Shown: positions 1 through 50,700 of the stretch, in pieces
Layout: every line of letters begins with the position of its first letter
Position numbering within the stretch: the stretch's first letter is position 1
IMG/VR virus record: IMGVR_UViG_3300028024_000181
Span: 1 to 50,700 of that record
From: a virus
Length of the DNA: 50,700 bases
Strand: one strand, 5' to 3'
Position numbers and translations under genes: made by a program
Notes under the pieces: generated by a model
Told to the model about the DNA's origin: nothing
The model's database searches: none
The model's input: the letters and a program-made list of their open reading frames with translations, nothing else

Positions 1-1053
1 TCAACGCAGGGGCCGAACCCGCTCCGGTTTTCTCCGGTAAATCCGCTGCGTTACCTTGCCGTCGGCGTGCGCAAGAAGCGCCTGCGCGTGCTCGAGCGTC
101 TCGGCATCGCTGGCGCATTTCGCCCGCAAATCGTGCTCAGTAAAGTGCTCCGTGATCTTCGTTTCCTCGAGCACGCGGGTCAGGAAATTGCGCCACATCG
201 TGTCCCATCCGCCGGCGCGCCCGGTCTTCTCGTTGAAGTAGCATTCCCCCCGACGATTGCAGAACAACCACGACGCGATCTTCACCGGCCGAACTGACTT
301 GGCCATCTCCACTGCCTCGCGCAGCTGCTCGCTCCATTCGTAAATCAGCCGTTTGCCGGTCGACCCTTCGGTCTTTCCGGGCATCACGTGGATGCCGTCC
401 TCCTTGAGGTCCGACATCGTCAGTCGAAGCAGGTCGCCGCGGCGCATGCCGGTCAGCAGCTTCAGGCGCATATATGCCTGGATGGCCAGCACGCTGCCGG
501 CTTTGCGCTTCGATTCGATCGCAAGGCATTCGACGATCTCCCAATCCTCCACATACCGCGTGCGTGGCTTCTCGCCATCGAGGCGGACCTCGCCTTTAAA
601 TGGGTGCCGGTCGAGGTAGCCCCATTTGACTGCCATCGTGAAGGCGTGCGAAAGCACCTCGATCTCGCGGTGCGCCGAGGTCTTGGCGGCGCGCTTGTCG
701 ACGTATTGGTAAATGTGTCGCGGCTTCAGGGCATGGAGCGCGTGAGCGCCCATGACGGCGCGTAGACGTTTGATCGCGCTGGCGTTCTGGGCCTGCGTCG
801 TGACTTCCTTCTTCGGTACGACCTCGAGCGCATAGCGGTCGAGAAGATCGCCGATGGTCTTCGCATCGTCGAGCGTACTCAGCCGATCGGCCCATGTCTT
901 GTACGCCTCCGGCAGCGTCGAGCCAAGCCGGAATTGCTTCTTGCCGTCCCATGATGATTCGAACCCCGGCGGCACGCGGTAGTAATAGGCGTTGTGATAA
1001 TGCCGCCAACGTCTGGGGAGGCCGTTATTCTCGACCTTACGCTTCTTCGGCAT
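1..1053 (-). CDS. int: Phage tyrosine-recombinase integrase
   Basis: This protein would integrate and excise the prophage by site-specific recombination between attP and attB. Its 350 residues match the usual length of phage integrases. The C-terminal catalytic domain shows the first Arg in LTGMRRGDLL (about residue 205), the HDLR box near residue 310, a LLAH box and a Tyr nucleophile in TQRIYRR close to the end. The N-terminal part holds the arm- and core-binding regions. The gene reads out of the left edge of the window, so the attachment site is expected just beyond base 1 and cannot be seen. It is the last gene of the leftward operon, directly after the DUF4224 gene. Confidence 0.95.
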   Translation of the reverse strand: MPKKRKVENNGLPRRWRHYHNAYYYRVPPGFESSWDGKKQFRLGSTLPEAYKTWADRLSTLDDAKTIGDLLDRYALEVVPKKEVTTQAQNASAIKRLRAVMGAHALHALKPRHIYQYVDKRAAKTSAHREIEVLSHAFTMAVKWGYLDRHPFKGEVRLDGEKPRTRYVEDWEIVECLAIESKRKAGSVLAIQAYMRLKLLTGMRRGDLLRLTMSDLKEDGIHVMPGKTEGSTGKRLIYEWSEQLREAVEMAKSVRPVKIASWLFCNRRGECYFNEKTGRAGGWDTMWRNFLTRVLEETKITEHFTEHDLRAKCASDAETLEHAQALLAHADGKVTQRIYRRKPERVRPLR

Positions 1054-1275
1054 TTACGCGGCGCTCCAATCGAACGCGTCCACCGGCTCCGCCTGCTTGT
1101 CGGCACGCGCGCCAAATTGCTGTTTGACGTGCTCGCGAAGCACCATGACCCGTCCGTCCGGACGGATCTTGTGTTCGATGCCGAGCGCGCGCAGAACATG
1201 CGCCTGACTGGCGCGCTGACGCCGGTCGGTCAGTTCGATGAGATCTTCGTGGGTCAGAAACATCGAGTCGGACAT
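1054..1275 (-). CDS. DUF4224 family small protein next to integrase
   Basis: This 73-residue protein carries the motif MFLTHEDLIELT near its N-terminus, followed by a helical region. That pattern is typical of DUF4224, a family that regularly sits immediately upstream of phage integrases. An excisionase-like or directionality role is plausible but is inferred only from position. The chosen ATG at 1275 follows a GGAG ribosome-binding site about 8 bases upstream. The stop codon abuts the integrase start with no gap, so the two are probably translationally coupled. Confidence 0.8.
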   Translation of the reverse strand: MSDSMFLTHEDLIELTDRRQRASQAHVLRALGIEHKIRPDGRVMVLREHVKQQFGARADKQAEPVDAFDWSAA

Positions 1276-1333
1276 GTCTATGCTCCAAGCCAAAATTTGC
1301 GCGTGATATCGATCATGCGTTGTGCTGCTTCGA

Positions 1334-1759
1334 TCACGCGATTGCTCCGAGGTCGTGCATCTGGCGCAATTGCTCTGCGACGTCGGTCGGCACGTTGAAA
1401 AAGCCGAGCGCGCCCTTGCATGCGACAAAAGGAATGGGTTTCGGGCACGCGAGCTCGAAGCCGTACTGACCGCCCATATGCCAGGGCGACGTACGCCGGT
1501 CCGGGTGCGCGCAGCCGACAATCGTCGCCGCTCCAACAATGCCGCCGCGATCGAGCTGCTCGCGAGGCGGGAAGAACCCTCGATATCCGACGTGCAGCGC
1601 GGTGGCAAGCGCATCGTCGTATTCGTCGCGCGTCATACCTTTGCCAGCATGGATCAGTACACGGCCGCGATAATTCGTCGACCAGGTCCGGTTCTCGACA
1701 TCCTTGTGGTCGTTGACGATGAGCCACGCCCACGGTTGGCGGATGGAAAGGGCTTTCAT
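1334..1759 (-). CDS. ASCH domain protein
   Basis: The 141-residue protein opens with MKALSIRQPWAWLIVN and continues with ENRTW, RGRVLIHAGK and GAATIVGC. This is the recognisable layout of an ASCH domain, a PUA-like beta-barrel thought to bind RNA or modified nucleic acid. In phages such proteins are common accessory early genes without a fixed function. Its start overlaps the stop of the upstream gene by 4 nt, and it belongs to the leftward early operon. A 19-codon GTG reading frame overlaps its stop and runs toward the DUF4224 gene, but I cannot support it as a gene. Confidence 0.8.
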   Translation of the reverse strand: MKALSIRQPWAWLIVNDHKDVENRTWSTNYRGRVLIHAGKGMTRDEYDDALATALHVGYRGFFPPREQLDRGGIVGAATIVGCAHPDRRTSPWHMGGQYGFELACPKPIPFVACKGALGFFNVPTDVAEQLRQMHDLGAIA

Positions 1760-1974
1760 GCCGCGTGTACCTCGCAATAGTGTGGGCCGAGTTGGTTCGT
1801 CAGACAGGTGCAGACCGGGCCGACCGGCCGCGGCGCGGCGGCGAGTGCGATTCCGTACATGTCGATCGAACCGTCGGACATGAAGAGGTGCTGGTAGCCG
1901 GCTGCGCGCAGCTTGTCTGCGATTTCCCGGAACGTGCGTTCGGAAACAGCTAGCGTTGCGACCGCGCGTGTCAT
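1756..1974 (-). CDS. Hypothetical small early protein
   Basis: I do not recognise this protein of about 72 residues. It has a helical N-terminal half (RTFREIADKLRAAGYQHLF) and a Cys-containing C-terminus (CTCLTNQLGPHYCEVH). The Cys/His spacing could hold a metal, though no known motif is complete. The ATG at 1974 is preferred over the one at 1986 because it has a GGAG site 7 bases upstream and overlaps the stop of the DUF5131 gene by 4 nt, the rule in this operon. Its own stop overlaps the ASCH gene start in the same way. Confidence 0.7.
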   Translation of the reverse strand: MTRAVATLAVSERTFREIADKLRAAGYQHLFMSDGSIDMYGIALAAAPRPVGPVCTCLTNQLGPHYCEVHAA

Positions 1975-2969
1975 CGAGTGCTCCACACGGATGGAAAGCC
2001 GTCATGGGTCTCGCCGTCGAGGGTGCGGCCGGCGGCGCGTTTGCCGACCCGGCGAACGGTGCTGCCATCTTCAAATTGGTGATGAGCGCCGGCGCCGGCC
2101 ACCTCACTGACCGATACCCACTCGCCATTCTGTTTGAACAGGAACGGCACTCGCGCTGCAGCGCACTGATCGCGCAGCGACCGCGCCCATTGCGGATGCA
2201 TCGGACGGGCTGCCGGGCCGCTTTCGCCACCGGCAATAACCCAGTCGATTCCGTCGTCATAGCCGGTCCAGCTCGCGACCTCGCCGCAATGTGGGCAGAG
2301 GGGAATATCCTCATCCGCGCAGTCGGCTCGCTCGATGCTGTCGACGTCGACATAGGACGAGTCTGGGCAAACGTCCATGCACTGGACGCCCGTTGGATCT
2401 AGCCACCGAGCGATGTCAATCGGGCCGAGCATGGGTTCGACGCTTAGGAAGCGAACTTGCGCTGGCGTCTTCAGTAATTTGGGGATATCCCGCTCTGCCT
2501 CTTCTTGATTGACCACCGTAATGCCGAGCCATACATTATCGCGACCGGCAATCCAGTCGTGCGATCGCACACGCGCAATCTCGCGGAAGGCGTTGCCGAT
2601 GCGCTTCGTCAGCAACAGCCAGTTGAGATTCGGAGTGAGTTCGATCAGGTCGCACAAGTCGCGGCGCCAAGTGACGTCGACGTCGGTGTCGAACACATCG
2701 GCAAGCGAAGCGCAGAAGACGCGCTGCCGGCGGCCGTGCTCGGCGAAGAACGATACATGGTTCGCGTTCCACTGAAGCGGCTTGCGCCAGTTGGCCGCCG
2801 ACGTGCGGCGGCGCGTTGCACCGGGCCCCCAGTTGATTGCTGTACCGCTGGCAAACCGCGCATTGCGAGCTTCGGCATAGCAGTGGTCGCAGCCGGGGCT
2901 AACCTTCTGGCATCCTTCCCACGGGTTAAACGTGTGATCGGTCCACTCGATTTTGCTGTTCTCGCTCAA
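1971..2969 (-). CDS. DUF5131 (phage Gp37/Gp68) three-Cys protein
   Basis: The N-terminal signature KIEWTDHTFNPWEGC followed by C27-x2-C30 and YAE is diagnostic of the phage Gp37/Gp68 (DUF5131) family. These proteins carry a three-Cys cluster resembling that of radical SAM enzymes, here C20, C27 and C30 with spacing C-x6-C-x2-C. The C-terminal half keeps LSVEPMLGP and WVIAGGESGPAARPM, also typical. The 332-residue length is in the normal range or slightly long. The biochemical reaction of the family is not established. In other genomes it can pair with a three-Cys-motif partner protein, but no such partner is visible here. Confidence 0.88.
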   Translation of the reverse strand: MSENSKIEWTDHTFNPWEGCQKVSPGCDHCYAEARNARFASGTAINWGPGATRRRTSAANWRKPLQWNANHVSFFAEHGRRQRVFCASLADVFDTDVDVTWRRDLCDLIELTPNLNWLLLTKRIGNAFREIARVRSHDWIAGRDNVWLGITVVNQEEAERDIPKLLKTPAQVRFLSVEPMLGPIDIARWLDPTGVQCMDVCPDSSYVDVDSIERADCADEDIPLCPHCGEVASWTGYDDGIDWVIAGGESGPAARPMHPQWARSLRDQCAAARVPFLFKQNGEWVSVSEVAGAGAHHQFEDGSTVRRVGKRAAGRTLDGETHDGFPSVWSTR

Positions 2970-3178
2970 TTTTGCATCTCCCGGAGTGTCTCGGCATGCC
3001 TCTCGGTGAGACGCGCGTGGAAAGCCGTCAATGCATGGGTGACCGCGTCAAACTCTTTCTCAATGCCGAGTTTGAAGGCGTCGGGAAGCATGTCGTTAAG
3101 AAGCTTCGCTATGGCCGTCGTCCTGTCATCAAGCCGGTGCGTCGCGTCGTGCAATTGCGCTGACGTATAGTTGCTCAT
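2966..3178 (-). CDS. Hypothetical small helical protein
   Basis: This 70-residue protein is not recognised. It is highly charged and predicted helical throughout (LHDATHRLDDRTTAIAKLLNDML, then LTERHAETLREMQ) and has no Cys cluster or membrane segment. An in-frame GTG one codon upstream, at 3181, would give the usual 4-nt overlap, so the start is uncertain by one residue. The stop overlaps the DUF5131 gene by 4 nt. Confidence 0.65.
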   Translation of the reverse strand: MSNYTSAQLHDATHRLDDRTTAIAKLLNDMLPDAFKLGIEKEFDAVTHALTAFHARLTERHAETLREMQN

Positions 3179-3726
3179 CACTCACCACCGCTTGCTGGCT
3201 GCGCGGCGCGAAAAGCGTTGCGCATGCGACGGCTGAAGTCGTGTTCGAATCCTCGATCATCAAACCAGGCGACAATTGCTCTATCAATCTGCTCATCCGT
3301 CAGCGCCCGCGTCTGCTCCACTGGTTGCGCTGGCGCGGCAGTTTCGTCACGCTGCGCACGGTACAAATCGACTTCGAGGCGAAGCACCTGTGCGGCCTTC
3401 TTGACCCGTTCGATTGCATTGAGAGATTCATCCTCTTGCCGCTCGTCGTCGCCGATGATAGTGGCGTAGACCTCTGCCAACGTCTCAGTCATGCGCTGCG
3501 CAACGTACGCGTCCTCGCCCAATGCTGGCGCGGCAGGGGCTAACTCCAATAGCCTTCGGATCGCTGTAAGAACAAACTTGGCAGCACCGGCGTGCGCCCT
3601 TATCGGGAAATAGACGCGCGGCTGAACCCGGGCAATCTCTTCGATCTCGGGCGAGAGTGCCTCCGCGAATCCAATGCGACCGCCTTCGGCTATGAGCCAA
3701 CCTACCAGGGTTAGATCAGCAGTCAT
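3178..3726 (-). CDS. Hypothetical protein
   Basis: This 182-residue protein is not recognised. The N-terminal part is mixed and the middle (residues about 65-125) is strongly helical, with a possible short coiled coil around DESLNAIERVKKAAQVLRLEVDLYRAQ. The C-terminus has a compact helical unit (LTDEQIDRAIVAWFDDRGFEHDFSRRMRNAF) that resembles small recurring phage domains. It has no signal peptide and is probably cytoplasmic. It overlaps both neighbours by about 1-4 nt, consistent with one polycistronic leftward message. Confidence 0.65.
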   Translation of the reverse strand: MTADLTLVGWLIAEGGRIGFAEALSPEIEEIARVQPRVYFPIRAHAGAAKFVLTAIRRLLELAPAAPALGEDAYVAQRMTETLAEVYATIIGDDERQEDESLNAIERVKKAAQVLRLEVDLYRAQRDETAAPAQPVEQTRALTDEQIDRAIVAWFDDRGFEHDFSRRMRNAFRAAQPASGGE

Positions 3727-4133
3727 GCTTCGCCTCGCGCTTGCTTGATCGCATCGGAGATAGCCACCATGTCCGCCCAGTACGTGCTTTTGGATGGCCG
3801 AAAGTTCGGGTCGGCGATGATCAACTGCGCGAGAAGGCCATCGAGCGCGGCGTGCGCTTTTTCGAGCAGCTGCAAATGATCACTAGACGCCGCCGGCGGC
3901 TGAGGCACATACGGACCGTGCAGCGTGAGCGTGCTGAGGAAGCGGTCCGGTGCTAGCTCGTGATCGATCGCCAGGCAGAAGACGCGGCCGCCCTGCGAGA
4001 CGAGCGGCACCAACAGGTCTGGATTCTTCGTATCGCCGCCGATATAGATGCCTTCCTTGCCGAGCATCGCGCGGACCTGCGGCTGCAGGGGGTCGATCTC
4101 TTCGGCTTGGCCAATGAGGATTGGATTTTTCAC
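3723..4133 (-). CDS. Hypothetical protein
   Basis: This 136-residue protein is not recognised. A mixed alpha/beta N-terminal half contains GKEGIYIGGDTKNPDLLVPL, and the C-terminal half is helical (HLQLLEKAHAALDGLLAQLI, then STYWADMVAISDAIKQ). It is a soluble protein with few charged runs. It shares 4-nt overlaps with the genes on both sides. Confidence 0.65.
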   Translation of the reverse strand: MKNPILIGQAEEIDPLQPQVRAMLGKEGIYIGGDTKNPDLLVPLVSQGGRVFCLAIDHELAPDRFLSTLTLHGPYVPQPPAASSDHLQLLEKAHAALDGLLAQLIIADPNFRPSKSTYWADMVAISDAIKQARGEA

Positions 4134-4741
4134 TTCGCTTGCTCCTGCAGGGCGGCGATTTTTTCACGCGCGGCGGCGACATCGGCATCGGCATGAGTCG
4201 CCCATTCGGCGCCGTGCGCGAGTACGTGTTTGATCAGCCAATGGAGGCAATAAGCCTGTTCATCTTCGGCGCGCGTCTTGATATCGGCGCCGACGGACCG
4301 GAACAGGTGCGCATAGCGCGCCAGCTGGAAGCACATCATGCCGAGCACGTGGTGCAGCTCGGGTGTCATCTCGGACGGATATGCGAGCGACAACAGATCC
4401 GCGGGCGGCCGAGCGAGGGCCTGGGCAATTCGTGGATGAAACGCGAGGTAGTCGAGATCCGGGTCGACCATGTCGTTGTTCATGATCATGCTGAAGCCCC
4501 AGATCACTCGAAACATGCCGCCCGGCGCCGAATCGAGACACCCCTTTACGCGGTCATAGAACGCACGCAGATGCTCGGAATCGTCGGCATCGAAGAACGT
4601 CGGCTCGTCGGGATCTTCTGCGTTGGGCGCCGACGGGTAATAACCCTTATCGATATCGCCGAGGACGCTCGCGAGTTCTATCGCCGCGTCGATGTCCTGC
4701 TTGGAAGCCTTCGCCATCTTCATCTGGGATTTGATTTTCAC
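4130..4741 (-). CDS. Hypothetical protein, GTG start
   Basis: This protein of about 203 residues is not recognised. It is acidic and largely helical, with segments such as DADDSEHLRAFYDRVKGC and FHPRIAQALARPPADLLSLA, and it ends in a helical tail AAAREKIAALQEQAK. I chose the GTG at 4741 because it has a GGAGAG site 7-8 bases upstream and forms a GTGA overlap with the preceding stop. The ATG at 4723 lacks a ribosome-binding site. Confidence 0.65.
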   Translation of the reverse strand: MKIKSQMKMAKASKQDIDAAIELASVLGDIDKGYYPSAPNAEDPDEPTFFDADDSEHLRAFYDRVKGCLDSAPGGMFRVIWGFSMIMNNDMVDPDLDYLAFHPRIAQALARPPADLLSLAYPSEMTPELHHVLGMMCFQLARYAHLFRSVGADIKTRAEDEQAYCLHWLIKHVLAHGAEWATHADADVAAAREKIAALQEQAK

Positions 4742-4977
4742 TGTTTGCTCTCCGGTGCGTTGTGGACGCGGCCTTCGTTGTTCGCGATGAATTCCTTCAA
4801 GGCGACCAACATGTCTGCGCGTTCCGCATTGCTGATGTAGTTCATTCGGCCGCCGTTGCCGTCGAGTGGGAATATGAAGAGCGCGAAGCCGTATCCCTTG
4901 AAAATATTGGCCATGACGGCGGCGACATCGTTCATCGACTTCCGGTGCTGCGGCTCGATCTCTCGGTGGTTGCTCAT
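4738..4977 (-). CDS. Hypothetical small protein
   Basis: This 79-residue protein is not recognised. It has the segments VAAVMANIFKGYGFALFIFPLDG and RADMLVALKEFIANNEG, which look like a small alpha/beta fold. The hydrophobic middle is too short and broken to be a confident membrane span. It overlaps the Cys-rich gene upstream and the GTG-start gene downstream by 4 nt each. Confidence 0.65.
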   Translation of the reverse strand: MSNHREIEPQHRKSMNDVAAVMANIFKGYGFALFIFPLDGNGGRMNYISNAERADMLVALKEFIANNEGRVHNAPESKQ

Positions 4978-5171
4978 TGGTGTTCCTCAAATAGGTCGGT
5001 CTGCGCCGCTGCATCGACGTGCTCCGGACAGCGGTGCAGATCGGCGCCGACCACCTGTGCGTGCTTCGCACACAGGTGCCTGTCGCACGTCCTGCCGGCC
5101 CTTGTCGGGTAGTCGCACTGGAAGCCGCTCGGTGCATTGCAACCGTCGACAGAGCAGCGGGGCGCACGCAT
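4974..5171 (-). CDS. Cys/His-rich putative zinc-binding protein
   Basis: This 65-residue protein has a dense metal-binding pattern: C6, C11, C19, then C29-x2-H-x-C-x2-H and a final CPEH. A pair of treble-clef or B-box-like zinc sites would fit. Similar small proteins ending in a CPEH motif recur in phage early regions without known function. The gene lies wholly within the 3' part of the Avd-like reading frame (4987-5541) in a different frame. The Cys/His pattern argues that this frame is the translated one here. Its stop overlaps the next gene by 4 nt. Confidence 0.7.
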   Translation of the reverse strand: MRAPRCSVDGCNAPSGFQCDYPTRAGRTCDRHLCAKHAQVVGADLHRCPEHVDAAAQTDLFEEHQ

Positions 5172-5541
5172 GCGGCCGCGCGTGCAGACGATTCGGGCGG
5201 TTAGCGGCCCACTCCCTCCACTTAACAGCCTGTTTGCTGATGCTCTCCGTCAGACGGATCACGGACCAATACTGACGGTCCGTGATCTCATTCAAGTCCC
5301 ACGCAAGACGGAAAAGCGACTCGACGATCTTTACGCGCTCGATCAGCTGGGACAGGTGCGGTACCTTGTCCTCGGCGACATTGGCGCGATAGACGAGAAT
5401 CAGCAGTCGCTTCATCTCTTCGACGATATCCTCGCCGATCAATCGCCTGAACGAGCGTTCCATGTTTTTGACGATGCCTGTGACCTTCTTGAAAAGGTCA
5501 AATCCCGTCTTGTACACGTCGAGTTCGGTGTGGAGGGCCAT
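4987..5541 (-). CDS. avd: Avd-like four-helix-bundle protein (DGR accessory factor)
   Basis: Residues 1-115 look like the four-helix-bundle family that includes Avd, the accessory variability determinant of diversity-generating retroelements, and the 23S rRNA intervening-sequence proteins. Key parts are the basic helix after residue 28 (RSFRRLIGEDIVEEMKRLL) and the family-typical end ESLFRLAWDLNEI followed by SISKQAVKW. In known DGRs Avd forms a barrel-shaped pentamer that binds the reverse transcriptase and template RNA. It lies 13 nt after a gene ending in a variable-repeat sequence, the usual DGR order. Beyond about residue 120 the frame becomes Arg/Pro/Cys-rich and overlaps the Cys-rich gene completely, so this tail is probably not native. 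No clear ribosome-binding site is seen. Confidence 0.75.
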   Translation of the reverse strand: MALHTELDVYKTGFDLFKKVTGIVKNMERSFRRLIGEDIVEEMKRLLILVYRANVAEDKVPHLSQLIERVKIVESLFRLAWDLNEITDRQYWSVIRLTESISKQAVKWREWAANRPNRLHARPHACAPLLCRRLQCTERLPVRLPDKGRQDVRQAPVCEARTGGRRRSAPLSGARRCSGADRPI

Positions 5542-5554
5542 AGTGGCTAAATGA

Positions 5555-6022
5555 TTAAATTACTGAAGGAATAAATCTGCTGACGGCGACCCCGCGGAGC
5601 TCAGCGCTCTTGAGGAGGCTGATCTGGAGGCCGTAGAAGAAGTTCTGACACCAGGCGGAAGCTGGATTGCCCTCATAGTCCTCTTCGAGCCACATGCTCC
5701 CCTCGGCGCAGAACTCCGGGAATGTGGCCTGCAAGAGACGTCCTTCGCGGCGATTGGGGAGCTTGAGGTCGCGATCGCCAACATATGCCTTCGCGGCGTC
5801 GTGATTGACATCGGTAGCTTCGCCCGTGTGCAGGATCAGGTAATAGTCGAGCGAACCGTCTTCCTTGAAGATCGGTCCGGCGACGCGTGCGCCGCTTGGG
5901 AGCGGGATCACCGTCCGCTCGATGACATACTCGGTGGCGATGGCTTGCTGCTTGAACTGCTCGATTAGCGCGCCGATGCGTGCATGTTCGGACTCGATGT
6001 GATCCAGTGTGACGTGGGACAT
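5555..6022 (-). CDS. DGR-type variable protein 1
   Basis: This 155-residue protein ends in the pattern SAWCQNFFYG...KSAELRGVAVSRF, which matches the C-terminal part of DUF1566-like C-type-lectin folds that DGRs diversify (compare a generic W-x-Q-x-F-x-x-G ... R-x-V-R-x-F). The last about 31 residues are encoded by a repeat shared with the upstream gene. Relative to that copy, substitutions fall in ten residues. There is no signal peptide, so it is probably cytoplasmic or a virion component. I chose the ATG at 6022 because it has a GGAGAG site about 7 bases upstream. The Avd-like gene follows after 13 nt. The ligand is unknown. Confidence 0.72.
   Translation of the reverse strand: MSHVTLDHIESEHARIGALIEQFKQQAIATEYVIERTVIPLPSGARVAGPIFKEDGSLDYYLILHTGEATDVNHDAAKAYVGDRDLKLPNRREGRLLQATFPEFCAEGSMWLEEDYEGNPASAWCQNFFYGLQISLLKSAELRGVAVSRFIPSVI
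5574..5667 (-). repeat. Variable-repeat-like copy 1 (VR1)
   Basis: This 94-bp segment at the 3' end of the first variable gene aligns without gaps to 6071-6164. The promoter-distal 37 bp are identical and the rest carries 13 mismatches. All 13 are in codon positions 1 or 2 of the coding strand and none is in position 3. In ten of them one copy has an adenine, and the other three are compatible with a lost adenine. This is the signature left by adenine-specific mutagenic homing from a template with AAY codons. Confidence 0.8.
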
Positions 6023-6060
6023 TGAATCTCTCCGGATGGAAGTTCGAATGAGTGAATGAA

Positions 6061-6420
6061 TCAAATAGTGAATCTGCTGACGGCGACCCCGCGGAGCTCA
6101 GCGCTCTCGTGGTTGCCGTACTGGCCGCCGTAGTAGCAGTTCTGATACCAGGCGTAAGCTGGATCCCAGTCGACATCGTCGTCGGTCCAGTAGGCCTCGG
6201 GCTTTACGAGATCGCGGTGCTCGTTGTAGATCACGAGAGCGTCGATGCGGTTGTACAGAACGCCGCCGACGCTCTTTGCCCAGTCACGCTGCAGATCGCG
6301 CGGCAGGCGCTTGTCGTTCACGGCGATCAGCACGGTGTGCTCGACATCGCCGTGTTTATTGATGCGGCCGTGCAGATAGATTTGGCCCTCTGCAACGGGC
6401 GGAAGTTGGAGTTGTTGCAT
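6061..6420 (-). CDS. DGR-type variable protein 2
   Basis: This 119-residue protein is a shorter relative of the next gene downstream. It ends in AYAWYQNCYYGGQYGNHESA and then ELRGVAVSRF, the presumed surface loop and core strand of a small C-type-lectin-like domain. A tryptophan-containing YWTDDDVDWDP segment precedes the variable part, as in DUF1566-like proteins. No signal peptide is present. Translation starts at an ATG with a strong AAGGAG site 6 bases upstream. An intrinsic terminator lies only about 15 bases before the start codon, so expression probably depends on read-through or antitermination. Confidence 0.72.
   Translation of the reverse strand: MQQLQLPPVAEGQIYLHGRINKHGDVEHTVLIAVNDKRLPRDLQRDWAKSVGGVLYNRIDALVIYNEHRDLVKPEAYWTDDDVDWDPAYAWYQNCYYGGQYGNHESAELRGVAVSRFTI
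6071..6164 (-). repeat. Variable-repeat-like copy 2 (VR2)
   Basis: This is the partner of the repeat at 5574-5667, with 81 of 94 positions identical. In coding sense this copy has adenine at seven of the mismatched positions (for example TAC, TAT and AAC codons) while the other copy has it at three. Neither copy is therefore the parental template, and both look like variable repeats derived from a third sequence. I found no such template elsewhere in the window by eye. Confidence 0.8.
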
Positions 6421-6434
6421 TACTTCTCCTTAAG

Positions 6435-6460
6435 AGAAAAAGGACCGGGCCGAAGCCCGG
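6435..6460 (-). terminator. Intrinsic terminator ahead of the variable genes
   Basis: On the minus strand a 6-bp GC stem (CCGGGC/GCCCGG) with a TTCG tetraloop is followed by CCTTTTTCT. It sits between the gene ending at 6489 and the start at 6420. Because it lies inside an otherwise continuous leftward operon, it should act as an attenuator. Confidence 0.8.
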
Positions 6461-6488
6461 CCAAACACACGCCGCGCCGATGAGAGGG

Positions 6489-6704
6489 TCAGCGCGCCGG
6501 ACTACTTTGTTTGACGTTCGAGGCGCCGCGTGCGATCACGACCGGACCGACGTGCAGCACGACTCGCTCGCCGCGATCGCGCGCGAGCATCTCGACGAAT
6601 TCGGCGCAGAGCACCTGCGTCGCGCTGTCCGTCGGTACCCGCGAAGTGGCGTACACGCGCGCAGCGTCCAGGAACGCTCCGCGGCGGCGCGGTTCGCCGT
6701 ACAT
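6489..6704 (-). CDS. Hypothetical small protein
   Basis: This 71-residue protein is not recognised. It is Arg-rich at both ends with a helical middle (DSATQVLCAEFVEMLARDRGERVVLHVGPVVIARG). Its ATG overlaps the stop of the secreted 174-residue protein by one base (TGATG), so it is likely translated by coupling. No membrane segment or signal peptide is evident. The intrinsic terminator at 6435-6460 follows it. Confidence 0.55.
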   Translation of the reverse strand: MYGEPRRRGAFLDAARVYATSRVPTDSATQVLCAEFVEMLARDRGERVVLHVGPVVIARGASNVKQSSPAR

Positions 6705-7228
6705 CAGTTGCCCGCCACTCGATAGTTGGCCGGCTGCGTATCGGTGCGCGATTGCAGCTCGGCGGGTTTGAGGGAGCAGTCGAAGCCGGCGGCGCGGTAG
6801 GCGTCATAGACCTCTTTGCTCACCTGGCAGCGGATGAGGACAGCCGCTTTCTGCAGGTTCGTTTTCGTCGTCGCGTCGTCGGTGACGGTGGACTGACGAA
6901 CGGTCTCGGCTGCGGCGACCTCAAGCTTGCAGTCGAGCAGGCTATGGGATGCGCCGCCGACCAGCGACACGCCAGCGATCGCACCACCGAACTGGACGGT
7001 CTGGCCACAGTTCATCTGAGAGAAAGAAGACGCGTAAGCCCCCAGGACCGGAGCCGAAACATTCCGAACGGTCTCCGTTGTATGTTCCGGTGTCTGCGAA
7101 AATTGGATCGTGCCCTGCGCAGTGGACTGGGACGCGCTCGATTGCGTCGCTACGGACGACGATTGAGCTTGTGCGTGGCCGATAGCCCCCAGTGCTAGAA
7201 TCAACGCGACGGCGAATTTGGTGTTCAT
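6704..7228 (-). CDS. Secreted four-Cys protein (signal peptide)
   Basis: The 174-residue product begins with a clear Sec signal peptide (MNTKFAVALILALGAIGHAQA, cleavage predicted after AQA). The mature part is Ser/Thr/Gln-rich at first, then has four cysteines (about residues 74, 100, 134 and 151) that could form two disulfides in the periplasm. I do not recognise the family. The ATG at 7228 has a GGGGGTG site upstream. It follows another signal-peptide gene (7291-7725) from which it is separated by a strong stem-loop. Two exported proteins together in an early operon suggest lysogenic conversion of the cell envelope, which is inference. Confidence 0.75.
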   Translation of the reverse strand: MNTKFAVALILALGAIGHAQAQSSSVATQSSASQSTAQGTIQFSQTPEHTTETVRNVSAPVLGAYASSFSQMNCGQTVQFGGAIAGVSLVGGASHSLLDCKLEVAAAETVRQSTVTDDATTKTNLQKAAVLIRCQVSKEVYDAYRAAGFDCSLKPAELQSRTDTQPANYRVAGN

Positions 7229-7254
7229 CGTTACACCCCCAAGGTGTGTGGTCG

Positions 7255-7283
7255 GGCCTTCGATATTTCCGGTATCGAAGGCC
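7255..7283. repeat. Perfect 11-bp inverted repeat between exported-protein genes
   Basis: The arms 7255-7265 (GGCCTTCGATA) and 7273-7283 are exact reverse complements separated by 7 bases. On the transcribed minus strand no U-run follows, so it is more likely an mRNA-stabilising or processing hairpin than a terminator. On the plus strand the following bases are only partly T-rich. Confidence 0.7.
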
Positions 7284-7290
7284 TTCTTCC

Positions 7291-7725
7291 TTATTGGCTG
7301 AAGGAATAGCTGCCGGCGAGGTTCGTGTAGCCGTAGCCGCTGACGTCGGTGCCCACGCCCGACTTGCTCGAGCCATAGCCCGAACCACTCGTATAGCCGC
7401 CAGCATTCGCGTTCGAGACGCTGCCGGTGTAGCTGCCGGACGCCGATGCACCGCCGCCGATGCCTGCGAAACCGTACGAGCCGATGCCGGCGCCGATGAC
7501 GGTCCCGCCGATTGCATAGCCGCCGCCGGCGGAATTGCTCCACTGCGACGAAGAGCCATTGCCGTTCTGACCGGCCTCGGCCTGCGAGCCGCCCGACGTG
7601 CTGGACGACGAACCAAAGCCACCGCTGAACGACAGCGAACTGTTGCTCGAATAACCGCCTGCGAATGCCGCCGGTGCCGCGGCGAGGGAAAGTGTTGCGA
7701 GGACTGCGAGAGTGATGCGCTTCAT
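7291..7725 (-). CDS. Secreted Gly/Ser-rich low-complexity protein
   Basis: The 144-residue product starts with a textbook signal peptide (MKRITLAVLATLSLAAAPAAFA). The mature chain is almost entirely Gly, Ser, Ala, Asn and Tyr. It has no cysteine, and GSGYGSS-like and SGYGYT-like segments lie near the C-terminus. Such a composition suits an extracellular, fibre-like or surface-adhering protein, but there is no match I can name. It is the first of two adjacent exported-protein genes in the leftward operon. Confidence 0.72.
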   Translation of the reverse strand: MKRITLAVLATLSLAAAPAAFAGGYSSNSSLSFSGGFGSSSSTSGGSQAEAGQNGNGSSSQWSNSAGGGYAIGGTVIGAGIGSYGFAGIGGGASASGSYTGSVSNANAGGYTSGSGYGSSKSGVGTDVSGYGYTNLAGSYSFSQ

Positions 7726-7782
7726 GGTCTACCTCAGGTTGGTTGGTCGCGCGGTAGTCCGGCCGCGCCCGGTACTGCGGAG

Positions 7783-7983
7783 TCAGTCGTGTTTCGCGTC
7801 TTCCGGCGGCCGCTCGATGGCGGCGCGGTAATAGGCTTCGGCAAAGCGGTATAGCGCGCTGACCGGGCCCGACACGCTTTGATATTCCTGGCGTCCGATC
7901 CGACCGTCGAGAACGACGGTTAGGCCAGCAGCGCGCGCGAGTTCAATGATGTCGGGCATCGTCAATCCGTCGGGAATGGCCAA
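7783..7983 (-). CDS. Hypothetical small protein
   Basis: This 66-residue protein is not recognised. It has a soluble alpha/beta look (MPDIIELARAAGLTVVLDG, then VSALYRFAEAYYRAAIERP). Its start lies 22 nt inside the 3' end of the ParB-domain gene, so the two are translationally linked. A GC-rich 57-nt gap separates it from the Gly/Ser-rich exported protein. Confidence 0.6.
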   Translation of the reverse strand: MAIPDGLTMPDIIELARAAGLTVVLDGRIGRQEYQSVSGPVSALYRFAEAYYRAAIERPPEDAKHD

Positions 7984-10169
7984 GCAGCGGCCGGATTGAG
8001 CGGGCGCCTGATCGTCGGTTTGGCGCCGTCGACGAGCGGCATTTCGGTCGCCGCCGTGCTGTTCGCGGGAGCAGATTTTTTCACTGCAATCTTCTCCGCG
8101 CTCGCCGGTGGCGGAGCCGTTTTTGTCGCTGCCGGCTTTTTAACTGGCGAAACTTTCTTCGCGACCTTGCGTGCGGGCGCAGCTACGGCGGCCGCCGCCG
8201 GTGACGGCGCATCGTCCACACGCGTGGGCTCGGCGATCTTCTTCGCGCCGCGCTTCGGCGGGGCCTTCTGCTTGGCAGCCTTTACCACCGGCGGCGTTTG
8301 GGGACGAAGCAGGGCAGGCAGCCAGCCGGTATCGGAGAGCAACTCCTCGGCTTTCTCAGCGAGCTCGGCCTTTTTGAGCTTGTCGACGTGCTTGATGCCG
8401 AGCTCGCCGGTGCCGACCTCTTCGAGTGCTTCGATGATTACCGGCTTGGCCACCTGGCCGAGAAAGGACTTGCGCGTCGGTTGCCACCAGTCGGCCATGT
8501 TCAGCCCGATAGCCTCCTCGACGTGCTCGAGTGGCCGCGAGTGATCATTGCTGGTGGTGGTATTGATGCAGGCCGCCGTGCAGAACGCCAGCAGCTCGAC
8601 AACTTCCACCACCTCGCGCTCGGCCACCCATGCAAAAAGCTTCGCCGGATCCTCGGGCAATTCGGTCTGCAATTGCGAGCGGCGTTCGGTGAGCGCTGCC
8701 CACGCCTTGCTTTGCTCCATGTCGTCCGCGCTGGACGCGAGGTTCGTGAGCTGCTCGGTCGGCACGATGGAGAGACCGCCTGATCCGTAATAACCGTTGT
8801 AGATCACCTTCGCGAGCAGCGTGGAGCACAGCAGATCGAGCGCCACGCGCGGTGCTTCGAGCAGATGAGCAGACATGGCGGCCGAGCGGTTCGCCGTGAG
8901 TTTGCGCAGCAGAACTTCGCTGTAGGTGACCTTTTCCGGTTCGACGGCTTCGCCAGCAGCAACGCGCTTCTCACGCTCGGCTTTTGCCTTGGCCTTCTCT
9001 TTTTCGGCCGCCACCTTCGGGTCGATCATGCCGCGATGAATCTCGAGACTGCCATGATGGTTGATGCCGATCACGGCGCCGGCCGACTTCTTCTGGCGAT
9101 CAGTGAAGGTTTCAAGCGAGCTTTTGATCAGCTTGATGCGGTAGAACGCCTTCTCCGCGCGATGATTAAGTTCCTCGACCTCTCCGGTCGTAAGCTCATC
9201 GTCTTCGTCATCGTTGACGGCATCGGTGGCCGCGCGCGCAGTTTCTTCCAGCGTGGTGATCTCTGTCTTTTCTTCGTCCGTAAGTCCGCGCACCTTCGGC
9301 TTGCTGCGGCCATAGGCATTCGTTTCGTTCCAGCCGAGTTCCGGGTAGATCTTCACAAACGACCAGCCCTCTGCACGCAGTTCGGTAGCCGCAGCTTCCA
9401 GCTTCTCCGCGGCGAGCCGTTGCATCAGCGCCATGTCGGCGACGTAGCCGCTGTCCGGACCGCCGAAGAGATCGCGCAGCACGGTCCCGCCAGCGGCTTC
9501 GTATGCGTCAAGGCCGACGAACTTCGCCGCGCGGACGCTCGACGCATCCGTTTTGCCCTTGGTCAGTGCCTGCCGCAGAGAGTCCGCATGTTTATAGAAC
9601 TGCGATGCGCCGTACCAAACCTTGCATTGCAATGCCTGATCATCGGTGAGCGTGAAGGCCTGCAACTGCTCGAGGTTCATCCCGCCCTTGCGATAGATCT
9701 CGACCAGTTCCGGCGCCACCTTGGCCAGCAGCAGGCGGCGTTGCACGACAAGCGGCGTGCAGCCGAATTGCGCGGCGATATCCTCGACCGGCGAGCCTTC
9801 CTCGAAAAGCACCTTGAACGCGTAGAACTCGTCGGCCGGGTGCATCGGCGCGCGCCCGGTGTTTTCCGCCACGCTCGCGGCGAGCGCACGATCTGGAGTG
9901 GTGAGCAGGCAAAACACGGGGTGGTCCGCCGGCACCTTGCCCTGTTGCTCGAGCAGCTTGAACGCGCGATATCGTCGGCCGCCGCCGACCACGCCGTAAT
10001 TGCCGTCTTCCGGGATGGTGATCAGATTCTGCAACTGGCTCTGTGACTCCAGCAAAGCGGCGAGCTCAGATACATCGCTCGTATCGTTCGGGCGTGCATT
10101 CAGCGGCGAGATATGCAGCTTGTTGAGCGGCACCGTAATGAGTTGGCCGTCGACGGTCTGTTTTTTCAT
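7962..10169 (-). CDS. Large ParB/RepB-domain protein
   Basis: This 735-residue protein begins with a ParB/RepB/Spo0J-type nuclease-like domain: ITVPLNKLHISPLNARP, then a GNYGVVGGGRRYRAFKLL box near residues 60-80. An AENTGRAPMHPADEFYAF box and a KorB-like helix-turn-helix (VEDIAAQFGCTPLVVQRRLLLAKV, about residues 130-155) follow. The long middle is helical. The last about 110 residues are a Lys/Ala/Pro-rich, histone-H1-like tail likely to bind nucleic acid without sequence preference. Proteins of this kind are known from plasmids and large prophages. No ParA partner is present, so a partition role is doubtful and DNA processing or transcription control is an alternative. The start at 10169 avoids a non-homologous N-terminal extension. 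Confidence 0.85.
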   Translation of the reverse strand: MKKQTVDGQLITVPLNKLHISPLNARPNDTSDVSELAALLESQSQLQNLITIPEDGNYGVVGGGRRYRAFKLLEQQGKVPADHPVFCLLTTPDRALAASVAENTGRAPMHPADEFYAFKVLFEEGSPVEDIAAQFGCTPLVVQRRLLLAKVAPELVEIYRKGGMNLEQLQAFTLTDDQALQCKVWYGASQFYKHADSLRQALTKGKTDASSVRAAKFVGLDAYEAAGGTVLRDLFGGPDSGYVADMALMQRLAAEKLEAAATELRAEGWSFVKIYPELGWNETNAYGRSKPKVRGLTDEEKTEITTLEETARAATDAVNDDEDDELTTGEVEELNHRAEKAFYRIKLIKSSLETFTDRQKKSAGAVIGINHHGSLEIHRGMIDPKVAAEKEKAKAKAEREKRVAAGEAVEPEKVTYSEVLLRKLTANRSAAMSAHLLEAPRVALDLLCSTLLAKVIYNGYYGSGGLSIVPTEQLTNLASSADDMEQSKAWAALTERRSQLQTELPEDPAKLFAWVAEREVVEVVELLAFCTAACINTTTSNDHSRPLEHVEEAIGLNMADWWQPTRKSFLGQVAKPVIIEALEEVGTGELGIKHVDKLKKAELAEKAEELLSDTGWLPALLRPQTPPVVKAAKQKAPPKRGAKKIAEPTRVDDAPSPAAAAVAAPARKVAKKVSPVKKPAATKTAPPPASAEKIAVKKSAPANSTAATEMPLVDGAKPTIRRPLNPAAAWPFPTD

Positions 10170-10186
10170 GGCAGTTGCGTGGCCTG

Positions 10187-10615
10187 TTAGTGGGTGGTGC
10201 GCGGTGCGGCGGCAGGCGAATTGAAGATGGCGCGGAGGATCCCGGACAGAGCGAGATCGCCGAACGCGGGCGTGAGCTGCGTCGCGTAGGCCTGGCGCTC
10301 GCGCATGATCTGCAGCGCACGCCGGAACGATGCATTGCTCTGCGGCGCGTCGAGCCACATGGGGAGCCAGTTGCCGACGCCGTATAGGGCGTCATAGCGG
10401 CGCAGCATCGCCGCGCGGGTCATCCGGACAGGGGCCGCGATAGCGACGTCGTCCTCGTTCATCACATGCTCAGCGCCCATCGCGAACCGGGAATGGGGAA
10501 GCGTCCAGGTGTCGAACCTGATGCAGTCAATACGCTGCCCGTCTTCGCCGAGCGCCACGATCGACTGCAGGTGATCGGTCGGCCGTGAGTCGTTGAAAAT
10601 GAAGATCGTTTTCAT
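10187..10615 (-). CDS. Hypothetical protein
   Basis: This 142-residue protein is not recognised. The N-terminal half reads like a beta-rich domain (MKTIFIFNDSRPTDHLQSIVALGEDGQRID). The C-terminal half is helical, with AMLRRYDALYGVGNWLPMWLD and RALQIMRERQAYATQL. It lies 17 nt upstream of the ParB-domain gene, and its start overlaps the preceding stop by 4 nt. Confidence 0.65.
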   Translation of the reverse strand: MKTIFIFNDSRPTDHLQSIVALGEDGQRIDCIRFDTWTLPHSRFAMGAEHVMNEDDVAIAAPVRMTRAAMLRRYDALYGVGNWLPMWLDAPQSNASFRRALQIMRERQAYATQLTPAFGDLALSGILRAIFNSPAAAPRTTH

Positions 10616-10770
10616 GGCTTGAGTCCCTTCGTGTGGTGCGTCGCACGCCGACGCCCGGCGGCGCGCAGAAGCGCGCGAACAGTTCGATGTGTTTCCCGCA
10701 GCGACGCGTTACGTGCGTCGAGATCGGCGAGCAGCTGCCAGAGAGTTGGTGTGGGCTTGCGTCGCTGCAT
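10612..10770 (-). CDS. Small basic hypothetical protein
   Basis: The product is about 52 residues long and strongly basic (MQRRKPTPTLWQLLADLDARNASLRETHRTVR...RRRATHHTKG), which suggests nucleic-acid contact. The frame is open upstream to an ATG at 10860, which would add 30 residues. That extension runs through an apparent intrinsic terminator, so I prefer the ATG at 10770, which has an AGGA site about 8 bases upstream. The function is unknown. Confidence 0.55.
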   Translation of the reverse strand: MQRRKPTPTLWQLLADLDARNASLRETHRTVRALLRAAGRRRATHHTKGLKP

Positions 10771-10781
10771 TACGGATCCTG

Positions 10782-10808
10782 AAAAAACGGGCGCTGTGAG
10801 AGCCGCCC
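10782..10808 (-). terminator. Intrinsic terminator inside the leftward operon
   Basis: On the minus strand a GC-rich stem (GGGCGGCT pairing with AGCGCCC, one bulged G) is followed by GTTTTTTC. The T-run ends 11 bases before the start codon at 10770. It should block leftward transcription unless antitermination or read-through occurs. Confidence 0.7.
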
Positions 10809-10856
10809 CCAAGCTCGCCGACCGGGGGTCACAACCGACGAGAGACCACTGAAAAA

Positions 10857-11531
10857 TCATTTGCGCAGCTCGACCAGCGCGATGAGTGCGCGGAAGTGCT
10901 CCGGACGCAGATCGACGGCGCCGCTTCCGGTCCGGATGCTGATATCGCCATTCGGCCAGGACACGAGCGAAACGTCGTCGATGGAAATCGTGAAGTCGGG
11001 CTCACGTGCGAGCTCCGGCGACGGCTTTGGTGGATCTGCTGGTGATGGCGAGGCCTCCGCAGCCTTGGCGGCAGGCTTCTTTCGCATCGCGACGATTGCG
11101 GAAGCTGCCTCGAAATGGCTGACCGCGACCGGCGCAGTCTTTGCTTCAGCCTTTGGCTTCGGCGCGACCTGGCTTCCGATGCAATATTTCCCGCCGTCAC
11201 GAACGATCCGGCCGTCGTGGAGCGCGCCCTGAATGAATGGGGAAATGCCGCCTTTATTGGAAATGCCGAGCGCCTGGCAGATAACTGCGCCAGCCGCTGG
11301 GCCATGCTCCTTCAGATATGCGATTACCTCATCAGCTCGCGTGAGCCGTTTCGTCTCGGGCAGGTTAGCGATCGTTGCTTTCTGAAGGCCGTTGAGCGGA
11401 TTGGCCCACGGATTCGTTGGTGCGGGGGCGCGCTCGATCCCGCCGACGTCGGCGTCCGTGACCGCGTCCCCTGCAGCAGCTTCGGGCTCCGCGGCGCGCG
11501 GAAACATGTTGGGGTGGCCGACGTTCTTCAT
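10857..11531 (-). CDS. Putative winged-helix protein
   Basis: This 224-residue protein has a central winged-helix-like unit (residues about 62-118: LTRADEVIAYLKEHGPAAGA, ICQALGISNKGGISPFIQGALHDGRIVRDGGKYCIG). The signature of a basic recognition helix plus a wing is clear, so DNA binding is likely. A Lys/Ala/Pro linker then leads to a C-terminal beta-rich domain (DFTISIDDVSLVSWPNGDISIRTG). I cannot name the family. It may regulate the early operon. Its ATG overlaps the upstream stop by 4 nt and an intrinsic terminator follows downstream. Confidence 0.65.
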   Translation of the reverse strand: MKNVGHPNMFPRAAEPEAAAGDAVTDADVGGIERAPAPTNPWANPLNGLQKATIANLPETKRLTRADEVIAYLKEHGPAAGAVICQALGISNKGGISPFIQGALHDGRIVRDGGKYCIGSQVAPKPKAEAKTAPVAVSHFEAASAIVAMRKKPAAKAAEASPSPADPPKPSPELAREPDFTISIDDVSLVSWPNGDISIRTGSGAVDLRPEHFRALIALVELRK

Positions 11532-12259
11532 GACAGCTGCCCCACGTTGACGGCAGCGCTGTGGCGCGGGAAGAAACGCGAGGCCCGTGCGACCATCGTG
11601 TCGAGCTCGAGCACGGCCTGCTCGCCCGATGCGTGTGCCTGCTCGTACAGAGCCGGTAATTCACTTTCGAAGCTCTCGCGCACTTCGTCACGCGTTGCGC
11701 AGCGATTGTCGAAATACCAGAAGACCTGTTCGGCCTCGCCGATGTGCAACTGGATGGTGTCGGCACCCGGCACGACTTCGTAGCTGCGCGTTACCCAGAC
11801 CATCAACACGCCGACGTCGGAATTTCCCATCAGGCACGCTGCCTTGAATTTGGCGCAGTCCTGATGCGCCGGCGGCACGACGCAGATGCGACTGACTGCA
11901 GCGGTCGGTCGAAGAACGAATGCCTTGTACTGGCCGAGCGGCTCGCCGCACACCGCGCACCGCTTGTAGTAATGGCAGGCGGCGAGATCCGGCGACGGCA
12001 GCTCGGTGGCCGGCGGCTGCGCGCGCAGTCGGACTGGCACGGCCGGCACTCCGTTACGAAGAAGCATGCTCATGGCGCTTCCTAAACCGGAGGCACGCCG
12101 CGACCGCGCCTCCGGAAGAGCCCGATCATCGTTCGCGGGGGCGGGCGGGTTGAGATTGGAGTCGAAAGCGTGGTCGAAGCGACCGGCGACAGTGGTGAGC
12201 GTCCAGGCGACGGATCCGAGAGCGACGATGGCCGAGCCGATATAGCCGAGCGTGTTCAT
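11528..12259 (-). CDS. Hypothetical membrane-anchored protein
   Basis: The product is about 243 residues. Residues 5-26 (GYIGSAIVALGSVAWTLTTVAG) form one membrane segment. A polar linker follows, then a soluble domain with a CAVCGEP metal-type knuckle, two further cysteines and LMVWVTRSYEVVPGADTIQLHIGEA. It may be two fused modules, since an internal ATG (MSMLLRNG) begins the soluble domain. The ATG at 12259 has a GGAGGA site 8 bases upstream and starts 4 nt after the preceding stop. The function is unknown. Confidence 0.6.
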   Translation of the reverse strand: MNTLGYIGSAIVALGSVAWTLTTVAGRFDHAFDSNLNPPAPANDDRALPEARSRRASGLGSAMSMLLRNGVPAVPVRLRAQPPATELPSPDLAACHYYKRCAVCGEPLGQYKAFVLRPTAAVSRICVVPPAHQDCAKFKAACLMGNSDVGVLMVWVTRSYEVVPGADTIQLHIGEAEQVFWYFDNRCATRDEVRESFESELPALYEQAHASGEQAVLELDTMVARASRFFPRHSAAVNVGQLS

Positions 12260-12263
12260 GGAG

Positions 12264-12509
12264 TCATTCCTCCGAGACAAGACGGATGCCGCGCATGGCA
12301 GCGGTCGCGGCGACGAAGTCCTGCATCGTCCGCACGTCGTTCAGCATCGTCCGGAGCATTTCCAGCGTGGCGCCCAGTTCGATCGCCGTTTCGAGCGCGT
12401 GTGCGGCGCCGCGTTGGACGAGGTGCTGCGCGATTAGCCCGGGACCGTCGAGCTCGAGCACGAGCTCGCGCGATTTATCGAAGTCGGGAATGTTGTCGAT
12501 CTTGGCCAT
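12264..12509 (-). CDS. Hypothetical small helical protein
   Basis: This 81-residue protein is acidic and largely helical (SRELVLELDGPGLIAQHLVQRG, ALETAIELGATLEMLRTMLNDVRTMQDFVAA). It is not recognised. The ATG at 12509 has GAGGA 6 bases upstream and is preferred to the ATG at 12519-12521, which lies in the ribosome-binding region. Confidence 0.6.
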   Translation of the reverse strand: MAKIDNIPDFDKSRELVLELDGPGLIAQHLVQRGAAHALETAIELGATLEMLRTMLNDVRTMQDFVAATAAMRGIRLVSEE

Positions 12510-12510
12510 G

Positions 12511-12780
12511 TCATTCCTCATCGATGTCGTTGGCGGCGCGCCGTTTGATATCGACGCATTGGTCGTCGAACCCGAGCGACGTCTGGTCGCCGATCTGGCG
12601 GCGCGGCTGTGAGCTACGGCGTGCCTTCGGGTTCGGATGGAGTTGGGCGCGGACCGCGGCCTGAACGGCGGCGCGCACTGCCGGCGAGAGCAGGGCCTCG
12701 TCGGGCTCGCCCTCGACGCCGAGCGTGCGGCAAGCCGGCGCCAGCATTTCGTCCGGGAGGCGGGTAGGAGTCGGTCGCAT
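12511..12780 (-). CDS. Hypothetical small protein
   Basis: The product is about 89 residues. It has a Pro/Leu-rich N-terminus, an Ala-rich helix (AVRAAVQAAVRAQLHPNP) and a basic patch (KARRSSQPRRQIGD) before an acidic end. It is not recognised. An Arg-rich patch in a gene near the start of a leftward phage operon could mean RNA binding, as in N-type antiterminators, but nothing else supports that. The ATG at 12780 is chosen because it does not overlap the upstream gene. Confidence 0.5.
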   Translation of the reverse strand: MRPTPTRLPDEMLAPACRTLGVEGEPDEALLSPAVRAAVQAAVRAQLHPNPKARRSSQPRRQIGDQTSLGFDDQCVDIKRRAANDIDEE

Positions 12781-12788
12781 GGCCGTTC

Positions 12789-12989
12789 TCACAGGCACCG
12801 GGTGAACGAGCACGACGAATCCCCAGCGGCCGCACGGTCCTGGTACTGCATATAGCCGAGCGTGAGCAGGTAGACGAACAGCACGCCGAGGATGGCGAGG
12901 ATGTTCCGGACGATCCGGAAAGCCGACTTCACAGCGCGAGCGCCGCGCCGGGTGTTGCCGGTGGGTGTTGCTGACTGTTGGTTGGCCAT
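12789..12989 (-). CDS. Small membrane protein, first gene of the leftward operon
   Basis: The 66-residue protein has a basic N-terminal tail (NTRRGARAVKSAFRIVRN), one transmembrane helix (about residues 30-48, NILAILGVLFVYLLTLGYM) and a short C-terminal tail with two cysteines. An N-in topology follows from the positive-inside rule. It is the first gene after the operator-controlled promoter at 13023-13052, so it should be made early. It is not recognised. Superinfection exclusion or envelope modification would be typical for such early membrane peptides, without direct evidence here. Confidence 0.65.
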   Translation of the reverse strand: MANQQSATPTGNTRRGARAVKSAFRIVRNILAILGVLFVYLLTLGYMQYQDRAAAGDSSCSFTRCL

Positions 12990-13022
12990 CGCTCGCTCCG
13001 TGGTTGCGGTGTGTTGGAGCGA

Positions 13023-13067
13023 ATAATAGAACTATCGGTTACCTTCTGTAAAGTACCGAAAGTTACC
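13023..13067 (-). promoter_or_regulatory. Leftward early promoter (PL-like) with two 16-bp operators
   Basis: On the minus strand a -35 TTTACA (13052-13047) and a -10 TATTAT (13028-13023) are separated by 18 bp. Two related sites, GGTAACCGATAGTTCT (13043-13028) and GGTAACTTTCGGTACT (13067-13052), lie 24 bp apart. The first fills the spacer and touches the -10 box, and the second touches the -35 box. The same sites with the same geometry occur at 14063-14107. Repressor binding here would block the leftward operon. Confidence 0.8.
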
Positions 13068-13094
13068 TAATTTGTAACAGCAAGGACATCAGGC

Positions 13095-13120
13095 GAAAAA
13101 AAGCCCGCTAGAAGCGGGCT
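13095..13120 (-). terminator. Intrinsic terminator after the repressor operon
   Basis: On the minus strand an 8-bp perfect stem (AGCCCGCT/AGCGGGCT) with a 3-base loop is followed by seven T. It lies 20 bases after the gene at 13141 and before the leftward promoter, so it insulates the repressor transcript from the early operon. Confidence 0.88.
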
Positions 13121-13140
13121 GGCCTGCAAATTCCGAATGT

Positions 13141-13389
13141 TCAGTGGGCCGTGATGAGATAGGTATCCAGCATGTTCGACGACACATCCAGACACCACGC
13201 GAGGACGGCTAGGACGTGCAGATCGGCAACGCGAGTCCGGCTGGGCACGATGGTGCCACCGCGTGTCACCGAAAAATGCACATCGGTCACTATCTCCTGG
13301 TCATGCTTGCGTTTTTTGCTATTCCTCGCGGCCCGGTAGGCTGCGAAGTCGACGATCTCAGGTCCCGTTCTTTCCCGTGTCATGTTCAT
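13141..13389 (-). CDS. Hypothetical protein co-transcribed with the repressor
   Basis: The product is about 82 residues (MNMTRERTGPEIVDFAAYRAARN..., then LHVLAVLAWCLDVSSNML). It is not recognised. It starts about 31 nt inside the repressor gene in another frame and is followed by an intrinsic terminator. It is therefore the last gene of the lysogenic transcript and probably expressed in the prophage state. An accessory role in immunity would be typical of this position, but it is inference. Confidence 0.55.
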   Translation of the reverse strand: MNMTRERTGPEIVDFAAYRAARNSKKRKHDQEIVTDVHFSVTRGGTIVPSRTRVADLHVLAVLAWCLDVSSNMLDTYLITAH

Positions 13390-14038
13390 GGTCACTCTCA
13401 GGTTGCGCGGCCGATCGGGTGCCGGCTCTAGCGTGTCTGGCAAAGGTAGCCGGGCTTTCAGCAACCTTGTCAGAGGAGGAGTGTGCTTCTGTGGCGCGTG
13501 CTTTAAACGGCGGATTAGAGGTGTTTTTACCCTCTTCTCGAGAGTTTTGCGCGCCAAGCATTAATAGGATCGCCGCCCGAATTGTGGGCGACATGTCAGC
13601 TTGCACGGCATGCAATGCCGCACGCAATAAAGTTGCGTCATCGTCTGTAATTGCCATGAGACGGTGCTGCCCGTCTATTTCGTGCAGGATTTTGGCAAGG
13701 GCGCGTGTGAGCTGCGGTCCCGCCTGCGACGTTCCTCGGGCGGCGTCTTCCGCACGCAATGCTGTGTCTGGCACCGTGGGCACGCTAGCGCCCCGTTTCT
13801 CGCCGCGTTCCGTTGCGAGCCATTCGAAGTTGACGCCGAGCCAATGAGCAAGGTCCATCAGGCGCGACGTCTCCGGGATTGCTTCTCCCTCCAGCCACTT
13901 TCTGGCCCCTTTCTGCGAGACGCCCATCTTCTCGCCCAGCGCCCTTTGGCGGCCAGCGCCCTTCGCGGGGAAGCGGATATCGTCCAATGCCTCGTTCAGC
14001 CGGGCCGCGAAAGCGCGTTTTTGATCGTCAGTAACCAT
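13358..14038 (-). CDS. XRE-family phage repressor (CI-like)
   Basis: The 226-residue protein has an N-terminal helix-turn-helix of the XRE type (RQRALGEKMGVSQKGARKWLEGEAIPETSRLMDLAHWLGVNFEWLATERG split over residues about 29-79). The C-terminal part is not the usual LexA/S24 peptidase fold. It is Ala/Ser-rich and lacks a visible Ser-Lys catalytic pair, so induction by RecA-stimulated self-cleavage is uncertain. It is divergent from the small Cro-like gene across a 76-bp region with two operators, the typical switch position. The promoter for this gene would fire away from operator 14063-14078 with a start point near the ATG. Confidence 0.85.
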   Translation of the reverse strand: MVTDDQKRAFAARLNEALDDIRFPAKGAGRQRALGEKMGVSQKGARKWLEGEAIPETSRLMDLAHWLGVNFEWLATERGEKRGASVPTVPDTALRAEDAARGTSQAGPQLTRALAKILHEIDGQHRLMAITDDDATLLRAALHAVQADMSPTIRAAILLMLGAQNSREEGKNTSNPPFKARATEAHSSSDKVAESPATFARHARAGTRSAAQPESDHEHDTGKNGT

Positions 14039-14062
14039 GAGTTCTATTGTCCTCGCATCGCA

Positions 14063-14107
14063 AGGAACAATCAGTTCTTGCCGACTGGTAACTTACGGTT
14101 CTAGAAT
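14063..14107 (+). promoter_or_regulatory. Rightward early promoter (PR-like) with two 16-bp operators
   Basis: A -35 TTGCCG (14078-14083) and a -10 TAGAAT (14102-14107) are 18 bp apart. Site AGGAACAATCAGTTCT (14063-14078) touches the -35 box. Site GGTAACTTACGGTTCT (14087-14102) fills the spacer and touches the -10 box. The 24-bp site spacing and the promoter geometry copy those at 13023-13067. The predicted transcript starts at about 14114, essentially on the ATG of the first gene. Confidence 0.8.
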
Positions 14108-14114
14108 GCTGGCC

Positions 14115-14381
14115 ATGAACCTCATCGAACAAGCCATCAAGCACGCCGGCGGCGTCACTGCCTTCACGAAGGCTTTGAACGCGCTGATCGATCGCCCTGT
14201 GACCTATCAAGCCGTGAAAAAGTGGGCGGTGAAAGGCCGCTTGCCACGGACCGAATGGACCGGCGAGTCGAACTATGCTGCGGCGATCGAGCGTTTGACC
14301 GGTGGTCAAGTGCCGCGCGAGAAGCTTCTGCACACGCTGCCAGCATCGGCGACCGCGTCGCTTCAAGAGGAGGGCGTCTAA
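14115..14381 (+). CDS. Cro/YdaS-like small HTH regulator
   Basis: The 88-residue product (MNLIEQAIKHAGGVTAFTKA, VTYQAVKKWAVKGRLPRTEW) has the layout of Cro/YdaS-like helix-turn-helix proteins that oppose CI-type repressors. It is the first gene of the rightward operon. No ribosome-binding site precedes the ATG at 14115, and the -10 box ends 8 bases upstream, so the mRNA is probably leaderless. The last codons (SLQEEGV) coincide with the first copy of a 14-bp repeat. Its stop overlaps the end of the convergent gene 14378-14689. Confidence 0.78.
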   Translation: MNLIEQAIKHAGGVTAFTKALNALIDRPVTYQAVKKWAVKGRLPRTEWTGESNYAAAIERLTGGQVPREKLLHTLPASATASLQEEGV

Positions 14382-14689
14382 GTATGCGAGTTCTGATCCA
14401 GTTTTTTCGCGTACTCGTAGGCGACGGTGTTCGCGAACTCCAGTCGAGCGCGGGAATCGATCTCCAGGCCGCGGGCATTGCACCAGGCAATGAACTCGTC
14501 GAGTTTGATGTGTGCTTTGACGACCACAAGACCCTCCGCGAGACAACGCTTGCGCATCTGCTCGGCGCTGCGCTCCCACTTCAGGAAGCTCTCCGGCAGC
14601 CCGGAGCCGTCGTTGAACACCGATCGCGCGCGATCGTATTCCGACTTCATGAACCAGCTGATCGCAATGACTTTGGGGATGTCGCTCAT
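14378..14689 (-). CDS. Antisense moron A, hypothetical
   Basis: The 103-residue protein (MSDIPKVIAISWFMKSEYDRARSVF..., ESFLKWERSAEQMRKRCLAEG) is soluble and helical and is not recognised. It runs against the rightward early operon and has its own promoter element at 14716-14736. That makes it a typical moron likely to be expressed from the prophage. The gene ends directly after the first 14-bp repeat, and its stop overlaps the stop of the Cro-like gene by 2 nt. Confidence 0.7.
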   Translation of the reverse strand: MSDIPKVIAISWFMKSEYDRARSVFNDGSGLPESFLKWERSAEQMRKRCLAEGLVVVKAHIKLDEFIAWCNARGLEIDSRARLEFANTVAYEYAKKLDQNSHT

Positions 14690-14715
14690 GTGTGAATGTT
14701 CCGTAGTGGTGACGC

Positions 14716-14736
14716 GTGTAGGAGCCGTCAATTCTA
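14716..14736 (-). promoter_or_regulatory. Moron promoter element A
   Basis: On the minus strand TAGAAT (14736-14731) is followed by CCTACAC (14722-14716), 42 bp before the ATG of moron A. The same module occurs upstream of moron C with identical internal spacing. No convincing -35 box is seen. Confidence 0.5.
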
Positions 14737-14863
14737 CGGCGAGCGAGCATCCCCACCTCTTTTCCGAATTGGCACAAGCCGCGCCGCTCCAAGAGGAGGG
14801 CGTATGACGCATCACACGTTAAGACTGACTGCGGATGCATCGGGCCTGGGAGCGTCGGTGCAG

Positions 14864-15085
14864 TTACTTTCCGAGCTTGCCAAACGCTTTCCGGAGGTCG
14901 TTGAGCGATTTGTTGACGGACTGCTCGACCTTTCTGAACTCGTTCGCGTCGACGTGCGTAACTGCACCGCAGGAACTGCAGGTGAGGTTCGGATCTGTCT
15001 TGAGCCTTCGGATTGTTTCCGTGAGTTTCTTGCGGCAGTTGCCGCAGGGAATGTCGACGGTTTGGTTGTCGAAGTTGATGGTCAT
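14864..15085 (-). CDS. Antisense moron B, zinc-ribbon protein
   Basis: The 73-residue protein has two CxxC knuckles (CGNC at residues 14-17 and CSSC at 36-39), which form a zinc-ribbon. A C-terminal amphipathic helix follows (EFRKVEQSVNKSLNDLRKAFGKL). It is probably a small nucleic-acid- or protein-binding factor of unknown target. The upstream region has TTGAGG and TAGAAT boxes and a GAGGGGAA ribosome-binding site shared with moron C. About 60 nt of featureless sequence separate its stop from the second 14-bp repeat. Confidence 0.72.
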   Translation of the reverse strand: MTINFDNQTVDIPCGNCRKKLTETIRRLKTDPNLTCSSCGAVTHVDANEFRKVEQSVNKSLNDLRKAFGKLGK

Positions 15086-15126
15086 GGGTGTTCCCCTCGC
15101 AAAGGAGATTGACGTGTGGAAACGCA

Positions 15127-15154
15127 ATTCTAGCGCGGGGTGGAACACCCTCAA
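15127..15154 (-). promoter_or_regulatory. Moron promoter element B
   Basis: On the minus strand a -35 TTGAGG (15154-15149) and a -10 TAGAAT (15132-15127) are separated by 16 bp, with the ATG 42 bp downstream of the -10 box. A variant CCACAC follows the -10 box. This is the best-formed of the three moron promoters. Confidence 0.6.
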
Positions 15155-15211
15155 TTTCGTGATCGGCGGCGCGGGCAACGCGGTTGCGCAGCAAGAGGAG
15201 GGCGTCTGATG

Positions 15212-15727
15212 TCATCGCGCCATCAACGCAATGAGCTTCGAATAGTCCGGCGGAGGGAGGAAACCGGCGAAATATTCGAATTCGCAGTCCGCACAGACAA
15301 GGTATTGGGCGCTCTTCACTCGAACCGGTTGCAGGTAGCCCGTCTTATCCGCGTTCACGCATTTCGGACATCTGTAGTGAATTGGCTCTTTGTCGGCGTA
15401 CGCCGACTTCAGGCGATAAACAACGGGTCCCTCGGTTATCGGAGTGAGTTCGTATCGAGAAAGCTCTCGCTTCTTAGCCTTCAGCTTTGCAATTTCCTCA
15501 TTAGCCGCCTTCAGATCGTGCTCAAGCGTTGCCACGCTCTTGATGAGACGTACGTTGTCCTCCGACGTTTGCAGCGTTGCGACGTTCAACTCGCGGATCT
15601 CGTCAACGAGGGTTTGCGTTGCTTTTTCGATCACAGACTCGTCGTGGGTCGCGACTCCTTTTGTGATCAAGCCCAGCGCACCGTTGACGGCAGCGAGGAT
15701 GCCAGAGACGGTAGTTGCAACAGCCAT
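15212..15727 (-). CDS. Antisense moron C, coiled coil plus zinc ribbon
   Basis: The 171-residue protein has an N-terminal hydrophobic Ala/Gly-rich helix, a long coiled coil (about residues 40-90, including NVRLIKSVATLEHDLKAANE) and a C-terminal zinc ribbon (CPKC at 120-123, CADC at 145-148). This coiled-coil/ribbon layout is seen in small phage and bacterial accessory proteins of unknown function. It ends 6 nt after the third 14-bp repeat. Its start lies behind a GAGGGGAA site and a TAGAAT-type promoter. Confidence 0.72.
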   Translation of the reverse strand: MAVATTVSGILAAVNGALGLITKGVATHDESVIEKATQTLVDEIRELNVATLQTSEDNVRLIKSVATLEHDLKAANEEIAKLKAKKRELSRYELTPITEGPVVYRLKSAYADKEPIHYRCPKCVNADKTGYLQPVRVKSAQYLVCADCEFEYFAGFLPPPDYSKLIALMAR

Positions 15728-15755
15728 GGGGGTTCCCCTCGTTCTGAAAAGGTAG

Positions 15756-15776
15756 GTGTAGGAACCACCGATTCTA
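15756..15776 (-). promoter_or_regulatory. Moron promoter element C
   Basis: On the minus strand TAGAAT (15776-15771) is followed by CCTACAC (15762-15756), 44 bp before the ATG of moron C and with the same internal spacing as element A. A clear -35 box is missing. The rest of 15777-15904 holds an inverted repeat and the ribosome-binding site of the next rightward gene. Confidence 0.5.
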
Positions 15777-15840
15777 AACGGGGAGCGAACCCCCGCCATT
15801 TTTGGCGCGGGCCGCGTGGCGGCGCGTGAATTCACGAGGA

Positions 15841-15861
15841 TTTGCATGGTGTCCATGCAAA
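15841..15861. repeat. Perfect 9-bp inverted repeat upstream of the CII-position gene
   Basis: TTTGCATGG and CCATGCAAA are separated by TGT and lie 44 bp before the ATG at 15905. On the plus strand AATTTT follows, so it could be a weak terminator. Its symmetry and position also suit an operator for a dimeric regulator. Confidence 0.6.
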
Positions 15862-15904
15862 AAATTTTCGACGCCGGCCGACCGGTGTAGCAAGAGGTGT
15901 AACG

Positions 15905-16315
15905 ATGGAATTTGACTATTGGGGTGCCGCCGCGCACCCGCGTGGAAAGGCGATCCACCCTCCCGAACCGACCGCGCCGCTCACCCCGGCGCGTTTGCGT
16001 TTCCTGCCGCGCGGCGAGATCGAGGCCTGCGCAACATTTCGCGATGCGTGCGTGCTCGCCTGGAAGAACCGGCAACACCCGGGGATGACCACGACCTACC
16101 TCGCGTCTGTTTGCGATCTGACGCAGCAGCACGTGTCCGAGTACTTCCACGCCGACGAGCGCGACGAGAAGGGTCGTAAGCGACGGCAATTGCCGGCTGA
16201 CAAGGTCGGCGTGGTGCAGGAGCAGCTCGGCAATTGCGCGATCGGGCAATGGCTGGCGCGCGACATGGCCGTGCGCCTCGTCGAGGAGTTCTTCGCGGCG
16301 GAGAACGTGCGGTGA
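15905..16315 (+). CDS. Putative DNA-binding regulator (CII position)
   Basis: The 136-residue protein contains a probable helix-turn-helix (MTTTYLASVCDLTQQHVSEYF, residues about 61-81). The helical segment LPADKVGVVQEQLGNCAIGQWLARDM follows and ends in VRLVEEFFA. It occupies the CII position, after the Cro-like gene and before replication. It is not clearly a CII homologue, so the role as early regulator is inferred from the motif and place. The ATG at 15905 has an AAGAGG site. It overlaps the next gene by 4 nt (GTGA). Confidence 0.65.
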   Translation: MEFDYWGAAAHPRGKAIHPPEPTAPLTPARLRFLPRGEIEACATFRDACVLAWKNRQHPGMTTTYLASVCDLTQQHVSEYFHADERDEKGRKRRQLPADKVGVVQEQLGNCAIGQWLARDMAVRLVEEFFAAENVR

Positions 16316-16503
16316 CGAAAAGCGAAGCCATGCGGCTGGCAAAAGAGGCGCTCCACGCGTTGCGCGCCCAGTCAGGAGACGAAGAGACGGTGAAGGAAAT
16401 GTTCATCTGGAAGATGCAGGCGGACCGGCGGCTTCACGAGGCGCTCACGGTGCTGGGCACCGCCCGCTTATGGGAATCGCAGTTGCAGCACCTTCGTCAC
16501 TAA
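16312..16503 (+). CDS. Hypothetical small helical protein, GTG start
   Basis: The 63-residue product (MTKSEAMRLAKEALHALRAQ, MFIWKMQADRRLHEALTVLG) is helical and unrecognised. The GTG at 16312 forms a GTGA overlap with the previous stop and has GGAGAA 8 bases upstream. An ATG at 16330 is a weaker alternative. Confidence 0.6.
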   Translation: MTKSEAMRLAKEALHALRAQSGDEETVKEMFIWKMQADRRLHEALTVLGTARLWESQLQHLRH

Positions 16504-16513
16504 CAGGGCAGTC

Positions 16514-16669
16514 ATGAACGCGGATCTGGTTGGCACGGTTGTGTTGCGCACGTTCGCGGTGATGGGCGTCGCTGTGGCGTTCATGCCGGCGATTGCGCGC
16601 TCGCGTGTGCGGTTTGGTTTCACGAGCTGTCTCGCGCTCGCTGCCGTGCTGATCTGGTTCAGGCCGTAG
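16514..16669 (+). CDS. Small two-helix membrane protein
   Basis: This 51-residue product has two hydrophobic stretches (LVGTVVLRTFAVMGVAVAFM and FTSCLALAAVLIWF) joined by a basic loop (ARSRVRFG). It should be a hairpin membrane protein with the loop in the cytoplasm. It lies between close neighbours in the same direction, with 10 nt before and 7 nt after. The ribosome-binding site is weak. It is not recognised. Confidence 0.5.
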   Translation: MNADLVGTVVLRTFAVMGVAVAFMPAIARSRVRFGFTSCLALAAVLIWFRP

Positions 16670-16676
16670 GAGTCAC

Positions 16677-16940
16677 ATGTCGTTTCACTTATCGAATCTC
16701 GCCTGGAGCGTCGAGCTCCGCCACGCACAGAAGATAGTCCTGCTGTGCCTTTCACATCTAGCGCTGCAGAGCACATGTGAATGTTCTGTCACGGTGCGCA
16801 GGCTCGCGTTCATGTGTGGCATGTCGGACAGTGGCGTGCGCGACCAGCTCGCGGCCCTGACAGCGGTTGGCCTGGTCGACGAGATCCCGGGCAATGGCGA
16901 GACCTTCTATCGCGTCAACGTGGTGGCGCGCGATGCCTGA
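16677..16940 (+). CDS. Winged-helix/HTH protein near the replication genes
   Basis: The 87-residue protein resembles a winged helix-turn-helix: VELRHAQKIVLLCLSHLAL as helix 1, VTVRRLAFMCGMSDSGVRDQLAALTAVGLVDEI as the HTH, and NGETFYRVNV as the wing. The fold matches the N-terminal domain of lambda O-type initiators. It may therefore be a stand-alone DNA-binding subunit of the replication module or a regulator. It overlaps the next gene by 8 nt. Confidence 0.65.
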   Translation: MSFHLSNLAWSVELRHAQKIVLLCLSHLALQSTCECSVTVRRLAFMCGMSDSGVRDQLAALTAVGLVDEIPGNGETFYRVNVVARDA

Positions 16941-17508
16941 GACGAGCAAGAAGGGCACGGCGGCCCGCCCACAGATCAACGCAGGCCTCGTCGAGGCCGC
17001 TATACGCCGTCACGTCGACCCGCGCGGCGCCCACACGCTCATTCCCGAAGCTGAAATTCGCTGGGGCGTCGGCTCGCAGCGCGGCGTTTATCGCGCGGAC
17101 TTCGTCATGATCACGCGCTCCAGTTACGCGACGGAGCTCGAGGTGAAAGTATCGCTCGCGGACTGGCGCAAGGATCTGTCGAAGCCGAAGTGGGTTGGCA
17201 TGCCCGCCTGGATCACGCGCTTCATCTACGTGGTGCCCGAGCAGCTCGGCATTCCTGAGTGGGTGCCCCCGCATGCCGGCGTGTGGCATGTGCGCCCGCG
17301 GCCGTCGCAATACGAAGCGTGGGAAGGGCCGCGGCGCCCCGACGGCTATCAGATCGTGGTCGCCCGCGCGCCGCACGTGCTCGGCCGCGAAAAGCTACCA
17401 GCTGCCGTGCTCGGCACGTGGCTGCGCAATCTCTATTACCGCTACTGGGAACAGCGGGTTCATCTTGAGGGCCGCATTGCGCGGCACGTGCGGGAGAGCG
17501 TTGCATGA
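16933..17508 (+). CDS. PD-(D/E)XK nuclease-like protein (MmcB-like)
   Basis: The 191-residue product has a core YRADFVMITR...YATELEVKVSLADWRKD, giving an Asp, then Glu-x-Lys (E-V-K), the PD-(D/E)XK nuclease signature. RFIYVVPEQL follows. The arrangement is like MmcB-type DNA-repair nucleases. It may process DNA during replication or recombination. The C-terminal half is less typical, with a conserved-looking YQIVVARAPHVL and a basic tail. The start at 16933 overlaps the preceding stop by 8 nt, and the end overlaps the replication initiator by 4 nt. Confidence 0.7.
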   Translation: MPETSKKGTAARPQINAGLVEAAIRRHVDPRGAHTLIPEAEIRWGVGSQRGVYRADFVMITRSSYATELEVKVSLADWRKDLSKPKWVGMPAWITRFIYVVPEQLGIPEWVPPHAGVWHVRPRPSQYEAWEGPRRPDGYQIVVARAPHVLGREKLPAAVLGTWLRNLYYRYWEQRVHLEGRIARHVRESVA

Positions 17509-18611
17509 GAGTCGCAGACGTATTGCGCGAACTCGGTCGCCCGATCGCCTACTACCCGTTCCTCGCTCGATACCTCGGCGGCGTGAATGCTGCCGTGTTC
17601 TTCTGCCAGATCTTTTACTGGCAGGACAAGGCTACCAGCGAATTCGGCGTGCATAAGACCGTCGATGAGCTCGAGCACGAGACCGGCCTGTCCTACGAGG
17701 AACAGCGCGCCGCCCGCACGAAGTTGCGTGCCGCCGGTGTGCTGATCGAGACCGCCAAGCGCATCGAGCATCGCACGTACTTCCGCGTCGACGAGGATGC
17801 GCTCGAATTGCTGTTGTCTTCCGAGCTACCCGCACGTAAGGCGAAAAAGTCATCGGTGGGCACATCGGGAAAGTCCACTTCCCGAAATGGGAAAAGTCCA
17901 TCTCGGGAAGTGGACAAAGTCCATTCCGCGAACTTGGAAAAACCCATGCCGCCGGATGGGGAAAACCGCGCCCGCGGGAAGGGAGATCCCCATTCCGTTA
18001 ACGGTACAGAGATTACAGCAGAGACTACAGCAGCAACGCGCGCGGCCGAGGCTGTGGACAACTCTGCTGTTGCTGCTGCTGAAGATGAAAAAGCCCAACC
18101 GACCCCCGAGCGCGAATTGACGGACTTGCTGGTGTCGCTCGAGGCCGCTCGGGGCAAATCGCTGAGCGTCGACCGGAATCGCGACCGTGTGCACGTGCTG
18201 ACGTGGGTCGGCAAGGGCGTGACGGCGGCGCGACTGCGGGAAGCCCACGCGTTGGCCGTGGCGGCGCGATCGCGAGTGGGCGACGAACGGCCGACGTACG
18301 CGGGGTTCGTCTCGACGTTCATCGACGCAGAGGCCGCGGCGCCGGTGACGGCTGAGTCACAAGCACAGGTCGACTGGTGGCTGGCAGGCGAGGAAGTGCT
18401 GGTGGCGGCCGGCGAACGTTTCGGCGCCCGGCCGAAGCGGCGCGACGAGCCTTTGCCGCTGTACCGCGCGGTGGTGGCTAGAGCGGCGGGTAAGGGGCCG
18501 TGGATCGACGCGATCCTGCGCGACGCTCAGCGCGGCGGTGGACAGTTCCAGCAGATGATCGTGGCGACGCTCGGTGAAGCGCTGCTGCCTGTCGATTGGT
18601 ACGCATCATGA
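17505..18611 (+). CDS. Replication initiator-like protein (lambda O position)
   Basis: The 368-residue product has an N-terminal winged-helix domain. Its parts include AAVFFCQIFYWQDKATSEFG, VDELEHETGLSYEEQRAARTKLRAAGVLIE and RTYFRVDEDALE, features shared with phage replication proteins. A low-complexity linker rich in Lys/Ser/Arg (residues about 113-165) is encoded by iteron-like DNA repeats. A C-terminal helical domain ends the protein and may recruit the host helicase or its loader. In lambda the origin also lies inside the initiator gene. No phage helicase is evident downstream, so host DnaB would be needed. Confidence 0.78.
   Translation: MRVADVLRELGRPIAYYPFLARYLGGVNAAVFFCQIFYWQDKATSEFGVHKTVDELEHETGLSYEEQRAARTKLRAAGVLIETAKRIEHRTYFRVDEDALELLLSSELPARKAKKSSVGTSGKSTSRNGKSPSREVDKVHSANLEKPMPPDGENRARGKGDPHSVNGTEITAETTAATRAAEAVDNSAVAAAEDEKAQPTPERELTDLLVSLEAARGKSLSVDRNRDRVHVLTWVGKGVTAARLREAHALAVAARSRVGDERPTYAGFVSTFIDAEAAAPVTAESQAQVDWWLAGEEVLVAAGERFGARPKRRDEPLPLYRAVVARAAGKGPWIDAILRDAQRGGGQFQQMIVATLGEALLPVDWYAS
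17867..17979 (+). repeat. Iteron-like repeats inside the initiator gene (putative origin)
   Basis: Four to five degenerate 22-23-bp units occur in tandem, at 17867, 17889, 17911, 17934 and 17957. They share GGGAAAAGTCCAT-like cores. Within them a perfect 13-bp inverted repeat, GTCCACTTCCCGA at 17873-17885 and its complement at 17903-17915, is separated by 17 bp. The location in the linker region of an initiator-like gene matches the lambdoid origin arrangement. Confidence 0.6.
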
Positions 18612-18832
18612 GCACCCAAACCGAAAACGCATTCTGGCTCGTGTGGTCGCCGACCGGCAGGGCGCCGCCGCGGTACCGCCACGCGAGCAAGCAGAGCGCC
18701 ATCACCGAGGCAGAGCGGCTCGCGCGCGCTCACCCGGGGCAACTGTTCGTCGTGCTCGAGCCGATCGCCGGGCGGCGCGTGGACAACATGGTGCGCACGA
18801 CCTACGTTGACGACAAGGAGATTCCGTTTTGA
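18608..18832 (+). CDS. Hypothetical small protein
   Basis: The 74-residue product (NAFWLVWSPTGRAPPRYRHASKQSAITEAERLARAHPGQLFVVLEPIAGR) looks like a small alpha/beta protein that recurs in prophages of this group. The function is unknown. Its ATG overlaps the initiator stop by 4 nt. Its own stop overlaps the next TTG start by 4 nt. Confidence 0.65.
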   Translation: MSTQTENAFWLVWSPTGRAPPRYRHASKQSAITEAERLARAHPGQLFVVLEPIAGRRVDNMVRTTYVDDKEIPF

Positions 18833-19074
18833 TCGCTAACGACATCACGGACTGGCTGTCGGCCGCGGCGCTAATCGCACTGATATCCGGCGACGGGCCG
18901 CGGAGCTTACTACGCCACGCGGCCAGCGCTTTATACCTCGGTCACGTCGCTGCGCCGGCGACGCCTGACCCGTTCGTCCAGCTGCTGCTCACTGGCGAGT
19001 GCTTCAGGCCGCTCTATGAATACGAACGCGCACTCATCCAGTTCAAGCTGGCTTATCCGGCGGTCTTCAAATGA
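18829..19074 (+). CDS. Hypothetical protein with TTG start
   Basis: The 81-residue product is helical (ITDWLSAAALIALISGDGPRSLLRHAASALYLG, YERALIQFKLAYPAVF) and not recognised. Translation from TTG is supported by an AAGGAG site 8 bases upstream and by the 4-nt overlap with the previous gene. The stop overlaps the next ATG by 4 nt. Confidence 0.6.
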   Translation: MIANDITDWLSAAALIALISGDGPRSLLRHAASALYLGHVAAPATPDPFVQLLLTGECFRPLYEYERALIQFKLAYPAVFK

Positions 19075-19487
19075 GCAACGTCATCGATATCGAGGATCTG
19101 CGTTTCACGCGCGACAAGCGGATCGTGCGGCCGCGCGAGGAGTGCGAGCACAAGCACATGACGATGGACGACCAAGGCCAGTTTGTCAGATGCGACGACT
19201 GCAGGGTGCAGCTATCGCCGTTCTGGGTGCTCAGCCGAATGCTCGATCAGTACGAACGCGCGCTATCGAAGATTGCCGGCCGCGAGCAGCGTCAGGCCGA
19301 ATCAGAGTTGCGCGGTGTGCAGTTGCGCGCCGCCCAGGTCGTCGAGCGGGCATGGCGCAGTCACACGATGGTGCCGACGTGCCCGCACTGCGGCGAGGGG
19401 ATTCGCGCGACGGATGGCTTCGGCCATAGCGCGATCAACAGATCGATCGATGAACGGCGGCGCGCCGCCAAGAAGGGAGGTGTATGA
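19071..19487 (+). CDS. Zinc-ribbon hypothetical protein
   Basis: The 138-residue protein has two metal-type clusters: CEHKH plus CDDC (residues about 25-45) and CPHC near residue 105. A helical segment (MLDQYERALSKIAGREQRQAESELRGVQLRAAQVVERAW) separates them. A zinc-stabilised nucleic-acid-binding role is plausible. It is not a named family that I recognise. It overlaps both neighbours by 4 nt. Confidence 0.65.
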   Translation: MSNVIDIEDLRFTRDKRIVRPREECEHKHMTMDDQGQFVRCDDCRVQLSPFWVLSRMLDQYERALSKIAGREQRQAESELRGVQLRAAQVVERAWRSHTMVPTCPHCGEGIRATDGFGHSAINRSIDERRRAAKKGGV

Positions 19488-19759
19488 ACTGCAAACCGGG
19501 AGATCTCGCAGTCACAACTGGCATGTTCGTATCAGCGAACAATGACGTAATTGTCGAAGTTGAAAGTATCGCTTTCGTCAATTCACAGGGCATCACGGTG
19601 TGGAACATCAAACACCGCAAGCCGATGCTTGTAGACGTTGGTCGACAAGCAGGGATGTGGGTCAGTAACGGGATTATCTGCGATACAAATCTGCGCCCGA
19701 TCAGCGGCGTGCCTGTGCACGACGAGCAGTTCGACAAGGTGTCGGTCTCATGCAACTGA
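19484..19759 (+). CDS. Hypothetical small beta-rich protein
   Basis: The 91-residue product (MNCKPGDLAVTTGMFVSANNDVIVEVESI, WNIKHRKPMLVDV) is beta-rich and resembles SH3-like small phage proteins. It is not otherwise recognised. It overlaps the previous gene by 4 nt and the HNH endonuclease gene by 10 nt. Confidence 0.6.
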   Translation: MNCKPGDLAVTTGMFVSANNDVIVEVESIAFVNSQGITVWNIKHRKPMLVDVGRQAGMWVSNGIICDTNLRPISGVPVHDEQFDKVSVSCN

Positions 19760-20211
19760 CGCAAGCCGTTCTCAAAGAGCTGCTCTCATACGATCCTGTG
19801 ACGGGGATATTCGTTTGGATCGTCGACACGCCGTGGGCGATACGAGGACAGCGCGCTGGCACCCGGCAGCATGATGGATATCGCCGCATCGGCATTCGAG
19901 GCGTCGGGTATGCCGAGCACCGCCTCGCATGGGTCTACATGACAGGATCGTTTCCGCGTTTGAAGATCGATCACAGGAACCGCATCCGCGATCAGAACCA
20001 CTGGACGAATCTGCGGCTTGCAACTCACCCGCAGAACTGCCAGAACAAAAAATGCAGCGGAGCCACGCTGCATCGTTCCGGCAAATGGCAGGCACAAATC
20101 AAAGTCAACGGAAAGTCGAAATACCTCGGTCTGTTCGATGATCGTGCAGCCGCTGAGCGCGCTTATTTGGCCGCGAAGGCCGCGATGCATCCATTTTGGA
20201 ATCCATCGTGA
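19750..20211 (+). CDS. HNH homing-type endonuclease with AP2 domain
   Basis: The 153-residue product has the HNH core YAEHRLAWVYMTG, IDHRNRIRDQNHWTNLRLAT and QNCQNKKC. A C-terminal AP2-type DNA-binding domain follows (GKWQAQIKVNGKSKYLGLFDDRAAAERAYLAA). This is the common architecture of free-standing phage homing endonucleases, which spread by cutting alleles that lack the gene. It is inserted in the operon with only 4-10-nt overlaps, so it appears domesticated to the operon layout. Confidence 0.88.
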   Translation: MQLTQAVLKELLSYDPVTGIFVWIVDTPWAIRGQRAGTRQHDGYRRIGIRGVGYAEHRLAWVYMTGSFPRLKIDHRNRIRDQNHWTNLRLATHPQNCQNKKCSGATLHRSGKWQAQIKVNGKSKYLGLFDDRAAAERAYLAAKAAMHPFWNPS

Positions 20212-20921
20212 GCAAGGGCACCGTCCGGTTCCCTGAGAGCGCGATCGTCGACGGCCGCATTGGTACGTCACGCATTGCAGCGACGATCGCGGGTGCGGCG
20301 ACGATCGCGGGTGCGGCGGCGCGCTTGGCATCGGCAGATCTCGAACCACTGCAGGGCGCCGTGCAGACACTCGCGCGCGGCATCGCGGCACAGACCGGAC
20401 AGACACCCGAGCAGGTCGCCGCGGCCTGGGGCACTGTCGACTATTCGAATTCTAGCGGGGTGCAGTTGGTAGCCCCGCACGTGGCGGCCGGCGCAAAGCA
20501 TCGCGCGAACGCGGCACTCGGGGAAAAGCCTGCGTCTGGCAAGCGCGAAACCCCGCGGGGGGAACTCGCCCCTTTGCAACGTACGCAGCAGCTCGGACGC
20601 CTCGGCACCGGACGCATGAACAAAACTGAGGCCGCGTACGAGCAGCTGCTGGCGGCGCGTCTCCACCTTGGCGAGATCCTCTTCTATCGCTTCGAAGCGC
20701 ACAAGCTGCGTCTCGGCGATAACACGTTCTATACGCCCGACTTCACGGTGATCGTTGCCGACGGCAGCACGGAATATCACGAGGTGAAGGGCTACTGGAC
20801 AGACAAGGCGCGCGCCAAGACGAAAGCGGCCGCCGCTCAACACCCGTATCGATTCATCGCGATCAAGCGCGCCGGCCGTCACGGCTGGAGCTTTGAAGAC
20901 CTCACCAGCCGCAGCTGGTAA
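20208..20921 (+). CDS. DUF1064-type nuclease-like protein
   Basis: The C-terminal half (residues about 137-230: NKTEAAYEQLLAARLHLGEI, YTPDFTVIVADGSTEYHEVKGYW) matches DUF1064, a phage PD-(D/E)XK endonuclease-like family. The Asp of TPDF and the E-V-K of YHEVKGYW are the presumed catalytic residues. The N-terminal about 100 residues are Ala-rich. They include an exact tandem duplication of an 18-bp unit (20281-20298 and 20299-20316) coding for a repeated ATIAGA. It probably helps process replication intermediates. A GTG at 20208 overlaps the previous stop. Confidence 0.75.
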   Translation: MSKGTVRFPESAIVDGRIGTSRIAATIAGAATIAGAAARLASADLEPLQGAVQTLARGIAAQTGQTPEQVAAAWGTVDYSNSSGVQLVAPHVAAGAKHRANAALGEKPASGKRETPRGELAPLQRTQQLGRLGTGRMNKTEAAYEQLLAARLHLGEILFYRFEAHKLRLGDNTFYTPDFTVIVADGSTEYHEVKGYWTDKARAKTKAAAAQHPYRFIAIKRAGRHGWSFEDLTSRSW

Positions 20922-20938
20922 CAACCATTGGAGAACCC

Positions 20939-21244
20939 ATGAGCTACTCGTTTGATTTCGCCGCTCCCTCGAAAGATGAAGCCAAGGCGCGCGTCGCCTC
21001 GGAACTCGACAGCATCGTCGCGCAGCAACCCGCACACGCCAAAGATCGCGCCGCCGCGCAGGCGGCCGCCAACGCCGTTATCGATCTGATCGCTGACGAC
21101 GACGCGATGGACATCCGCGTGAGCATGCACGGCTCGGTGGGCTGGCGCACCAGCTTGTCCGACGGCGATCAGTACCCGCTGACGCAGGCCTCGGTGGGCG
21201 TGAATGCGTGGCACATCCCGAAACAGGTGCCGGCAAACGAGTAA
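20939..21244 (+). CDS. Hypothetical protein
   Basis: The 101-residue product (MSYSFDFAAPSKDEAKARVASELDSIVAQQPAHAKDRAAAQAAANAVIDLI..., then DIRVSMHGSVGWR) combines a helical N-terminal half with a short beta-rich end. It is a common type of small phage early protein and not recognised further. A 17-nt gap with GGAGA precedes its ATG. Confidence 0.65.
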   Translation: MSYSFDFAAPSKDEAKARVASELDSIVAQQPAHAKDRAAAQAAANAVIDLIADDDAMDIRVSMHGSVGWRTSLSDGDQYPLTQASVGVNAWHIPKQVPANE

Positions 21245-21265
21245 CAGCGCGCCGCCGGCAAAGCG

Positions 21266-21481
21266 ATGAAAGCCGCCTGGGACATCGTGAAGTTTCGCGT
21301 CAACCGTATCGATCCGGATGCACCGATGCCGGAACCGGGCGACGAGATGCGAACACGCACCGGGCGGCGTTACCAGATCCTGAAGATCTCGCCGAAGTCT
21401 GTTACGTGCCTCGTGCTGCCGCGTGACGCTGAAGAGCAGGGGAAGGTTTGGATCTGGGAATGGAGCAAACGCGGTCGGTAA
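21266..21481 (+). CDS. Hypothetical small protein
   Basis: The 71-residue product (WDIVKFRVNRIDPDAPMPEPGDEMRTRTGRRYQILKI, VTCLVLPRDAEEQGKVWIWEW) is basic and beta-rich, and I do not recognise it. It stands alone between 21- and 24-nt gaps. Confidence 0.6.
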   Translation: MKAAWDIVKFRVNRIDPDAPMPEPGDEMRTRTGRRYQILKISPKSVTCLVLPRDAEEQGKVWIWEWSKRGR

Positions 21482-21505
21482 CGCCCCTCAAATTACATCG
21501 GAAAA

Positions 21506-21802
21506 ATGGACATGGCTTCAATTTCAATCCCGTCCGAAACCGCAGTTGGCCTTATCGCGACCGCGCTGCGAGACCAACTTGCGGCTGAGATATCGCGCTC
21601 GTTGCACAACCTCATCGATCAGAAGATTACTGCAATGGCCATCCAGAAAGCGACGGAGCTGTTGCTGAACTGCGAGGTGACGTGCATCGACGATAAAGCC
21701 AACAGACGCCTGAATTTACATCTGTCGGTAAATGGCGAGCATTTTGACGTGGCCGAATTGCACACCGCGCTCTCGGTCACCGAGGCTTTGGGGAAGTCAT
21801 GA
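21506..21802 (+). CDS. Hypothetical protein
   Basis: The 98-residue product is helical at the N-terminus (GLIATALRDQLAAEISRSLHNLIDQKITAMAIQKATELL) and beta-rich later (VTCIDDKANRRLNLHLSVNGEHFDV). It is not recognised. The start may be the second Met at 21512. Its stop overlaps the next gene by 4 nt. Confidence 0.6.
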   Translation: MDMASISIPSETAVGLIATALRDQLAAEISRSLHNLIDQKITAMAIQKATELLLNCEVTCIDDKANRRLNLHLSVNGEHFDVAELHTALSVTEALGKS

Positions 21803-22116
21803 GCCAACTCGACATGTTCGGCAGCGCGAAGCCGATCACCATCACCGCGCCGCCGGCGTCCAACGAAGCCGCAGGCATCCGCGACCGGCACGCCGAGTTG
21901 ATTGGTCTGCTGCCCGAGAAACTTCGGCCGCAGTGCACGCCCGCGCTGCCGGTGCCGAGCGGCAGGGCCGAGCTCGACGCGTGGACGCGCACCACGCAGC
22001 GCATCTATCTGCTGTACCTCATCGGCGCGATCGAGCGCGGCGTCTATCGCGATGCGAGTGAAGCCAATGCACCGTACGCGCTGATGAAGCTGAACGGCCT
22101 CGGAGGTCAATGGTGA
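21799..22116 (+). CDS. Hypothetical protein
   Basis: The 105-residue product has a helical C-terminal half (WTRTTQRIYLLYLIGAIERGVYRDA) and is not recognised. It overlaps both neighbours by 4-7 nt. Confidence 0.6.
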   Translation: MSQLDMFGSAKPITITAPPASNEAAGIRDRHAELIGLLPEKLRPQCTPALPVPSGRAELDAWTRTTQRIYLLYLIGAIERGVYRDASEANAPYALMKLNGLGGQW

Positions 22117-22502
22117 GCCCCGTCGACATGTTTGCCGATCGGCGCCGCGAAGAGGAGGCCGCCGCTCGACGCGATGCTGGGCGCGCTGTCACCGAGCTGC
22201 GTTCGTATGCGGCACTTGCGTCCATTGACTGGGACGCGTGCGCAGGTGAGGTGATGAGAGTCGCGGCCGCGATGATCGAAGGGCATGTCGAATCCTTTGC
22301 GGTTGTTGTGCGCGACAACGCGGGATTGCGTGATGAGGTGGCGGCCGCGCGCCGCAACCATGACGGCGCGCTCGAAATCATTGCTCGCTGGCGCGAGCTG
22401 CTCGTCGCGCTGCGTGCCGAGCATCCCGAGGACATTCGCCTGAAGCGTGCACTGATGGGCGAGCACCCGATGCGGCCGGCAGTGTGGGAGAGACAGCCGT
22501 GA
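22110..22502 (+). CDS. Hypothetical helical protein
   Basis: The 130-residue product is charged and mostly helical (ADRRREEEAAARRDAGRAV, EIIARWRELLVALRAEHPED). A short coiled coil is possible, and the family is unknown. The start may be the ATG at 22110 or the GTG at 22113. Its stop overlaps a GTG start of the next gene. Confidence 0.6.
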   Translation: MVSPVDMFADRRREEEAAARRDAGRAVTELRSYAALASIDWDACAGEVMRVAAAMIEGHVESFAVVVRDNAGLRDEVAAARRNHDGALEIIARWRELLVALRAEHPEDIRLKRALMGEHPMRPAVWERQP

Positions 22503-22852
22503 ATATGACCTTCATCGTGCCGCCGGAATTCACGGTGTACGGCGTGCCGCAGCGCGAACGGCCACCATGCCTCGCGCAGTGCGAGGTAGTGGAGCTTGTC
22601 CGCTCATTTGCGCATTCGCCGTGGAAGTTCCGGAACACGCTACGGCGCGGCCTGCGCGTTAGTTACTCGGCATACGTCCGGCTGCCGGCGTGGATCACGC
22701 CGCCGGAGAACTGGGCGCGCCTTGAGACTGGCGAGGTCGAGCTGCGCGTGCCGATGCACCTGAATCAGCGGGTTCCGCTCCCGGAATTCCCTCCCGACCG
22801 CAACCGCGTGCGCATTGACGATGTGCTGAAGCTTCGAGGCGATCCATGCTGA
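22499..22852 (+). CDS. Hypothetical protein, GTG start
   Basis: The 117-residue product (NMTFIVPPEFTVYGVPQRERPP, CEVVELVRSFAHSPWKFRNTLRRG) is not recognised. The GTG at 22499 has GGGAGAG about 8 bases upstream and overlaps the previous stop. An ATG two codons later is the alternative. The end overlaps the Ref-like nuclease gene by 7 nt. Confidence 0.6.
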   Translation: MNMTFIVPPEFTVYGVPQRERPPCLAQCEVVELVRSFAHSPWKFRNTLRRGLRVSYSAYVRLPAWITPPENWARLETGEVELRVPMHLNQRVPLPEFPPDRNRVRIDDVLKLRGDPC

Positions 22853-23316
22853 CGCGCAAGAAGCCGCTCGTGAGCAGGACGCCGCTGAAGCGCTCCGCGC
22901 CGATCGGCGTGCGGCCGTCGCCGGGCAGCTCGCTCACGCGCACGAAGGTCCGCGTGAAGTCACCGGTCGCAGCACATCCAAAACATTGGGCCGCCAAACG
23001 TCGCCCGAGTCCTACCGCGACAGAACGTCGATACATGGGCTACGTCGCCGCACTTTGTTGCGCGGTGTGCCGCCGTCTAGGTATTGAAGGAACACCAGCA
23101 ATTGTCCATCACCAACGGACGGGCACCGGGAAAATGCGCGCCAGTCATTACCGCACTTGTCCGTTGTGCCCGCTGCACCATCAGGGCAGCGGCTTCGGAG
23201 TGCATGACATGGGCCGGTCACAATTCGCTGACTTATACGGTTTCAGCGAGGTCGACCTCGTTGAGGAAACTCGCGGCCTGTTGGTTGAATATCTTCCTGC
23301 CGAGGAACGCACATGA
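22846..23316 (+). CDS. Ref-like RecA-dependent nuclease
   Basis: The 156-residue product has a basic disordered N-terminus (residues 1-60) and then a zinc/HNH-like core: CCAVCRRLG, IVHHQRTGTGKMRAS, CPLCPLHHQG and GFGVHDMGRSQFADLYG. This is the pattern of phage P1 Ref and related proteins, which cut DNA bound in RecA filaments. The cysteines and the HH pair needed for metal binding are present. It would act with host RecA in recombination or replication fork handling. It overlaps the next gene by 4 nt. Confidence 0.8.
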   Translation: MLTRKKPLVSRTPLKRSAPIGVRPSPGSSLTRTKVRVKSPVAAHPKHWAAKRRPSPTATERRYMGYVAALCCAVCRRLGIEGTPAIVHHQRTGTGKMRASHYRTCPLCPLHHQGSGFGVHDMGRSQFADLYGFSEVDLVEETRGLLVEYLPAEERT

Positions 23317-23942
23317 AACAGGACATGTCAGGCGAGATTTTCCACCGTCTCACTGTCGTCGCAGATGGTGGCGGCGCGCGCGTGTTGTGCGCGTGCCAAT
23401 GCGGTGGCCGCGTTGACGTCTTGCGCAGCAATCTTCGGAGAGGGAACACGCGTTCTTGCGGGTGCCTTCATAGGGAACGGGCCGCTGAGCGTGCAGCCGT
23501 ACGTAATCTCCGCCACGGAATGACAAACACCCGGATTTGGGGGATTTGGGACGGGGTCGTCGATCGCACGAGCCGACCGGGGACGTGCCATTACGCCGAC
23601 TATGGGGCGCGAGGCATTCGCCTGCATCCCGAATGGCTGATCTTCGAGAATTTTTACCGCGATGTCGGCGCTCCACCGAGCGATCTGCATTCCATCGACC
23701 GTATAGACAACAACCGCGGCTACGAGCCTGGAAATGTGCGATGGGCGACTGCCGCCGAGCAGGCGAGAAATCGCCGCAGCAACAGGTTCGTGATGATCGC
23801 CGGCAAGCGCATGTGCCTCGCCGAGGCAGCTCGAGTGGTGGGTATCAGCAAATCGACAGCGTCACGCTTGCTTCAGCGTGGGGAATGGGCCGAGGTGTTC
23901 GGTGGCGTGCCTGACGAATCTGTGGGAGAGATCGATGGTTGA
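23313..23942 (+). CDS. HNH homing-type endonuclease-like protein
   Basis: The 209-residue protein has an N-terminal Cys cluster (CACQCGGRVDVL..., SCGCLHRE). The middle has YADYGARGIRLHPEWLIFENF, and SIDRIDNNRGYEPGNVRWAT follows. These features recur in phage HNH-type homing endonucleases. A C-terminal helix-turn-helix (LAEAARVVGISKSTASRLLQRG) would aid target binding. It is the second free-standing endonuclease of this kind in the operon. It overlaps both neighbours by 4-8 nt. Confidence 0.72.
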   Translation: MKQDMSGEIFHRLTVVADGGGARVLCACQCGGRVDVLRSNLRRGNTRSCGCLHRERAAERAAVRNLRHGMTNTRIWGIWDGVVDRTSRPGTCHYADYGARGIRLHPEWLIFENFYRDVGAPPSDLHSIDRIDNNRGYEPGNVRWATAAEQARNRRSNRFVMIAGKRMCLAEAARVVGISKSTASRLLQRGEWAEVFGGVPDESVGEIDG

Positions 23943-24537
23943 TACGACCCGACGGGGCGGCTCGGCGATGCGATGGTCAGAGGAAGAGGACGAAATCCTG
24001 CGCGAGATCTGGAAGTTGCGTACGCCACTCAAGGTTTCTGCCGCACGCTTGCCGGGCCGATCCGTGCGCGGGATACAGATGCGCGCAGACATCCTCAAGT
24101 TTCCACGCCGCCGGCAGGCACGCGGAACGTCCGACACACGCCCGGCCTTCGTTGCACTGTGGAAGGCCCTGAAGAAGCCCGGCACCCGCATTCAGTTGGC
24201 GGCGCGAGCTGGAGTATCGAATCAGACCGCTGGCGATTTCATCAAGCATTTCCGCAGCCAGATGCACATCGTCGGCTGGTATCACCCCGCCGATGGCAGA
24301 GCCGCACCGATCTACAAAGCAGGTGCGGGCGAGGACAAGCCGAAACCGCCGAACAAGCCTCGCGCTGAGGTCTATAGCGATTACTGGAAGCGTATGAAGC
24401 GTGAACGGCCCGATCTCGCGGCGGCGCGTATCGCGCGTGCCACGTTCAAACGCCTCGAACGCGAAGGCAAGTTGATGAAACGAGATCCGGCCGCTATCGC
24501 GTTGTTCGGCGTGTGTGGCGGCGCGCGGCCGGAATGA
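23935..24537 (+). CDS. SANT/Myb-like DNA-binding protein
   Basis: The 200-residue protein begins with a SANT/Myb-like unit (MRWSEEEDEILREIWKLRTP, then GRSVRGIQMRADIL). A second possible helix-turn-helix lies near residues 80-100 (TRIQLAARAGVSNQTAGDFIKHF) and a basic C-terminus ends the chain. DNA binding is likely. In this position it could regulate early-to-late transition. The start at 23935 overlaps the HNH gene by 8 nt. Confidence 0.65.
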   Translation: MVDTTRRGGSAMRWSEEEDEILREIWKLRTPLKVSAARLPGRSVRGIQMRADILKFPRRRQARGTSDTRPAFVALWKALKKPGTRIQLAARAGVSNQTAGDFIKHFRSQMHIVGWYHPADGRAAPIYKAGAGEDKPKPPNKPRAEVYSDYWKRMKRERPDLAAARIARATFKRLEREGKLMKRDPAAIALFGVCGGARPE

Positions 24538-24725
24538 GCGAGCCGCTTGAGTGGTGGGAATACGGTGACCCGCTGGACGTGCTTGAACGCCGCCAGTCTG
24601 AGAGATGCGTCGGATGCCAGCACGCGGCGGCGCGCGAGGATCCGTTCGGCGGTGTGCGAATGGTGTGTAGGAAGGGCCGGAAATACGGGAAGCGCTGTGC
24701 GCAATACAAGGAAACCATCGAATGA
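24534..24725 (+). CDS. Small four-Cys protein
   Basis: The 63-residue product has CVGC (residues about 25-28) and two further Cys (about 46 and 55), giving a zinc-ribbon-like set. The same type of small protein is frequent next to late regulators in Burkholderia-type prophages, where its role is unknown. It overlaps both neighbours by 4 nt. Confidence 0.65.
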   Translation: MSEPLEWWEYGDPLDVLERRQSERCVGCQHAAAREDPFGGVRMVCRKGRKYGKRCAQYKETIE

Positions 24726-25408
24726 CAGAAACGACAGAAATGCTCTTCCGTACGCCGCAGGACGCGATGCGGTATGCGTTCAGCTATGCGATGCAGCAGC
24801 GAGACAGGCCGCTTGCCGATCGCTTGGCCGCGCCGGCGGCGCGCACCGGCAAGGGGCTGCACGGGAACGATGGCGCCGGGCAGGCTGGCATGATCCGGCG
24901 CGAACTGGATCAACTCAGCGATATTGACTGGGCTGTTCTCGTCGCATTGTTTGCGCCGCACTCATATCCTTGTTCGTGCGGGGCCGCGTGCTGCTCACGC
25001 CACACTCCCAACCCTGAGTATGCAGCTGCTATTACCTTCCTCGCGGAGAAGGCACTCTCCCAGCTTTCCGGTCATCTGTCCAATTACCAACTGCGGCGCG
25101 GCCTTGTGGAGAAAGCCCTTGGGACGAAGATTACGATCAAGGATCTGGCTGCGAAGTGCGAGGTAACCGAGAAAACTGCAGATGCACATTGGCGAATCGT
25201 CAGGGACTGGATTGGCGGTACGCCAAAGAAGAAGTCGAAAAAGGCAGCGAAACGGGAGCGCGTCAACGCCGGCGACGGTGTAGCCGACGTCGCGCGCGTC
25301 GACGAAGAAGAGGATTCGAAAACGCTCACGGCCGTCGACGGGATAGCATCCAAAGCGCGAAAGAATGCCGACGAATTGCTGTCCGCGCTGTCGTTCATCA
25401 GGGCCTAG
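24722..25408 (+). CDS. Putative Q-like late-gene antiterminator
   Basis: The 228-residue product has a Cys cluster (PCSCGAACC, residues about 80-88). A sigma-like helix-turn-helix follows (TIKDLAAKCEVTEKTADAHWRIVRDWIGG, about 138-166), then a Lys-rich linker and an acidic C-terminus. The sequence alone does not place it in a named family. It is the last gene of the rightward early operon and lies directly before a strong promoter with an immediate intrinsic terminator (25421-25515). That is the Q, PR', tR' arrangement of lambdoid phages, so a late antiterminator role is inferred. Confidence 0.55.
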   Translation: MTETTEMLFRTPQDAMRYAFSYAMQQRDRPLADRLAAPAARTGKGLHGNDGAGQAGMIRRELDQLSDIDWAVLVALFAPHSYPCSCGAACCSRHTPNPEYAAAITFLAEKALSQLSGHLSNYQLRRGLVEKALGTKITIKDLAAKCEVTEKTADAHWRIVRDWIGGTPKKKSKKAAKRERVNAGDGVADVARVDEEEDSKTLTAVDGIASKARKNADELLSALSFIRA

Positions 25409-25420
25409 CGCACTGGTTTG

Positions 25421-25448
25421 TTGACTTTTACTATTTCGACCGTAAAAT
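25421..25448 (+). promoter_or_regulatory. Putative late promoter (PR'-like)
   Basis: TTGACT (25421-25426) and TAAAAT (25443-25448) are separated by 16 bp, each matching the sigma-70 consensus at 5 of 6 positions. Transcription would begin near 25455. A small inverted repeat (GACACT/AGTGTC, 25461-25479) and then a terminator follow at once. Confidence 0.7.
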
Positions 25449-25482
25449 ACGCCTCAATCTGACACTGTGAATAAGTGTCTCC

Positions 25483-25515
25483 AAAGCCCCGCCAAAAAAT
25501 TGCGCGGGGCTTTTT
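25483..25515 (+). terminator. Intrinsic terminator just after the late promoter (tR'-like)
   Basis: A 10-bp stem (AAAGCCCCGC at 25483-25492 and GCGGGGCTTT at 25504-25513) is followed by TTTTT. It lies about 30-60 bases after the predicted start of transcription. Read-through would be needed to reach the packaging, head and tail genes. Confidence 0.85.
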
Positions 25516-25537
25516 CGTTTGTGTTGGAGGTCTCGCG

Positions 25538-25789
25538 ATGAGCAAACCGGCTTCGAAGGCAGCAGTGCCAAAGGGTGCTCGCCCGAAGCTCGGCCGGAGC
25601 GTAATTGTCCGATATCGCTTCGTGAAACCGATGACGGTCGGCATCATCATCGGAGTGTATGAGGCCGATACCGACGACGTCATCGTGCAGGCCTTTCCTG
25701 TCGACCGGGAGTCGATTCAGATTCCTGCGATCCCTTACTACAGCGCCGAGCCGGACGATGACGTCCAGTCCGCGGTGTGGCCAGCCTGA
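25538..25789 (+). CDS. Hypothetical small protein, first late gene
   Basis: The 83-residue product has a Lys/Ala-rich start and a beta-rich body (GRSVIVRYRFVKPMTVGIIIGVYEADTDDVIVQAF). It may be a small SH3-like domain, and it is not recognised. The ATG at 25538 has GGAGG 7 bases upstream. It is the first gene after the late terminator. Confidence 0.6.
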   Translation: MSKPASKAAVPKGARPKLGRSVIVRYRFVKPMTVGIIIGVYEADTDDVIVQAFPVDRESIQIPAIPYYSAEPDDDVQSAVWPA

Positions 25790-25825
25790 TCCCGAACATT
25801 CTCACCTTTCGCGCAGGTCGCCATC

Positions 25826-26509
25826 GTGTTGCGGATATCGGTGCGCGCTGATATGCAGGCGGCGGCTCGCAGCCTCAGTGCACTCGAGCAGAAACAGGTG
25901 CCGTTTGCTACCGCGCTCGCGTTGACCTCGCTGGTGAAGATCGCCCAGCAGGCAGAGAAGAAGGCGCTGCCTCAGATCTTTGACAGGCCGACGCCGTTCA
26001 CGGTCAATTCGATCGGCGTCAAGGGCGCTCGCAAGTCCAATCTCGAGGCGACGGTGTTCGTGAAGGACATCGCTGCCGCTTACCTCGCACCGTTTGAGTT
26101 TGGCGGTCCACACAAGCTCATCGGTTCGGGCAAGACCTGGCTGAACCCGAAGGACCGTGCTCTCCTGAACCAGTACGGCAACTTCTCCAAGTCCGCGCTG
26201 GACCGGCTCAAGGCGCGCCCCGACATATTCGTGGGCACGATCCATACGAGGACCGGCGAACAGATCGGTGGTGTGTGGCAGCGACCAGCGCCGACCAAGG
26301 TCATCCAGACCCCTGGCAAGCGGGCTACGAAGGTGCGCGGCGCCAACAAGACAGGTCACCTGAAGCTGCTCATACGGTTCGGTGATGCTGAGCCGGTCAA
26401 GCAGCATCTCGACTTCGGATCACGCGCAGAGGCGATCGTGAAGGCGAATGCAGCGGCCGAGTTTGCAAAGGCGTTGGCCAAGGCGCTCGCAACAGCCAAA
26501 CGTCGGTGA
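25826..26509 (+). CDS. Hypothetical late protein
   Basis: The 227-residue protein has a helical N-terminus and a beta-rich middle (PTPFTVNSIGVKGARKSNLEATVFVKD, AYLAPFEFGGPHKL). A Lys/Ala-rich helical C-terminus ends it. The PTPFT...NSI segment resembles virion-associated proteins of several phages, possibly a tail or connector factor, but I cannot name a family. The GTG at 25826 has only a weak ribosome-binding site. The 194 nt after it carry packaging-type repeats. Confidence 0.5.
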   Translation: MLRISVRADMQAAARSLSALEQKQVPFATALALTSLVKIAQQAEKKALPQIFDRPTPFTVNSIGVKGARKSNLEATVFVKDIAAAYLAPFEFGGPHKLIGSGKTWLNPKDRALLNQYGNFSKSALDRLKARPDIFVGTIHTRTGEQIGGVWQRPAPTKVIQTPGKRATKVRGANKTGHLKLLIRFGDAEPVKQHLDFGSRAEAIVKANAAAEFAKALAKALATAKRR

Positions 26510-26685
26510 AGCGTGCAGGCCGGCGTGCCCGCAGAGCCCCGCCCAGCAAGGCTTTGCTGGCAGTGCTCAAAAAATAGGCAAATCCGGTCGTCGCACCACG
26601 TTGGTGCGGGTCCTTCCCACCGCCCTTCCGGAACGCGGGCACTGCGCGCGCCCGTTCTTCCCGTTCTTCTGAGTAAAAAAAACGC

Positions 26686-26800
26686 GTTACACGTTACACG
26701 GCGGTGACGCGGCGCACGGCGCAAACCCTTATGGCAACTGGCGAGACTGGTGTAACGCGGAAAAATCGCGGCGTTACACAGAGCGCTGGCGCCGTTACAC
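26686..26800. other. Cluster of GTTACAC sites at the terminase start (putative cos/pac region)
   Basis: The 7-mer occurs directly at 26686, 26693, 26773 and 26794 and inverted at 26750, mostly as CGCGTTACAC or GGCGTTACAC. Three copies lie inside the apparent 5' end of the small terminase gene. In lambda-like phages small-terminase binding sites sit beside this gene, so these may be R-site analogues. A tandem 10-bp CCGTTCTTC-type repeat (about 26652-26671) lies just upstream. I could not locate the nick site. Confidence 0.5.
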
Positions 26801-27378
26801 CGGCGACGATCGGGAAGGCCGCGCTCTGTGAAGCGCTAGGGTGGACGCGGCCGCGGCTCGATCGACGCCTCGACGGCGATGGAAATTTCCCGGTCGCGAA
26901 ACGTGGCACGCGCGCCGGCGGCTGGGAATTCGATCTCGCCGCGGTCCGGACATACCTCGGCGTCGCGCCGAAGGAAGCGGGCGAGCCGACGCCGGCGCCG
27001 GCATCGAAGACGCAGGGCCGCGCGCCGATCGACTCGCGCACGCCGTTCGCTGAACCGAAGTACACGGTCGTGCCGCCCGCCGGCGTCGAGCCAGTTGTGC
27101 ATGCGGGCGAGCAGACGGCGCGTCAGCGACGCGATGCGGTGCAGGCGGAGATCCTTGAGGACAAGCTGCGGCGCGATCGCGGTGAGCTCGTGCAGGTCGA
27201 GGTTATGCGCCAGGTGTTGAACACGATGCTTGCGCATCTCGGCAAAGGGCTCGACCGGCTGTCCGACCAGGTCGTCGAGCGCTGTGGTTTGCCGGAGGAA
27301 TACGCGGACCAGATTCGCGCGGTGACCGACGATCTGCGTCGCGCAATGGCGGACGAATTACGCGTGCTGCTGGAGTAG
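26731..27378 (+). CDS. Terminase small subunit (Nu1-like)
   Basis: The product is about 215 residues. Its N-terminal DNA-binding part (TIGKAALCEALGWTRPRLDRRLDGDGNFPVAKRGTRAG..., WEFDLAAVRTYLG) resembles the winged helix of lambda Nu1. A helical region (ARQRRDAVQAEILEDKLRRDRGELVQVE) and a C-terminal domain for contact with the large subunit follow. It would recognise the packaging site and load gpA-type terminase. The start is uncertain: a GTG at 26704 is in frame, neither start has a ribosome-binding site, and the first residues are encoded by the GTTACAC cluster. The gene ends 4 nt before the large subunit. Confidence 0.75.
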   Translation: MATGETGVTRKNRGVTQSAGAVTPATIGKAALCEALGWTRPRLDRRLDGDGNFPVAKRGTRAGGWEFDLAAVRTYLGVAPKEAGEPTPAPASKTQGRAPIDSRTPFAEPKYTVVPPAGVEPVVHAGEQTARQRRDAVQAEILEDKLRRDRGELVQVEVMRQVLNTMLAHLGKGLDRLSDQVVERCGLPEEYADQIRAVTDDLRRAMADELRVLLE

Positions 27379-27382
27379 CACG

Positions 27383-30300
27383 ATGCTCGAACTCGAATAT
27401 GCCGACCCGTACCAGGTCGCGCGCGAGTCACTCAGCTCGCTTGTGCCGCCCGAGCGGCAGACCGTCGCAGAGTACGCGGTGCTGCACCGGCACCTGTCGA
27501 ACCAGGGCGGCGGTTATGTCGGTCGCTGGCACCACGAAAAAGCGCCGTACCTCGTCGGCCCGATGGAGACGCTTACGCGTCTCGACTATCTGACGACGGT
27601 GGTGGTCGGGCCCGGCCAGTCCGGCAAGGCTCTCGCGCTTGACACGCCGATCCCGACGCCGACCGGATGGTCGACTATGGGTGCGCTGCGCGTCGGCGAT
27701 AGGGTGTTCGATGAGCGCGGCCGCGTCTGCTCCGTCACGTTCGTGACCGACGTGATGCTTAACCATCTCTGCTACCGGGTTTCGTTTTCCGATGGCACCT
27801 CGATCGTGGCTGATGCGGACCACATCTGGGCGGTGGAAACGCACGCACGCCTGCGCTTGCCTGATGGATCACGACCGCACGTGTGGGATGCGAAGAAGCT
27901 GATCACCACCGAACGCATGTCGCGGGACGCGGTCAACGAGCGTGCTGATACGACAAATCGATACGCGATCCGAGTCGCGGGTGCTCTCGAACTGCCGGAG
28001 GTCGAGTTACTGATTGATCCATACGTGCTTGGTGTCTGGCTCGGTGACGGGAACTCGCATTCGGCCCAGTTCACGATTCACGAGAACGACCGGCGGATTG
28101 CCGATGAGATCGAGCGCGCGGGATACCCGGTGGAGACTGTTGCGCGAACGCCTACTGGCGTACTGACATTGCAGTTGCGCGTCCCCGGCTGGGATCTAAA
28201 CTTCTGCTCGCGAGGACATGATCGTAGGATCAAGCCAGACTACGCGCGCGGCGACTGCCGTGAATGCGTGCAGCAGGATGCGATGTTTCGCAAATACGGA
28301 ACCCCACGCGACGAACCTCGTGCGCGCGATACATTCTCGGCGCGGCTCCAGTGCCTCGGGGTATTGAAGGACAAGCACATCCCGGCCGCGTATCTGCGAG
28401 CGAGCCGCGCGCAGAGACTTGCGCTGCTTCAGGGGCTGATGGACACAGATGGCACGATCGGTAAAACGGGGAGCCGTGCGCAGTTCTCCAGTTGCAGTGA
28501 ACGGCTGTCGAGAGACACTCTGGAGCTTGTGCGATCGCTTGGTCTGAAGCCGACGATCCGTTCGCGTATCGCGCATGCGGTTGTGAATGGCATGCCGAGT
28601 GGCGGATCCAACGCATATAGCGTTGATTTCACGGCGTACGCCGAGATACACGTGTTCAGGTTGCCGCGCAAGGCCGCGCGGCAGATCTCGAGCATCGGGC
28701 GCCGCGTGACGGAAACCAGGCGTCGACGGGTCGTCGGCGTTTCACGCGTTGAATCCGTTCCCGTTCGATGCATTCAGGTCGACAGCGAGTCGCATCTTTA
28801 TCTCGCTGGCGAAGCGATGGTTCCGACGCACAATACAGAGATTGCGCAGAACTGGCTGCTCAAGTCGGTGGCCAACGACCCGGCCGACGTGCTGTGGTAC
28901 ATGCAGACCGACCCGGGTCTCGAGTCGTATGTGAAGAGCCGGATCAACCCGATGATCGACTCGCATCCCGAGATGGCGATGCGCCTCGGGTCGAAGCCGA
29001 TCGACGACTCGCTGCACTTCAAGCGGTTCGATGGGATGCGCGTCGAGTTTCTCTCGGCCGCGCCGAACAACGTCATCAACAAGTCGGCGCCGCGGATCGT
29101 TGCCGACGAGGTGGACGCCTACGACAAGGCGCTTGGCGACGTCAAGACTCTGCTCGATGTGCGCCGGCAGACCTTTCAGCGTCAATCGATGCTGTTGGCC
29201 ATGAGCCACCCGGACCGCGCGCGCGGCCTCGTCCCGGATCGCGACTGGTCGGAAGGGATCATGGCCATGTACGGCGACAGCGATCGTCGCATCTGGTATT
29301 GGCCATGCCCACACTGTGGCGCATGGTCTAGTCCTGTTCCGATCGCGGCGCGCTATATGGCGCTGCACTACGACGAGAAACAGACGCTCGATGAGATCGA
29401 GCGGAATACGCGACTCATATGTCCAGTGAATGGATGCCTCATTGAGGACCGCGAGCGGCGCGCGATGAATGTCGCCGCGTTCCGGTCCCCGTTCGGTGGA
29501 TGGATCGGCGACGGTCAGGAGATATCGCAGGACGGGATTGTCACTGGCGAACTGGTTGCCCGTAAAAGTGCGGGCTTCTGGATCGTCGGTGCGATGTCGC
29601 CGTTCATCCTGGGCGGCATCGGCGGTCTCGCGCGGGCGAAGGTCAAGGCAGAGCGTGAGCTGGAGGTCAGCGGCGAAGACATGGCGCTCCGCCAGGTCAC
29701 GGTCAAGCAGCTCGGCTTTCCCTATGCAGCAACGCGCGGTGTCGGTTCGATCGACGCGAATGTACTTGCCGAGCGCGCGGATTCGGAACTGAAACTCGGC
29801 ATCGTGCCCGAAGGCGTGCGCTTCCTCGTTACCGCCATCGACTGTCAGCTCGCGCACTTCGAGTGGCTTACACGCGGATTCGGTATCGACGGAGAAAGCT
29901 GGGTCATCGACAAGGGTCGCATACCCGGCGATCCCGCGACATCCGCGGAAGACTGGGATCAGATCATCAACCTGATCAAGCGGACATATCCGCTTGCCGA
30001 CGGATCTGGTCGCGCAATGCCCGTCCGCGCGCTGGGTTTTGACAGCTACGGGCAGCCGGGCGTGACGCAGCAGGCCTATGCCGCGTGGCGACGCTGGAAG
30101 AAGGCCGGTCTCACGCGGTTGATCGGGAAGATCTCCGGGCGGGATGCGTGGACGGTCATTCCGACGAAGGGTGCCGACAAGCTCGCCGCGCCGCGCCTGA
30201 TGGTCGTGTATCCGGATACGTCGCGCAAGGCAAACCGGGCGGCCTCGAGTGGTGACGTTCCGGTCGCGCGTTTCAACCCGAATCTGTTCAAGGATGACCT

Positions 30301-30691
30301 CGCCGGACAGCTGCAGCTCGCCGAGCCGGGAAAGCTGTATGTGCATTTTCCGCACGCGTTGCGCTCGCAGGAGCAGCCACACGTGTGGTTCGAGCAGCTC
30401 ACGTCCGAAACGCGCACGAAGAACGGCGGTTGGGAAAAGAGCGCCGCGGGTCGCCGTAACGAAGCACTCGACCTGATGGTGCTGACGCACATGCTCGCGC
30501 AATTGCATGGTCTGAACCGCATTTCGTGGGACAAGCCGCCCTCCTGGGCAAAGCCGTGGGACACCAACTCGTCCCTCGTCGCGGTGAGCACGGCTTCGAC
30601 AAGCCCCGGCTCAACCGGATCCACGTCGTCGACGGCGCCGCAAAGCGCGCCGCGCGAGAAGAAAAAGTCAGCAGTTCACCGGTACCGATAA
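27383..30691 (+). CDS. Terminase large subunit (gpA family) interrupted by an intein
   Basis: The 1102-residue precursor contains a 402-residue intein (residues 83-484), so the spliced protein is about 700 residues, normal for the lambda gpA family. The Walker A motif GPGQSGK|T is split by the intein. Walker B is RIVADEVDAYD (about residue 570). A CPHC...CPVNGC zinc cluster follows. The nuclease part has FLVTAIDCQLAHFEW and ALGFDSYG with the expected acidic residues, and it ends with LDLMVLTHMLAQLHG. It powers DNA packaging and cuts concatemers, together with the small subunit upstream and the portal downstream. Splicing must occur before it can bind ATP. Confidence 0.93.
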   Translation: MLELEYADPYQVARESLSSLVPPERQTVAEYAVLHRHLSNQGGGYVGRWHHEKAPYLVGPMETLTRLDYLTTVVVGPGQSGKALALDTPIPTPTGWSTMGALRVGDRVFDERGRVCSVTFVTDVMLNHLCYRVSFSDGTSIVADADHIWAVETHARLRLPDGSRPHVWDAKKLITTERMSRDAVNERADTTNRYAIRVAGALELPEVELLIDPYVLGVWLGDGNSHSAQFTIHENDRRIADEIERAGYPVETVARTPTGVLTLQLRVPGWDLNFCSRGHDRRIKPDYARGDCRECVQQDAMFRKYGTPRDEPRARDTFSARLQCLGVLKDKHIPAAYLRASRAQRLALLQGLMDTDGTIGKTGSRAQFSSCSERLSRDTLELVRSLGLKPTIRSRIAHAVVNGMPSGGSNAYSVDFTAYAEIHVFRLPRKAARQISSIGRRVTETRRRRVVGVSRVESVPVRCIQVDSESHLYLAGEAMVPTHNTEIAQNWLLKSVANDPADVLWYMQTDPGLESYVKSRINPMIDSHPEMAMRLGSKPIDDSLHFKRFDGMRVEFLSAAPNNVINKSAPRIVADEVDAYDKALGDVKTLLDVRRQTFQRQSMLLAMSHPDRARGLVPDRDWSEGIMAMYGDSDRRIWYWPCPHCGAWSSPVPIAARYMALHYDEKQTLDEIERNTRLICPVNGCLIEDRERRAMNVAAFRSPFGGWIGDGQEISQDGIVTGELVARKSAGFWIVGAMSPFILGGIGGLARAKVKAERELEVSGEDMALRQVTVKQLGFPYAATRGVGSIDANVLAERADSELKLGIVPEGVRFLVTAIDCQLAHFEWLTRGFGIDGESWVIDKGRIPGDPATSAEDWDQIINLIKRTYPLADGSGRAMPVRALGFDSYGQPGVTQQAYAAWRRWKKAGLTRLIGKISGRDAWTVIPTKGADKLAAPRLMVVYPDTSRKANRAASSGDVPVARFNPNLFKDDLAGQLQLAEPGKLYVHFPHALRSQEQPHVWFEQLTSETRTKNGGWEKSAAGRRNEALDLMVLTHMLAQLHGLNRISWDKPPSWAKPWDTNSSLVAVSTASTSPGSTGSTSSTAPQSAPREKKKSAVHRYR
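27629..28834 (+). mobile_element. Class 3-like intein with LAGLIDADG endonuclease in terL
   Basis: The in-frame element of 402 residues starts with Ala (ALALDTPIPTPTGW) and ends with THN before a Thr. Ala at position 1, Trp at 67 (DADHIWAV), Cys at 381 (VRCIQVDS) and Thr at 400 form the W-C-T set of class 3 inteins, which splice without a residue-1 nucleophile. Two LAGLIDADG motifs (VLGVWLGDG at 133-141 and LQGLMDTDG at 267-275) keep both catalytic Asp, so homing activity is likely intact. A Cys/His cluster (C193, H197, C210, C213) inserted between them could bind zinc. Confidence 0.9.
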
Positions 30692-30693
30692 AC

Positions 30694-30963
30694 ATGGCCA
30701 CAAACGATCTCTGTTCGCCGCTGTACGGCATGACCGATGCGCAGCTGCAGGCCGCGCTCGCGGCCGCGCAGCAGGCGTATATCGATCTGCGCACGGGAGA
30801 CAAGGCCGTGACGGTGGCATACGCGCAGGGTGATGGGTCGCGGAGCGTCACATTCCAGACCACGAACCTTGCCGCGGTCCGGATGTTTATAAGTGACCTG
30901 CAGGCAGCTCTCAACCCGGGCGTGAAGATGTGCAAGCGCCGTCGCATGGTTCCGTTGTTCTGA
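30694..30963 (+). CDS. gpW-like head-tail joining protein
   Basis: The 89-residue product (MTDAQLQAALAAAQQAYIDLRTGDKAVTVAYAQGDGSRSVTFQTTN..., LAAVRMFISDLQAALNP) has the size and layout of lambda gpW. It has two helices flanking a beta-hairpin and a basic C-terminus. GpW binds below the portal and closes the head before tail joining. Its place between terminase and portal is the lambda order. Its stop overlaps the portal start (TGATG). Confidence 0.85.
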   Translation: MATNDLCSPLYGMTDAQLQAALAAAQQAYIDLRTGDKAVTVAYAQGDGSRSVTFQTTNLAAVRMFISDLQAALNPGVKMCKRRRMVPLF

Positions 30964-32618
30964 TGAGCAGCGCAACCACACTGGTCGACGCGAGCGGCCG
31001 GCCGCTGCGCGCGCGCGCGAATACCGGCGCCGGTCCTGGTAACCTGGCGAACAACGTGGGCCGTGCGTTCTTCCCGTATCAGGCCGCGGACTGGCAGACG
31101 CAGGAGATGGGCGCGTGGCTGCCGTGGATCCGCTCACCCGATGCCGAGATCAACCAGTTCCGCGACCGCATGGTCGCGCGCTCGCGCGACCAGGTTCGCA
31201 ACGACGGTCGCTCGAGCGGCGGTATCACGCGGATCCTCGACAACGCCGTCGGCGCCTCGCTGCGTTTGTCGGCGGCGCCGGACTATCGCGCGCTCGCCGA
31301 GATCAGCGGAGCAGCTTTCGATATCAAGTGGGCGAATGAATTCAGGCGTGCAGTAGAGGCACGGTGGCGCCTCTTTTCGAACGATTTTGGTCGCTACAAC
31401 GACGTGTCCCGTCAGCTCACCGTCTCGCAGCAACTGCGCCTAGCGTTGCGCCACAAGCTGATTGATGGCGAGGACCTGGTCATCAATTACTGGATGCCGG
31501 AACGGGTGGGGCGCGGCGGCGCGCGATATGCGACGGCCTATCTCGTTGTGGATCCTGACCGCCTGTCGAATCCCAACCAGATGGTCGACACGCGCCATAT
31601 GCGCAATGGCGTGGAAGTGGATGAAAACGGCGTGCCGCTGGCGTACCACATCCGCAAAGCGCACCAGAACGACTGGTACAACTCCGTCGAAAGCATGATC
31701 TGGGAGCGCGTCGAACGCGAGGATGACGACGGCTGGCTGCGCGTGATCCACGACTTCGAGCGTGATCGCGCCGGCCAGAACCGTGGTGTGGGCGTCTTTA
31801 TTCCAGTGCTCGCACACGCAAAGATGCTTGCGCGCTACTACGGTATCGAGCTGCAGGCGGCAGCGCTCGCCGCGTCGATCGGTACATACGTCACCAGCCC
31901 ATACGACCCGTCGGAAGTTCAGGACGCGGTCGGCGGCGAGGATCACGAGCTCGGTTATTACCAGGGTCTGCGGGCGGAATGGAACGAAGAGCGCCCGGCG
32001 ATGTTCAACGGTGTGCGCGTGCCGGCGCTTGCGCCCGGCGAAGACATCAAGGCGCTCACGTCCGACCATCCGCACAACGGCTTTACCGAGTTCGTGCACG
32101 AGATGCAGGGCTGTGTTGCATCGGCCCTCGGGATTTCGCTCGAGCAGGTTACGCAGGACTGGTCGAGGAGCAACTACTCGAATATGCGTGGCTCTTTGCT
32201 GGAGAGCTGGAAGACGCTGATTCGACGTCGGCTCGAATTTTCCGCAGGTACGGCGACTCCCATGTACGCCGTTTGGCTTCGCGAATCGATGGAGAACGGC
32301 GAGCTGCCGCTTCCGAACGGCGCGCCCGACTTCCTGGATGGGGTGACGGCATACGCGGGCTGCAGCTGGCTCGGGCCTGCACGCGGCTGGGTAGATCCGG
32401 TGAAAGAGCCGCAGGGTTCGATCCTGAAGATGGATGCGGCGCTGACCACGCTCAAGCAGGAAGCCGCCGAGCAGGGCTCCGACTGGGAGGAACTGCTCGA
32501 TCAGCGTCAGATCGAGATCGAGGCCTTCCGCGAACGCGGCATTCCATTGCCCGAATGGGGCGGAAGTGAAATGGCCACCCGCACCGATGAACCCCCTCAG
32601 CAACCGCAGGCAGCATGA
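30963..32618 (+). CDS. Portal protein (lambda gpB family)
   Basis: The 551-residue product shows the gpB pattern: AEINQFRDRMVARSRDQVRN and SGGITRILDNAVGASLRL at the N-terminus. Later parts are VDPDRLSNPNQMVDTRHMRNGVEVDENG, HDFERDRAGQNRGVGVF and TQDWSRSNYSNMRGS. It forms the dodecameric portal ring through which DNA enters the head. The order gpW, portal, protease follows the lambda head module. It overlaps the protease gene by 4 nt. Confidence 0.92.
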   Translation: MSSATTLVDASGRPLRARANTGAGPGNLANNVGRAFFPYQAADWQTQEMGAWLPWIRSPDAEINQFRDRMVARSRDQVRNDGRSSGGITRILDNAVGASLRLSAAPDYRALAEISGAAFDIKWANEFRRAVEARWRLFSNDFGRYNDVSRQLTVSQQLRLALRHKLIDGEDLVINYWMPERVGRGGARYATAYLVVDPDRLSNPNQMVDTRHMRNGVEVDENGVPLAYHIRKAHQNDWYNSVESMIWERVEREDDDGWLRVIHDFERDRAGQNRGVGVFIPVLAHAKMLARYYGIELQAAALAASIGTYVTSPYDPSEVQDAVGGEDHELGYYQGLRAEWNEERPAMFNGVRVPALAPGEDIKALTSDHPHNGFTEFVHEMQGCVASALGISLEQVTQDWSRSNYSNMRGSLLESWKTLIRRRLEFSAGTATPMYAVWLRESMENGELPLPNGAPDFLDGVTAYAGCSWLGPARGWVDPVKEPQGSILKMDAALTTLKQEAAEQGSDWEELLDQRQIEIEAFRERGIPLPEWGGSEMATRTDEPPQQPQAA

Positions 32619-33496
32619 GCAACTATCCGCATCTTGCAACGCGGCTTTTCAACGTGCCGATCGCTATCGCGCCGCAGAAGGCTGAAATCGTTATGGCAGC
32701 GCTCGCGGACCGCTTCGGAATCGCGAAGATGTTCCGCGGCAGCGGCGACATGGTGGTGCTGGCTGACGGCGGCGCGCAGGCATTCCTGCAAAGCGCCGAC
32801 ACATCGCGAGCCGACTATCGCCCGTATGAGGTCGTGGAGGGGGTTGCGATCGTTCCTATCGAGGGAACGCTTGTGCACAAGCTCGGCGAATTGCGGCCCT
32901 ATTCGGGCATGACCGGTTACGACGGCATCCGTGCCAATCTGAGCATGGCGATGGCCGACGAGGGCGTGCGAGCGATCGTGCTGGACATCGATTCGCCCGG
33001 CGGCGAGGTCGCCGGCTGCTTCGATCTCGTGGACTCGATCTATGCCGCGCGCGACGTCAAGCCGATTTGGGCCATTTGCACCGAGAGTGCCTATTCGGCC
33101 GCGTACGCGATCGCGACGGCGGCGAGCCGGATCATCGTCCCGCGCACCGGCGGCACCGGCAGCGTCGGCGTCATATGCATGCATGTCGATTTTTCGCAGG
33201 CGCTCACGAAAGCGGGAATCGAGGTCGAACTCATCTACTTCGGCGACAAGAAAGCGGACGGCAGCGACATGAAGCCGTTGTCGAAGGACGCGCGCGCGCG
33301 GTTTCAATCCGACGTCAACGCGATGGGCCAGTTATTTGTTGAGACCGTGGCGCGTAACCGCGGCCTCACTACCGCAAATGTGCGAGGCACACAGGCCGGC
33401 ACATTCCTCGGCGCCGCTGGCGTCGAAATCGGCTTCGCGGACGCAGTGATGTCGCCCGATGAAGCATTCGCATCCTTGCTCGACGAGCTGGGCTGA
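32615..33496 (+). CDS. S49-family head maturation protease (lambda gpC-like)
   Basis: The 293-residue product contains an S49/SppA-like fold. Its parts are VAIVPIEGTLVHKLG, IVLDIDSPGGEVAGCFDLVD and a nucleophile region ESAYSAAYAIATAASRI, then TGSVGVICMHVDFSQAL. The Ser in AYSAAY is the likely nucleophile. It would process the portal and scaffold during prohead maturation. The C-terminal scaffold-type extension seen in lambda gpC is absent, and a separate acidic protein follows. Confidence 0.9.
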   Translation: MSNYPHLATRLFNVPIAIAPQKAEIVMAALADRFGIAKMFRGSGDMVVLADGGAQAFLQSADTSRADYRPYEVVEGVAIVPIEGTLVHKLGELRPYSGMTGYDGIRANLSMAMADEGVRAIVLDIDSPGGEVAGCFDLVDSIYAARDVKPIWAICTESAYSAAYAIATAASRIIVPRTGGTGSVGVICMHVDFSQALTKAGIEVELIYFGDKKADGSDMKPLSKDARARFQSDVNAMGQLFVETVARNRGLTTANVRGTQAGTFLGAAGVEIGFADAVMSPDEAFASLLDELG

Positions 33497-33521
33497 CTTA
33501 TCCCACCAACAGGGTAATCAC

Positions 33522-34127
33522 ATGAGCAATTTGTTTCGTAACCTGGCTGCGCGAGGTGGTATCAGCTTCGCCCACCTCGGTAAAGGAGCGGCCCGTGCGG
33601 CCGACGATACGCCTCCCCCTGACGACAAAGGCGGCAAGAACGGCAAAGCCGAAGGCGAAGATACGGGCGATGGTGATCAGAACCGCGAAAACGGCGATGG
33701 CAAAGCCGAAGGCGAAGATCCACCGCCGGACGACAAGGGCGGAAAGAAGGGCAAAGCGAAGGGCGAAGACGGCAAAGACGATCCGAACGCCGAGGACGAT
33801 GACGACGACGAAGAGGAGATGCGCGGCAATAGCGCAGCGGCGAGTGCACGTCGACGTGAGCGGATGCGCTGCGCCCAGATCATGGGCTCGCCGGCCGCAG
33901 GCAGGAACCCTGTTCTGGCCGCGAATCTTGCGTTCAACACGTCGATGACTCGCAAAGAGGCGCTAGCGGTGTTGACCGGCACTCCGGCGCCCGCGGCGAC
34001 CGCGCCGGTGTCACGTCGTAATCCGTCGCTTGGCGCTGGCGGTGAACGCGGGGTGAGTTCGGAACAGGCGATCGCATCCAGCTGGGACACCGCCATGCAG
34101 AAAGCACGGCCGGCGCGCAAGCGCTGA
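33522..34127 (+). CDS. Acidic scaffold-like head protein
   Basis: The 201-residue product has a highly acidic, repetitive middle. Repeats of a KAEGED/PPPDDKGGK type are encoded by imperfect DNA repeats near 33620-33770, and a DDDDDEEEM run ends that part. A C-terminal helical part follows (RRERMRCAQIMGSPAAGRN, LAFNTSMTRKEALAVLTG). This C-terminal motif is known from the tails of S49-type phage proteases, where it acts as a scaffold. It is therefore likely the scaffold (Nu3 analogue), here as a separate gene. Confidence 0.7.
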   Translation: MSNLFRNLAARGGISFAHLGKGAARAADDTPPPDDKGGKNGKAEGEDTGDGDQNRENGDGKAEGEDPPPDDKGGKKGKAKGEDGKDDPNAEDDDDDEEEMRGNSAAASARRRERMRCAQIMGSPAAGRNPVLAANLAFNTSMTRKEALAVLTGTPAPAATAPVSRRNPSLGAGGERGVSSEQAIASSWDTAMQKARPARKR

Positions 34128-34167
34128 TCCGTCCCACCCGTCAATCGAACCCTCGAGGTAACTCACC

Positions 34168-34824
34168 ATGACGCAAACCCCTCTCATCGAAGGCCGCCAC
34201 GACGGTGGTTTTCTGGTCAGTGAATCGCGTGGCCACCGTTCCCGCGATCGCGGCACGCTCAGCGGCGCCGCAAAGATTCAGGCGGGCCAGGTCCTCGGCC
34301 GCAAGGTCGGCGGCACCGCGGCGGCCGCTGCCAAGGCCGGCAACACCGGCAATGGCATTTTCACGCTCGACGCGACGACGCCGGTCGTCGGCAATGCCCA
34401 GCCTGGCGTCTACGTCGTGCGATGCGCCACCGCTGCGGCAAACGGAGGCACCTTCCGCGTATTCGATCCGACGGGCGACGTGATCGGCGATGTGGCAGTC
34501 GGCGCCACCTTCAATGACCAGATCAAGTTCGTGATCGCCGACGGCGCGACGGACTTCGTGGTCGGCGACGAATTCGACGTGACGGTTTCCGCCCTGTCGA
34601 AAGCCTACGTGCCGCTCAGCCTGACGGCGACGGACGGATCGCAGGTCGCCTCCGCCATTTCGTTCGCGAACGTCGACGCGACGCTGGCGGACCAGACCGG
34701 CACCGTCGTCACGCGTGACTGCGAGGTCAATGGCTTCGAGCTGTTCTGGCCGACGGGCGCATCCGCGAATCAGATCTCCGCCGGCACCGCGCAGCTCGCT
34801 GCCTTGGGAATCATCGTTCGCTGA
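34168..34824 (+). CDS. Head decoration protein (lambda gpD-like) with an insert
   Basis: The 218-residue product begins and ends like lambda gpD: FLVSESRGHRSRDRGTLSGA and QAGQVLGRKVG at the N-terminus, then TRDCEVNGFELFW and LAALGIIVR at the end. An inserted beta-rich segment of about 80-90 residues (NGIFTLDATTPVVGNAQPGVYVV..., FVVGDEFDVTV) sits in the middle, as in many longer gpD relatives. Trimers would cap the expanded capsid. A GAGG site precedes the ATG. Confidence 0.85.
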   Translation: MTQTPLIEGRHDGGFLVSESRGHRSRDRGTLSGAAKIQAGQVLGRKVGGTAAAAAKAGNTGNGIFTLDATTPVVGNAQPGVYVVRCATAAANGGTFRVFDPTGDVIGDVAVGATFNDQIKFVIADGATDFVVGDEFDVTVSALSKAYVPLSLTATDGSQVASAISFANVDATLADQTGTVVTRDCEVNGFELFWPTGASANQISAGTAQLAALGIIVR

Positions 34825-34861
34825 TCGCCCGTAGCTCTTCCACGTTTTTCCGATAACAGTC

Positions 34862-34887
34862 GGCCGCGCAAGCGGCCATTATTATTT
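34862..34887 (+). other. Stem-loop before the major capsid gene
   Basis: A 6-bp perfect stem (GGCCGC/GCGGCC) with a GCAA tetraloop is followed by ATTATTATTT. The tail is too A-rich for a strong terminator. It may protect or process the mRNA upstream of the most expressed head gene. Confidence 0.5.
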
Positions 34888-34900
34888 CTGGAGCCAAATA

Positions 34901-35938
34901 ATGGCCAGTTTGGACGTGTTTCACCAGGATGCGTTTACGACCATCCAACTGACGACCGCGGTCGACAAATACCCGTTTCAGCCGACGGGCCTCGGCGATC
35001 TGAACATCTTCGAGCCGGACCCGATCCGCACGACGGCGCTTGCAGTCGAGCAGCGGCAGGGCAAGCTCGTCGTCGTCCCGTTCAGCGAGCGTGGTCAGGA
35101 GGGCACGCAACGTACGACGGAACAGCGTGAAGCGCGTTACTTCAAGGTGCCGCGCATCATGCATGCCGACACGCTGTACGCAAACGAAATCCAGGACATC
35201 CGCGCTTTCGGTACCGAGTCCGAGCTCATGCAGGTGCAGGCTGAAGTCGCGCGCCGTCTCAATGGACCAACGGGCCTCACGAGCAACATCGAGTACACGT
35301 GGGAATATCACCGTCTTGCCGCAGTGCAGGGCATGCTGCTCGACGCTGACGGCACGGTGAAATACAACTGGTTCGATGAATTCGGTATCACGCCACCGAG
35401 CCTGGTTCCGTTCAATCTGTCCGCACAGACTCCCAACAGCCTACGGCCCATCGTCAATGGCATTCGCCGGACGATGGCGCGCAAAGCGCAGGGCGCATTT
35501 CTGCCGACGACGAAGATCTTTGCGTTGTGCGGCGACCTGTTCTACGACGAATTGACCAATCACACGGACGTGATTCGGACCTACCTGAACTGGAGTGCGG
35601 CATCGGAGCTGCGCGACGACAGCCAGGGCGCTGCGTTCGAAGCGTTCCCATTCGCCGGGGTGACCTGGTCGAACTACCGCGGCTCGGACGACAACACGAC
35701 GCTCAAGATTCCGGACGACGAAGTTCACTTTTTCCCGGTCGGTGCGCCGGGTGTCTTCCGGGTGGCGTACGCGCCTGGCGAATCGTTTGAATGGGTCAAC
35801 ACCCCGGGCAAGCCGATCTATGTGATCCCGATCTACGATCGCGACCGCAACTCGTTCTGGAAGATGGAAGCGTATTCGTACCCGCTTCACATCTGCACGC
35901 GGCCGGAGGTTCTGCAAAAGGGCCACGCAGGCGCCTAA
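34901..35938 (+). CDS. Major capsid protein (lambda gpE family)
   Basis: The 345-residue product matches gpE: MASLDVFHQDAFTTIQLTTA, QGKLVVVPFSERGQ, ARYFKVPRIMHADTLYANEIQDIRAFG, and a late FPVGAPGVFRVAYAPGESFEWVNTPGKP. It forms the icosahedral shell. The length equals the usual family length. A GGAG site precedes the ATG. Confidence 0.94.
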   Translation: MASLDVFHQDAFTTIQLTTAVDKYPFQPTGLGDLNIFEPDPIRTTALAVEQRQGKLVVVPFSERGQEGTQRTTEQREARYFKVPRIMHADTLYANEIQDIRAFGTESELMQVQAEVARRLNGPTGLTSNIEYTWEYHRLAAVQGMLLDADGTVKYNWFDEFGITPPSLVPFNLSAQTPNSLRPIVNGIRRTMARKAQGAFLPTTKIFALCGDLFYDELTNHTDVIRTYLNWSAASELRDDSQGAAFEAFPFAGVTWSNYRGSDDNTTLKIPDDEVHFFPVGAPGVFRVAYAPGESFEWVNTPGKPIYVIPIYDRDRNSFWKMEAYSYPLHICTRPEVLQKGHAGA

Positions 35939-35941
35939 GCC

Positions 35942-36292
35942 GTGCCGTTCAACTGGCGCGCCGTCACCGACAAGATGAACGGCGTGGTGATGCAGACGTT
36001 CGGCGAGAACGTGCGTGTGCTCTATATGCCTGCGTCGGGGGCGACACCCTACGAAGTTGACGGGGTGTTCGACGAGGCGTTCCTGGATCTCGCTGTTGTC
36101 GACGGCGTGCAGGTTGCGACCGTCCAGCCCCGACTCGGCATTCAGGTGTCGCAGTTCGAGGCAGCGCCTGTACAGGACGATCAGTTGCAGATCAAACGCA
36201 CTGGCCTGATCTACGTCGTGCGCGAGGCCCGGCTCGATGGATGGGGCGGGGGCGGTTTGATGCTCAATCTCATAGGTGGCGATGGTGGCTGA
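35942..36292 (+). CDS. Head-tail joining/attachment protein (FII-like)
   Basis: The 116-residue product (MPFNWRAVTDKMNGVVMQTFGENVRVLYM, RLGIQVSQFEAAPVQDDQLQIKRTGLIYVVREARLDGWG) is beta-rich and has the position and size of lambda FII or phage attachment proteins. Here it would connect the lambda-type head to the Mu-type tail. The start is a GTG, 3 nt after the capsid gene stop. It overlaps the next gene by about 11 nt. Confidence 0.7.
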   Translation: MPFNWRAVTDKMNGVVMQTFGENVRVLYMPASGATPYEVDGVFDEAFLDLAVVDGVQVATVQPRLGIQVSQFEAAPVQDDQLQIKRTGLIYVVREARLDGWGGGGLMLNLIGGDGG

Positions 36293-36893
36293 CCCAACTG
36301 GCCGGTCGGCCATGCGAAAGATGGTGGTGGCTGCATTTCAGGCGGCTGCAGCCGCGCCGACGATCCAGTCACCGGGAGACTGGAGCACGCCTCCGGCGAA
36401 GTTGCCGGCGATTCTGGTGCGTTGTGGTGATGACCAGAAGGCGTCGATCGGGAACATCGGCGAGACGCAGTTCAACACCGATTTCGTTATCGAGATCCGC
36501 GGCATCGTTTCTGGCCCAACCGGCGAGGCCGCACAGGATGCGCTCGAAGATCTCGGCGCAACGATCGAAGACATCCTGCTTCGCAACATTGCCATTCGTG
36601 CGCAGACGCAGGACTTTCCGATGATCGCGACGGTAACGGAGATCAAATCGGATGGTCGTCTGCATTTCGGCGCCGTGAGCATGGCAGTGCACTTCCAGAT
36701 CTATGAGGCGTTCGATCCTGACGTGGAGACCACGCTCGAGCGAATGACCGTGACGGCTGATCTGAGAAATGTCTTCGACGCCAGCGGCACTTATCCCAAC
36801 CCGCCTTTTCCCGACGCAGTTCAGCCAGCTCCGCGCACTTCGGGCCCCGACGGGCGCGCCGAGGGTGGCTTCGATGTCGAACTTCCCCAATAG
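36282..36893 (+). CDS. Tail terminator/completion protein (Mu gp37-like position)
   Basis: The product is about 203 residues (MRKMVVAAFQAAAAAPTIQSPGDW, ILVRCGDDQKASIGNIGETQFNTDFVIEIRG). A C-terminal Pro-rich tail is present. It resembles tail terminator proteins by size, place and mixed alpha/beta layout. The start could be GTG 36276, ATG 36282 or GTG 36285. The next gene is a DUF2635 protein and then the sheath, as in Mu. Confidence 0.6.
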   Translation: MVADPTGRSAMRKMVVAAFQAAAAAPTIQSPGDWSTPPAKLPAILVRCGDDQKASIGNIGETQFNTDFVIEIRGIVSGPTGEAAQDALEDLGATIEDILLRNIAIRAQTQDFPMIATVTEIKSDGRLHFGAVSMAVHFQIYEAFDPDVETTLERMTVTADLRNVFDASGTYPNPPFPDAVQPAPRTSGPDGRAEGGFDVELPQ

Positions 36894-36902
36894 GAGCAAC
36901 GC

Positions 36903-37097
36903 ATGTTCGTCAAACCCGCACCGGGTCTGAAGATTCGCGACCCTGAACTGAAAGACCTGATCCCGGACGAAGGCCGGAATGTGTCGGCCGACGATCTGTA
37001 CTGGCATCGCCGCTTGCGCGACGGTGACGTCGTCCTTGTTGAATCGACTGGCGTGCCGCCCGCTGCAGAGGCCGCCCGCATCACTGGGAGCGAATAA
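36903..37097 (+). CDS. DUF2635 protein (Mu gp38-like)
   Basis: The 64-residue product (MFVKPAPGLKIRDPELKDLIPDEGRNV, YWHRRLRDGDVVLV) matches DUF2635, a small protein always found just upstream of Mu-type sheath genes. Its exact role is unknown. It sits 2 nt before the GTG start of the sheath gene. Confidence 0.85.
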   Translation: MFVKPAPGLKIRDPELKDLIPDEGRNVSADDLYWHRRLRDGDVVLVESTGVPPAAEAARITGSE

Positions 37098-37099
37098 TC

Positions 37100-38596
37100 G
37101 TGGCCGTTCCATTCAAGAATATTCCGTCTGGCGACCAGATCCGCGTCCCCCTGTTTTACGCGGAGGTCGACAACAGCCAGGCCAACACCGCGACGCAGTC
37201 CCAGCGCGCGCTCATCATTGGCCAGATCACCACCGCAGGCACCGGCACTCCCAACACGCCGACGATATGCCAGGGTAAGTCGGACGCGAAGACCGTCGGC
37301 GGCCCAGGCTCCATGCTCGCGCTGATGACGGCTGCCTATCGCGATAGCGACGACTTCGGCGAGCTCTGGTATTTGCCGCTGGCAGATGACGGCAGCGCGG
37401 TGGCCGCGAACGGTTCCATCAATTTCACGGCCGCCGCGACGGCCGTCGGCGTGCTTTTCCTGTATCTCGCCGGGCAGCTGGTCACGCAAAACGTGAATGC
37501 GTCGCTGACGCCCGCACAGCTCGCAACGGCGCTGGTGGCGACCGTCAATGCCGCGAGCGACCTGCCGGTAACCGCGGCCGTCGACGGCACGACCACGAGC
37601 AAGGTGAACTTTACGGCGAAGAACAAAGGCCTCGCCGGCAACGACATCGACATCAGCGTGAACTACCGCGGCACGGCGAATGGGGAAGTGACTCCGGCCG
37701 GCCTCACATTCGCTATCACTGCGATGAGCGGGGGCCTGGTGAATCCGTCGCTGACGGCCGGTCTCGCCAACCTCGCGGACATGCCGTTCGACTTCATCGT
37801 CATGCCCTATACGGACGCCACGTCGCTCGACGCGATCAAGGCTTTCCTCAATGACCAGAACGGTCGCTGGGCGTGGTCGAAGGGTATCTACGGGCACTTC
37901 TTCGCGATGTATCGCGGCACGGTAGGTGCCCTGACCACCTTCGGCGTGACACGCAATGACCAGCACGGCAGCGTGATGGGATTCAACGGTTCGCCGACGC
38001 CGGCGTGGGTGGGCGCCGCGGATCTGTGCGGCGCGGCCGCGGTCTCACTGCGTGCGGATCCGGGACTTCCTCTGCAGACGGTCGCTCTCTCGACGTTCCT
38101 TGCTCCCCCGGTCGCATCGCGCTTCGCGCTGACCGACCGCAATACGTTGCTGTTCGACGGTATTTCCACCTTCACCGTCGCTGACGATGGAACGGTCGCG
38201 ATCGAAAATCTGATCACCACGTACCAGAAGAACGGCTTCGGACAGCCCGACAACAGCTATTTGCAGGTCGAGACCTTATTCCTGCTGATGTATGTGATCC
38301 GACGGCTGAAAGGCGTCGTCACCAGCAAATACGGCCGCAAGAAGCTGGCAGCGAACGGCACGCGCTTCGCACCGGGCGCGAACATCGTCACGCCCAACAT
38401 CATCCGGGCCGATCAGATCGCTGAGTATCAGGCGATGGAATTCGAGGGATATGTCCAGAACAGCGATGCGTTTGCCGCGGGCCTGATCGTCGAGCAGGAC
38501 GCCCAGAATCCGAGCCGCATTAACGAGCTGTGGGACGGCGTTCTCATCGACGGACTGCGAATCTTCGCGCTGCTTGCCCAGTTCCGCCTGCAGTAA
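37100..38596 (+). CDS. Contractile tail sheath protein (Mu gpL-like)
   Basis: The 498-residue product shows the sheath pattern: MAVPFKNIPSGDQIRVPLFYAEVDNSQAN, then RALIIGQITTAGTGTPNTP, GVTRNDQHGSVMGFNGSPTPAWVGAAD, and a C-terminal domain with RRLKGVVTSKYGRKKLAANG. The length is typical for Mu gpL. It forms the contractile sheath around the tube. The start is GTG. An intrinsic terminator follows before the tube gene. Confidence 0.93.
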   Translation: MAVPFKNIPSGDQIRVPLFYAEVDNSQANTATQSQRALIIGQITTAGTGTPNTPTICQGKSDAKTVGGPGSMLALMTAAYRDSDDFGELWYLPLADDGSAVAANGSINFTAAATAVGVLFLYLAGQLVTQNVNASLTPAQLATALVATVNAASDLPVTAAVDGTTTSKVNFTAKNKGLAGNDIDISVNYRGTANGEVTPAGLTFAITAMSGGLVNPSLTAGLANLADMPFDFIVMPYTDATSLDAIKAFLNDQNGRWAWSKGIYGHFFAMYRGTVGALTTFGVTRNDQHGSVMGFNGSPTPAWVGAADLCGAAAVSLRADPGLPLQTVALSTFLAPPVASRFALTDRNTLLFDGISTFTVADDGTVAIENLITTYQKNGFGQPDNSYLQVETLFLLMYVIRRLKGVVTSKYGRKKLAANGTRFAPGANIVTPNIIRADQIAEYQAMEFEGYVQNSDAFAAGLIVEQDAQNPSRINELWDGVLIDGLRIFALLAQFRLQ

Positions 38597-38617
38597 CAAG
38601 TCTCTCCACCAGCATTG

Positions 38618-38641
38618 GCCGCCTTCGGGCGGCTTTTTTTT
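38618..38641 (+). terminator. Intrinsic terminator between the sheath and tube genes
   Basis: A 6-bp GC stem (GCCGCC/GGCGGC) with a TTCG loop is followed by eight T. It lies in the middle of the late operon, only 13 bases before the tube gene start, so it needs antitermination or acts as a partial attenuator. Confidence 0.88.
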
Positions 38642-38653
38642 GTGAGTTCATAA

Positions 38654-39022
38654 ATGTCGAATACCACGAACCGCATTGCCGGGACGGCGTATCTGACGGT
38701 GGACGGGACGACCTACACCGTTGCCGGCGACTTCGAGTACGACCCCAGCTCCGTCACCCGCGAAACGTTATCCGGGCAGTCTGGCGTCGATGGTTTCAGC
38801 GAGAAGCCGAAGCCCGGCCAGATCAAGGCGACGCTGCGGGATATGAGGGGGCTGTCGCTCGCCGCAATCAATGCGATGGATGACGTGACTGTCGTCGCTG
38901 AGCTGGCGAATGGCAAAACGATCATCGGCCGCAATATGTGGACCGTCGATCCTCAAGGCTCGAAGGCCGAAGACGCAACGAATCCCGTCACGTGGGAAGG
39001 CCCGAGCGTAACGGAGAACTGA
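38654..39022 (+). CDS. Tail tube protein (Mu gpM-like)
   Basis: The 122-residue product (MSNTTNRIAGTAYLTVDGTTY, TVAGDFEYDPSSVTRETLSGQSGVDGFSEKPKPGQIKATLRDM) is a standard Mu-type tube protein in length and sequence. Hexamers stack inside the sheath to form the DNA channel. It lies 3 nt before the assembly chaperone gene. Confidence 0.92.
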   Translation: MSNTTNRIAGTAYLTVDGTTYTVAGDFEYDPSSVTRETLSGQSGVDGFSEKPKPGQIKATLRDMRGLSLAAINAMDDVTVVAELANGKTIIGRNMWTVDPQGSKAEDATNPVTWEGPSVTEN

Positions 39023-39025
39023 TCA

Positions 39026-39586
39026 ATGCAATCTACAAAAACCATTTCTTTTCGAGTGCCGATCGTAGTGGGTGATGGCGATGCTGCGAAGACCTATGAG
39101 GCAGTCACGCTGCGCGAGCCAACTGCAGGTGAGTATGAGGCGGCAGAGAAGGTGTCTGGCACATACGGCATGGCTGCCGCGCTGATCGCGACAGTGAGTG
39201 GAGTGCCTGTCGACGTCGTCGACCAGATGTTCGAGAGCCAGATCGATGAGGGTGAGGATTTTCTCGGTTCATTCGGCATGAATCTCATGAACCCAACTTC
39301 TCCATCGGACGACCAGTTCCAACTCGTTCTCGTAGCACCCGTAAAGCTGACGGATGACAACACGGCTCTGAATCAAGCGACTCTTTCGCTTTCTGAGCCG
39401 ACAAACCAGCAGCGCAGGAAAGCGGCGCAAATAGGCGGACCGATCGCACAGGCAATCGAACTTATTTCCATCAACGCCAAGGTCCCTAAAGCGTCGGTGC
39501 GTGCGATGTGCTCTCGCGACTTTCTTGCCGCAACCGGGTATTTCAACGGTTTTCAGCTGCGCCGGCGAGCAGGTTCGGGCGGCTAA
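39026..39586 (+). CDS. Tail assembly chaperone (Mu gp41/P2 gpE-like)
   Basis: The 186-residue product (VTLREPTAGEYEAAEKVSGTYGMAAALIATVSGVP, DQMFESQIDEGEDFL) has the size and place of the first tail assembly chaperone, between tube and tape measure. Such genes normally make a second, longer product by -1 frameshifting. The -1 frame stays open past this stop into 39625-39762. The C-terminal extension (residues about 120-186) is somewhat longer than usual. Confidence 0.8.
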   Translation: MQSTKTISFRVPIVVGDGDAAKTYEAVTLREPTAGEYEAAEKVSGTYGMAAALIATVSGVPVDVVDQMFESQIDEGEDFLGSFGMNLMNPTSPSDDQFQLVLVAPVKLTDDNTALNQATLSLSEPTNQQRRKAAQIGGPIAQAIELISINAKVPKASVRAMCSRDFLAATGYFNGFQLRRRAGSGG

Positions 39587-39624
39587 TCGTCGGTCTAGGC
39601 GCTTCGCCCCCAAAGTGGGAACAG

Positions 39625-39762
39625 ATGGTTGTCGACGTCATGTTTTTTTTTGGCTTCACGCCTGACGTCGCATGGTCGATGTCGCTGTCTGAAACGGCGC
39701 GCTATTTGGACGACGCGTTACGCATTCGCAGTGGCATGGGTGAGAGGGGAGCACGTAAATGA
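39625..39762 (+). CDS. Tail assembly chaperone extension (gpE'-like, -1 frame)
   Basis: The frame codes for MVVDVMFFFGFTPDVAWSMS and then LSETARYLDDALRI, matching the short GpE'-type domain that is fused by -1 frameshifting to the upstream chaperone. Its frame is -1 relative to 39026-39586 and open across the junction from at least 39508. I find no canonical X-XXY-YYZ heptamer, so the site of slippage is unproven. An internal start at 39625 is the alternative. A run of nine T (39643-39651) lies in this segment. It overlaps the next gene by 4 nt. Confidence 0.65.
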   Translation: MVVDVMFFFGFTPDVAWSMSLSETARYLDDALRIRSGMGERGARK

Positions 39763-41183
39763 ATATTGGCGGCGGCGCAGGTGCCGTTCTCGGTACGGCA
39801 TCTGGCATCGAAAACCTCGCGGCGTCGCTCGCGGCACGTCTCGGTGGCTCGATCGGCACTTACATGCAGCAACTGCGGCCGGCCTCGTTTCGTGGCATGC
39901 CATTTGTTTCTTTAGGTGGCTCTGCATCATTCGGTCGCCGTAACGAGCTGCATGAATATGCGAAACGCGACGAGCCGTGGTCTGAGGATCTCGGCAGGGC
40001 GGCGCGGCGCTTTCAGGTTGTAGGTTACCTGGTCGGTGATGACGTCATCCAGAAGCGCGAGGTCATGATCCGGCAGATCGAGACTCAGGATTCTGGCGAG
40101 CTTATCCACGCGTCGTATGGCCGACGGACAGTCAACGTCAACAACTTCTCCGTAATTGAGCGCTGGGACAAGGCACGATATTTCGAACTTCGGTTCGATT
40201 TCATAGAAAGCGGCGCTAGCCTGTTTCCGTCATCCTCCAGCGCGGGAACAAGCCTGATCGCAGCCGCCGTATCGAAACTCGGATTGTCCGCGGCCGCAGA
40301 CTTCGCTTCCAAAGTCTTGTCGCAGTTGCAGTATGGAGCGGCGGTTGTCGGTATGGCGGTGAGCACCGCGCTGACCTGGTACACCACGGCAAAAAACCTC
40401 GTTGGCGATGCACGGAATCTCATTGGTCTCGTGTTCGACCTGCCCGGCTCTTTCGGACGGTTCGCGGGCAGCGCGACGGTGCCGACGTTTAGCAATTATC
40501 CGAGCGCACCGACGCCGGCCACAACCACCACCGCAGATCTGATCGCGCAGGCGACGCGGGCGCGCACGGCGGTTTCAGTCGCTTCGAGCACTCTGGCCGC
40601 GGCCGCATCGTCGTTGGATTCCACTTCAACAGATGCGTTCGCGACCGCCGCGCGGGGTGTCGCTTCTGCGTTGCTTGCTGCATCGCCTAACCCCGCAGAT
40701 GGTATACGCCTGCTCTCAGCTCTCGCCGTTTTTTCGCCGGCCGCGCCGACGACTAGCTCGACGATCGGCATGGCGATGGAGGTCATGCAGTCGGCATGTG
40801 GTGATCTCTTCCGAAGAGCTGCGATTGGCGCTGTGGCAACGGCGGCATCCACCTATAAGCCGACGTCGGCTGACGACGCAGCGACAGTGCGCGACACAGT
40901 GGTTGCCCTCATCGATTCGGAGATCGAGATTGCCGGCAACCAGGGCGACGACAGCACTTACGGCGCGCTGCGTTCCCTACGATCGGCAGTTATTCAGGAT
41001 CTGAACAGCCGCGGAGCTGGCCTTGCTGCCATCAAGACATTCGTGATCAAGGCGAATCTGCCCGCGTTGGTGCTGGCCCAGCGCCTGTATCGCGACCCCG
41101 CTCGCGCTGACGAGCTCGTTGCGCAGGCTAACCCTGTTCATCCGGCATTCATGCCGTCGAGCTTCAAGGCTCTGTCCAGTTGA
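39759..41183 (+). CDS. DNA circularisation/tail protein N-like (Mu gpN)
   Basis: The 474-residue product has the DNA_circ_N signature near the N-terminus: LRPASFRGMPFVSLGGSASFGRRNELHEYAKRDEPWSEDLGR, then RRFQVVGYLVGDDVIQKREVMI and ELIHASYGRRTV. A long Ala/Ser/Thr-rich helical C-terminus follows. In Mu, gpN is a baseplate/tail protein. In this phage it lies before the tape-measure gene, the reverse of Mu order. Confidence 0.88.
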   Translation: MNIGGGAGAVLGTASGIENLAASLAARLGGSIGTYMQQLRPASFRGMPFVSLGGSASFGRRNELHEYAKRDEPWSEDLGRAARRFQVVGYLVGDDVIQKREVMIRQIETQDSGELIHASYGRRTVNVNNFSVIERWDKARYFELRFDFIESGASLFPSSSSAGTSLIAAAVSKLGLSAAADFASKVLSQLQYGAAVVGMAVSTALTWYTTAKNLVGDARNLIGLVFDLPGSFGRFAGSATVPTFSNYPSAPTPATTTTADLIAQATRARTAVSVASSTLAAAASSLDSTSTDAFATAARGVASALLAASPNPADGIRLLSALAVFSPAAPTTSSTIGMAMEVMQSACGDLFRRAAIGAVATAASTYKPTSADDAATVRDTVVALIDSEIEIAGNQGDDSTYGALRSLRSAVIQDLNSRGAGLAAIKTFVIKANLPALVLAQRLYRDPARADELVAQANPVHPAFMPSSFKALSS

Positions 41184-41199
41184 TCTCACCGAGGTTTAC

Positions 41200-42762
41200 A
41201 TGGCAGCACGAATCCAGTTTGTCATTACCGCGGAAGACCGGGCGAGCGGGCCGATCGGGAAGATTCAGGCGGCCTTTCGAAAGCTTGAAGTGCAGGCGAA
41301 ATCGGGAAGGCTGAACAAATTTTCAGATTCCATCACCGGTGGTTTGTCGTCAGGATCGGGGGCGATGTCAGCAATCACAAAATTTGTGAGTGGCAGCACG
41401 CTTGTTTCCGGCGCGATAGCCGGGCTCGTCATCAAGCTGGCAGACCTCGAATCCCAGTGGGCGAGTTCAGTGCGGAGCATGAATAATCTCGGGATCAGGA
41501 CCGGCCTGTCAGCGACGAGTGCTTACGCTGTGCAATACGCCGGCCGTCTGGCCGGACTATCGCCGGAGCAGGCGAATAGCGGAATAGAACAGGTCCGACA
41601 GACATACAGTGACGCACTGAACAATCGCAACCCCGAAGCGCTCAAGCGATTTCAGGCGGCCGGCATCTCGACGAATCCGGAACGGATGGAATCGATCGAA
41701 TCTGTCCTCGTGAAACTCGCTGCGTACGCGGAAATTTTGCGAAAGCAGGGGAAATATGGCGGCGCACAGAATTTTCTCGCCGCTTCCGGCGCCGCTTCTC
41801 TCGGTGACTTCCTGGGTCGCGGTCCAGCACAGGTGGCGTCGGACCTTCAGGCGGCGAAGTCATACATTCCGGACGACGACGATATCCGCCGGGCGCGCGA
41901 ATATGCAGACGAAACGGCACGGCTGGGCATTACCTATGACCGGTTGAAAACGACGTTGCTAAGCGGGCTCGAGCCCGCACTGGAAGGGTTGCTTAGCGGA
42001 ATTCAGTTCCTGCTTGATGCCGCCAGCGGTCGTAGCCGTCCCCAACCAGGACCAGGTGGCGAAAATAGCACACAGCAACGCATCTGGAATGGTTTTGAGC
42101 GGTTCGGCAACCGCCTTCGAGGTCGCGGCGACGAGACAATGGCAGAGGCCCAGCAGACCGGCCCCGTAGGCGACGGTGCGTCGCAGGAAAGGGCGCGGTC
42201 GATGGTCGAGTGGTACGTGAATCATGGCTTATCGAGAGAGCAGGCCATCGGAATGACGGCGAACGCATTTCGTGAGAGCAGCTTCGACTCGCGGGCCGAT
42301 TACGACGGAAAGGGTAGTTTTGTCGGCCTCTTTCAGTGGGGAAAAGATCGGCAGAAGCAATACGAGCAGATGTTCGGAAGGCCACTTTCCCTCGCGACGC
42401 CAGAAGAGCAGATGGGCTTTTCAGTCTGGGAACTGCAGAACACGGAGGCTAAGGCTGGTCGTGCGCTTCTCGATAGCAGCAATGCCGAAGATGCCGCAAG
42501 AAAGGTCTCGACACTCTATGAGCGTCCGGCCGACCCGAATGAGGCGGCGGTGAGAGCAGGGATTGCGAAGGATCTGGACGGTATTATCGGCGACGCGGCG
42601 GGCGAACCAGGAAAAATGCGCGTCGAGATCGTTCACAGGAACGCTCCGGAAGGAACGACTATGAACGTCTCGTCGTCGCCAGGCATCGAAACGACGATGC
42701 AATCCGACCGGCAGCCGGCCCCGCTTGGCGATCAATATTCCTATTCGCCTGGGGCGTTCTAA
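41200..42762 (+). CDS. Tape measure protein with C-terminal phage lysozyme domain
   Basis: The 520-residue product begins with an N-terminal tail tape-measure part (MAARIQFVITAEDRASGPIGKIQAAFRKLE), with hydrophobic stretches near residues 67-90. The C-terminal third (residues about 335-470) contains MVEWYVNHGLSREQAIGMTANAFRESSFD, GSFVGLFQWGKDRQKQYEQ and EEQMGFSVWELQ. That is the pattern of the phage tail lysozyme (lysozyme2) family, with a Glu in the RESSFD box as likely catalytic residue. It would set tail length and open peptidoglycan at injection. The start at 41200 has a GAGG site. Confidence 0.85.
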   Translation: MAARIQFVITAEDRASGPIGKIQAAFRKLEVQAKSGRLNKFSDSITGGLSSGSGAMSAITKFVSGSTLVSGAIAGLVIKLADLESQWASSVRSMNNLGIRTGLSATSAYAVQYAGRLAGLSPEQANSGIEQVRQTYSDALNNRNPEALKRFQAAGISTNPERMESIESVLVKLAAYAEILRKQGKYGGAQNFLAASGAASLGDFLGRGPAQVASDLQAAKSYIPDDDDIRRAREYADETARLGITYDRLKTTLLSGLEPALEGLLSGIQFLLDAASGRSRPQPGPGGENSTQQRIWNGFERFGNRLRGRGDETMAEAQQTGPVGDGASQERARSMVEWYVNHGLSREQAIGMTANAFRESSFDSRADYDGKGSFVGLFQWGKDRQKQYEQMFGRPLSLATPEEQMGFSVWELQNTEAKAGRALLDSSNAEDAARKVSTLYERPADPNEAAVRAGIAKDLDGIIGDAAGEPGKMRVEIVHRNAPEGTTMNVSSSPGIETTMQSDRQPAPLGDQYSYSPGAF

Positions 42763-43913
42763 TGCCATCCGCTGACCGCATTGTCGATGCAAAAGGCGGG
42801 GGCGCGGCGAACGATGAAGTAAGGGTGTTGCTGACTCAGGACAGTCTTTTGTTGACGGGTTGGAAGGCAGTCCGCATAACGAGATCGATAGAGGTGGGGT
42901 CGTCATCCTTCGCGCTGACGTGTTCCGCCGATGCGAACACGCTGAAACTGCTCGGAAGAGAAGGATCGCCCGTGAAGATAACAATCGGCGATTCCACTGT
43001 GCTTACCGGGTTCCTTGAGACGATTGAAACGCTGTTGGCGCCCCGCAAACATCAGATCACCATCTCTGGGCGAGGAAAGCTTTGTGATCTCGTGGATAGT
43101 TCGTGTGGCATTGATCGCGTGAACGCGAACGCCACGCTTCAAACGTTGTGCGCGCGGATCACGAAGCCTTTCGAGATCAGTGTGTTCATCCCGCCAAACG
43201 GAACGCAAGCTGCCCTCGATGCATTGCCGACGCTTCCTCGTCAGCTCGTCAGCATCACCGAAACAGCTTGGGAAGTAATCGAACGATATGCGCGCTATTG
43301 CGGCGTGCTCGTGTTTGAAAGCGAGGAGGGTGAACTGACGATTTCGCTTGCCGGCACCGAGCTCGGAAGCTCCGGCGTTGCTCTCGGCAAAAACATTGAA
43401 GCCATCGTTTGCACCAAAAGCACGCTCGGAACCTTCAGCACATATAACGCGGTGTTGAGCGCCTATAGCGTCGGCGCCGACGACGAGGACATTCCGAATC
43501 TTGCCGTCGTGACGGTAGTTGCTGCAGGAGCAGCAGGAAACGCAGCGCGTTTTCGACCGACGTTTTTTGTTTCTGAACAGAGTGCCACGGATCGGCGGTT
43601 CATCGAGAAGCGGGTCAACTGGATGGCGTCGCGCGCGTATGGGAGATCTCGGCGTGTCAGGGTCCTCGTTGACAGCTGGCGCGATGCCAGTGGTTCTCCA
43701 TGGATTCCCAATGTGAATTATCCCGTCTCCGCGGATCTGGCCGGGGTGCCGGAAAACACGATTCTCCTATTGGCTGAGGTCACGTTTATCCGCAACGAAC
43801 AGGGTACTCGTGCGGAGCTGTTATTCGGTCCACGTCAAGGATTCCTGCCTGAGCCGATTGCGCTCGACGTGCTGCCAATGGATGAGTCAACCTCGACTGG
43901 AACGGAACAGTAA
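42762..43913 (+). CDS. Baseplate hub protein (Mu gpP/gp44-like)
   Basis: The 383-residue product (DEVRVLLTQDSLLLTGWKAVRITRSIEV, FLETIETLLAPRKHQITISGRGKLCDLVDSS) matches Mu gp44/gpP, the trimeric hub at the end of the tube. It overlaps its neighbours by a single base each (TAATG). Confidence 0.9.
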   Translation: MPSADRIVDAKGGGAANDEVRVLLTQDSLLLTGWKAVRITRSIEVGSSSFALTCSADANTLKLLGREGSPVKITIGDSTVLTGFLETIETLLAPRKHQITISGRGKLCDLVDSSCGIDRVNANATLQTLCARITKPFEISVFIPPNGTQAALDALPTLPRQLVSITETAWEVIERYARYCGVLVFESEEGELTISLAGTELGSSGVALGKNIEAIVCTKSTLGTFSTYNAVLSAYSVGADDEDIPNLAVVTVVAAGAAGNAARFRPTFFVSEQSATDRRFIEKRVNWMASRAYGRSRRVRVLVDSWRDASGSPWIPNVNYPVSADLAGVPENTILLLAEVTFIRNEQGTRAELLFGPRQGFLPEPIALDVLPMDESTSTGTEQ

Positions 43914-44476
43914 TGCTTGAAAAAATAGGCCAGTTGGGGCGCCGGGTGCTGCTGATGCTCGCGCGCGGCACCATCACATTGGTCGACGACACCAAGCCCG
44001 TTCAGATGCTGCAGGTCCGCGTGAACGCGCTTGAGCTGATTCCCGATGTTCCTCGTTTCGCGGAATACGGATTTACGTCAAATCCGCCAACTGGCACGCA
44101 GGCGGTGATTGCATCGAAGAACGGCGATCGTAACGATGGAATCTGCATCGCGACGTCCAATGCGAAATACCGCATGACCCAGCTCGCGACTGGTGAAGTG
44201 GCGATCCACGACAACATCGGGCAGTCGGTATATCTGACGGCGGAAGGCATCGTGATCAATGGCGGGGGCAATCCAATGACCATCACGAATACGCCGGAAA
44301 TTACCGCCGATACGCCGATGCTTAAATGCACGGGCGACATCCTTGATAACTGCAACACGAACACACGAACAGTCGCTGGAATGAGGCAGGTCGCTAATGG
44401 CCATACGCACGACGTCCCGAACGTTCAAAGCGGCGGTACGACTCGCACGTCCAATCCGCCGAATCAGCCGGAATAA
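43913..44476 (+). CDS. Baseplate spike protein (Mu gpV/gp45-like)
   Basis: The 187-residue product starts with an OB-fold-like part (MLARGTITLVDDTKPVQMLQVRVNALE). A beta-helix (ATGEVAIHDNIGQSVYLTAEGIVINGG) follows. The C-terminus carries the HxH motif GHTHDVP that binds iron at the tip of contractile tail spikes. The length is typical. Confidence 0.92.
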   Translation: MLEKIGQLGRRVLLMLARGTITLVDDTKPVQMLQVRVNALELIPDVPRFAEYGFTSNPPTGTQAVIASKNGDRNDGICIATSNAKYRMTQLATGEVAIHDNIGQSVYLTAEGIVINGGGNPMTITNTPEITADTPMLKCTGDILDNCNTNTRTVAGMRQVANGHTHDVPNVQSGGTTRTSNPPNQPE

Positions 44477-44479
44477 TCC

Positions 44480-44929
44480 ATGCCGGATATCTCTCTTGTA
44501 TGGGACGTCGACAACAGCCGCGGCGACTGGCAGCTTGTCGGGCCGGTCCTGCTTACCGGTAACGATCTGGCCAGCGCGGCGTTGATCAGCCTCTTCTCTG
44601 ACCGGATCGCAAACCCCGACGACGTTATTCCTGACGGCACGGACGATCCGCGAGGGTGGTGGGGTGACCTCGGCGAGGATCAGCCGATCGGCTCGCGCCT
44701 GTGGCTTCTCTCGCGTGCGAAACAGACCCAGGAGACCCTGAATAACGCGGTCGACTATTCGCGTGAGGCGTTGCAGTGGTTTATCGATGACGGAGTGGTG
44801 GCGCGCATCGATGTCTTTGCGCAGTGGGTGCGCACGTCGTTCCTCGGACTGCAGGCCATCTTCTATAACCAAGACGGCACCACCGCAGCTGCTCTCAGCT
44901 ACGCGTGGGCCTGGAACCAGATAGCCTGA
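44480..44929 (+). CDS. Baseplate wedge protein (Mu gp46-like)
   Basis: The 149-residue product (MPDISLVWDVDNSRGDWQLVG, ALISLFSDRIANPDDVIPDGTDDPRGWWGD) has the full signature of the GP46 family. It forms part of the baseplate wedge with gp47. It has a 3-nt gap before it and one base before the next gene. Confidence 0.93.
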   Translation: MPDISLVWDVDNSRGDWQLVGPVLLTGNDLASAALISLFSDRIANPDDVIPDGTDDPRGWWGDLGEDQPIGSRLWLLSRAKQTQETLNNAVDYSREALQWFIDDGVVARIDVFAQWVRTSFLGLQAIFYNQDGTTAAALSYAWAWNQIA

Positions 44930-44930
44930 C

Positions 44931-46091
44931 ATGCCATATGCACGGAAAACACTCGCGCAGATCCGGTCTGACGCGATGGCGGACATCGCGGCCGCGCTGC
45001 AGGGCTCGGATCCTCTCCTACGGTTCGCGGCGCTAAAAATCATCGGCGTCGTGCTCGCGGGCATGACCAACGAGGAATACGGTTACCTCGACTGGATCGC
45101 GAAACAGACGAACCCTTTCACCGCCGACGACGAGTATCTTGAGGCGTGGGGGGCACTGAAGAAGGTCTATCGCAAGGATGCGAGCGCCGCGAGCTTGTCG
45201 GCGACGTTCACGGGCGTCGCCGGCAAGCTGCTCGACGACGATACGCCGGTGGTGCGAAGCGATGGAGCAACCTACACCACGTCGGGCACGCAGACCGTCG
45301 TTGGAACGTCGGTCACAGTGACGATCGTGGCCGATGTCGCGGGGGCTGCCGGCAATGCGGATCCCGGTACCGTCGTCGCCCTCGACATCGCGGTCGACGG
45401 CATCCAGTCAACTGGCGCGGTCACTGGCACGGTTTCGTCGGGCGCCGATATCGAGGACCAGGAGGATTATCGCGCGCGCGTGCTGGCGAAGTATCAGCAG
45501 CCCCCGCAGGGCGGCGCGGCGCCGGATTATGTGGAATGGGCGACTGACGTCGCTGGCGTCACACGCGCATGGTGCGCGCCGAACGGCTTCGGCGCCGGCA
45601 CGGTAGTCGTGTACATCATGCTGGACGATGCGCAGGCAGCGCACGGCGGGTTTCCGCAAGGCACCGATGGGGTGTCTCAACACGATCAAGGGCCCGGTGG
45701 TCTGCCGCGCGGAACAGTGGCGACGGGGGATCAACTGATAGTCGCGGATGCGCTGGTCGCAGAGGAGCCTGTGACCGCGCTCGTGTATGTATGCGCACCC
45801 ATCCAGAACGTGCTCTCGTTCGTTCTGTCGGGATCTTCAGGATGGTCGACGGCAACTCGCAATGCGGTCGAAACACAGATTTCCGACGTCTTCTTTCGCA
45901 ACGGTGATCCGCGAGCCGGGACTGTCAACAGATCCGATATCAATTCGGCTATCGGCGCAGTCGCTGGAACGGCGGGATTCGTCATCGAATCGATCACGGG
46001 GGTGATCGGCGGCATACCGAGTAGCTACCCAGACAACATTACCGGAAGCTTTGGTTCCTTGCCGGTGCTCGGCACCGTAACGTATTCCTGA
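44931..46091 (+). CDS. Baseplate J-like protein (Mu gp47)
   Basis: The 386-residue product shows ARKTLAQIRSDAMADIAAAL and LDWIAKQTNPFTADDEYLEAWGALKKVYRKDA at the N-terminus. EDQEDYRARVLAKYQQPPQGGAAPDYVEWATDVAGVTRAW lies in the middle. These are typical of baseplate J-like wedge proteins. It links the hub to tail fibres. Confidence 0.94.
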   Translation: MPYARKTLAQIRSDAMADIAAALQGSDPLLRFAALKIIGVVLAGMTNEEYGYLDWIAKQTNPFTADDEYLEAWGALKKVYRKDASAASLSATFTGVAGKLLDDDTPVVRSDGATYTTSGTQTVVGTSVTVTIVADVAGAAGNADPGTVVALDIAVDGIQSTGAVTGTVSSGADIEDQEDYRARVLAKYQQPPQGGAAPDYVEWATDVAGVTRAWCAPNGFGAGTVVVYIMLDDAQAAHGGFPQGTDGVSQHDQGPGGLPRGTVATGDQLIVADALVAEEPVTALVYVCAPIQNVLSFVLSGSSGWSTATRNAVETQISDVFFRNGDPRAGTVNRSDINSAIGAVAGTAGFVIESITGVIGGIPSSYPDNITGSFGSLPVLGTVTYS

Positions 46092-46096
46092 TCGCC

Positions 46097-46687
46097 ATGC
46101 TCGCTCCTGAACTGACTGACGCCGATTTTTTAGCGGCGCTGCAGGCACTGATGCCACGCGGCCGTGTATGGCCTCGTGATGCTGATGCCATTCAAACGAA
46201 AACGCTCGCAGGCTGCGCGCCCACTTATACGCGACTTACGGCCCGAGCAAACAATGTCATCACCGATGGCTTTCCCGGGTCGACGTACGAACTTCTGCCG
46301 GAGTGGGAAGCGTCGCTCGGGCTACCAGATCCATGTGCTGGCCCCGCACCGACAACGCAGCAGCGCGTTGCGCAGGTTGTCGCGCGCCTGACTGCCACGG
46401 GTGGCCAGTCCATCGCGTACTACACCGCTGTTGCGGCCGCGCTTGGGTATGCGATCACGATCACGCAATTCGTCCCATCCCGGTTCGGCAAGAACTTCGG
46501 CACGCTATTTGGCGGAACGGCATGGGCGTTCGCCTGGCAGGTGAATGCACCGACGTTCACGATCACGAGTCTCCAATTCGGCGGTTCGTTCGGGACGCCC
46601 TTCGCGTCATGGGGCAACAACGTTCTGCAATGCGAGCTGCAGCGATTTGCGCCCGCCCATACAACCCTTCTGTTCAAATATTCTTAA
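46097..46687 (+). CDS. DUF2313 tail protein (Mu gp48-like)
   Basis: The 196-residue product (LMPRGRVWPRDADAIQTKTL, ARANNVITDGFPGSTYELLPEWEASLGLPDP) matches the Mu gp48 family, which connects baseplate and fibres. It follows the gp47 homologue by 5 nt as in Mu. Confidence 0.92.
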   Translation: MLAPELTDADFLAALQALMPRGRVWPRDADAIQTKTLAGCAPTYTRLTARANNVITDGFPGSTYELLPEWEASLGLPDPCAGPAPTTQQRVAQVVARLTATGGQSIAYYTAVAAALGYAITITQFVPSRFGKNFGTLFGGTAWAFAWQVNAPTFTITSLQFGGSFGTPFASWGNNVLQCELQRFAPAHTTLLFKYS

Positions 46688-46693
46688 AGCCAA

Positions 46694-47992
46694 ATGGACC
46701 GTCTAATTGCGCCGAACTCAGTTCCACTAGCCCAAGCGGACACGGCGCCCGCTACGGGAACGCCGCAATATGCGACCGACGGTAACCCGGCGACGAATGT
46801 GCCGGCGACGCAGTGGCCGGCATATGCGTTTAATACCCTGCAGGACGAGATTTACAACGTCATCATCGCCGCAGGGCTAACGCCGAATCGCAATGCATGG
46901 AATCAGCTGCTCACTGCGATTCAATCGATGCTTCAGGGGAGCACGACGAATGTAGGTGTCGATACCGGCGCTGCGAATGCATATGTTGTTGCGTTCACGC
47001 CAGCACTCCCTAATCCGGTTCCATGGGTGCCGTTCTGGTTCGAGGTCGCACACACGAACACAGGAGCCTCGACGCTCAATGCAACGAGGACGGTCGAGCC
47101 ACTCGTCGGTGCTGCGCACGCGGCGTTGCAAGGCGGTGAGCTCGTCGCGAAGGGCAATGCACTCGTCTACTGGAACCCGACGCTCAATTCGAATGCGGGA
47201 GCCTATGTGCTCCTCTTCTGCTCTGGAGCAGCGGAGCAAGTTGCACCGGCTACGCAGTCGGGGCATGCCATGCAACTCGGGCAGGCGACCGGCCGCCTTC
47301 TACGTACAAGCGTGTATCGCCTCATTTCCGGCGTCCTTAGCGTCTCGGTGAATGGCGGATCGTTCACGGCAACGGGAGGTGCAAATTTCACTCCGTTGGC
47401 ACTAACGAATTCGATTGTTGCGGAGGTGATCGGTGGTGGTGGTGGATCCGGAAGTACTCTGAATCCATCTACCGGAAATACATCAATGACCGGCGGCGGA
47501 GGAGGCGCGAACGTTCAACGCGGGCTGTTCACCAGTGGCTTTAGTTCGCTTGCGCCCACCGTTGGAGTTGGTGGCACGGGCGGCGTAGGTAGCGCGGTCG
47601 CGGGAGGTACGGGCGGAACATCAAGCCTTGGAGCGCTCATATCCGCAGGAGGAGGCGGCGGCAGCGCTGGCGGTCTCTCGTTCGCAACAACTACCAATGC
47701 TGCGGCTTCTGGCGGTGGAGGCAGCGGGACTGGCGCAGGCGGCAACCTGGCTAGCTTGCAAGGTGCCACAGGTGCCAATGGCTTCTCACTAACTGGCGCA
47801 CTACTGAGTGGAGCGGGGGGATCGAACGGCCTGGGCTATCCCGGCGCGCAGGGCGTTGGCAGCGGGCAACAAGGCGTCGCCGGTCCGAACGTCGGCTCTG
47901 GTGCAAGCGGCGCTACATCAGCTTCTGGAGGCGGAGCGCAATCGGGCGCCGCAGGATCGCCCGGTCAAATCACCGTTTGGGAATACCAATAA
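46694..47992 (+). CDS. Tail fibre protein with glycine-rich tip
   Basis: The 432-residue product has an N-terminal baseplate-attachment region (residues 1-90, TPQYATDGNPATNVPATQWPAYAFNTLQDEIYNVI). A beta-rich shaft follows, then a Gly/Ser/Ala-rich end from about residue 235 with many GGGG runs and the finish GQITVWEY. That end resembles polyglycine-sandwich receptor-binding tips. It is likely the receptor-binding protein. It overlaps the next gene start by one base. Confidence 0.85.
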   Translation: MDRLIAPNSVPLAQADTAPATGTPQYATDGNPATNVPATQWPAYAFNTLQDEIYNVIIAAGLTPNRNAWNQLLTAIQSMLQGSTTNVGVDTGAANAYVVAFTPALPNPVPWVPFWFEVAHTNTGASTLNATRTVEPLVGAAHAALQGGELVAKGNALVYWNPTLNSNAGAYVLLFCSGAAEQVAPATQSGHAMQLGQATGRLLRTSVYRLISGVLSVSVNGGSFTATGGANFTPLALTNSIVAEVIGGGGGSGSTLNPSTGNTSMTGGGGGANVQRGLFTSGFSSLAPTVGVGGTGGVGSAVAGGTGGTSSLGALISAGGGGGSAGGLSFATTTNAAASGGGGSGTGAGGNLASLQGATGANGFSLTGALLSGAGGSNGLGYPGAQGVGSGQQGVAGPNVGSGASGATSASGGGAQSGAAGSPGQITVWEYQ

Positions 47993-48216
47993 TGCACACA
48001 TACGCGCGCATATACGATGGCATCGTCGTGGAAATCATTAACCCCGCTACAGACGAAAGCGGAAATGAGATCCCCATTTCAGAACGCTTTCACCCCGTAA
48101 TTGTCGCCATGTTAGTGGACGTCACAAATTCAGCCCCAGCACCTCAACAATACTGGACCTACCAGAACGGAATCTTTGAGGCACCAACATCGACGACGCA
48201 AAACCCTCCAGAATGA
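47992..48216 (+). CDS. Hypothetical protein after the tail fibre
   Basis: The 74-residue product (MHTYARIYDGIVVEIINPATDESGNEIPISERF, PQQYWTYQNGIFEAP) looks like the small beta-rich proteins placed directly after fibre genes. They are often fibre chaperones or accessory fibre parts. Its ATG overlaps the fibre stop. It is the last rightward gene before the minus-strand moron block. Confidence 0.68.
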   Translation: MHTYARIYDGIVVEIINPATDESGNEIPISERFHPVIVAMLVDVTNSAPAPQQYWTYQNGIFEAPTSTTQNPPE

Positions 48217-48240
48217 AGGAGGCGTCGTGGGTGCGCACAT

Positions 48241-48447
48241 CTACCACAGTCGCAAGGATGCGTCACGAGCGTCGTTGAACCCAATGCACCAATATTCGTG
48301 AGCGACAGTTCCCGGCCGATATGGGGCGACTAGATCGCCAGATTCCTGAGCCTCATATCCGGCCTTATATGCGTAATGCTTCATTATCTCCGCAGGCGTT
48401 GTCTCGTCGTTGAATAACCAATGGAGCCACGCAAACAACATTTTCAT
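48241..48447 (-). CDS. Small hypothetical moron protein
   Basis: The 68-residue product (MKMLFAWLHWLFNDETTPAEIMKHYAYKAGYEAQESGD, HEYWCIGFNDARDASLRLW) is a small aromatic-rich protein of unknown function. The ATG at 48447 has GGAGAA 8 bases upstream. It is downstream of the outer-membrane gene and may be co-transcribed with it, although 63 nt of sequence with no clear signal lie between. Confidence 0.6.
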   Translation of the reverse strand: MKMLFAWLHWLFNDETTPAEIMKHYAYKAGYEAQESGDLVAPYRPGTVAHEYWCIGFNDARDASLRLW

Positions 48448-48510
48448 TCTTGTTCTCCACAATTAGAGCGGCAAATGAGCGGCCAACGCCGACGCGGATT
48501 ATAGCGTTTG

Positions 48511-49182
48511 TCAGAAAACATTGGCCCGATACTTCAGCAGCAAAACATGCGTGCCGTTCCACACGGGCGGCGTCGGATCGCTCGCTGGTGCCTGGTTGAG
48601 AAAGTACTGATAGGCCAGCGAGAAGTTTTTGTACGAGATCGATGCGCCGACGACTGCGCCCAATCGCCACTTCGGATCGTTGTTGACGGCGAAGTTGCGC
48701 GGCACCGATACCTGCGGGCTAGTCCATCCGATGACGGTTTCCGACCAAGTACTGCGGTGCAGGTAAGGGCCTCCCTCGATACCGAAACGCCAGCCGCCGT
48801 AATCCATGTGTGGCTCAAGTGTAAGCAGGAATCCCTGATCATGGCCGCTGCCGACATAGCGCGCTAATGGCATGCACTGGCCAACGCAACTGTTCGTCTG
48901 TCGGTTGTAGTTAGCATCGTCTGGAACCGCAAGAGCATTCGTGTGGATCGTGCCGAGCCACGCCCAATCTGCATGCCACGATATGCCCAAGTGTTCGGCC
49001 TGGTATAGGTCACCCGTGAATCCGGCTTCGATGGCCGGCGCAGTCAAATCCATCTGATGCGCAAAGCCGTCCTGATACCAGCGACCATTGGGGCCGTTCT
49101 GATAAGCGGAGCCGCCGATACCGGCCTCGATTTGAAAGAAATTTTCCGCTTGTGCGCTGATAGCGACACAGCCGAGTGACAT
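48511..49182 (-). CDS. Outer-membrane beta-barrel-type protein
   Basis: The product is about 223 residues. It has a signal-peptide-like start (MSLGCVAISAQAEN), alternating amphipathic strands (HLGISWHADWAWLG, FLLTLEPHMDYGGWRFGIEGG, FSLAYQYFLN) and a C-terminal Phe (LLLKYRANVF), the classic outer-membrane beta-barrel signature. The signal lacks a basic N-region. Codons just upstream in the same frame (RRPGARWRAAAVA) would provide one, so the true start may be a non-standard codon further upstream. Two Cys at about 99 and 103 may form a disulfide. It follows the regulator gene by 2 nt. Prophage-encoded barrels can alter phage receptors, which is inference. Confidence 0.75.
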   Translation of the reverse strand: MSLGCVAISAQAENFFQIEAGIGGSAYQNGPNGRWYQDGFAHQMDLTAPAIEAGFTGDLYQAEHLGISWHADWAWLGTIHTNALAVPDDANYNRQTNSCVGQCMPLARYVGSGHDQGFLLTLEPHMDYGGWRFGIEGGPYLHRSTWSETVIGWTSPQVSVPRNFAVNNDPKWRLGAVVGASISYKNFSLAYQYFLNQAPASDPTPPVWNGTHVLLLKYRANVF

Positions 49183-49184
49183 TG

Positions 49185-49484
49185 CTACGGCTGCTGCTCT
49201 CCATCGGGCGCCGGGGCGTCTGTATCCAGATCGATGAATGCGCCTATCTTTCGCATCTCGTTCAGAACACGCTCGATATCGGCCGCAGAAAGAACCGTCA
49301 TCGCCGCCCCCATAAAGAGGTTCGCCGGCGGTATGCGCGGGGCTGCGAGATTGCTTTCTTCCGCATATTCCCGCCAACGTCGACTGGTCTTGAGTCCCAA
49401 TATCCGCGCCATTTGTGTTCCGGAGAACTGAAGTCGCTCTTTCCAATTCTTCATCTGAGCGGCGGTCGGGGAGCGATAGAGCAT
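49185..49484 (-). CDS. Putative XRE-like regulator of the moron
   Basis: The 99-residue product has a helix-turn-helix-like segment near the N-terminus (MKNWKERLQFSGTQMARILGLKTSRRWREYAE), of a type found in small DNA-binding proteins. A helical C-terminus follows (LSAADIERVLNEMRKIGAFIDLD). The operator-like palindrome in its promoter suggests autoregulation. The gene is directly followed by the outer-membrane gene. The start may be MKNW at about residue 11. Confidence 0.68.
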   Translation of the reverse strand: MLYRSPTAAQMKNWKERLQFSGTQMARILGLKTSRRWREYAEESNLAAPRIPPANLFMGAAMTVLSAADIERVLNEMRKIGAFIDLDTDAPAPDGEQQP

Positions 49485-49581
49485 GGCGTATTGATCCGGA
49501 GCGCGCAGGCGCGCGAAAACAGGCTTTCATGATGAGTCCCTTTCGGATGGCGGCCGCGCGGATGCGCTTCCAATAGCAAAT

Positions 49582-49610
49582 AAGATAGGCGGATTCCGCC
49601 TAGTCGTCAA
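49582..49610 (-). promoter_or_regulatory. Moron promoter with a palindromic operator in its spacer
   Basis: On the minus strand TTGACG (49610-49605) and TATCTT (49587-49582) are 17 bp apart. A perfect 17-bp palindrome TAGGCGGAATCCGCCTA (49602-49586) fills this spacer. A protein bound there would block RNA polymerase. The remaining bases 49485-49581 form a leader of about 90 nt without a recognised element. Confidence 0.78.
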
Positions 49611-49631
49611 GCACGAAATAATACGACCACC

Positions 49632-49653
49632 AGCCCTCTCCGGAGGGCTTTTT
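49632..49653 (+). terminator. Intrinsic terminator before the holin-like gene
   Basis: A 7-bp perfect stem (AGCCCTC/GAGGGCT) with a TCCG loop is followed by TTTT. It lies 16 bases before the ATG at 49669. It would stop rightward late transcription unless read through, and it follows the pattern of other terminators placed just before start codons. Confidence 0.8.
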
Positions 49654-49668
49654 CATTTCCGGGGATTC

Positions 49669-50064
49669 ATGGAAGACAACGCGATGAGCCTGAGCGATGA
49701 CGAACTCTCCAGCCTGACTCACGAGGACCAGTGGAAGCGGAACGTCGACAAACAATTTCAAGCGTTAAATCTGCGACAGAGCAATACGGATGTCGAGATG
49801 GCGAACATCAAAAGCGATGTCGCCGAAAACACCGCGCTCACTAGGCAGATTGCGGATGACACGAAAGCGATGCGCGATGCCTGGGCCGACGGCGTCGCGA
49901 TGAAACGTTTTTTCTGCCGGCTCGCCGATGCATGGACCTTCCTGCTACGCAAGGTCTTTCTCCCCGGGCTAGTCACAGTGCTGGTGCTTGTGATCATGAA
50001 GGCCATTCTGTGGGGCGCGACGATCCCGGAGTGGGCGAGCGCGATCTTCAAGCTGATGGGCTGA
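49669..50064 (+). CDS. Putative holin-type membrane protein
   Basis: The 131-residue product is soluble and helical at first (residues 1-80, including NVDKQFQALNLRQSNTDVEMANIKSDVAEN). One strong transmembrane segment then lies at about residues 97-117 (FLPGLVTVLVLVIMKAILWG), with a short C-terminus. It lies directly before the endolysin, so it may act as holin or a related lysis factor. One membrane span with a long cytoplasmic N-terminus is a less common topology. The start may be the second Met at 49684. Confidence 0.6.
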   Translation: MEDNAMSLSDDELSSLTHEDQWKRNVDKQFQALNLRQSNTDVEMANIKSDVAENTALTRQIADDTKAMRDAWADGVAMKRFFCRLADAWTFLLRKVFLPGLVTVLVLVIMKAILWGATIPEWASAIFKLMG

Positions 50065-50130
50065 CGCCACGCGCCAGCCATTCGATTTCCCTCCTTTTGA
50101 TCCGCGCATATCGTCGCGCTGGAGATCTCC

Positions 50131-50700
50131 ATGTCACCCGAAACGCTCGCCGCGGCGCTGCAGATTCCGCTCGCCCGTGCTTCCCTATGGGCCGATCCAC
50201 TGTCGGCCGCGATGGCGCTGTATGAGATCGATACACCAGCTCGCCAGGCAGCCTTCCTCGCGCAATGCGGCCATGAATGCGGTCGATTCCAGTGGCTCCG
50301 TGAACTGTGGGGGCCGACATCGGAACAGAAGCTGTACGAGCCGTTCACACCGAAGTCTCGCGCGTTGGGCAATACGACCGATGGTGATGGTTTCAGATAT
50401 CGCGGCGGCGGCCTGCTCGGCATCACCGGTCGTTACAACTTCCGGGTGATGGGCCAGAAGATCGGCTTCGATCTCGAGGCGAACCCTGATCTCATCGTGC
50501 GTCCCGACGTCGCATCGCTCGCGTCAGCGCAATTCTGGGCCGACCGCAACTTCAACGCATACGCCGATGCAGGCCAGTTTCTGACGCTGAGCCGGGCCAT
50601 CAATCTCGGCAATCCAAACAGCACGGCGCCGCCGAACGGCATGGACGATCGCGAGCAGCTCTGGACGAGTTGCAAGGCTGCGCTCGGCGTCACCGACTGA
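50131..50700 (+). CDS. GH19 family endolysin
   Basis: The 189-residue product contains the glycoside hydrolase 19 (chitinase/lysozyme) signature: AAFLAQCGHECGRFQWLREL, with Glu in GHECG as catalytic acid. GFRYRGGGLLGITGRYNFRVMGQ follows, then LSRAINLGNP. Such enzymes cut peptidoglycan during host lysis. No signal peptide is present, so export depends on the holin-like protein upstream. The stop is the last base of the window, and spanin genes, if any, are outside. Confidence 0.93.
   Translation: MSPETLAAALQIPLARASLWADPLSAAMALYEIDTPARQAAFLAQCGHECGRFQWLRELWGPTSEQKLYEPFTPKSRALGNTTDGDGFRYRGGGLLGITGRYNFRVMGQKIGFDLEANPDLIVRPDVASLASAQFWADRNFNAYADAGQFLTLSRAINLGNPNSTAPPNGMDDREQLWTSCKAALGVTD

Follow-up and report, generated by a model that had tools for sequence, protein, structure and literature searches.

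The Avd-like gene and the two variable repeats (VRs) in virus record IMGVR_UViG_3300028024_000181 are best explained as a recently decapitated and now frozen DGR, that is, the front half of a Burkholderia phage Magia-type element after a deletion of about 1.4 kb. We put the probability of this reading at roughly 0.8. The window analysed here is the complete IMG/VR record of 50,700 bases, and its nearest relative is a prophage of Paraburkholderia sediminicola LMG 24238 (locus L010), to which the features of Table 1 were compared. An initial annotation, made from the letters of the DNA, had seen an Avd-like gene beside variable repeats in the gene order of a DGR, had found neither a reverse transcriptase (RT) nor a template (TR), and had proposed either that both were deleted and the repertoire frozen or that an RT elsewhere in the cell acts in trans. 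The observation held, with a correction to the extent of Avd; of the two explanations the first is supported, with a qualification on how unusual such a loss is.

Table 1. Cassette features in the window (positions in the 50,700-base record)
Feature	Position	Strand	Remarks
VR1 target gene	6061..6420	-	119 aa; 82% aa identity to first target gene of L010
Variable repeat 1 with 3' conserved IMH-like end	6072..6163	-	By comparison to L010 TR
VR2 target gene	5555..6022	-	155 aa; 84.5% aa identity to L010
Variable repeat 2 with 3' conserved IMH-like end	5575..5666	-	By comparison to L010 TR
Avd, 116 retained codons, four-helix bundle	5194..5541	-	95.7% aa identity to L010 Avd
Deletion junction, Avd codon ~116 joined to 5'-truncated zinc-finger-like gene	5192..5194	.	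L010 alignments
Read-through tail of Avd ORF, out of frame	4987..5193	-	Outside native Avd; ORF total 184 aa
Z, Cys/His-rich zinc-finger-like ORF	4974..5171	-	65 aa; homologues' first codons missing

Adenine-restricted repeats and their target genes

The VR1 gene, the VR2 gene and Avd follow each other on the minus strand, close to the integrase end of the record, and both target genes are coded away from the tail genes. Compared with the L010 TR, VR1 mismatches at 9 of 28 adenine sites and VR2 at 13 of 28, and each repeat mismatches at only 1 of the 64 other sites, which is the same site in both (63/64 agree). Between VR1 and VR2 there are 13 differences at adenines of the L010 TR and 0 at its 64 other sites (hypergeometric p 1.7e-8). 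All 13 differences are at codon positions 1 or 2, and the 3'-terminal 36 nt of the two repeats are identical. The pattern against the TR, together with the differences between the repeats, indicates that the VRs were written by adenine mutagenesis from a TR of their own type. Each VR has 1 non-adenine mismatch to the L010 TR and at least 5 to every other of the 129 TR regions examined. The last writing of the VRs thus used an own-type template, as would be expected if the phage's own TR acted before it was lost.

What kind of proteins are the targets? The VR1 target gene gave no match in Pfam, PHROG and NCBIfam searches, and its homologues are the first target gene of intact relatives. For the VR2 protein, an AlphaFold2 model (pLDDT 81.3) combines an N-terminal helix with a C-type-lectin-like domain; its best PDB match is the C-terminal domain of Legionella Lcl (8q4e, E 0.018), and the other matches listed are mostly C-type-lectin-like folds, none of them below E 0.001. 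The model suggests a small, possibly oligomeric binding protein. Two genes of this target family are given as potential DGR targets in the Magia paper (PMC7883833). Just upstream of VR1, two minus-strand proteins (window 7725-7294 and 7216-6707) look secreted by eye, with a hydrophobic N-terminus and, in the first of them, a glycine/serine-rich sequence; the DNA of the pair is conserved in L003 and L010, and the proteins have no PHROG match.

A truncated Avd and the absence of RT and TR

The initial annotation placed Avd at 4987-5541. The part from about 5541 to 5194 is a real Avd, and the remaining 207 bases or so are read-through in another frame: the ORF owes its length of 184 aa to an out-of-frame continuation into the DNA of the next gene, while the Avd of relatives has 113-129 aa in 46 of 47 cases. 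The match to PHROG 3206 ('Avd protein of DGR') covers residues 1-116 of the ORF, with E 1.7e-21. The scores against NCBIfam DivGenRetAVD (E 1.4e-8) and Pfam bAvd (E 1.2e-5) are under the family cut-offs, and the L010 Avd, which adjoins a TR and an RT, likewise scores under the cut-offs of both databases. The AlphaFold2 model is a four-helix bundle (pLDDT 92.8), and its best PDB matches include the Avd of phage BPP-1 (4dwl) and a DGR RNP (8ub7). The Avd of the window is genuine, truncated and then extended; after the loss it would be a left-over without known partner. A search of PDB with the Avd sequence profile returned almost nothing but designed ankyrin proteins, which were taken as chance; the fold comparison led to BPP-1 Avd. 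Pfam 23S_rRNA_IVP had no match in the window or in any control and is uninformative.

For the RT, a profile search of the 50.7-kb record with RVT_1 gave no match, while 3 of 14 control genomes were positive in the same search. When the TR-RT segments of two relatives were used as blastn queries, the two VRs were the only hits apart from chance matches 14-24 bases long, and no remnant of TR or RT appeared. No third TR-like copy was found either, the best stretch of the window beyond the two VRs having 28 non-adenine mismatches in 64 to the L010 TR. So of the parts expected in a functional DGR, the record has adenine-confined VRs and an Avd, and has no RT and no TR. Within the record this is the state of a DGR remnant, adenine-type VRs being kept and RT and TR lost, as in certain Treponema denticola strains.

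Does the record end too early to contain the RT? PHROG matches were obtained for terminase, portal, protease, major head protein, sheath, tape measure and hub, and also for baseplate, tail fibre, integrase and endolysin. Since structural, terminase, integrase and endolysin genes are all matched, the DGR was lost outside any visible wholesale decay of the phage. In P. sediminicola a 17-bp repeat occurs at 50357 and 103190, the latter copy inside a tRNA-Ser gene, and this att-like pair suggests the ends of the prophage. Judged by these repeats, the record may be without about 2.6 kb of its right end, which could be the sole place within the prophage for a hidden RT. The right end in P. sediminicola has no RT; the single RVT_1 match of that genome is the RT of the cassette itself.

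A fusion junction inside Avd

Patches collinear with L010 occur all along the window, from integrase to endolysin, and the cassette of L010 is complete in the order VR1-VR2-Avd-TR-RT. In L010 the TR (8519-8610) and the RT ORF (8353-9714) come directly after Avd. The alignment of the window to L010 ends at window 5194, inside Avd, and restarts at 5192, inside gene Z. It is this fusion, together with the TR and RT present at exactly this place in a collinear relative, which supports the proposal of a deleted RT-TR part and a frozen repertoire.

The position of Z differs among relatives. In L010 the homologue has 84 aa and is upstream of VR1 (L010:6829-7083); in L015, from Caballeronia calidae and identical in sequence to L127, it is directly after RT, and in L082 and L119 it is further downstream of RT. 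Z therefore moves around the cassette. In L015, with the order Avd-TR-RT-Z, 1,401 bp separate the two junction points, a spacing consistent with a single deletion that took out the end of Avd, TR, RT and the beginning of Z. Because Z stands before VR1 in L010, the one-step deletion rests on the order of the more distant L015. A derivation of the window from the L010 order was set aside, as it needs several rearrangements, while a single deletion suffices when the order of L015 is the starting point. In a variant of this event that is just as local, a neighbour segment bringing its own Z would have replaced the cassette segment.

The junction also bears on the suspicion that the phage has TR and RT and that the contig skips over them by an assembly or binning error. 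There is a single virus record, and the DNA pattern of the junction had no match in other viral contigs, which speaks for an artefact; however, the junction joins Avd to the natural neighbour of RT seen in L015 and not two copies of a repeat, and assembler skips would be expected at the VR and TR repeats, away from this point. We consider an artefact very unlikely. The missing match among viral contigs also means that there is no sister with the same deletion in which freezing could be checked directly.

RT loss among relatives

How often is the cassette intact in relatives? Among 398 Burkholderiaceae genomes, Avd searches found 29 loci in 27; in the L010 genus, with 144 genomes searched, they found 17 loci in 15. 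Combined, these are 41 distinct loci in 37 genomes. A full-length RT frame is present at 37 of the 41, and the RT is broken or replaced at the other 4, in three genomes. In L027 the RT frame is split; in L033 and in the identical copies L048 and L051 (one genome), only a C-terminal piece of RT remains behind an unrelated ORF. No second RT of this family was found in the three genomes with broken RT. All 13 loci of a separate scan of genome contigs carry a full-length RT frame. Viral contigs yielded 173 relatives, of which 80 were retained, and some of these overlap loci counted earlier; in these 80 the RT frame is full in 77, off the contig in 2 and split in 1. The idea that RT loss would be unusual for a phage is thus weakened by the 4 of 41 genome loci, and it survives in so far as none of them is the same clean deletion from Avd to the next gene.

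Some side observations concern the broken loci. The ORFs that replace RT in L033:200-1520 and L048:700-1720, from two different genomes, are related and share the motif WATMAEQNANR. They look like phage HNH-type homing endonucleases, a resemblance that Pfam did not confirm. Possibly the RTs of DGRs have been repeatedly invaded by a mobile endonuclease. In L131:5654-6729 the RT is in two frames beside an intact Avd, either because this cassette too is broken or through a sequencing error. One genome has two Avd loci, L061 and L066, that are identical over 2,275 bases and unrelated beyond, possibly from recent duplication or from recombination between prophages.

The repeats of the relatives show the same signature. 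At 107 of 121 loci there are two VRs with at most 6 non-adenine mismatches each, with a mean mismatch of 48% at adenine sites and 0.3% elsewhere, and at 96 of these 107 there is no non-adenine difference between both VRs; the non-adenine figures are biased low, as the stretch with the fewest such mismatches was picked as VR. The remaining 14 loci have no second VR within the limit of 6, and some of them are broken or cut. The loss in the window looks recent, because its non-adenine VR sites are as clean as in intact relatives. This impression comes solely from unchanged sites and is not a date; an attempt to date the loss through non-adenine drift was abandoned, because intact loci mostly show zero as well.

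Might the Avd-like and lectin genes simply function without any RT, being no DGR relic at all? VR1-family genes are found in L007-L009, records without RT (and without Avd in the stretch examined), and the Avd fold is, by structure comparison, common to S23-family four-helix proteins. Against this stand the adenine-restricted variation, at the p value given above, and the regular company of RT at the genome Avd loci and throughout the genome-contig scan, and we regard it as extremely improbable. In L009:8001-9320, within a 27-kb viral record, three VR-family genes stand in tandem, with no RVT_1 match and no Avd within the stretch examined; the VR gene family may occur outside DGRs as well, or the L009 record may be a fragment.

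Another possibility is that the cell contains a further DGR prophage, whose RT and TR still write VR1 and VR2 in trans. The VRs, their identical 3' ends and Avd being intact is in its favour, and several genomes (G014, G161, G164, G478) have two Avd loci of this family. For BPP-1, a plasmid with avd-TR-brt edits a target placed on a second plasmid, and RT, Avd and TR are each required for editing (PMC12875486). Two-Avd genomes and editing between separate plasmids make writing in trans mechanistically possible, and the donor would need a near-identical TR. However, the VRs have bases of their own type, the next-best of the 129 TR regions having 5 non-adenine mismatches per VR against 1 for L010, so no other TR type seen here overwrote them. 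The genomes of the three broken-RT relatives, with no other RT of this family, also argue against it. On balance we consider a trans donor unlikely. Still more doubtful is a satellite-like DGR, in which a phage with targets and Avd only would borrow the template and RT of another prophage.

Discussion

The frozen front half of a Magia-type element may have arisen as follows. The ancestor would have had VR1-VR2-Avd-TR-RT, followed by the small zinc-finger-like gene. As the VR pattern shows, the intact element copied its TR into both lectin-like target genes and made random changes where the template has adenines. A single illegitimate deletion, put at about 1.4 kb from the junction and the spacing in a relative, would then have removed the last codons of Avd, the TR, the whole RT and the first part of the gene that follows. 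With TR and RT gone, no new variants can come from this prophage alone, and VR1 and VR2 would therefore be frozen. The last-written repeats would drift or be selected as ordinary genes.

Which known systems come close? The DGRs of phage Magia (NC_070954) and L010 share with the window the order VR1-VR2-Avd, homologous targets and Avd, and a region beside the integrase; in both, Avd is directly followed by TR and RT, of which the window has neither. Magia is a myophage according to its authors (PMC7883833), and a tail sheath gene is among those of the window. The DGR of BPP-1 resembles the window in its Avd fold and adenine-restricted VRs, with avd before TR-RT as in the ancestor of the window. 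It differs in having TR and RT, and its target is a tail fibre, whereas the targets in the window are two small lectin-like proteins. Its gene order is mtd-avd-TR-brt.

Left-over VR targets are already known. In Treponema denticola strains without core DGRs, the VR targets remain while RT and TR are gone, and the authors, who call them leftovers, describe VRs that differ from the TR of relatives mainly at adenines (PMC4891356). The targets there are bacterial, many with lipoprotein signals, and do not belong to a prophage; in the window, unlike that case, the deletion junction is visible and Avd is retained. Among open-licence full texts no paper was found on this record or on a Magia-type prophage without RT. 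The window is a further well resolved case of left-over targets, this time in a prophage and showing the deletion itself.

What does the remnant mean for this phage family? It is a clean natural knock-out of a phage DGR, with a readable junction and a close relative that has the whole cassette. Sister isolates, if they exist, would show whether VRs stop changing after RT loss and what selection acts on the frozen lectin-like targets. As RT breakage recurs in this family, at several genome loci and in three genomes, the loss of DGRs becomes something that can be counted, beyond anecdote.

Follow-up and report, generated by a model that had tools for sequence, protein, structure and literature searches.

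Genes and repeats at the locus

The window, meaning the whole stretch of DNA analysed (50.7 kb, IMG/VR record IMGVR_UViG_3300028024_000181), belongs to a temperate myovirus with terminase, portal, capsid, sheath and baseplate genes. Two adjacent genes, B and A, end in copies of a variable repeat (VR) and are followed by an avd-like gene; the segment where the template repeat (TR) and the reverse transcriptase (RT) of a DGR would be expected holds other genes. DGRs, or diversity-generating retroelements, are devices with which phages randomise selected letters of a binding protein. The features are listed below.

1-1053: integrase
2969-5193, minus strand: interval expected to hold TR and RT, with unrelated small genes instead (about 2.2 kb)
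4974-5171, minus strand: gene X, 65 aa, Cys/His-rich
4987-5193, minus strand: aberrant extension of avd by read-through (about 68 codons), in a frame other than that of gene X beneath
5194-5541, minus strand: gene for an Avd-like accessory protein (the four-helix-bundle protein of DGRs), with a conserved core of 116 codons
5555-6022, minus strand: target gene A, second of the two, 155 aa, N-terminal helix plus predicted C-type-lectin fold
5574-5667, minus strand: VR-A, 3' end of gene A
5574-5610, minus strand: invariant 3' tail of VR-A, IMH-like
6061-6420, minus strand: target gene B, first of the two, 119 aa, predicted Lcl_C/C-type-lectin fold
6071-6164, minus strand: VR-B, 3' end of gene B
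6071-6107, minus strand: invariant 3' tail of VR-B, IMH-like
13358-14038: repressor-like gene
46694-47992, plus strand: tail fibre gene, in its usual place

The start of gene A is best placed at the ATG at 6022, in agreement with all homologues. Only two copies of the repeat occur in the window, those in genes A and B, and the tail fibre gene is without one.

VR-A and VR-B align without gaps over 94 bp and, read on the minus strand, differ at exactly 13 sites, all of them in codon positions 1 or 2 and none in position 3 (P = 0.003 for zero position-3 differences among 13 random sites); ten residues are altered, and the 37-bp 3' tails show no difference at all. The alignment given in the first-pass annotation, which had been made from the window alone, was reproduced exactly in each of these respects. 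An adenine is present in one copy at 10 of the 13 sites, and the other three are T/G, C/G and T/G, with adenine in neither copy. No BPP-1-like DNA hairpin was detected 3' of VR-A or VR-B, where no fold exceeded shuffled sequences, and the same was true of the closest RT-bearing relative described below. Such a downstream hairpin is not universal among DGRs.

Products of genes B and A

Alignments of the window with the fetched loci served as input for structure models of both proteins. B and A are confidently modelled as C-type-lectin folds (pLDDT 94.8 for B and 89.9 for A) with the VR at the C-terminus, nearest to Lcl_C; the best PDB match of both models was 8q4e, the C-terminal domain of Legionella Lcl, with numerous C-type lectins next in rank. 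Structure prediction and fold search thus bore out the lectin fold that had been guessed from short protein motifs. In Pfam, Lcl_C (PF07603, DUF1566) was matched by 32 of 43 B family members and 26 of 34 A family members, the window proteins themselves scoring under the cutoff (E = 0.046 for A). Ligand binding is the presumed function of both.

The two genes lie on the minus strand near the integrase, distant from the structural and tail genes, so their products need not be virion receptor-binding proteins, and with this site, away from the tail fibre genes, they may serve some purpose other than to switch host range.

A template in a related prophage

In tblastn and DNA-level searches the A/B gene pair turned up, upstream of genes for Avd and a reverse transcriptase, in many prophages of Burkholderiaceae as well as in Burkholderia phage Magia and Shewanella phage vB_Sb_QDWS. 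Hujiaoplasma phage zrk29-1 and vB_Sb_QDWS (OP650936.1, OK094664.1) are both 47,902 bp long and gave near-equal matches in opposite orientation, so they are probably one phage under two host names.

The closest relative of the window locus is a prophage of Paraburkholderia sediminicola LMG 24238 (NZ_CADIKC010000015, hereafter L008), whose cassette reads B-A-Avd, then an AAC-rich TR (L008 11398-11489, between avd and the RT core), then RT. The TR of L008 falls within a reading frame that stays open into the RT ORF (L008 11232-12593), as it also does in four other loci (L001, L002, L012 and L013); RT annotations that begin before the TR, such as Magia CPT_Magia_044, are therefore probably too long.

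All 13 sites at which VR-A and VR-B differ are adenines in the L008 TR (P = 1.7e-8, given 28 adenines among 92 bases). These include the three sites without adenine in either copy, which the first-pass annotation had taken for adenine loss in both. Its further claim that both copies depart from a template it had not seen also held, VR-B having 10 mismatches to the L008 TR, 9 of them on TR adenines, and VR-A 14, of which 13 are on TR adenines. The sole non-adenine mismatch of each is a T->C common to every VR, including those of L008 itself, so the change belongs to the L008 TR. The prediction of AAY template codons at the ten variable residues stood in part: five are AAC, whereas TAT or TAC (three), CAC (one) and AAG (one) depart from it, so that AAY does not apply throughout. 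An eleventh codon, AAC in the L008 TR, is TAC in both VR-A and VR-B.

Over 35 bp the VR-A tail, and likewise the inner part of the VR-B tail, is identical to the L008 TR, and this was the one exact occurrence of the 35-bp tail in 148 genomes of the genus. This TR is that of a relative, and the lineage of the window itself yielded none. Both the adenine restriction and the template in a relative can be read directly from the sequences, and two copies alone suffice to recognise adenine-directed variable repeats, which the template in a relative then verifies.

The two VRs of L008 share two tail differences from their own TR (G->C and C->T), whereas the window VRs match that TR exactly. Because the window tails resemble the TR of L008 rather than its VRs, conversion of IMH to IMH* was considered as the cause of inactivation; it was dropped on finding the GGGGTC core in both VR and TR of another locus (L013).

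Of 700 TR/VR mismatches counted in related cassettes (59 TR/VR pairs, part of them redundant), 671 lie on TR adenines, which is the restriction that the first-pass annotation had asked to be sought in related prophages; 20 of the other 29 trace to a single misregistered copy present in two records of the same prophage. The template homologue it had called for is present in L008 and in most related cassettes, adjoining the RT and Avd genes. Within a locus, TR, VR-A and VR-B agree at non-adenine bases even where loci differ from each other, the mark of repeated template-driven replacement.

A plain gene duplication followed by positive selection on the binding surface, with no retroelement involved, would account for differences that are nonsynonymous and clustered towards the C-terminus of a lectin-fold domain. 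It would leave to chance the coincidence of every differing site with an adenine of an independent template, and it fits poorly with two proteins that share only about 39% identity outside the VR, over part of their length, yet carry DNA-identical tails, or with the presence of TR, RT and Avd at orthologous loci; we give this explanation next to no credence. A DGR origin of the two variable genes, as first proposed from the repeats, is supported by the match of all differing sites to the template, the 35-bp tail, the adenine bias throughout the family with its TR- and RT-bearing cassettes, and the C-type-lectin folds.

Absence of TR and RT from the window

The avd product is 95% identical to the Avd of L008, which adjoins RT there, and 45% identical to that of phage Magia, and it matches Pfam bAvd (PF22296) at E = 7e-6, under the gathering cutoff. 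PDB sequence matches of the Avd profile to DARPins were rejected as spurious, as they involved one helix and no stretch that passed alone. The Avd of L008 has 125 aa, whereas the avd ORF of the window has lost its stop codon and runs to 184 aa, extending across gene X in another frame, so that its C-terminus is aberrant. Gene X (79% nucleotide identity to L008 9750-9956) lies directly after avd in the window and upstream of B in L008, and has separate homologues in other Paraburkholderia genomes. Collinearity with L008 ends at window position 5194 (L008 11227, the end of avd) and restarts at 2968 (L008 12591, just past RT).

As far as the sequence of the record goes, both missing components are absent. 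Profile searches of the 50.7 kb detected no RVT_1 domain, tblastn with the RTs of relatives gave zero matches in the window, and beyond VR-A and VR-B no further copy of the repeat was present: after their two 37-bp tails, the best match to that sequence reached 22/37. The locus thus has the adenine-restricted VR differences, invariant 3' tail, Avd and C-type-lectin targets of a complete DGR but neither its RT nor its TR, and adenine-mutated VR genes with no RT in cis place it among RT-less partial DGRs. Without RT and TR in the window, it represents the product or the remains of a DGR rather than one that works in cis.

The DGR could be intact in the real genome, its RT/TR segment having been lost from the record by mis-assembly at 5193, as the VRs and the TR are near-identical direct repeats that can collapse in short-read assembly. 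Collapse between such repeats should have deleted avd as well, and avd is present; moreover, gene X is relocated, and the place of the missing segment is taken by other genes, a coherent run of about 2.2 kb. We regard such an artefact as highly improbable. Searches of IMG/VR with the exact tail and with the exact avd junction found no near-identical copies of the prophage, and no plasmid copies were found.

The locus is best described as a two-target DGR with a broken cassette, and with RT and template lost its variable genes appear to be frozen.

Constraint on the remaining genes, and possible diversification in trans

The orthologues of the window and L008 share 82% (B) and 85% (A) protein identity and have diverged with dS of 0.2-0.7. 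Outside the VRs, dN/dS against L008 is 0.08 for B and 0.20 for A, and for avd it is 0.06 (0.055 unrounded). The low value for avd fits a recent loss of the RT, but it fits continued use too.

Continued use would be the case if another DGR of the host, in a second prophage or a chromosomal cassette, went on diversifying the VRs in trans. A, B and Avd are intact and constrained, the VR tails are undecayed, some Burkholderiaceae genomes contain two cassettes, and remote diversification has been proposed for RT-less archaeal VRs (PMC4372165). On the other hand, the record, which is one virus contig of 50.7 kb, holds no second DGR cassette, and the exact tail occurs in just one other genome of 148. 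In one genome (G152) with duplicated RT-less cassettes the VRs are identical and there is no RVT_1 match, so trans activity is not evident there. Diversification in trans is, on balance, unlikely. Duplicate cassettes in one genome were also tried as a test of activity; the copies are recent and identical, which makes them uninformative where they bear an RT.

The loss of TR and RT looks recent, since B, A and avd are still under constraint and the VR tails have stayed alike. Zero differences between the tails, despite the divergence from L008, fits homogenisation by a common template until recently.

RT loss among relatives

A sample of 399 genomes of the family Burkholderiaceae contained 30 with a homologue of B. 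The RT was at the expected place in 20 of these (in several, only its 5' part had been fetched), and about a third (10/30) had no intact RT within 13-20 kb. In three loci an HNH_3 endonuclease gene replaces Avd, TR and the RT core, lying between gene A and a stand-alone small ORF that corresponds to the last 40-50 residues of RT. The coordinates of these genes are as follows.

L047, 7251-7846 (minus-strand coordinates): HNH_3 gene between gene A and the RT-tail ORF
L048, 8251-8855: HNH_3 gene between gene A and the RT-tail ORF
L050, 13578-14177: HNH_3 gene between gene A and the RT-tail ORF

In two further loci (L049 and L010) this site is taken by another ORF, whose only matches, to helix-turn-helix, are weak, and again only the C-terminal tail of RT remains; avd is intact in L010 and truncated in L049. 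The residual RT-tail ORF has a dN/dS of 0.06-0.23, as in the same segment of intact RTs, a divergence that may predate the loss. No published report of HNH genes at DGR RT sites was found among titles and abstracts.

These loci raise the possibility, which we put forward tentatively, that RT loss is a recurrent and tolerated fate in this prophage DGR family, the targets and sometimes Avd persisting as fixed, selected lectins once the mutator is gone; in some lineages it would have been removed by an HNH endonuclease gene at the Avd-TR-RT site that leaves the conserved 40-50-residue RT tail as an ORF of its own. The window locus and its relatives form a natural series of intact, RT-truncated and RT-free cassettes, in which one can ask what DGR targets do after diversification ends and why phages shed the mutator.

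Proposed history of the locus

B and A would be paralogous targets of the B-A-Avd-TR-RT cassette that is common in Burkholderiaceae prophages. In an ancestor, by analogy with BPP-1-type DGRs, the RT would have made copies of the TR RNA that were faulty at adenines, and the resulting cDNA would have homed to the 3' ends of B and A and taken their place, so that the two C-type-lectin-fold proteins acquired different surfaces for ligand binding. In the window's lineage, a rearrangement would have dropped TR and RT, deleted the avd stop codon and put gene X after avd. Both variants would now be frozen, barring action in trans by a related DGR at another site in the host. With that one proviso, we consider it very probable that the locus as a whole is a recently disarmed two-target DGR.

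Comparison with known systems

In the DGR of Bordetella phage BPP-1 (Mtd, Avd, bRT), adenine-directed variation affects the VR of a C-type-lectin target and Avd serves as a helper. The BPP-1 system is complete and its target is the tail-tip receptor protein, whereas the targets in the window are near the integrase and away from the tail genes. The DGR of L008 resembles the window locus in its B-A-Avd genes (82-87% protein identity), its integrase (87%) and the repeat tail, found in the L008 TR, and differs in having TR and RT and in carrying gene X on the opposite side of the cassette.

Burkholderia phage Magia (MT701587) shares the order lectin, A homologue, Avd, which is followed there by TR, RT and integrase, and its TR/VR mismatches are at adenines only. 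The proteins are 44-47% identical to those of the window, and Magia, unlike the window, has an intact RT and a third, remote VR gene. In its annotation one gene is a 'potential DGR target' and another Avd-like, and the A homologue is labelled just hypothetical. The third VR gene (L001 1989-2369), about 6 kb from the cassette, differs from the TR at 15 positions, each of them a TR adenine; in this family a single TR thus appears to act on remote targets.

The DiGReF survey (PMC3521204) listed two-VR DGRs, among them those of Burkholderia thailandensis MSMB43 and B. glumae BGR1; going by that listing and not by sequence, they have two targets per cassette, like the window, but are RT-bearing. 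Closest to the present state of the locus are the partial DGRs of Nanoarchaeota, whose RT-less VR genes have been interpreted as fossils or as remote targets (PMC4372165). They have in common with the window an adenine-mutated VR target with no RT, and the same question of fossil or remote target; they differ in being archaeal, in having unrelated targets and in that their genomes contain intact DGRs (PMC4372165). The window locus is a further example of RT-less VR genes, a kind already reported.

Follow-up and report, generated by a model that had tools for sequence, protein, structure and literature searches.

The region around the repressor gene of this virus appears to be an HK022-type lysis-lysogeny switch, in other words a temperate-phage immunity region with five predicted operators, a reading to which we give a probability of roughly 85% from features of the DNA. 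The window analyzed here is the whole 50,700-nt virus record IMGVR_UViG_3300028024_000181, and the phage is related to Burkholderiaceae prophages. These results would place a previously undescribed phage in the HK022 immunity class, and the control predicted for its repressor promoter differs from the textbook lambda case.

A sequence-only reading of this DNA had described four related 16-bp sites in two pairs, and all four were present with the letters given. They comprise an OL1-like site (13043-13028, GGTAACCGATAGTTCT) and an OL2-like site (13067-13052, GGTAACTTTCGGTACT), both on the minus strand and read along pL, as well as an OR2-like site (14063-14078, AGGAACAATCAGTTCT) and an OR1-like site (14087-14102, GGTAACTTACGGTTCT) on the plus strand, both read along pR. 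The ends that these sites were said to share were borne out, with an informative core of 15 bp, GKAAC-N5-GTWCT, in each of them (OL1, 13028..13042, GTAACCGATAGTTCT; OL2, 13052..13066, GTAACTTTCGGTACT; OR2, 14064..14078, GGAACAATCAGTTCT; OR1, 14088..14102, GTAACTTACGGTTCT). The half-sites are asymmetric, and the proposed spacing was measured as 24 bp from centre to centre in both pairs. This pattern has five exact matches in 50.7 kb, all inside 1.1 kb around the repressor gene; 100 dinucleotide shuffles of the window gave a mean of 0.08 matches and a maximum of 1. A chance origin of the sites was ruled out by the shuffles and by the reversed-pattern control given below.

The fifth match (OR3-like, 14031..14045, plus strand, GTAACCATGAGTTCT) had been overlooked in that reading. 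This site, 33 bp away from OR2, has the A of the repressor start codon (14038) at its centre, and 10 further representative loci, HK022 among them, carry a site in the corresponding place. Owing to this match, the layout is one of three right and two left sites; measured upstream from the repressor ATG, OR3, OR2, and OR1 have their centres at 0, 33, and 57 bp. The earlier proposal of two sites per side thus held on the left, where two strong sites occur, and failed on the right, where there are three. An OL3 site was sought at the distance of HK022 OL3 and was not found.

The two promoters with 18-bp spacers that had been proposed were picked independently by a consensus promoter scan, namely pL (13023..13052, minus strand; TTTACA at 13052-13047 and TATTAT at 13028-13023) and pR (14078..14107, plus strand; TTGCCG at 14078-14083 and TAGAAT at 14102-14107). 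The geometry of sites and promoters also agreed with the claim. The last T of OL2 and of OR2, which abuts the pR -35, is the first T of the respective -35 element, and the -10 element begins with the last T of OL1 or OR1, respectively; because of these overlaps, the second site of each pair fills the spacer in pL and pR. An AT-rich stretch (TGTTACAAATTAG, 13067-13080) upstream of the left sites is a possible UP element, and the related prophage L007 has it unchanged.

The repressor gene (13358..14038, minus strand) encodes 226 aa with an HTH_3 domain, the only domain detected, and an S24 peptidase domain was not found in the window repressor. In lambda-type repressors, the S24 domain carries cooperativity and RecA-dependent cleavage. 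The cro-like gene (14115..14381, plus strand; 88 aa, YdaS/P22 Cro type) starts without a Shine-Dalgarno sequence and is predicted to be leaderless, since its start codon lies just 12 nt past OR1. An intrinsic terminator (13102..13120, minus strand) closes the repressor operon ahead of OL, and the first gene of the pL operon (12789..12989, minus strand; 66 aa) has an N-terminus that is conserved in L007. To the left of the region is a ParB-like gene; on its right are replication-type genes. Additionally, a minus-strand ORF (13141-13557) overlaps the repressor gene at its 3' end and occupies the position of lambda rex; it is conserved in L007, and Pfam and PHROG gave no match for it.

The immunity region of HK022 was reportedly treated by Carlson and Little in 1993, a study cited in PMC8053113. 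In the GenBank entry X16093 of HK022, five potential repressor sites are annotated, three of them oR and two oL; the oR sites are spaced by 24 and 33, the third one covering the cI ATG, and it is this agreement in sites and spacings that identifies the window as an HK022-type region. Both have 15-bp AC-N5-GT dyad operators. Counted from the repressor start, their three oR sites stand at 0/33/57, the third over the start codon, and their two oL sites, one within pL and one beside it, are separated by 24 bp and keep the same pL register. The window repressor shows 33.8% identity to CI over the HTH region, and the Cro proteins belong to the same family (30% identical). HK022 CI reportedly binds adjacent operators cooperatively and loops OL to OR (PMC8053113); by analogy, looping across the roughly 1 kb that separates these regions in the window is plausible.

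The window nevertheless differs from HK022 in several respects. In HK022, OR2 lies in the pR spacer and OR1 downstream of the -10 element, whereas OR1 fills the spacer in the window, where pR is displaced downstream by one operator period (24 bp) with respect to the sites. This placement makes the geometry of pR and pL identical in the window, while the same fills-spacer geometry occurs in HK022 at pL only. HK022 also has half-sites of the type TGAAC/GTTCA, a cro gene with a Shine-Dalgarno sequence in contrast to the predicted leaderless cro of the window, and a CI with an S24-type C-terminal half. HK022 further possesses a weak OL3 at a distance of 53 bp and an additional operator close to pE, neither of which was found in the window. 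Because pR has moved by one site, we file the window as a variant and not as HK022 immunity itself.

A close relative is a prophage of Paraburkholderia sediminicola (L007), with a repressor and a Cro that are each 78% identical to those of the window. All five sites are present in it at unchanged spacing, and only OR2 departs from the pattern (first base G to A). Conservation of the sites in relatives had been suggested as a check; the array also recurs in further phages, and the alignment with L007 is by itself weak evidence because the two sequences are about 90% identical throughout. A Megablast comparison with named phages gave no match for the region, and a peptide-pattern scan of viral contigs for the repressor gave no relative.

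The paired-site DNA pattern alone, with no protein, was scanned over viral contigs and returned 4, then 11 stretches. The repressor matched the family profile (scores 85-117) in 10 of the 10 stretches in which its region was covered, and the eleventh (L030, with a short flank) repeats the left pair of L024. Used as a control, the reversed pattern hit two contigs with a single distinct sequence, and no repressor of the family was present there. The same arrangement, whole or in large part, was identified in HK022, Pseudomonas U8, Aeromonas phiARM81mr, Acinetobacter MD-2021a, and Ab105-1phi, all with an operator slightly different from that of the window. The spacing of 0/33/57 (or 0/32/56 or 0/33/56) from the repressor ATG is shared by the window, L003, L004, L007, L033, HK022, U8, and MD-2021a, and it is kept, apart from decay of the OR2 left half, in L028, L032, and phiARM81mr. 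OR3 is shifted 8 bp upstream in L025, L026, and L027 (the start codon of L027 being uncertain), with OR2 and OR1 still at 33 and 57. The OL pair is 23-24 bp apart in the same pL register in 16 of 17 loci. The idea of an OL/OR-like switch around the repressor is thus well supported, as the array, its spacing, and its gene position recur with the same repressor family. The ruler of 0/33/57 bp offers a simple way to recognize and classify such switches when only sequence is available.

The array was absent beside more distant repressors, including those of the Casjensviridae loci L009, L010, L011, L015, and L021, of Bcep176 (L018) and YPCBV-1 (L019), and the Burkholderiaceae regulators L034-L060, indicating that it is not general to HTH_3 repressors. 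Within the family, the type of site follows the recognition helix, with QKGARKW-like helices beside GTAAC/GTTCT sites and PKAISKW-like helices beside TGAAC/GTTCA sites. An S24-type C-terminal half is present in L003, L026, and L028 (confirmed by profile in L003 only) and absent from the window, L004, and L005. This half appears exchangeable, since similar recognition helices and operators occur with or without it.

We predict the repressor promoter, PRM, at 14046..14074 on the minus strand (CTGATT at 14074-14069, a 17-bp spacer, and GACAAT at 14051-14046) from consensus and conservation, with a transcript start predicted at or beside the repressor ATG. Its -35 hexamer lies inside OR2 and its -10 hexamer directly adjoins OR3; both hexamers are weak, and the promoter scan of the window did not pick them. 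A conserved TGA, within CTGAT[TA], is found inside OR2, at a 17-bp spacing to a -10-like hexamer abutting OR3. Across the loci, TCA precedes GT in 14 of 16 OR2 cores versus 2 of 46 OR1 and OL cores, counts that come from a site list compiled by hand and from related loci, so that a p-value overstates their independence. This TCA core persists in loci that have lost the opposite half of OR2. These results suggest that OR2 and the PRM -35 element are one and the same DNA.

The region is similar to that of lambda in the divergent early promoters around the repressor gene and in adjacent sites 24 bp apart, and it differs in operator sequence. Lambda has three OL sites, an OR2 placed for PRM activation with its centre at about -42 of PRM, and an OR3 that is not over the start codon. 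A lambda-like switch would have the repressor activate PRM from OR2 by touching RNA polymerase, leaving OR3 as sole repressing site. Such a switch fits the 24-bp spacing of OR1 and OR2 and the gene order, both as in lambda. However, for a repressor mRNA that begins at the ATG or close to it, OR2 of the window would be centred at about -33 of PRM, hence over the -35 element, which its conserved core itself resembles, and we regard such activation as unlikely. 933W, a Shiga-toxin phage, has three OR sites. It resembles the window in combining these with the absence of OL3 and differs in its operator sequence and repressor; the lack of OL3 and a non-cooperative repressor have been reported for it (PMC3317979).

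If only two sites per side were functional, the match at the start codon would be accidental; OR3 does stand 33 bp from OR2 and outside pR, but a site occurs at this position in 11 representative loci, including the window, and is annotated there in HK022, so that we consider an accident very unlikely. It is likewise very unlikely that the sites serve Cro or a host regulator instead of the repressor. Cro-like genes adjoin the sites in nearly every locus, yet the type of site tracks the repressor recognition helix, the HK022 sites are annotated as potential repressor sites, and HK022 CI binds OR and OL (PMC8053113).

In the HK022-type switch that we favor, repressor dimers would occupy the neighboring sites OR1 and OR2 as a pair, with the 24-bp spacing also seen in lambda, and would fill the OL pair likewise. 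The filled pairs would cover the spacers between -35 and -10 of pR and pL and block lytic transcription, which is a straightforward reading of paired sites that cover both promoters. As its level rises, the repressor would also shut off its own promoter, because the predicted -35 element lies within OR2 and the -10 element against OR3 with the start codon; such negative autoregulation, the opposite of lambda CI activation from OR2, has about an even chance of being correct. Cro presumably binds these same operators. More tentatively, and at somewhat less than even odds, the array may represent a widespread module in several proteobacterial genera, in which the OR2 core is the PRM -35 element, OR3 holds the start codon and thereby fixes the first repressor residues as MV or MVT, autoregulation is purely negative without lambda-style activation, and subtypes can differ in the place of pR by exactly one operator period.

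In addition, a 25-nt direct repeat ending in AAGAGGAGGGCGT was observed to the right of cro at 14353-14377, 14779-14803, and 15181-15205, with a period of about 400 bp. The repeats are separated by minus-strand genes, one matching phrog_4753 and one zinc-ribbon-like, and these genes resemble inserted cassettes oriented against pR.

What the first reader, a model, noticed from the sequence alone, without database searches (positions are those of the whole stretch)
14364..15905. Three antisense genes inserted at copies of a 14-bp junction repeat
CAAGAGGAGGGCGT, the end of the Cro-like gene plus a ribosome-binding sequence, recurs at 14364, 14790 and 15192. Each copy is followed by one minus-strand gene and its promoter. 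The rightward frames between them end in the same QEEGV residues. This looks like a stepwise cassette array in which new morons enter at the same target and duplicate it. It breaks the expected direct Cro-CII neighbourhood.
Basis: partly seen in the sequence, partly recalled or inferred. Interest (0 to 1): 0.75.

Follow-up and report, generated by a model that had tools for sequence, protein, structure and literature searches.

The report
Prophage cassette array with promoter-hairpin leaders
Between two control genes of a Paraburkholderia-type prophage sit three backward-facing accessory genes, one of them a relative of a known anti-phage protein, and each carries the same kind of promoter inside a hairpin, which would let the gene be made only from its own promoter; the set of genes changes from prophage to prophage.

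Summary
CAAGAGGAGGGCGT occurs exactly at 14364, 14790 and 15192 and nowhere else in the window, and each copy is followed by one minus-strand gene. Relatives carry zero, one, two or three such genes between the Cro-like and the downstream gene. A related prophage (L064) shares only gene 2, as a 430-bp block (98.8%) running from one 14-mer to the next. The 14-mer is not a new target site: it is the stop/ribosome-binding end of Cro-like genes of many unrelated types. Insertion with target duplication is not shown.

The larger result is what the genes share. Each starts with an ~80-nt imperfect hairpin with an invariant TAGAAT in one arm and the ribosome site and start codon in the other. About 40 such leaders precede many unrelated proteins; 16 of 21 base pairs covary; Rfam has no match. 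Best reading: own transcripts start at the loop and are translated, while read-through transcripts fold and hide the start, as in T4 homing endonucleases. Gene 3 is a Rip1 relative (anti-phage pore protein), so the array probably stocks defence genes for the lysogen and keeps them silent in lytic growth. Expression is untested.

The parts
13358..14038 (-). phage repressor (HTH), same direction as the cassette genes
   Evidence: the ORF listing; weak RstR-type match
14102..14107 (+). -10 (TAGAAT) of the rightward promoter in front of cro
   Evidence: promoter scan TTGCCG-18-TAGAAT
14115..14381 (+). Cro-like gene ending QEEGV*
   Evidence: Pfam YdaS/P22_Cro, phrog_35, coordinates
14364..14377 (+). 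14-mer copy 1, true end of cro
14378..14689 (-). gene 1, phrog_4753, homolog of Bcep176 gp17
14684..14766 (-). leader hairpin W1 (degenerate outer stem), TAGAAT 14736-14731
   Evidence: model R2 30.4 bits, E 7.5e-5; fold
14753..14803 (+). likely remnant of another cro 3' end (ELAQAAPLQEEGV*) including 14-mer copy 2 (14790-14803)
   Evidence: similarity to L004 cro tail, fraction of random places as good 0.007
14864..15085 (-). gene 2, zinc-ribbon protein, weak match to Com-like translational regulators
   Evidence: phrog_6417 E 6e-6; NCBIfam YnfU-like below cut-off
15080..15162 (-). leader hairpin W2, TAGAAT 15132-15127
   Evidence: model R2 45.6 bits
15192..15205 (+). 14-mer copy 3
15212..15727 (-). 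gene 3, Rip1/HkaP family (phrog_1244)
   Evidence: PDB 9oox Rip1: profile E 6e-22, phmmer E 9.5e-7, fold E 3.5e-6
15722..15806 (-). leader hairpin W3, TAGAAT 15776-15771
   Evidence: model R1 85.9 bits E 1e-18
15841..15861 (.). palindrome TTTGCATGGTGTCCATGCAAA conserved before the CII-position gene
   Evidence: all relatives with the close CII-position gene
15891..15904 (+). CAAGAGGTGTAACG, ribosome-binding stretch of the CII-position gene, partly like the 14-mer
   Evidence: sequence
15905..16315 (+). gene in the CII position (no clear family match)

Best explanation
The stretch is a variable accessory-gene region between cro and the next early gene of a family of Burkholderiaceae prophages. 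Each antisense gene is a cassette made of the gene plus a common ~80-nt leader. The leader is an imperfect hairpin: the -10 box TAGAAT lies in its 5' arm, the predicted transcription start falls at the conserved loop (CUYCYACAC), and the Shine-Dalgarno and start codon lie in its 3' arm. A transcript from the cassette's own promoter lacks the 5' arm and is translated. A leftward read-through transcript, from the next cassette or from beyond, carries both arms, folds and hides the start. The rightward early transcript covers the same hairpin from the other strand, with its loop complementary to the 5' end of the cassette mRNA, and can silence it in lytic growth. The result would be expression in the lysogen only, which suits defence genes such as gene 3 (Rip1 family). 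Cassettes are exchanged by recombination at short shared sequences: the stop/Shine-Dalgarno end of cro (the 14-mer) on one side and the leader and conserved palindrome on the other. Shown: the repeats, the leader and its covariation, the variable cassette content, the block exchange, the Rip1 homology. Inferred: promoter use, translational masking, lysogen-only expression, and how cassettes are gained.
For: 36 leaders from 32 records aligned: 16 of 21 pairs change on both sides; 88 such cells against 26.4 (sd 4.5) shuffled, 0/500; 5-14 in slid registers. TAGAAT in 32 of 33 leaders, the other TAGACT; it is also the -10 of the cro promoter. Predicted start region unpaired 0.26 in read-through RNA and 0.53 in own-promoter RNA, higher in 30 of 32. 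No minus-strand terminator between cassettes, so read-through is expected. Block exchange bounded by 14-mers. Cro-like genes of unrelated type share the same end. All 5 viral contigs holding the extended 14-mer also hold the leader. Gene 3 is a Rip1 relative; Rip1 is reported as a prophage protein that blocks incoming phage (PMC12908700). Bcep176 has the leader at the head of an antisense operon beside its CII-like gene, including a gene 1 homolog.
Against: No expression data. The -35 is poor (1-4 of 6), so the promoter may need an activator. Leader W1 has lost its outer stem and fails the accessibility test. The hairpin is more stable in the rightward strand (28 of 32), so its main role could be in that RNA, or in DNA. 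Outer-stem changes go straight from A-U to G-C without G-U intermediates. Only gene 3 has a defence homolog; the other cassette proteins are of unknown function or unmatched.
Confidence: 0.6

Rival explanations
1. The leader is a DNA operator-promoter: the covarying arms are half-sites for a phage or host regulator, and the hairpin is a by-product of dyad symmetry.
For: Outer-arm changes are double and symmetric without G-U steps; poor -35 suggests an activator or other regulator.
Against: Covariation runs through the whole hairpin up to the loop, with internal loops in between; arm spacing varies (matches of 83 to 94 nt); one arm always contains the Shine-Dalgarno and start codon.
Confidence: 0.2
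2. The functional hairpin is in the rightward early RNA (processing site, antisense RNA or antitermination-like element), and the start-codon masking on the other strand is incidental.
For: Rightward strand more stable in 28 of 32 (mean -34.9 against -30.6 kcal/mol, p 1e-5); A.C mismatches far outnumber G.U on the gene strand (59 to 13); GNRA-like GGCGAAAGCC in L073/L074 on that strand.
Against: The asymmetry can come from the purine-rich Shine-Dalgarno arm; the start codon is always in the stem.
Confidence: 0.25
3. The leftward promoters are the pRE equivalent, activated by the neighbouring regulator, and serve mainly to make repressor; the cassette genes ride along.
For: The element lies upstream of and divergent from the CII-position gene, also in Bcep176 beside a CII-like gene; weak -35; repressor lies downstream on the same strand with no terminator found between.
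Against: The window has three such promoters; relatives without any cassette (L007, L009, L011) lack the element; the CII-position protein matches no CII family.
Confidence: 0.15
4. One reading: new genes insert at the 14-mer and duplicate it.
For: Exact copies at each cassette boundary; block from 14-mer to 14-mer in L064.
Against: The 14-mer is a functional gene end in unrelated cro genes; copy 2 carries more of a cro tail than the 14-mer; L068 tandem cassettes lack it; no integrase or transposase was noticed in the cassettes.
Confidence: 0.15

Closest known systems
T4 and Aeh1 homing-endonuclease leaders (I-TevI, I-TevII, I-TevIII, segB, mobE), also T4 genes e and soc
   Same: Hairpin hides the ribosome site on transcripts from upstream; a promoter placed so that own transcripts lack the 5' arm; used on invading genes in a phage operon (PMC2988022).
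   Different: Here one shared, covarying element precedes dozens of unrelated proteins, sits antisense to the early operon, and the presumed switch is lysogeny against lytic growth, not early against late. No sequence relation was tested.
IS10 pIN, RNA-IN and RNA-OUT
   Same: Promoter and start region of one gene overlap a hairpin made from the other strand (PMC5006887).
   Different: No transposase; no dedicated outward promoter identified; the opposite RNA would be the phage early transcript.
Start-associated sequences (SAS/ESAS) of cluster K mycobacteriophages
   Same: Short repeated Shine-Dalgarno-like sequences in front of a subset of genes, some with inverted repeats (PMC3203893).
   Different: There the repeat and inverted repeats belong to the same gene; here the 14-mer serves the rightward strand and the hairpin the leftward gene. 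Sequence differs.
Rip1/HkaP (HK446, HK620)
   Same: Gene 3 is homologous; in HK620 and HK446 the gene is also antisense inside an early operon.
   Different: About 25-30% identity; a different leader there; defence by gene 3 untested.
Phage morons and boundary-sequence mosaicism
   Same: Accessory genes between genes that are neighbours in relatives; exchange at short conserved junctions (postulated for Paraburkholderia prophages, PMC5968390).
   Different: No terminators found, gene antisense, and a conserved structured leader common to all.

Membership tests
Moron | present between genes that are adjacent in relatives | tested here: met
   absent in L007, L009, L011; variable elsewhere
Moron | own promoter | tested here: inconclusive
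   invariant TAGAAT, poor -35, no transcript data
Moron | own terminator | tested here: not met
   no minus-strand terminator between cassettes
Rip1/HkaP family (gene 3) | homology to Rip1 over most of its length | tested here: met
   profile E 6e-22; phmmer E 9.5e-7; phrog_1244
Rip1/HkaP family (gene 3) | fold | tested here: met
   9oox is the best hit, Foldseek E 3.5e-6, TM 0.39-0.51, model pTM 0.46
Rip1/HkaP family (gene 3) | blocks phage by a pore on a phage ring protein | not testable with these tools
   needs experiment
T4-type masked-start leader | Shine-Dalgarno and start codon in a conserved hairpin | tested here: met
T4-type masked-start leader | promoter positioned so own RNA lacks the 5' arm | tested here: inconclusive
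   -10-like box in the 5' arm in all leaders; start not mapped
IS10 RNA-IN/RNA-OUT system | dedicated promoter for a short antisense RNA | not tested
   no search for a rightward promoter inside the cassettes beyond the consensus scan
SAS/ESAS | 13-bp GGGATAGGAGCCC with adjacent 17-bp inverted repeats on the same gene | tested here: not met
   sequence and arrangement differ
Rfam families | match to a described RNA family | tested here: not met
   only two chance matches, at E 9 or above
Mu Com (gene 2) | Com family membership | tested here: inconclusive
   phrog_6417 E 6e-6 over a zinc ribbon; several other zinc-ribbon families match more weakly

The most novel reading that the evidence does not exclude
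The leader is a portable, previously undescribed regulatory element of temperate Burkholderiaceae phages that makes any attached gene lysogen-only by combining a promoter inside its own masking hairpin with antisense silencing from the early operon, and the cassette arrays it heads are collections of prophage-encoded anti-phage genes.
Probability: 0.4. Interest if true: 0.8.

Novelty: new variant of a known kind. Interest (0 to 1): 0.62.

Why it matters
Temperate phages have to express defence and exclusion genes in the lysogen without harming their own lytic growth. A common promoter-hairpin module in front of dozens of unrelated accessory genes would be a concrete, testable answer. It also gives a way to find such genes: anything behind this leader is a candidate prophage defence or lysogenic conversion gene, and many of them have no database match. 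The 14-mer shows how a functional gene end can double as a recombination junction through which immunity regions and cassettes are swapped.

Tried and rejected
A dedicated insertion system: no integrase or transposase was noticed in the cassettes and the 14-mer is an ordinary gene end. Integron attC-like site: considered because of the hairpin, rejected since the element is at the 5' end of the gene and contains its start codon; no specific test was run. Invertible promoter: considered because of the inverted arms; in the leaders examined the promoter points at the gene. Copy 3 as a cro-tail remnant: not significant (0.40). L007 model hit (21-22 bits) rejected: wrong fold, no gene. Several first pattern hits (L019, L021, L024, L025, L027, L034, L036) were chance matches without the hairpin. 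A leader related to ours in front of hkaP/rip1 of HK620/HK446: not found. Phage-record searches with the DNA and with the CII-position protein found nothing. A class-wide genome search (369 genomes) with model R2 found none; the draw contained no positive genome, so this does not prove absence.

Full report
Observation. The 14-mer CAAGAGGAGGGCGT is present exactly at 14364, 14790 and 15192 and not elsewhere in the window; no other 14-mer occurs three times. Each copy is followed by one minus-strand gene: gene 1 (14378-14689), gene 2 (14864-15085) and gene 3 (15212-15727). Rightward frames through all three copies end QEEGV*. The window is a 50.7-kb virus record; its nearest relatives in named genomes are prophages of Paraburkholderia, Caballeronia and Burkholderia.

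What the 14-mer is. In relatives the same sequence, about C[AC][AC]GAGGAGGGCGTCTGANATG, forms the end of Cro-like genes: the last codons (HEEGV*, QEEGV*, SEEGV*, QTEEGV*), the stop and the Shine-Dalgarno sequence for a following rightward reading frame. The Cro-like proteins that carry it are of several unrelated types, so it is a conserved module end. An exact scan of 2.9 million viral contigs for GAGGAGGGCGTCTGANATGCG found five contigs, all of which had been found independently through the cassette leader. Window copy 1 is the true end of cro. Copy 2 is preceded by ELAQAAP, like the end of the L004 cro (ELAQVAP); 0.7% of random places match any of the cro tails as well. Copy 3 has no significant cro similarity beyond the 14-mer.

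Variation among relatives. Between cro and the next gene there is no minus-strand cassette gene in L007, L009 and L011; one in L004, L005, L010, L012, L017 and many others; two in L064 and L068; three here. The most telling pair is the window and L064. Upstream (10189-13028) and downstream (16503-18846) they are 96-98% identical; in between only window 14780-15209 matches L064 4602-5031 (98.8%), that is the gene 2 cassette from the end of one 14-mer region to just past the next, plus a weaker match from the gene 3 leader to the palindrome (15724-15868, 79%). In L064 gene 2 directly follows an unrelated cro. It fits recombination at shared gene ends as well as insertion, and the two tandem genes of L068 have no 14-mer between them.

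The shared leader. Every minus-strand cassette gene examined in these regions starts with a similar ~80-nt sequence. In the window: W3 15722-15806, W2 15080-15162, W1 14684-14766. Aligning 12 canonical copies gave a covariance model that recovered W3 (E 1e-18), W2 (6e-6) and, weakly, W1. Genome searches found it in 13 of 144 genomes of the Paraburkholderia group, 10 of 398 genomes of the family, 2 of 58 of the Caballeronia group, and none of 369 genomes spread over the class (the last draw held no positive genome). A second model aligned 36 copies from 32 records; four more came from a pattern scan (L087 is weak). Some members were found by an exact core pattern, which inflates core conservation, but those found by the models or through the CII-position gene were not. 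Rfam has no match.

Its structure. The leader is one long imperfect hairpin. Its 5' arm holds TAGAAT (32 of 33, the other TAGACT), its loop reads about YTYCYACAC, and its 3' arm holds the Shine-Dalgarno and the first base of the start codon. In 36 sequences, 16 of 21 pairs change on both sides, with 88 double-changed cells against 26.4 in shuffles (0 of 500) and 5-14 in slid registers. The alignment was fitted to the model, which leans towards the structure; the slid and shuffled controls and the individual folds support it beyond that. Examples: TGAGGGTTC/GAACCCTCA, TGGGGATTC/GAATCCCCA, GGGTGTTCC/GGAACACCC, and in W1 a replaced inner stem CCGTAG/CTACGG.

How it probably works. TAGAAT is also the -10 of the cro promoter here. 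A start about 7 nt downstream falls at the loop, so own transcripts would lack the 5' arm. Predicted unpaired probability of the start region is 0.53 in such RNA and 0.26 in read-through RNA, higher in 30 of 32 leaders. No leftward terminator was found between the cassettes, so read-through from one cassette into the next, and on towards the repressor, is expected. The rightward early RNA folds even better (28 of 32) and its loop is complementary to the predicted 5' end of the cassette mRNA. Together this predicts translation only from the cassette's own promoter when the rightward operon is silent, as in a lysogen. The masking part matches the documented T4 homing-endonuclease leaders (PMC2988022); the two-strand layout resembles IS10 (PMC5006887). 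The weak -35, the decayed W1 and the absence of expression data are the main gaps.

What the genes are. Gene 3 belongs to phrog_1244 and matches HkaP of HK620, annotated there as putative superinfection exclusion. It also belongs to the Rip1 family: profile of seven leader-bearing homologs against PDB 9oox E 6e-22, gene 3 alone 9.5e-7, predicted fold best hit 9oox, HK446 Rip1 with T6 small terminase. Rip1 is reported as a prophage protein that blocks incoming phage, with a terminase ring capped by 12 copies (conference report PMC12908700). In HK620 and HK446 the gene is also antisense inside an early operon. Seven diverged members of this family carry the leader. Gene 1 belongs to phrog_4753, with a homolog in the antisense operon of phage Bcep176, which is headed by the same leader beside the CII-like gene. 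Gene 2 is a small zinc-ribbon protein with a weak Com-like match. Other cassettes encode a KTSC protein, a phrog_3983 protein and several small proteins without any match; PADLOC gives only one marginal match.

Verdict. The unexpected part is the common, covarying promoter-hairpin leader. It is a new variant of a known kind of control, spread over many accessory genes.

Noticed in passing
15841-15861: Palindrome TTTGCATGGTGTCCATGCAAA followed by AAATTTT is conserved in the relatives just before the CII-position gene, even when everything to its left differs; operator or attenuator, unknown.
   Followed up: partly
L084 upstream of hkaP and L090 upstream of rip1: HK620 and HK446 rip1 leaders hold two hairpins with the same loop CCCCTACAG, resembling the CCTACAC loop of the Burkholderiaceae leader.
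   Followed up: partly
L004, L005, L010, L064, L067; L062, L063, L035: After the 14-mer many relatives have a rightward frame starting MRRIRSMLIPVRGQI or MRxFKSKFARR that runs into the antisense gene; possibly a conserved small early protein.
   Followed up: partly
L009, L010, L011 (about 800 bases left of the CII-position gene): Some relatives have rightward genes in this region in place of, or beside, the antisense cassettes (MKSLFGI..., MKRLA..., MRAQLLHSVID...); several of their ends carry the same stop/Shine-Dalgarno pattern (KEGA*, KEGGA*).
   Followed up: no
14804-15112: A 102-aa rightward frame (MTHHTLRLTADASG...) starts at 14-mer copy 2 and fully overlaps gene 2; conserved in L064, coding status unclear.
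   Followed up: partly
17864-17932: Three tandem 23-nt repeats (ATCGGGAAAGTCCACTTCCCGAA and variants) inside the gene at 17505-18611.
   Followed up: no
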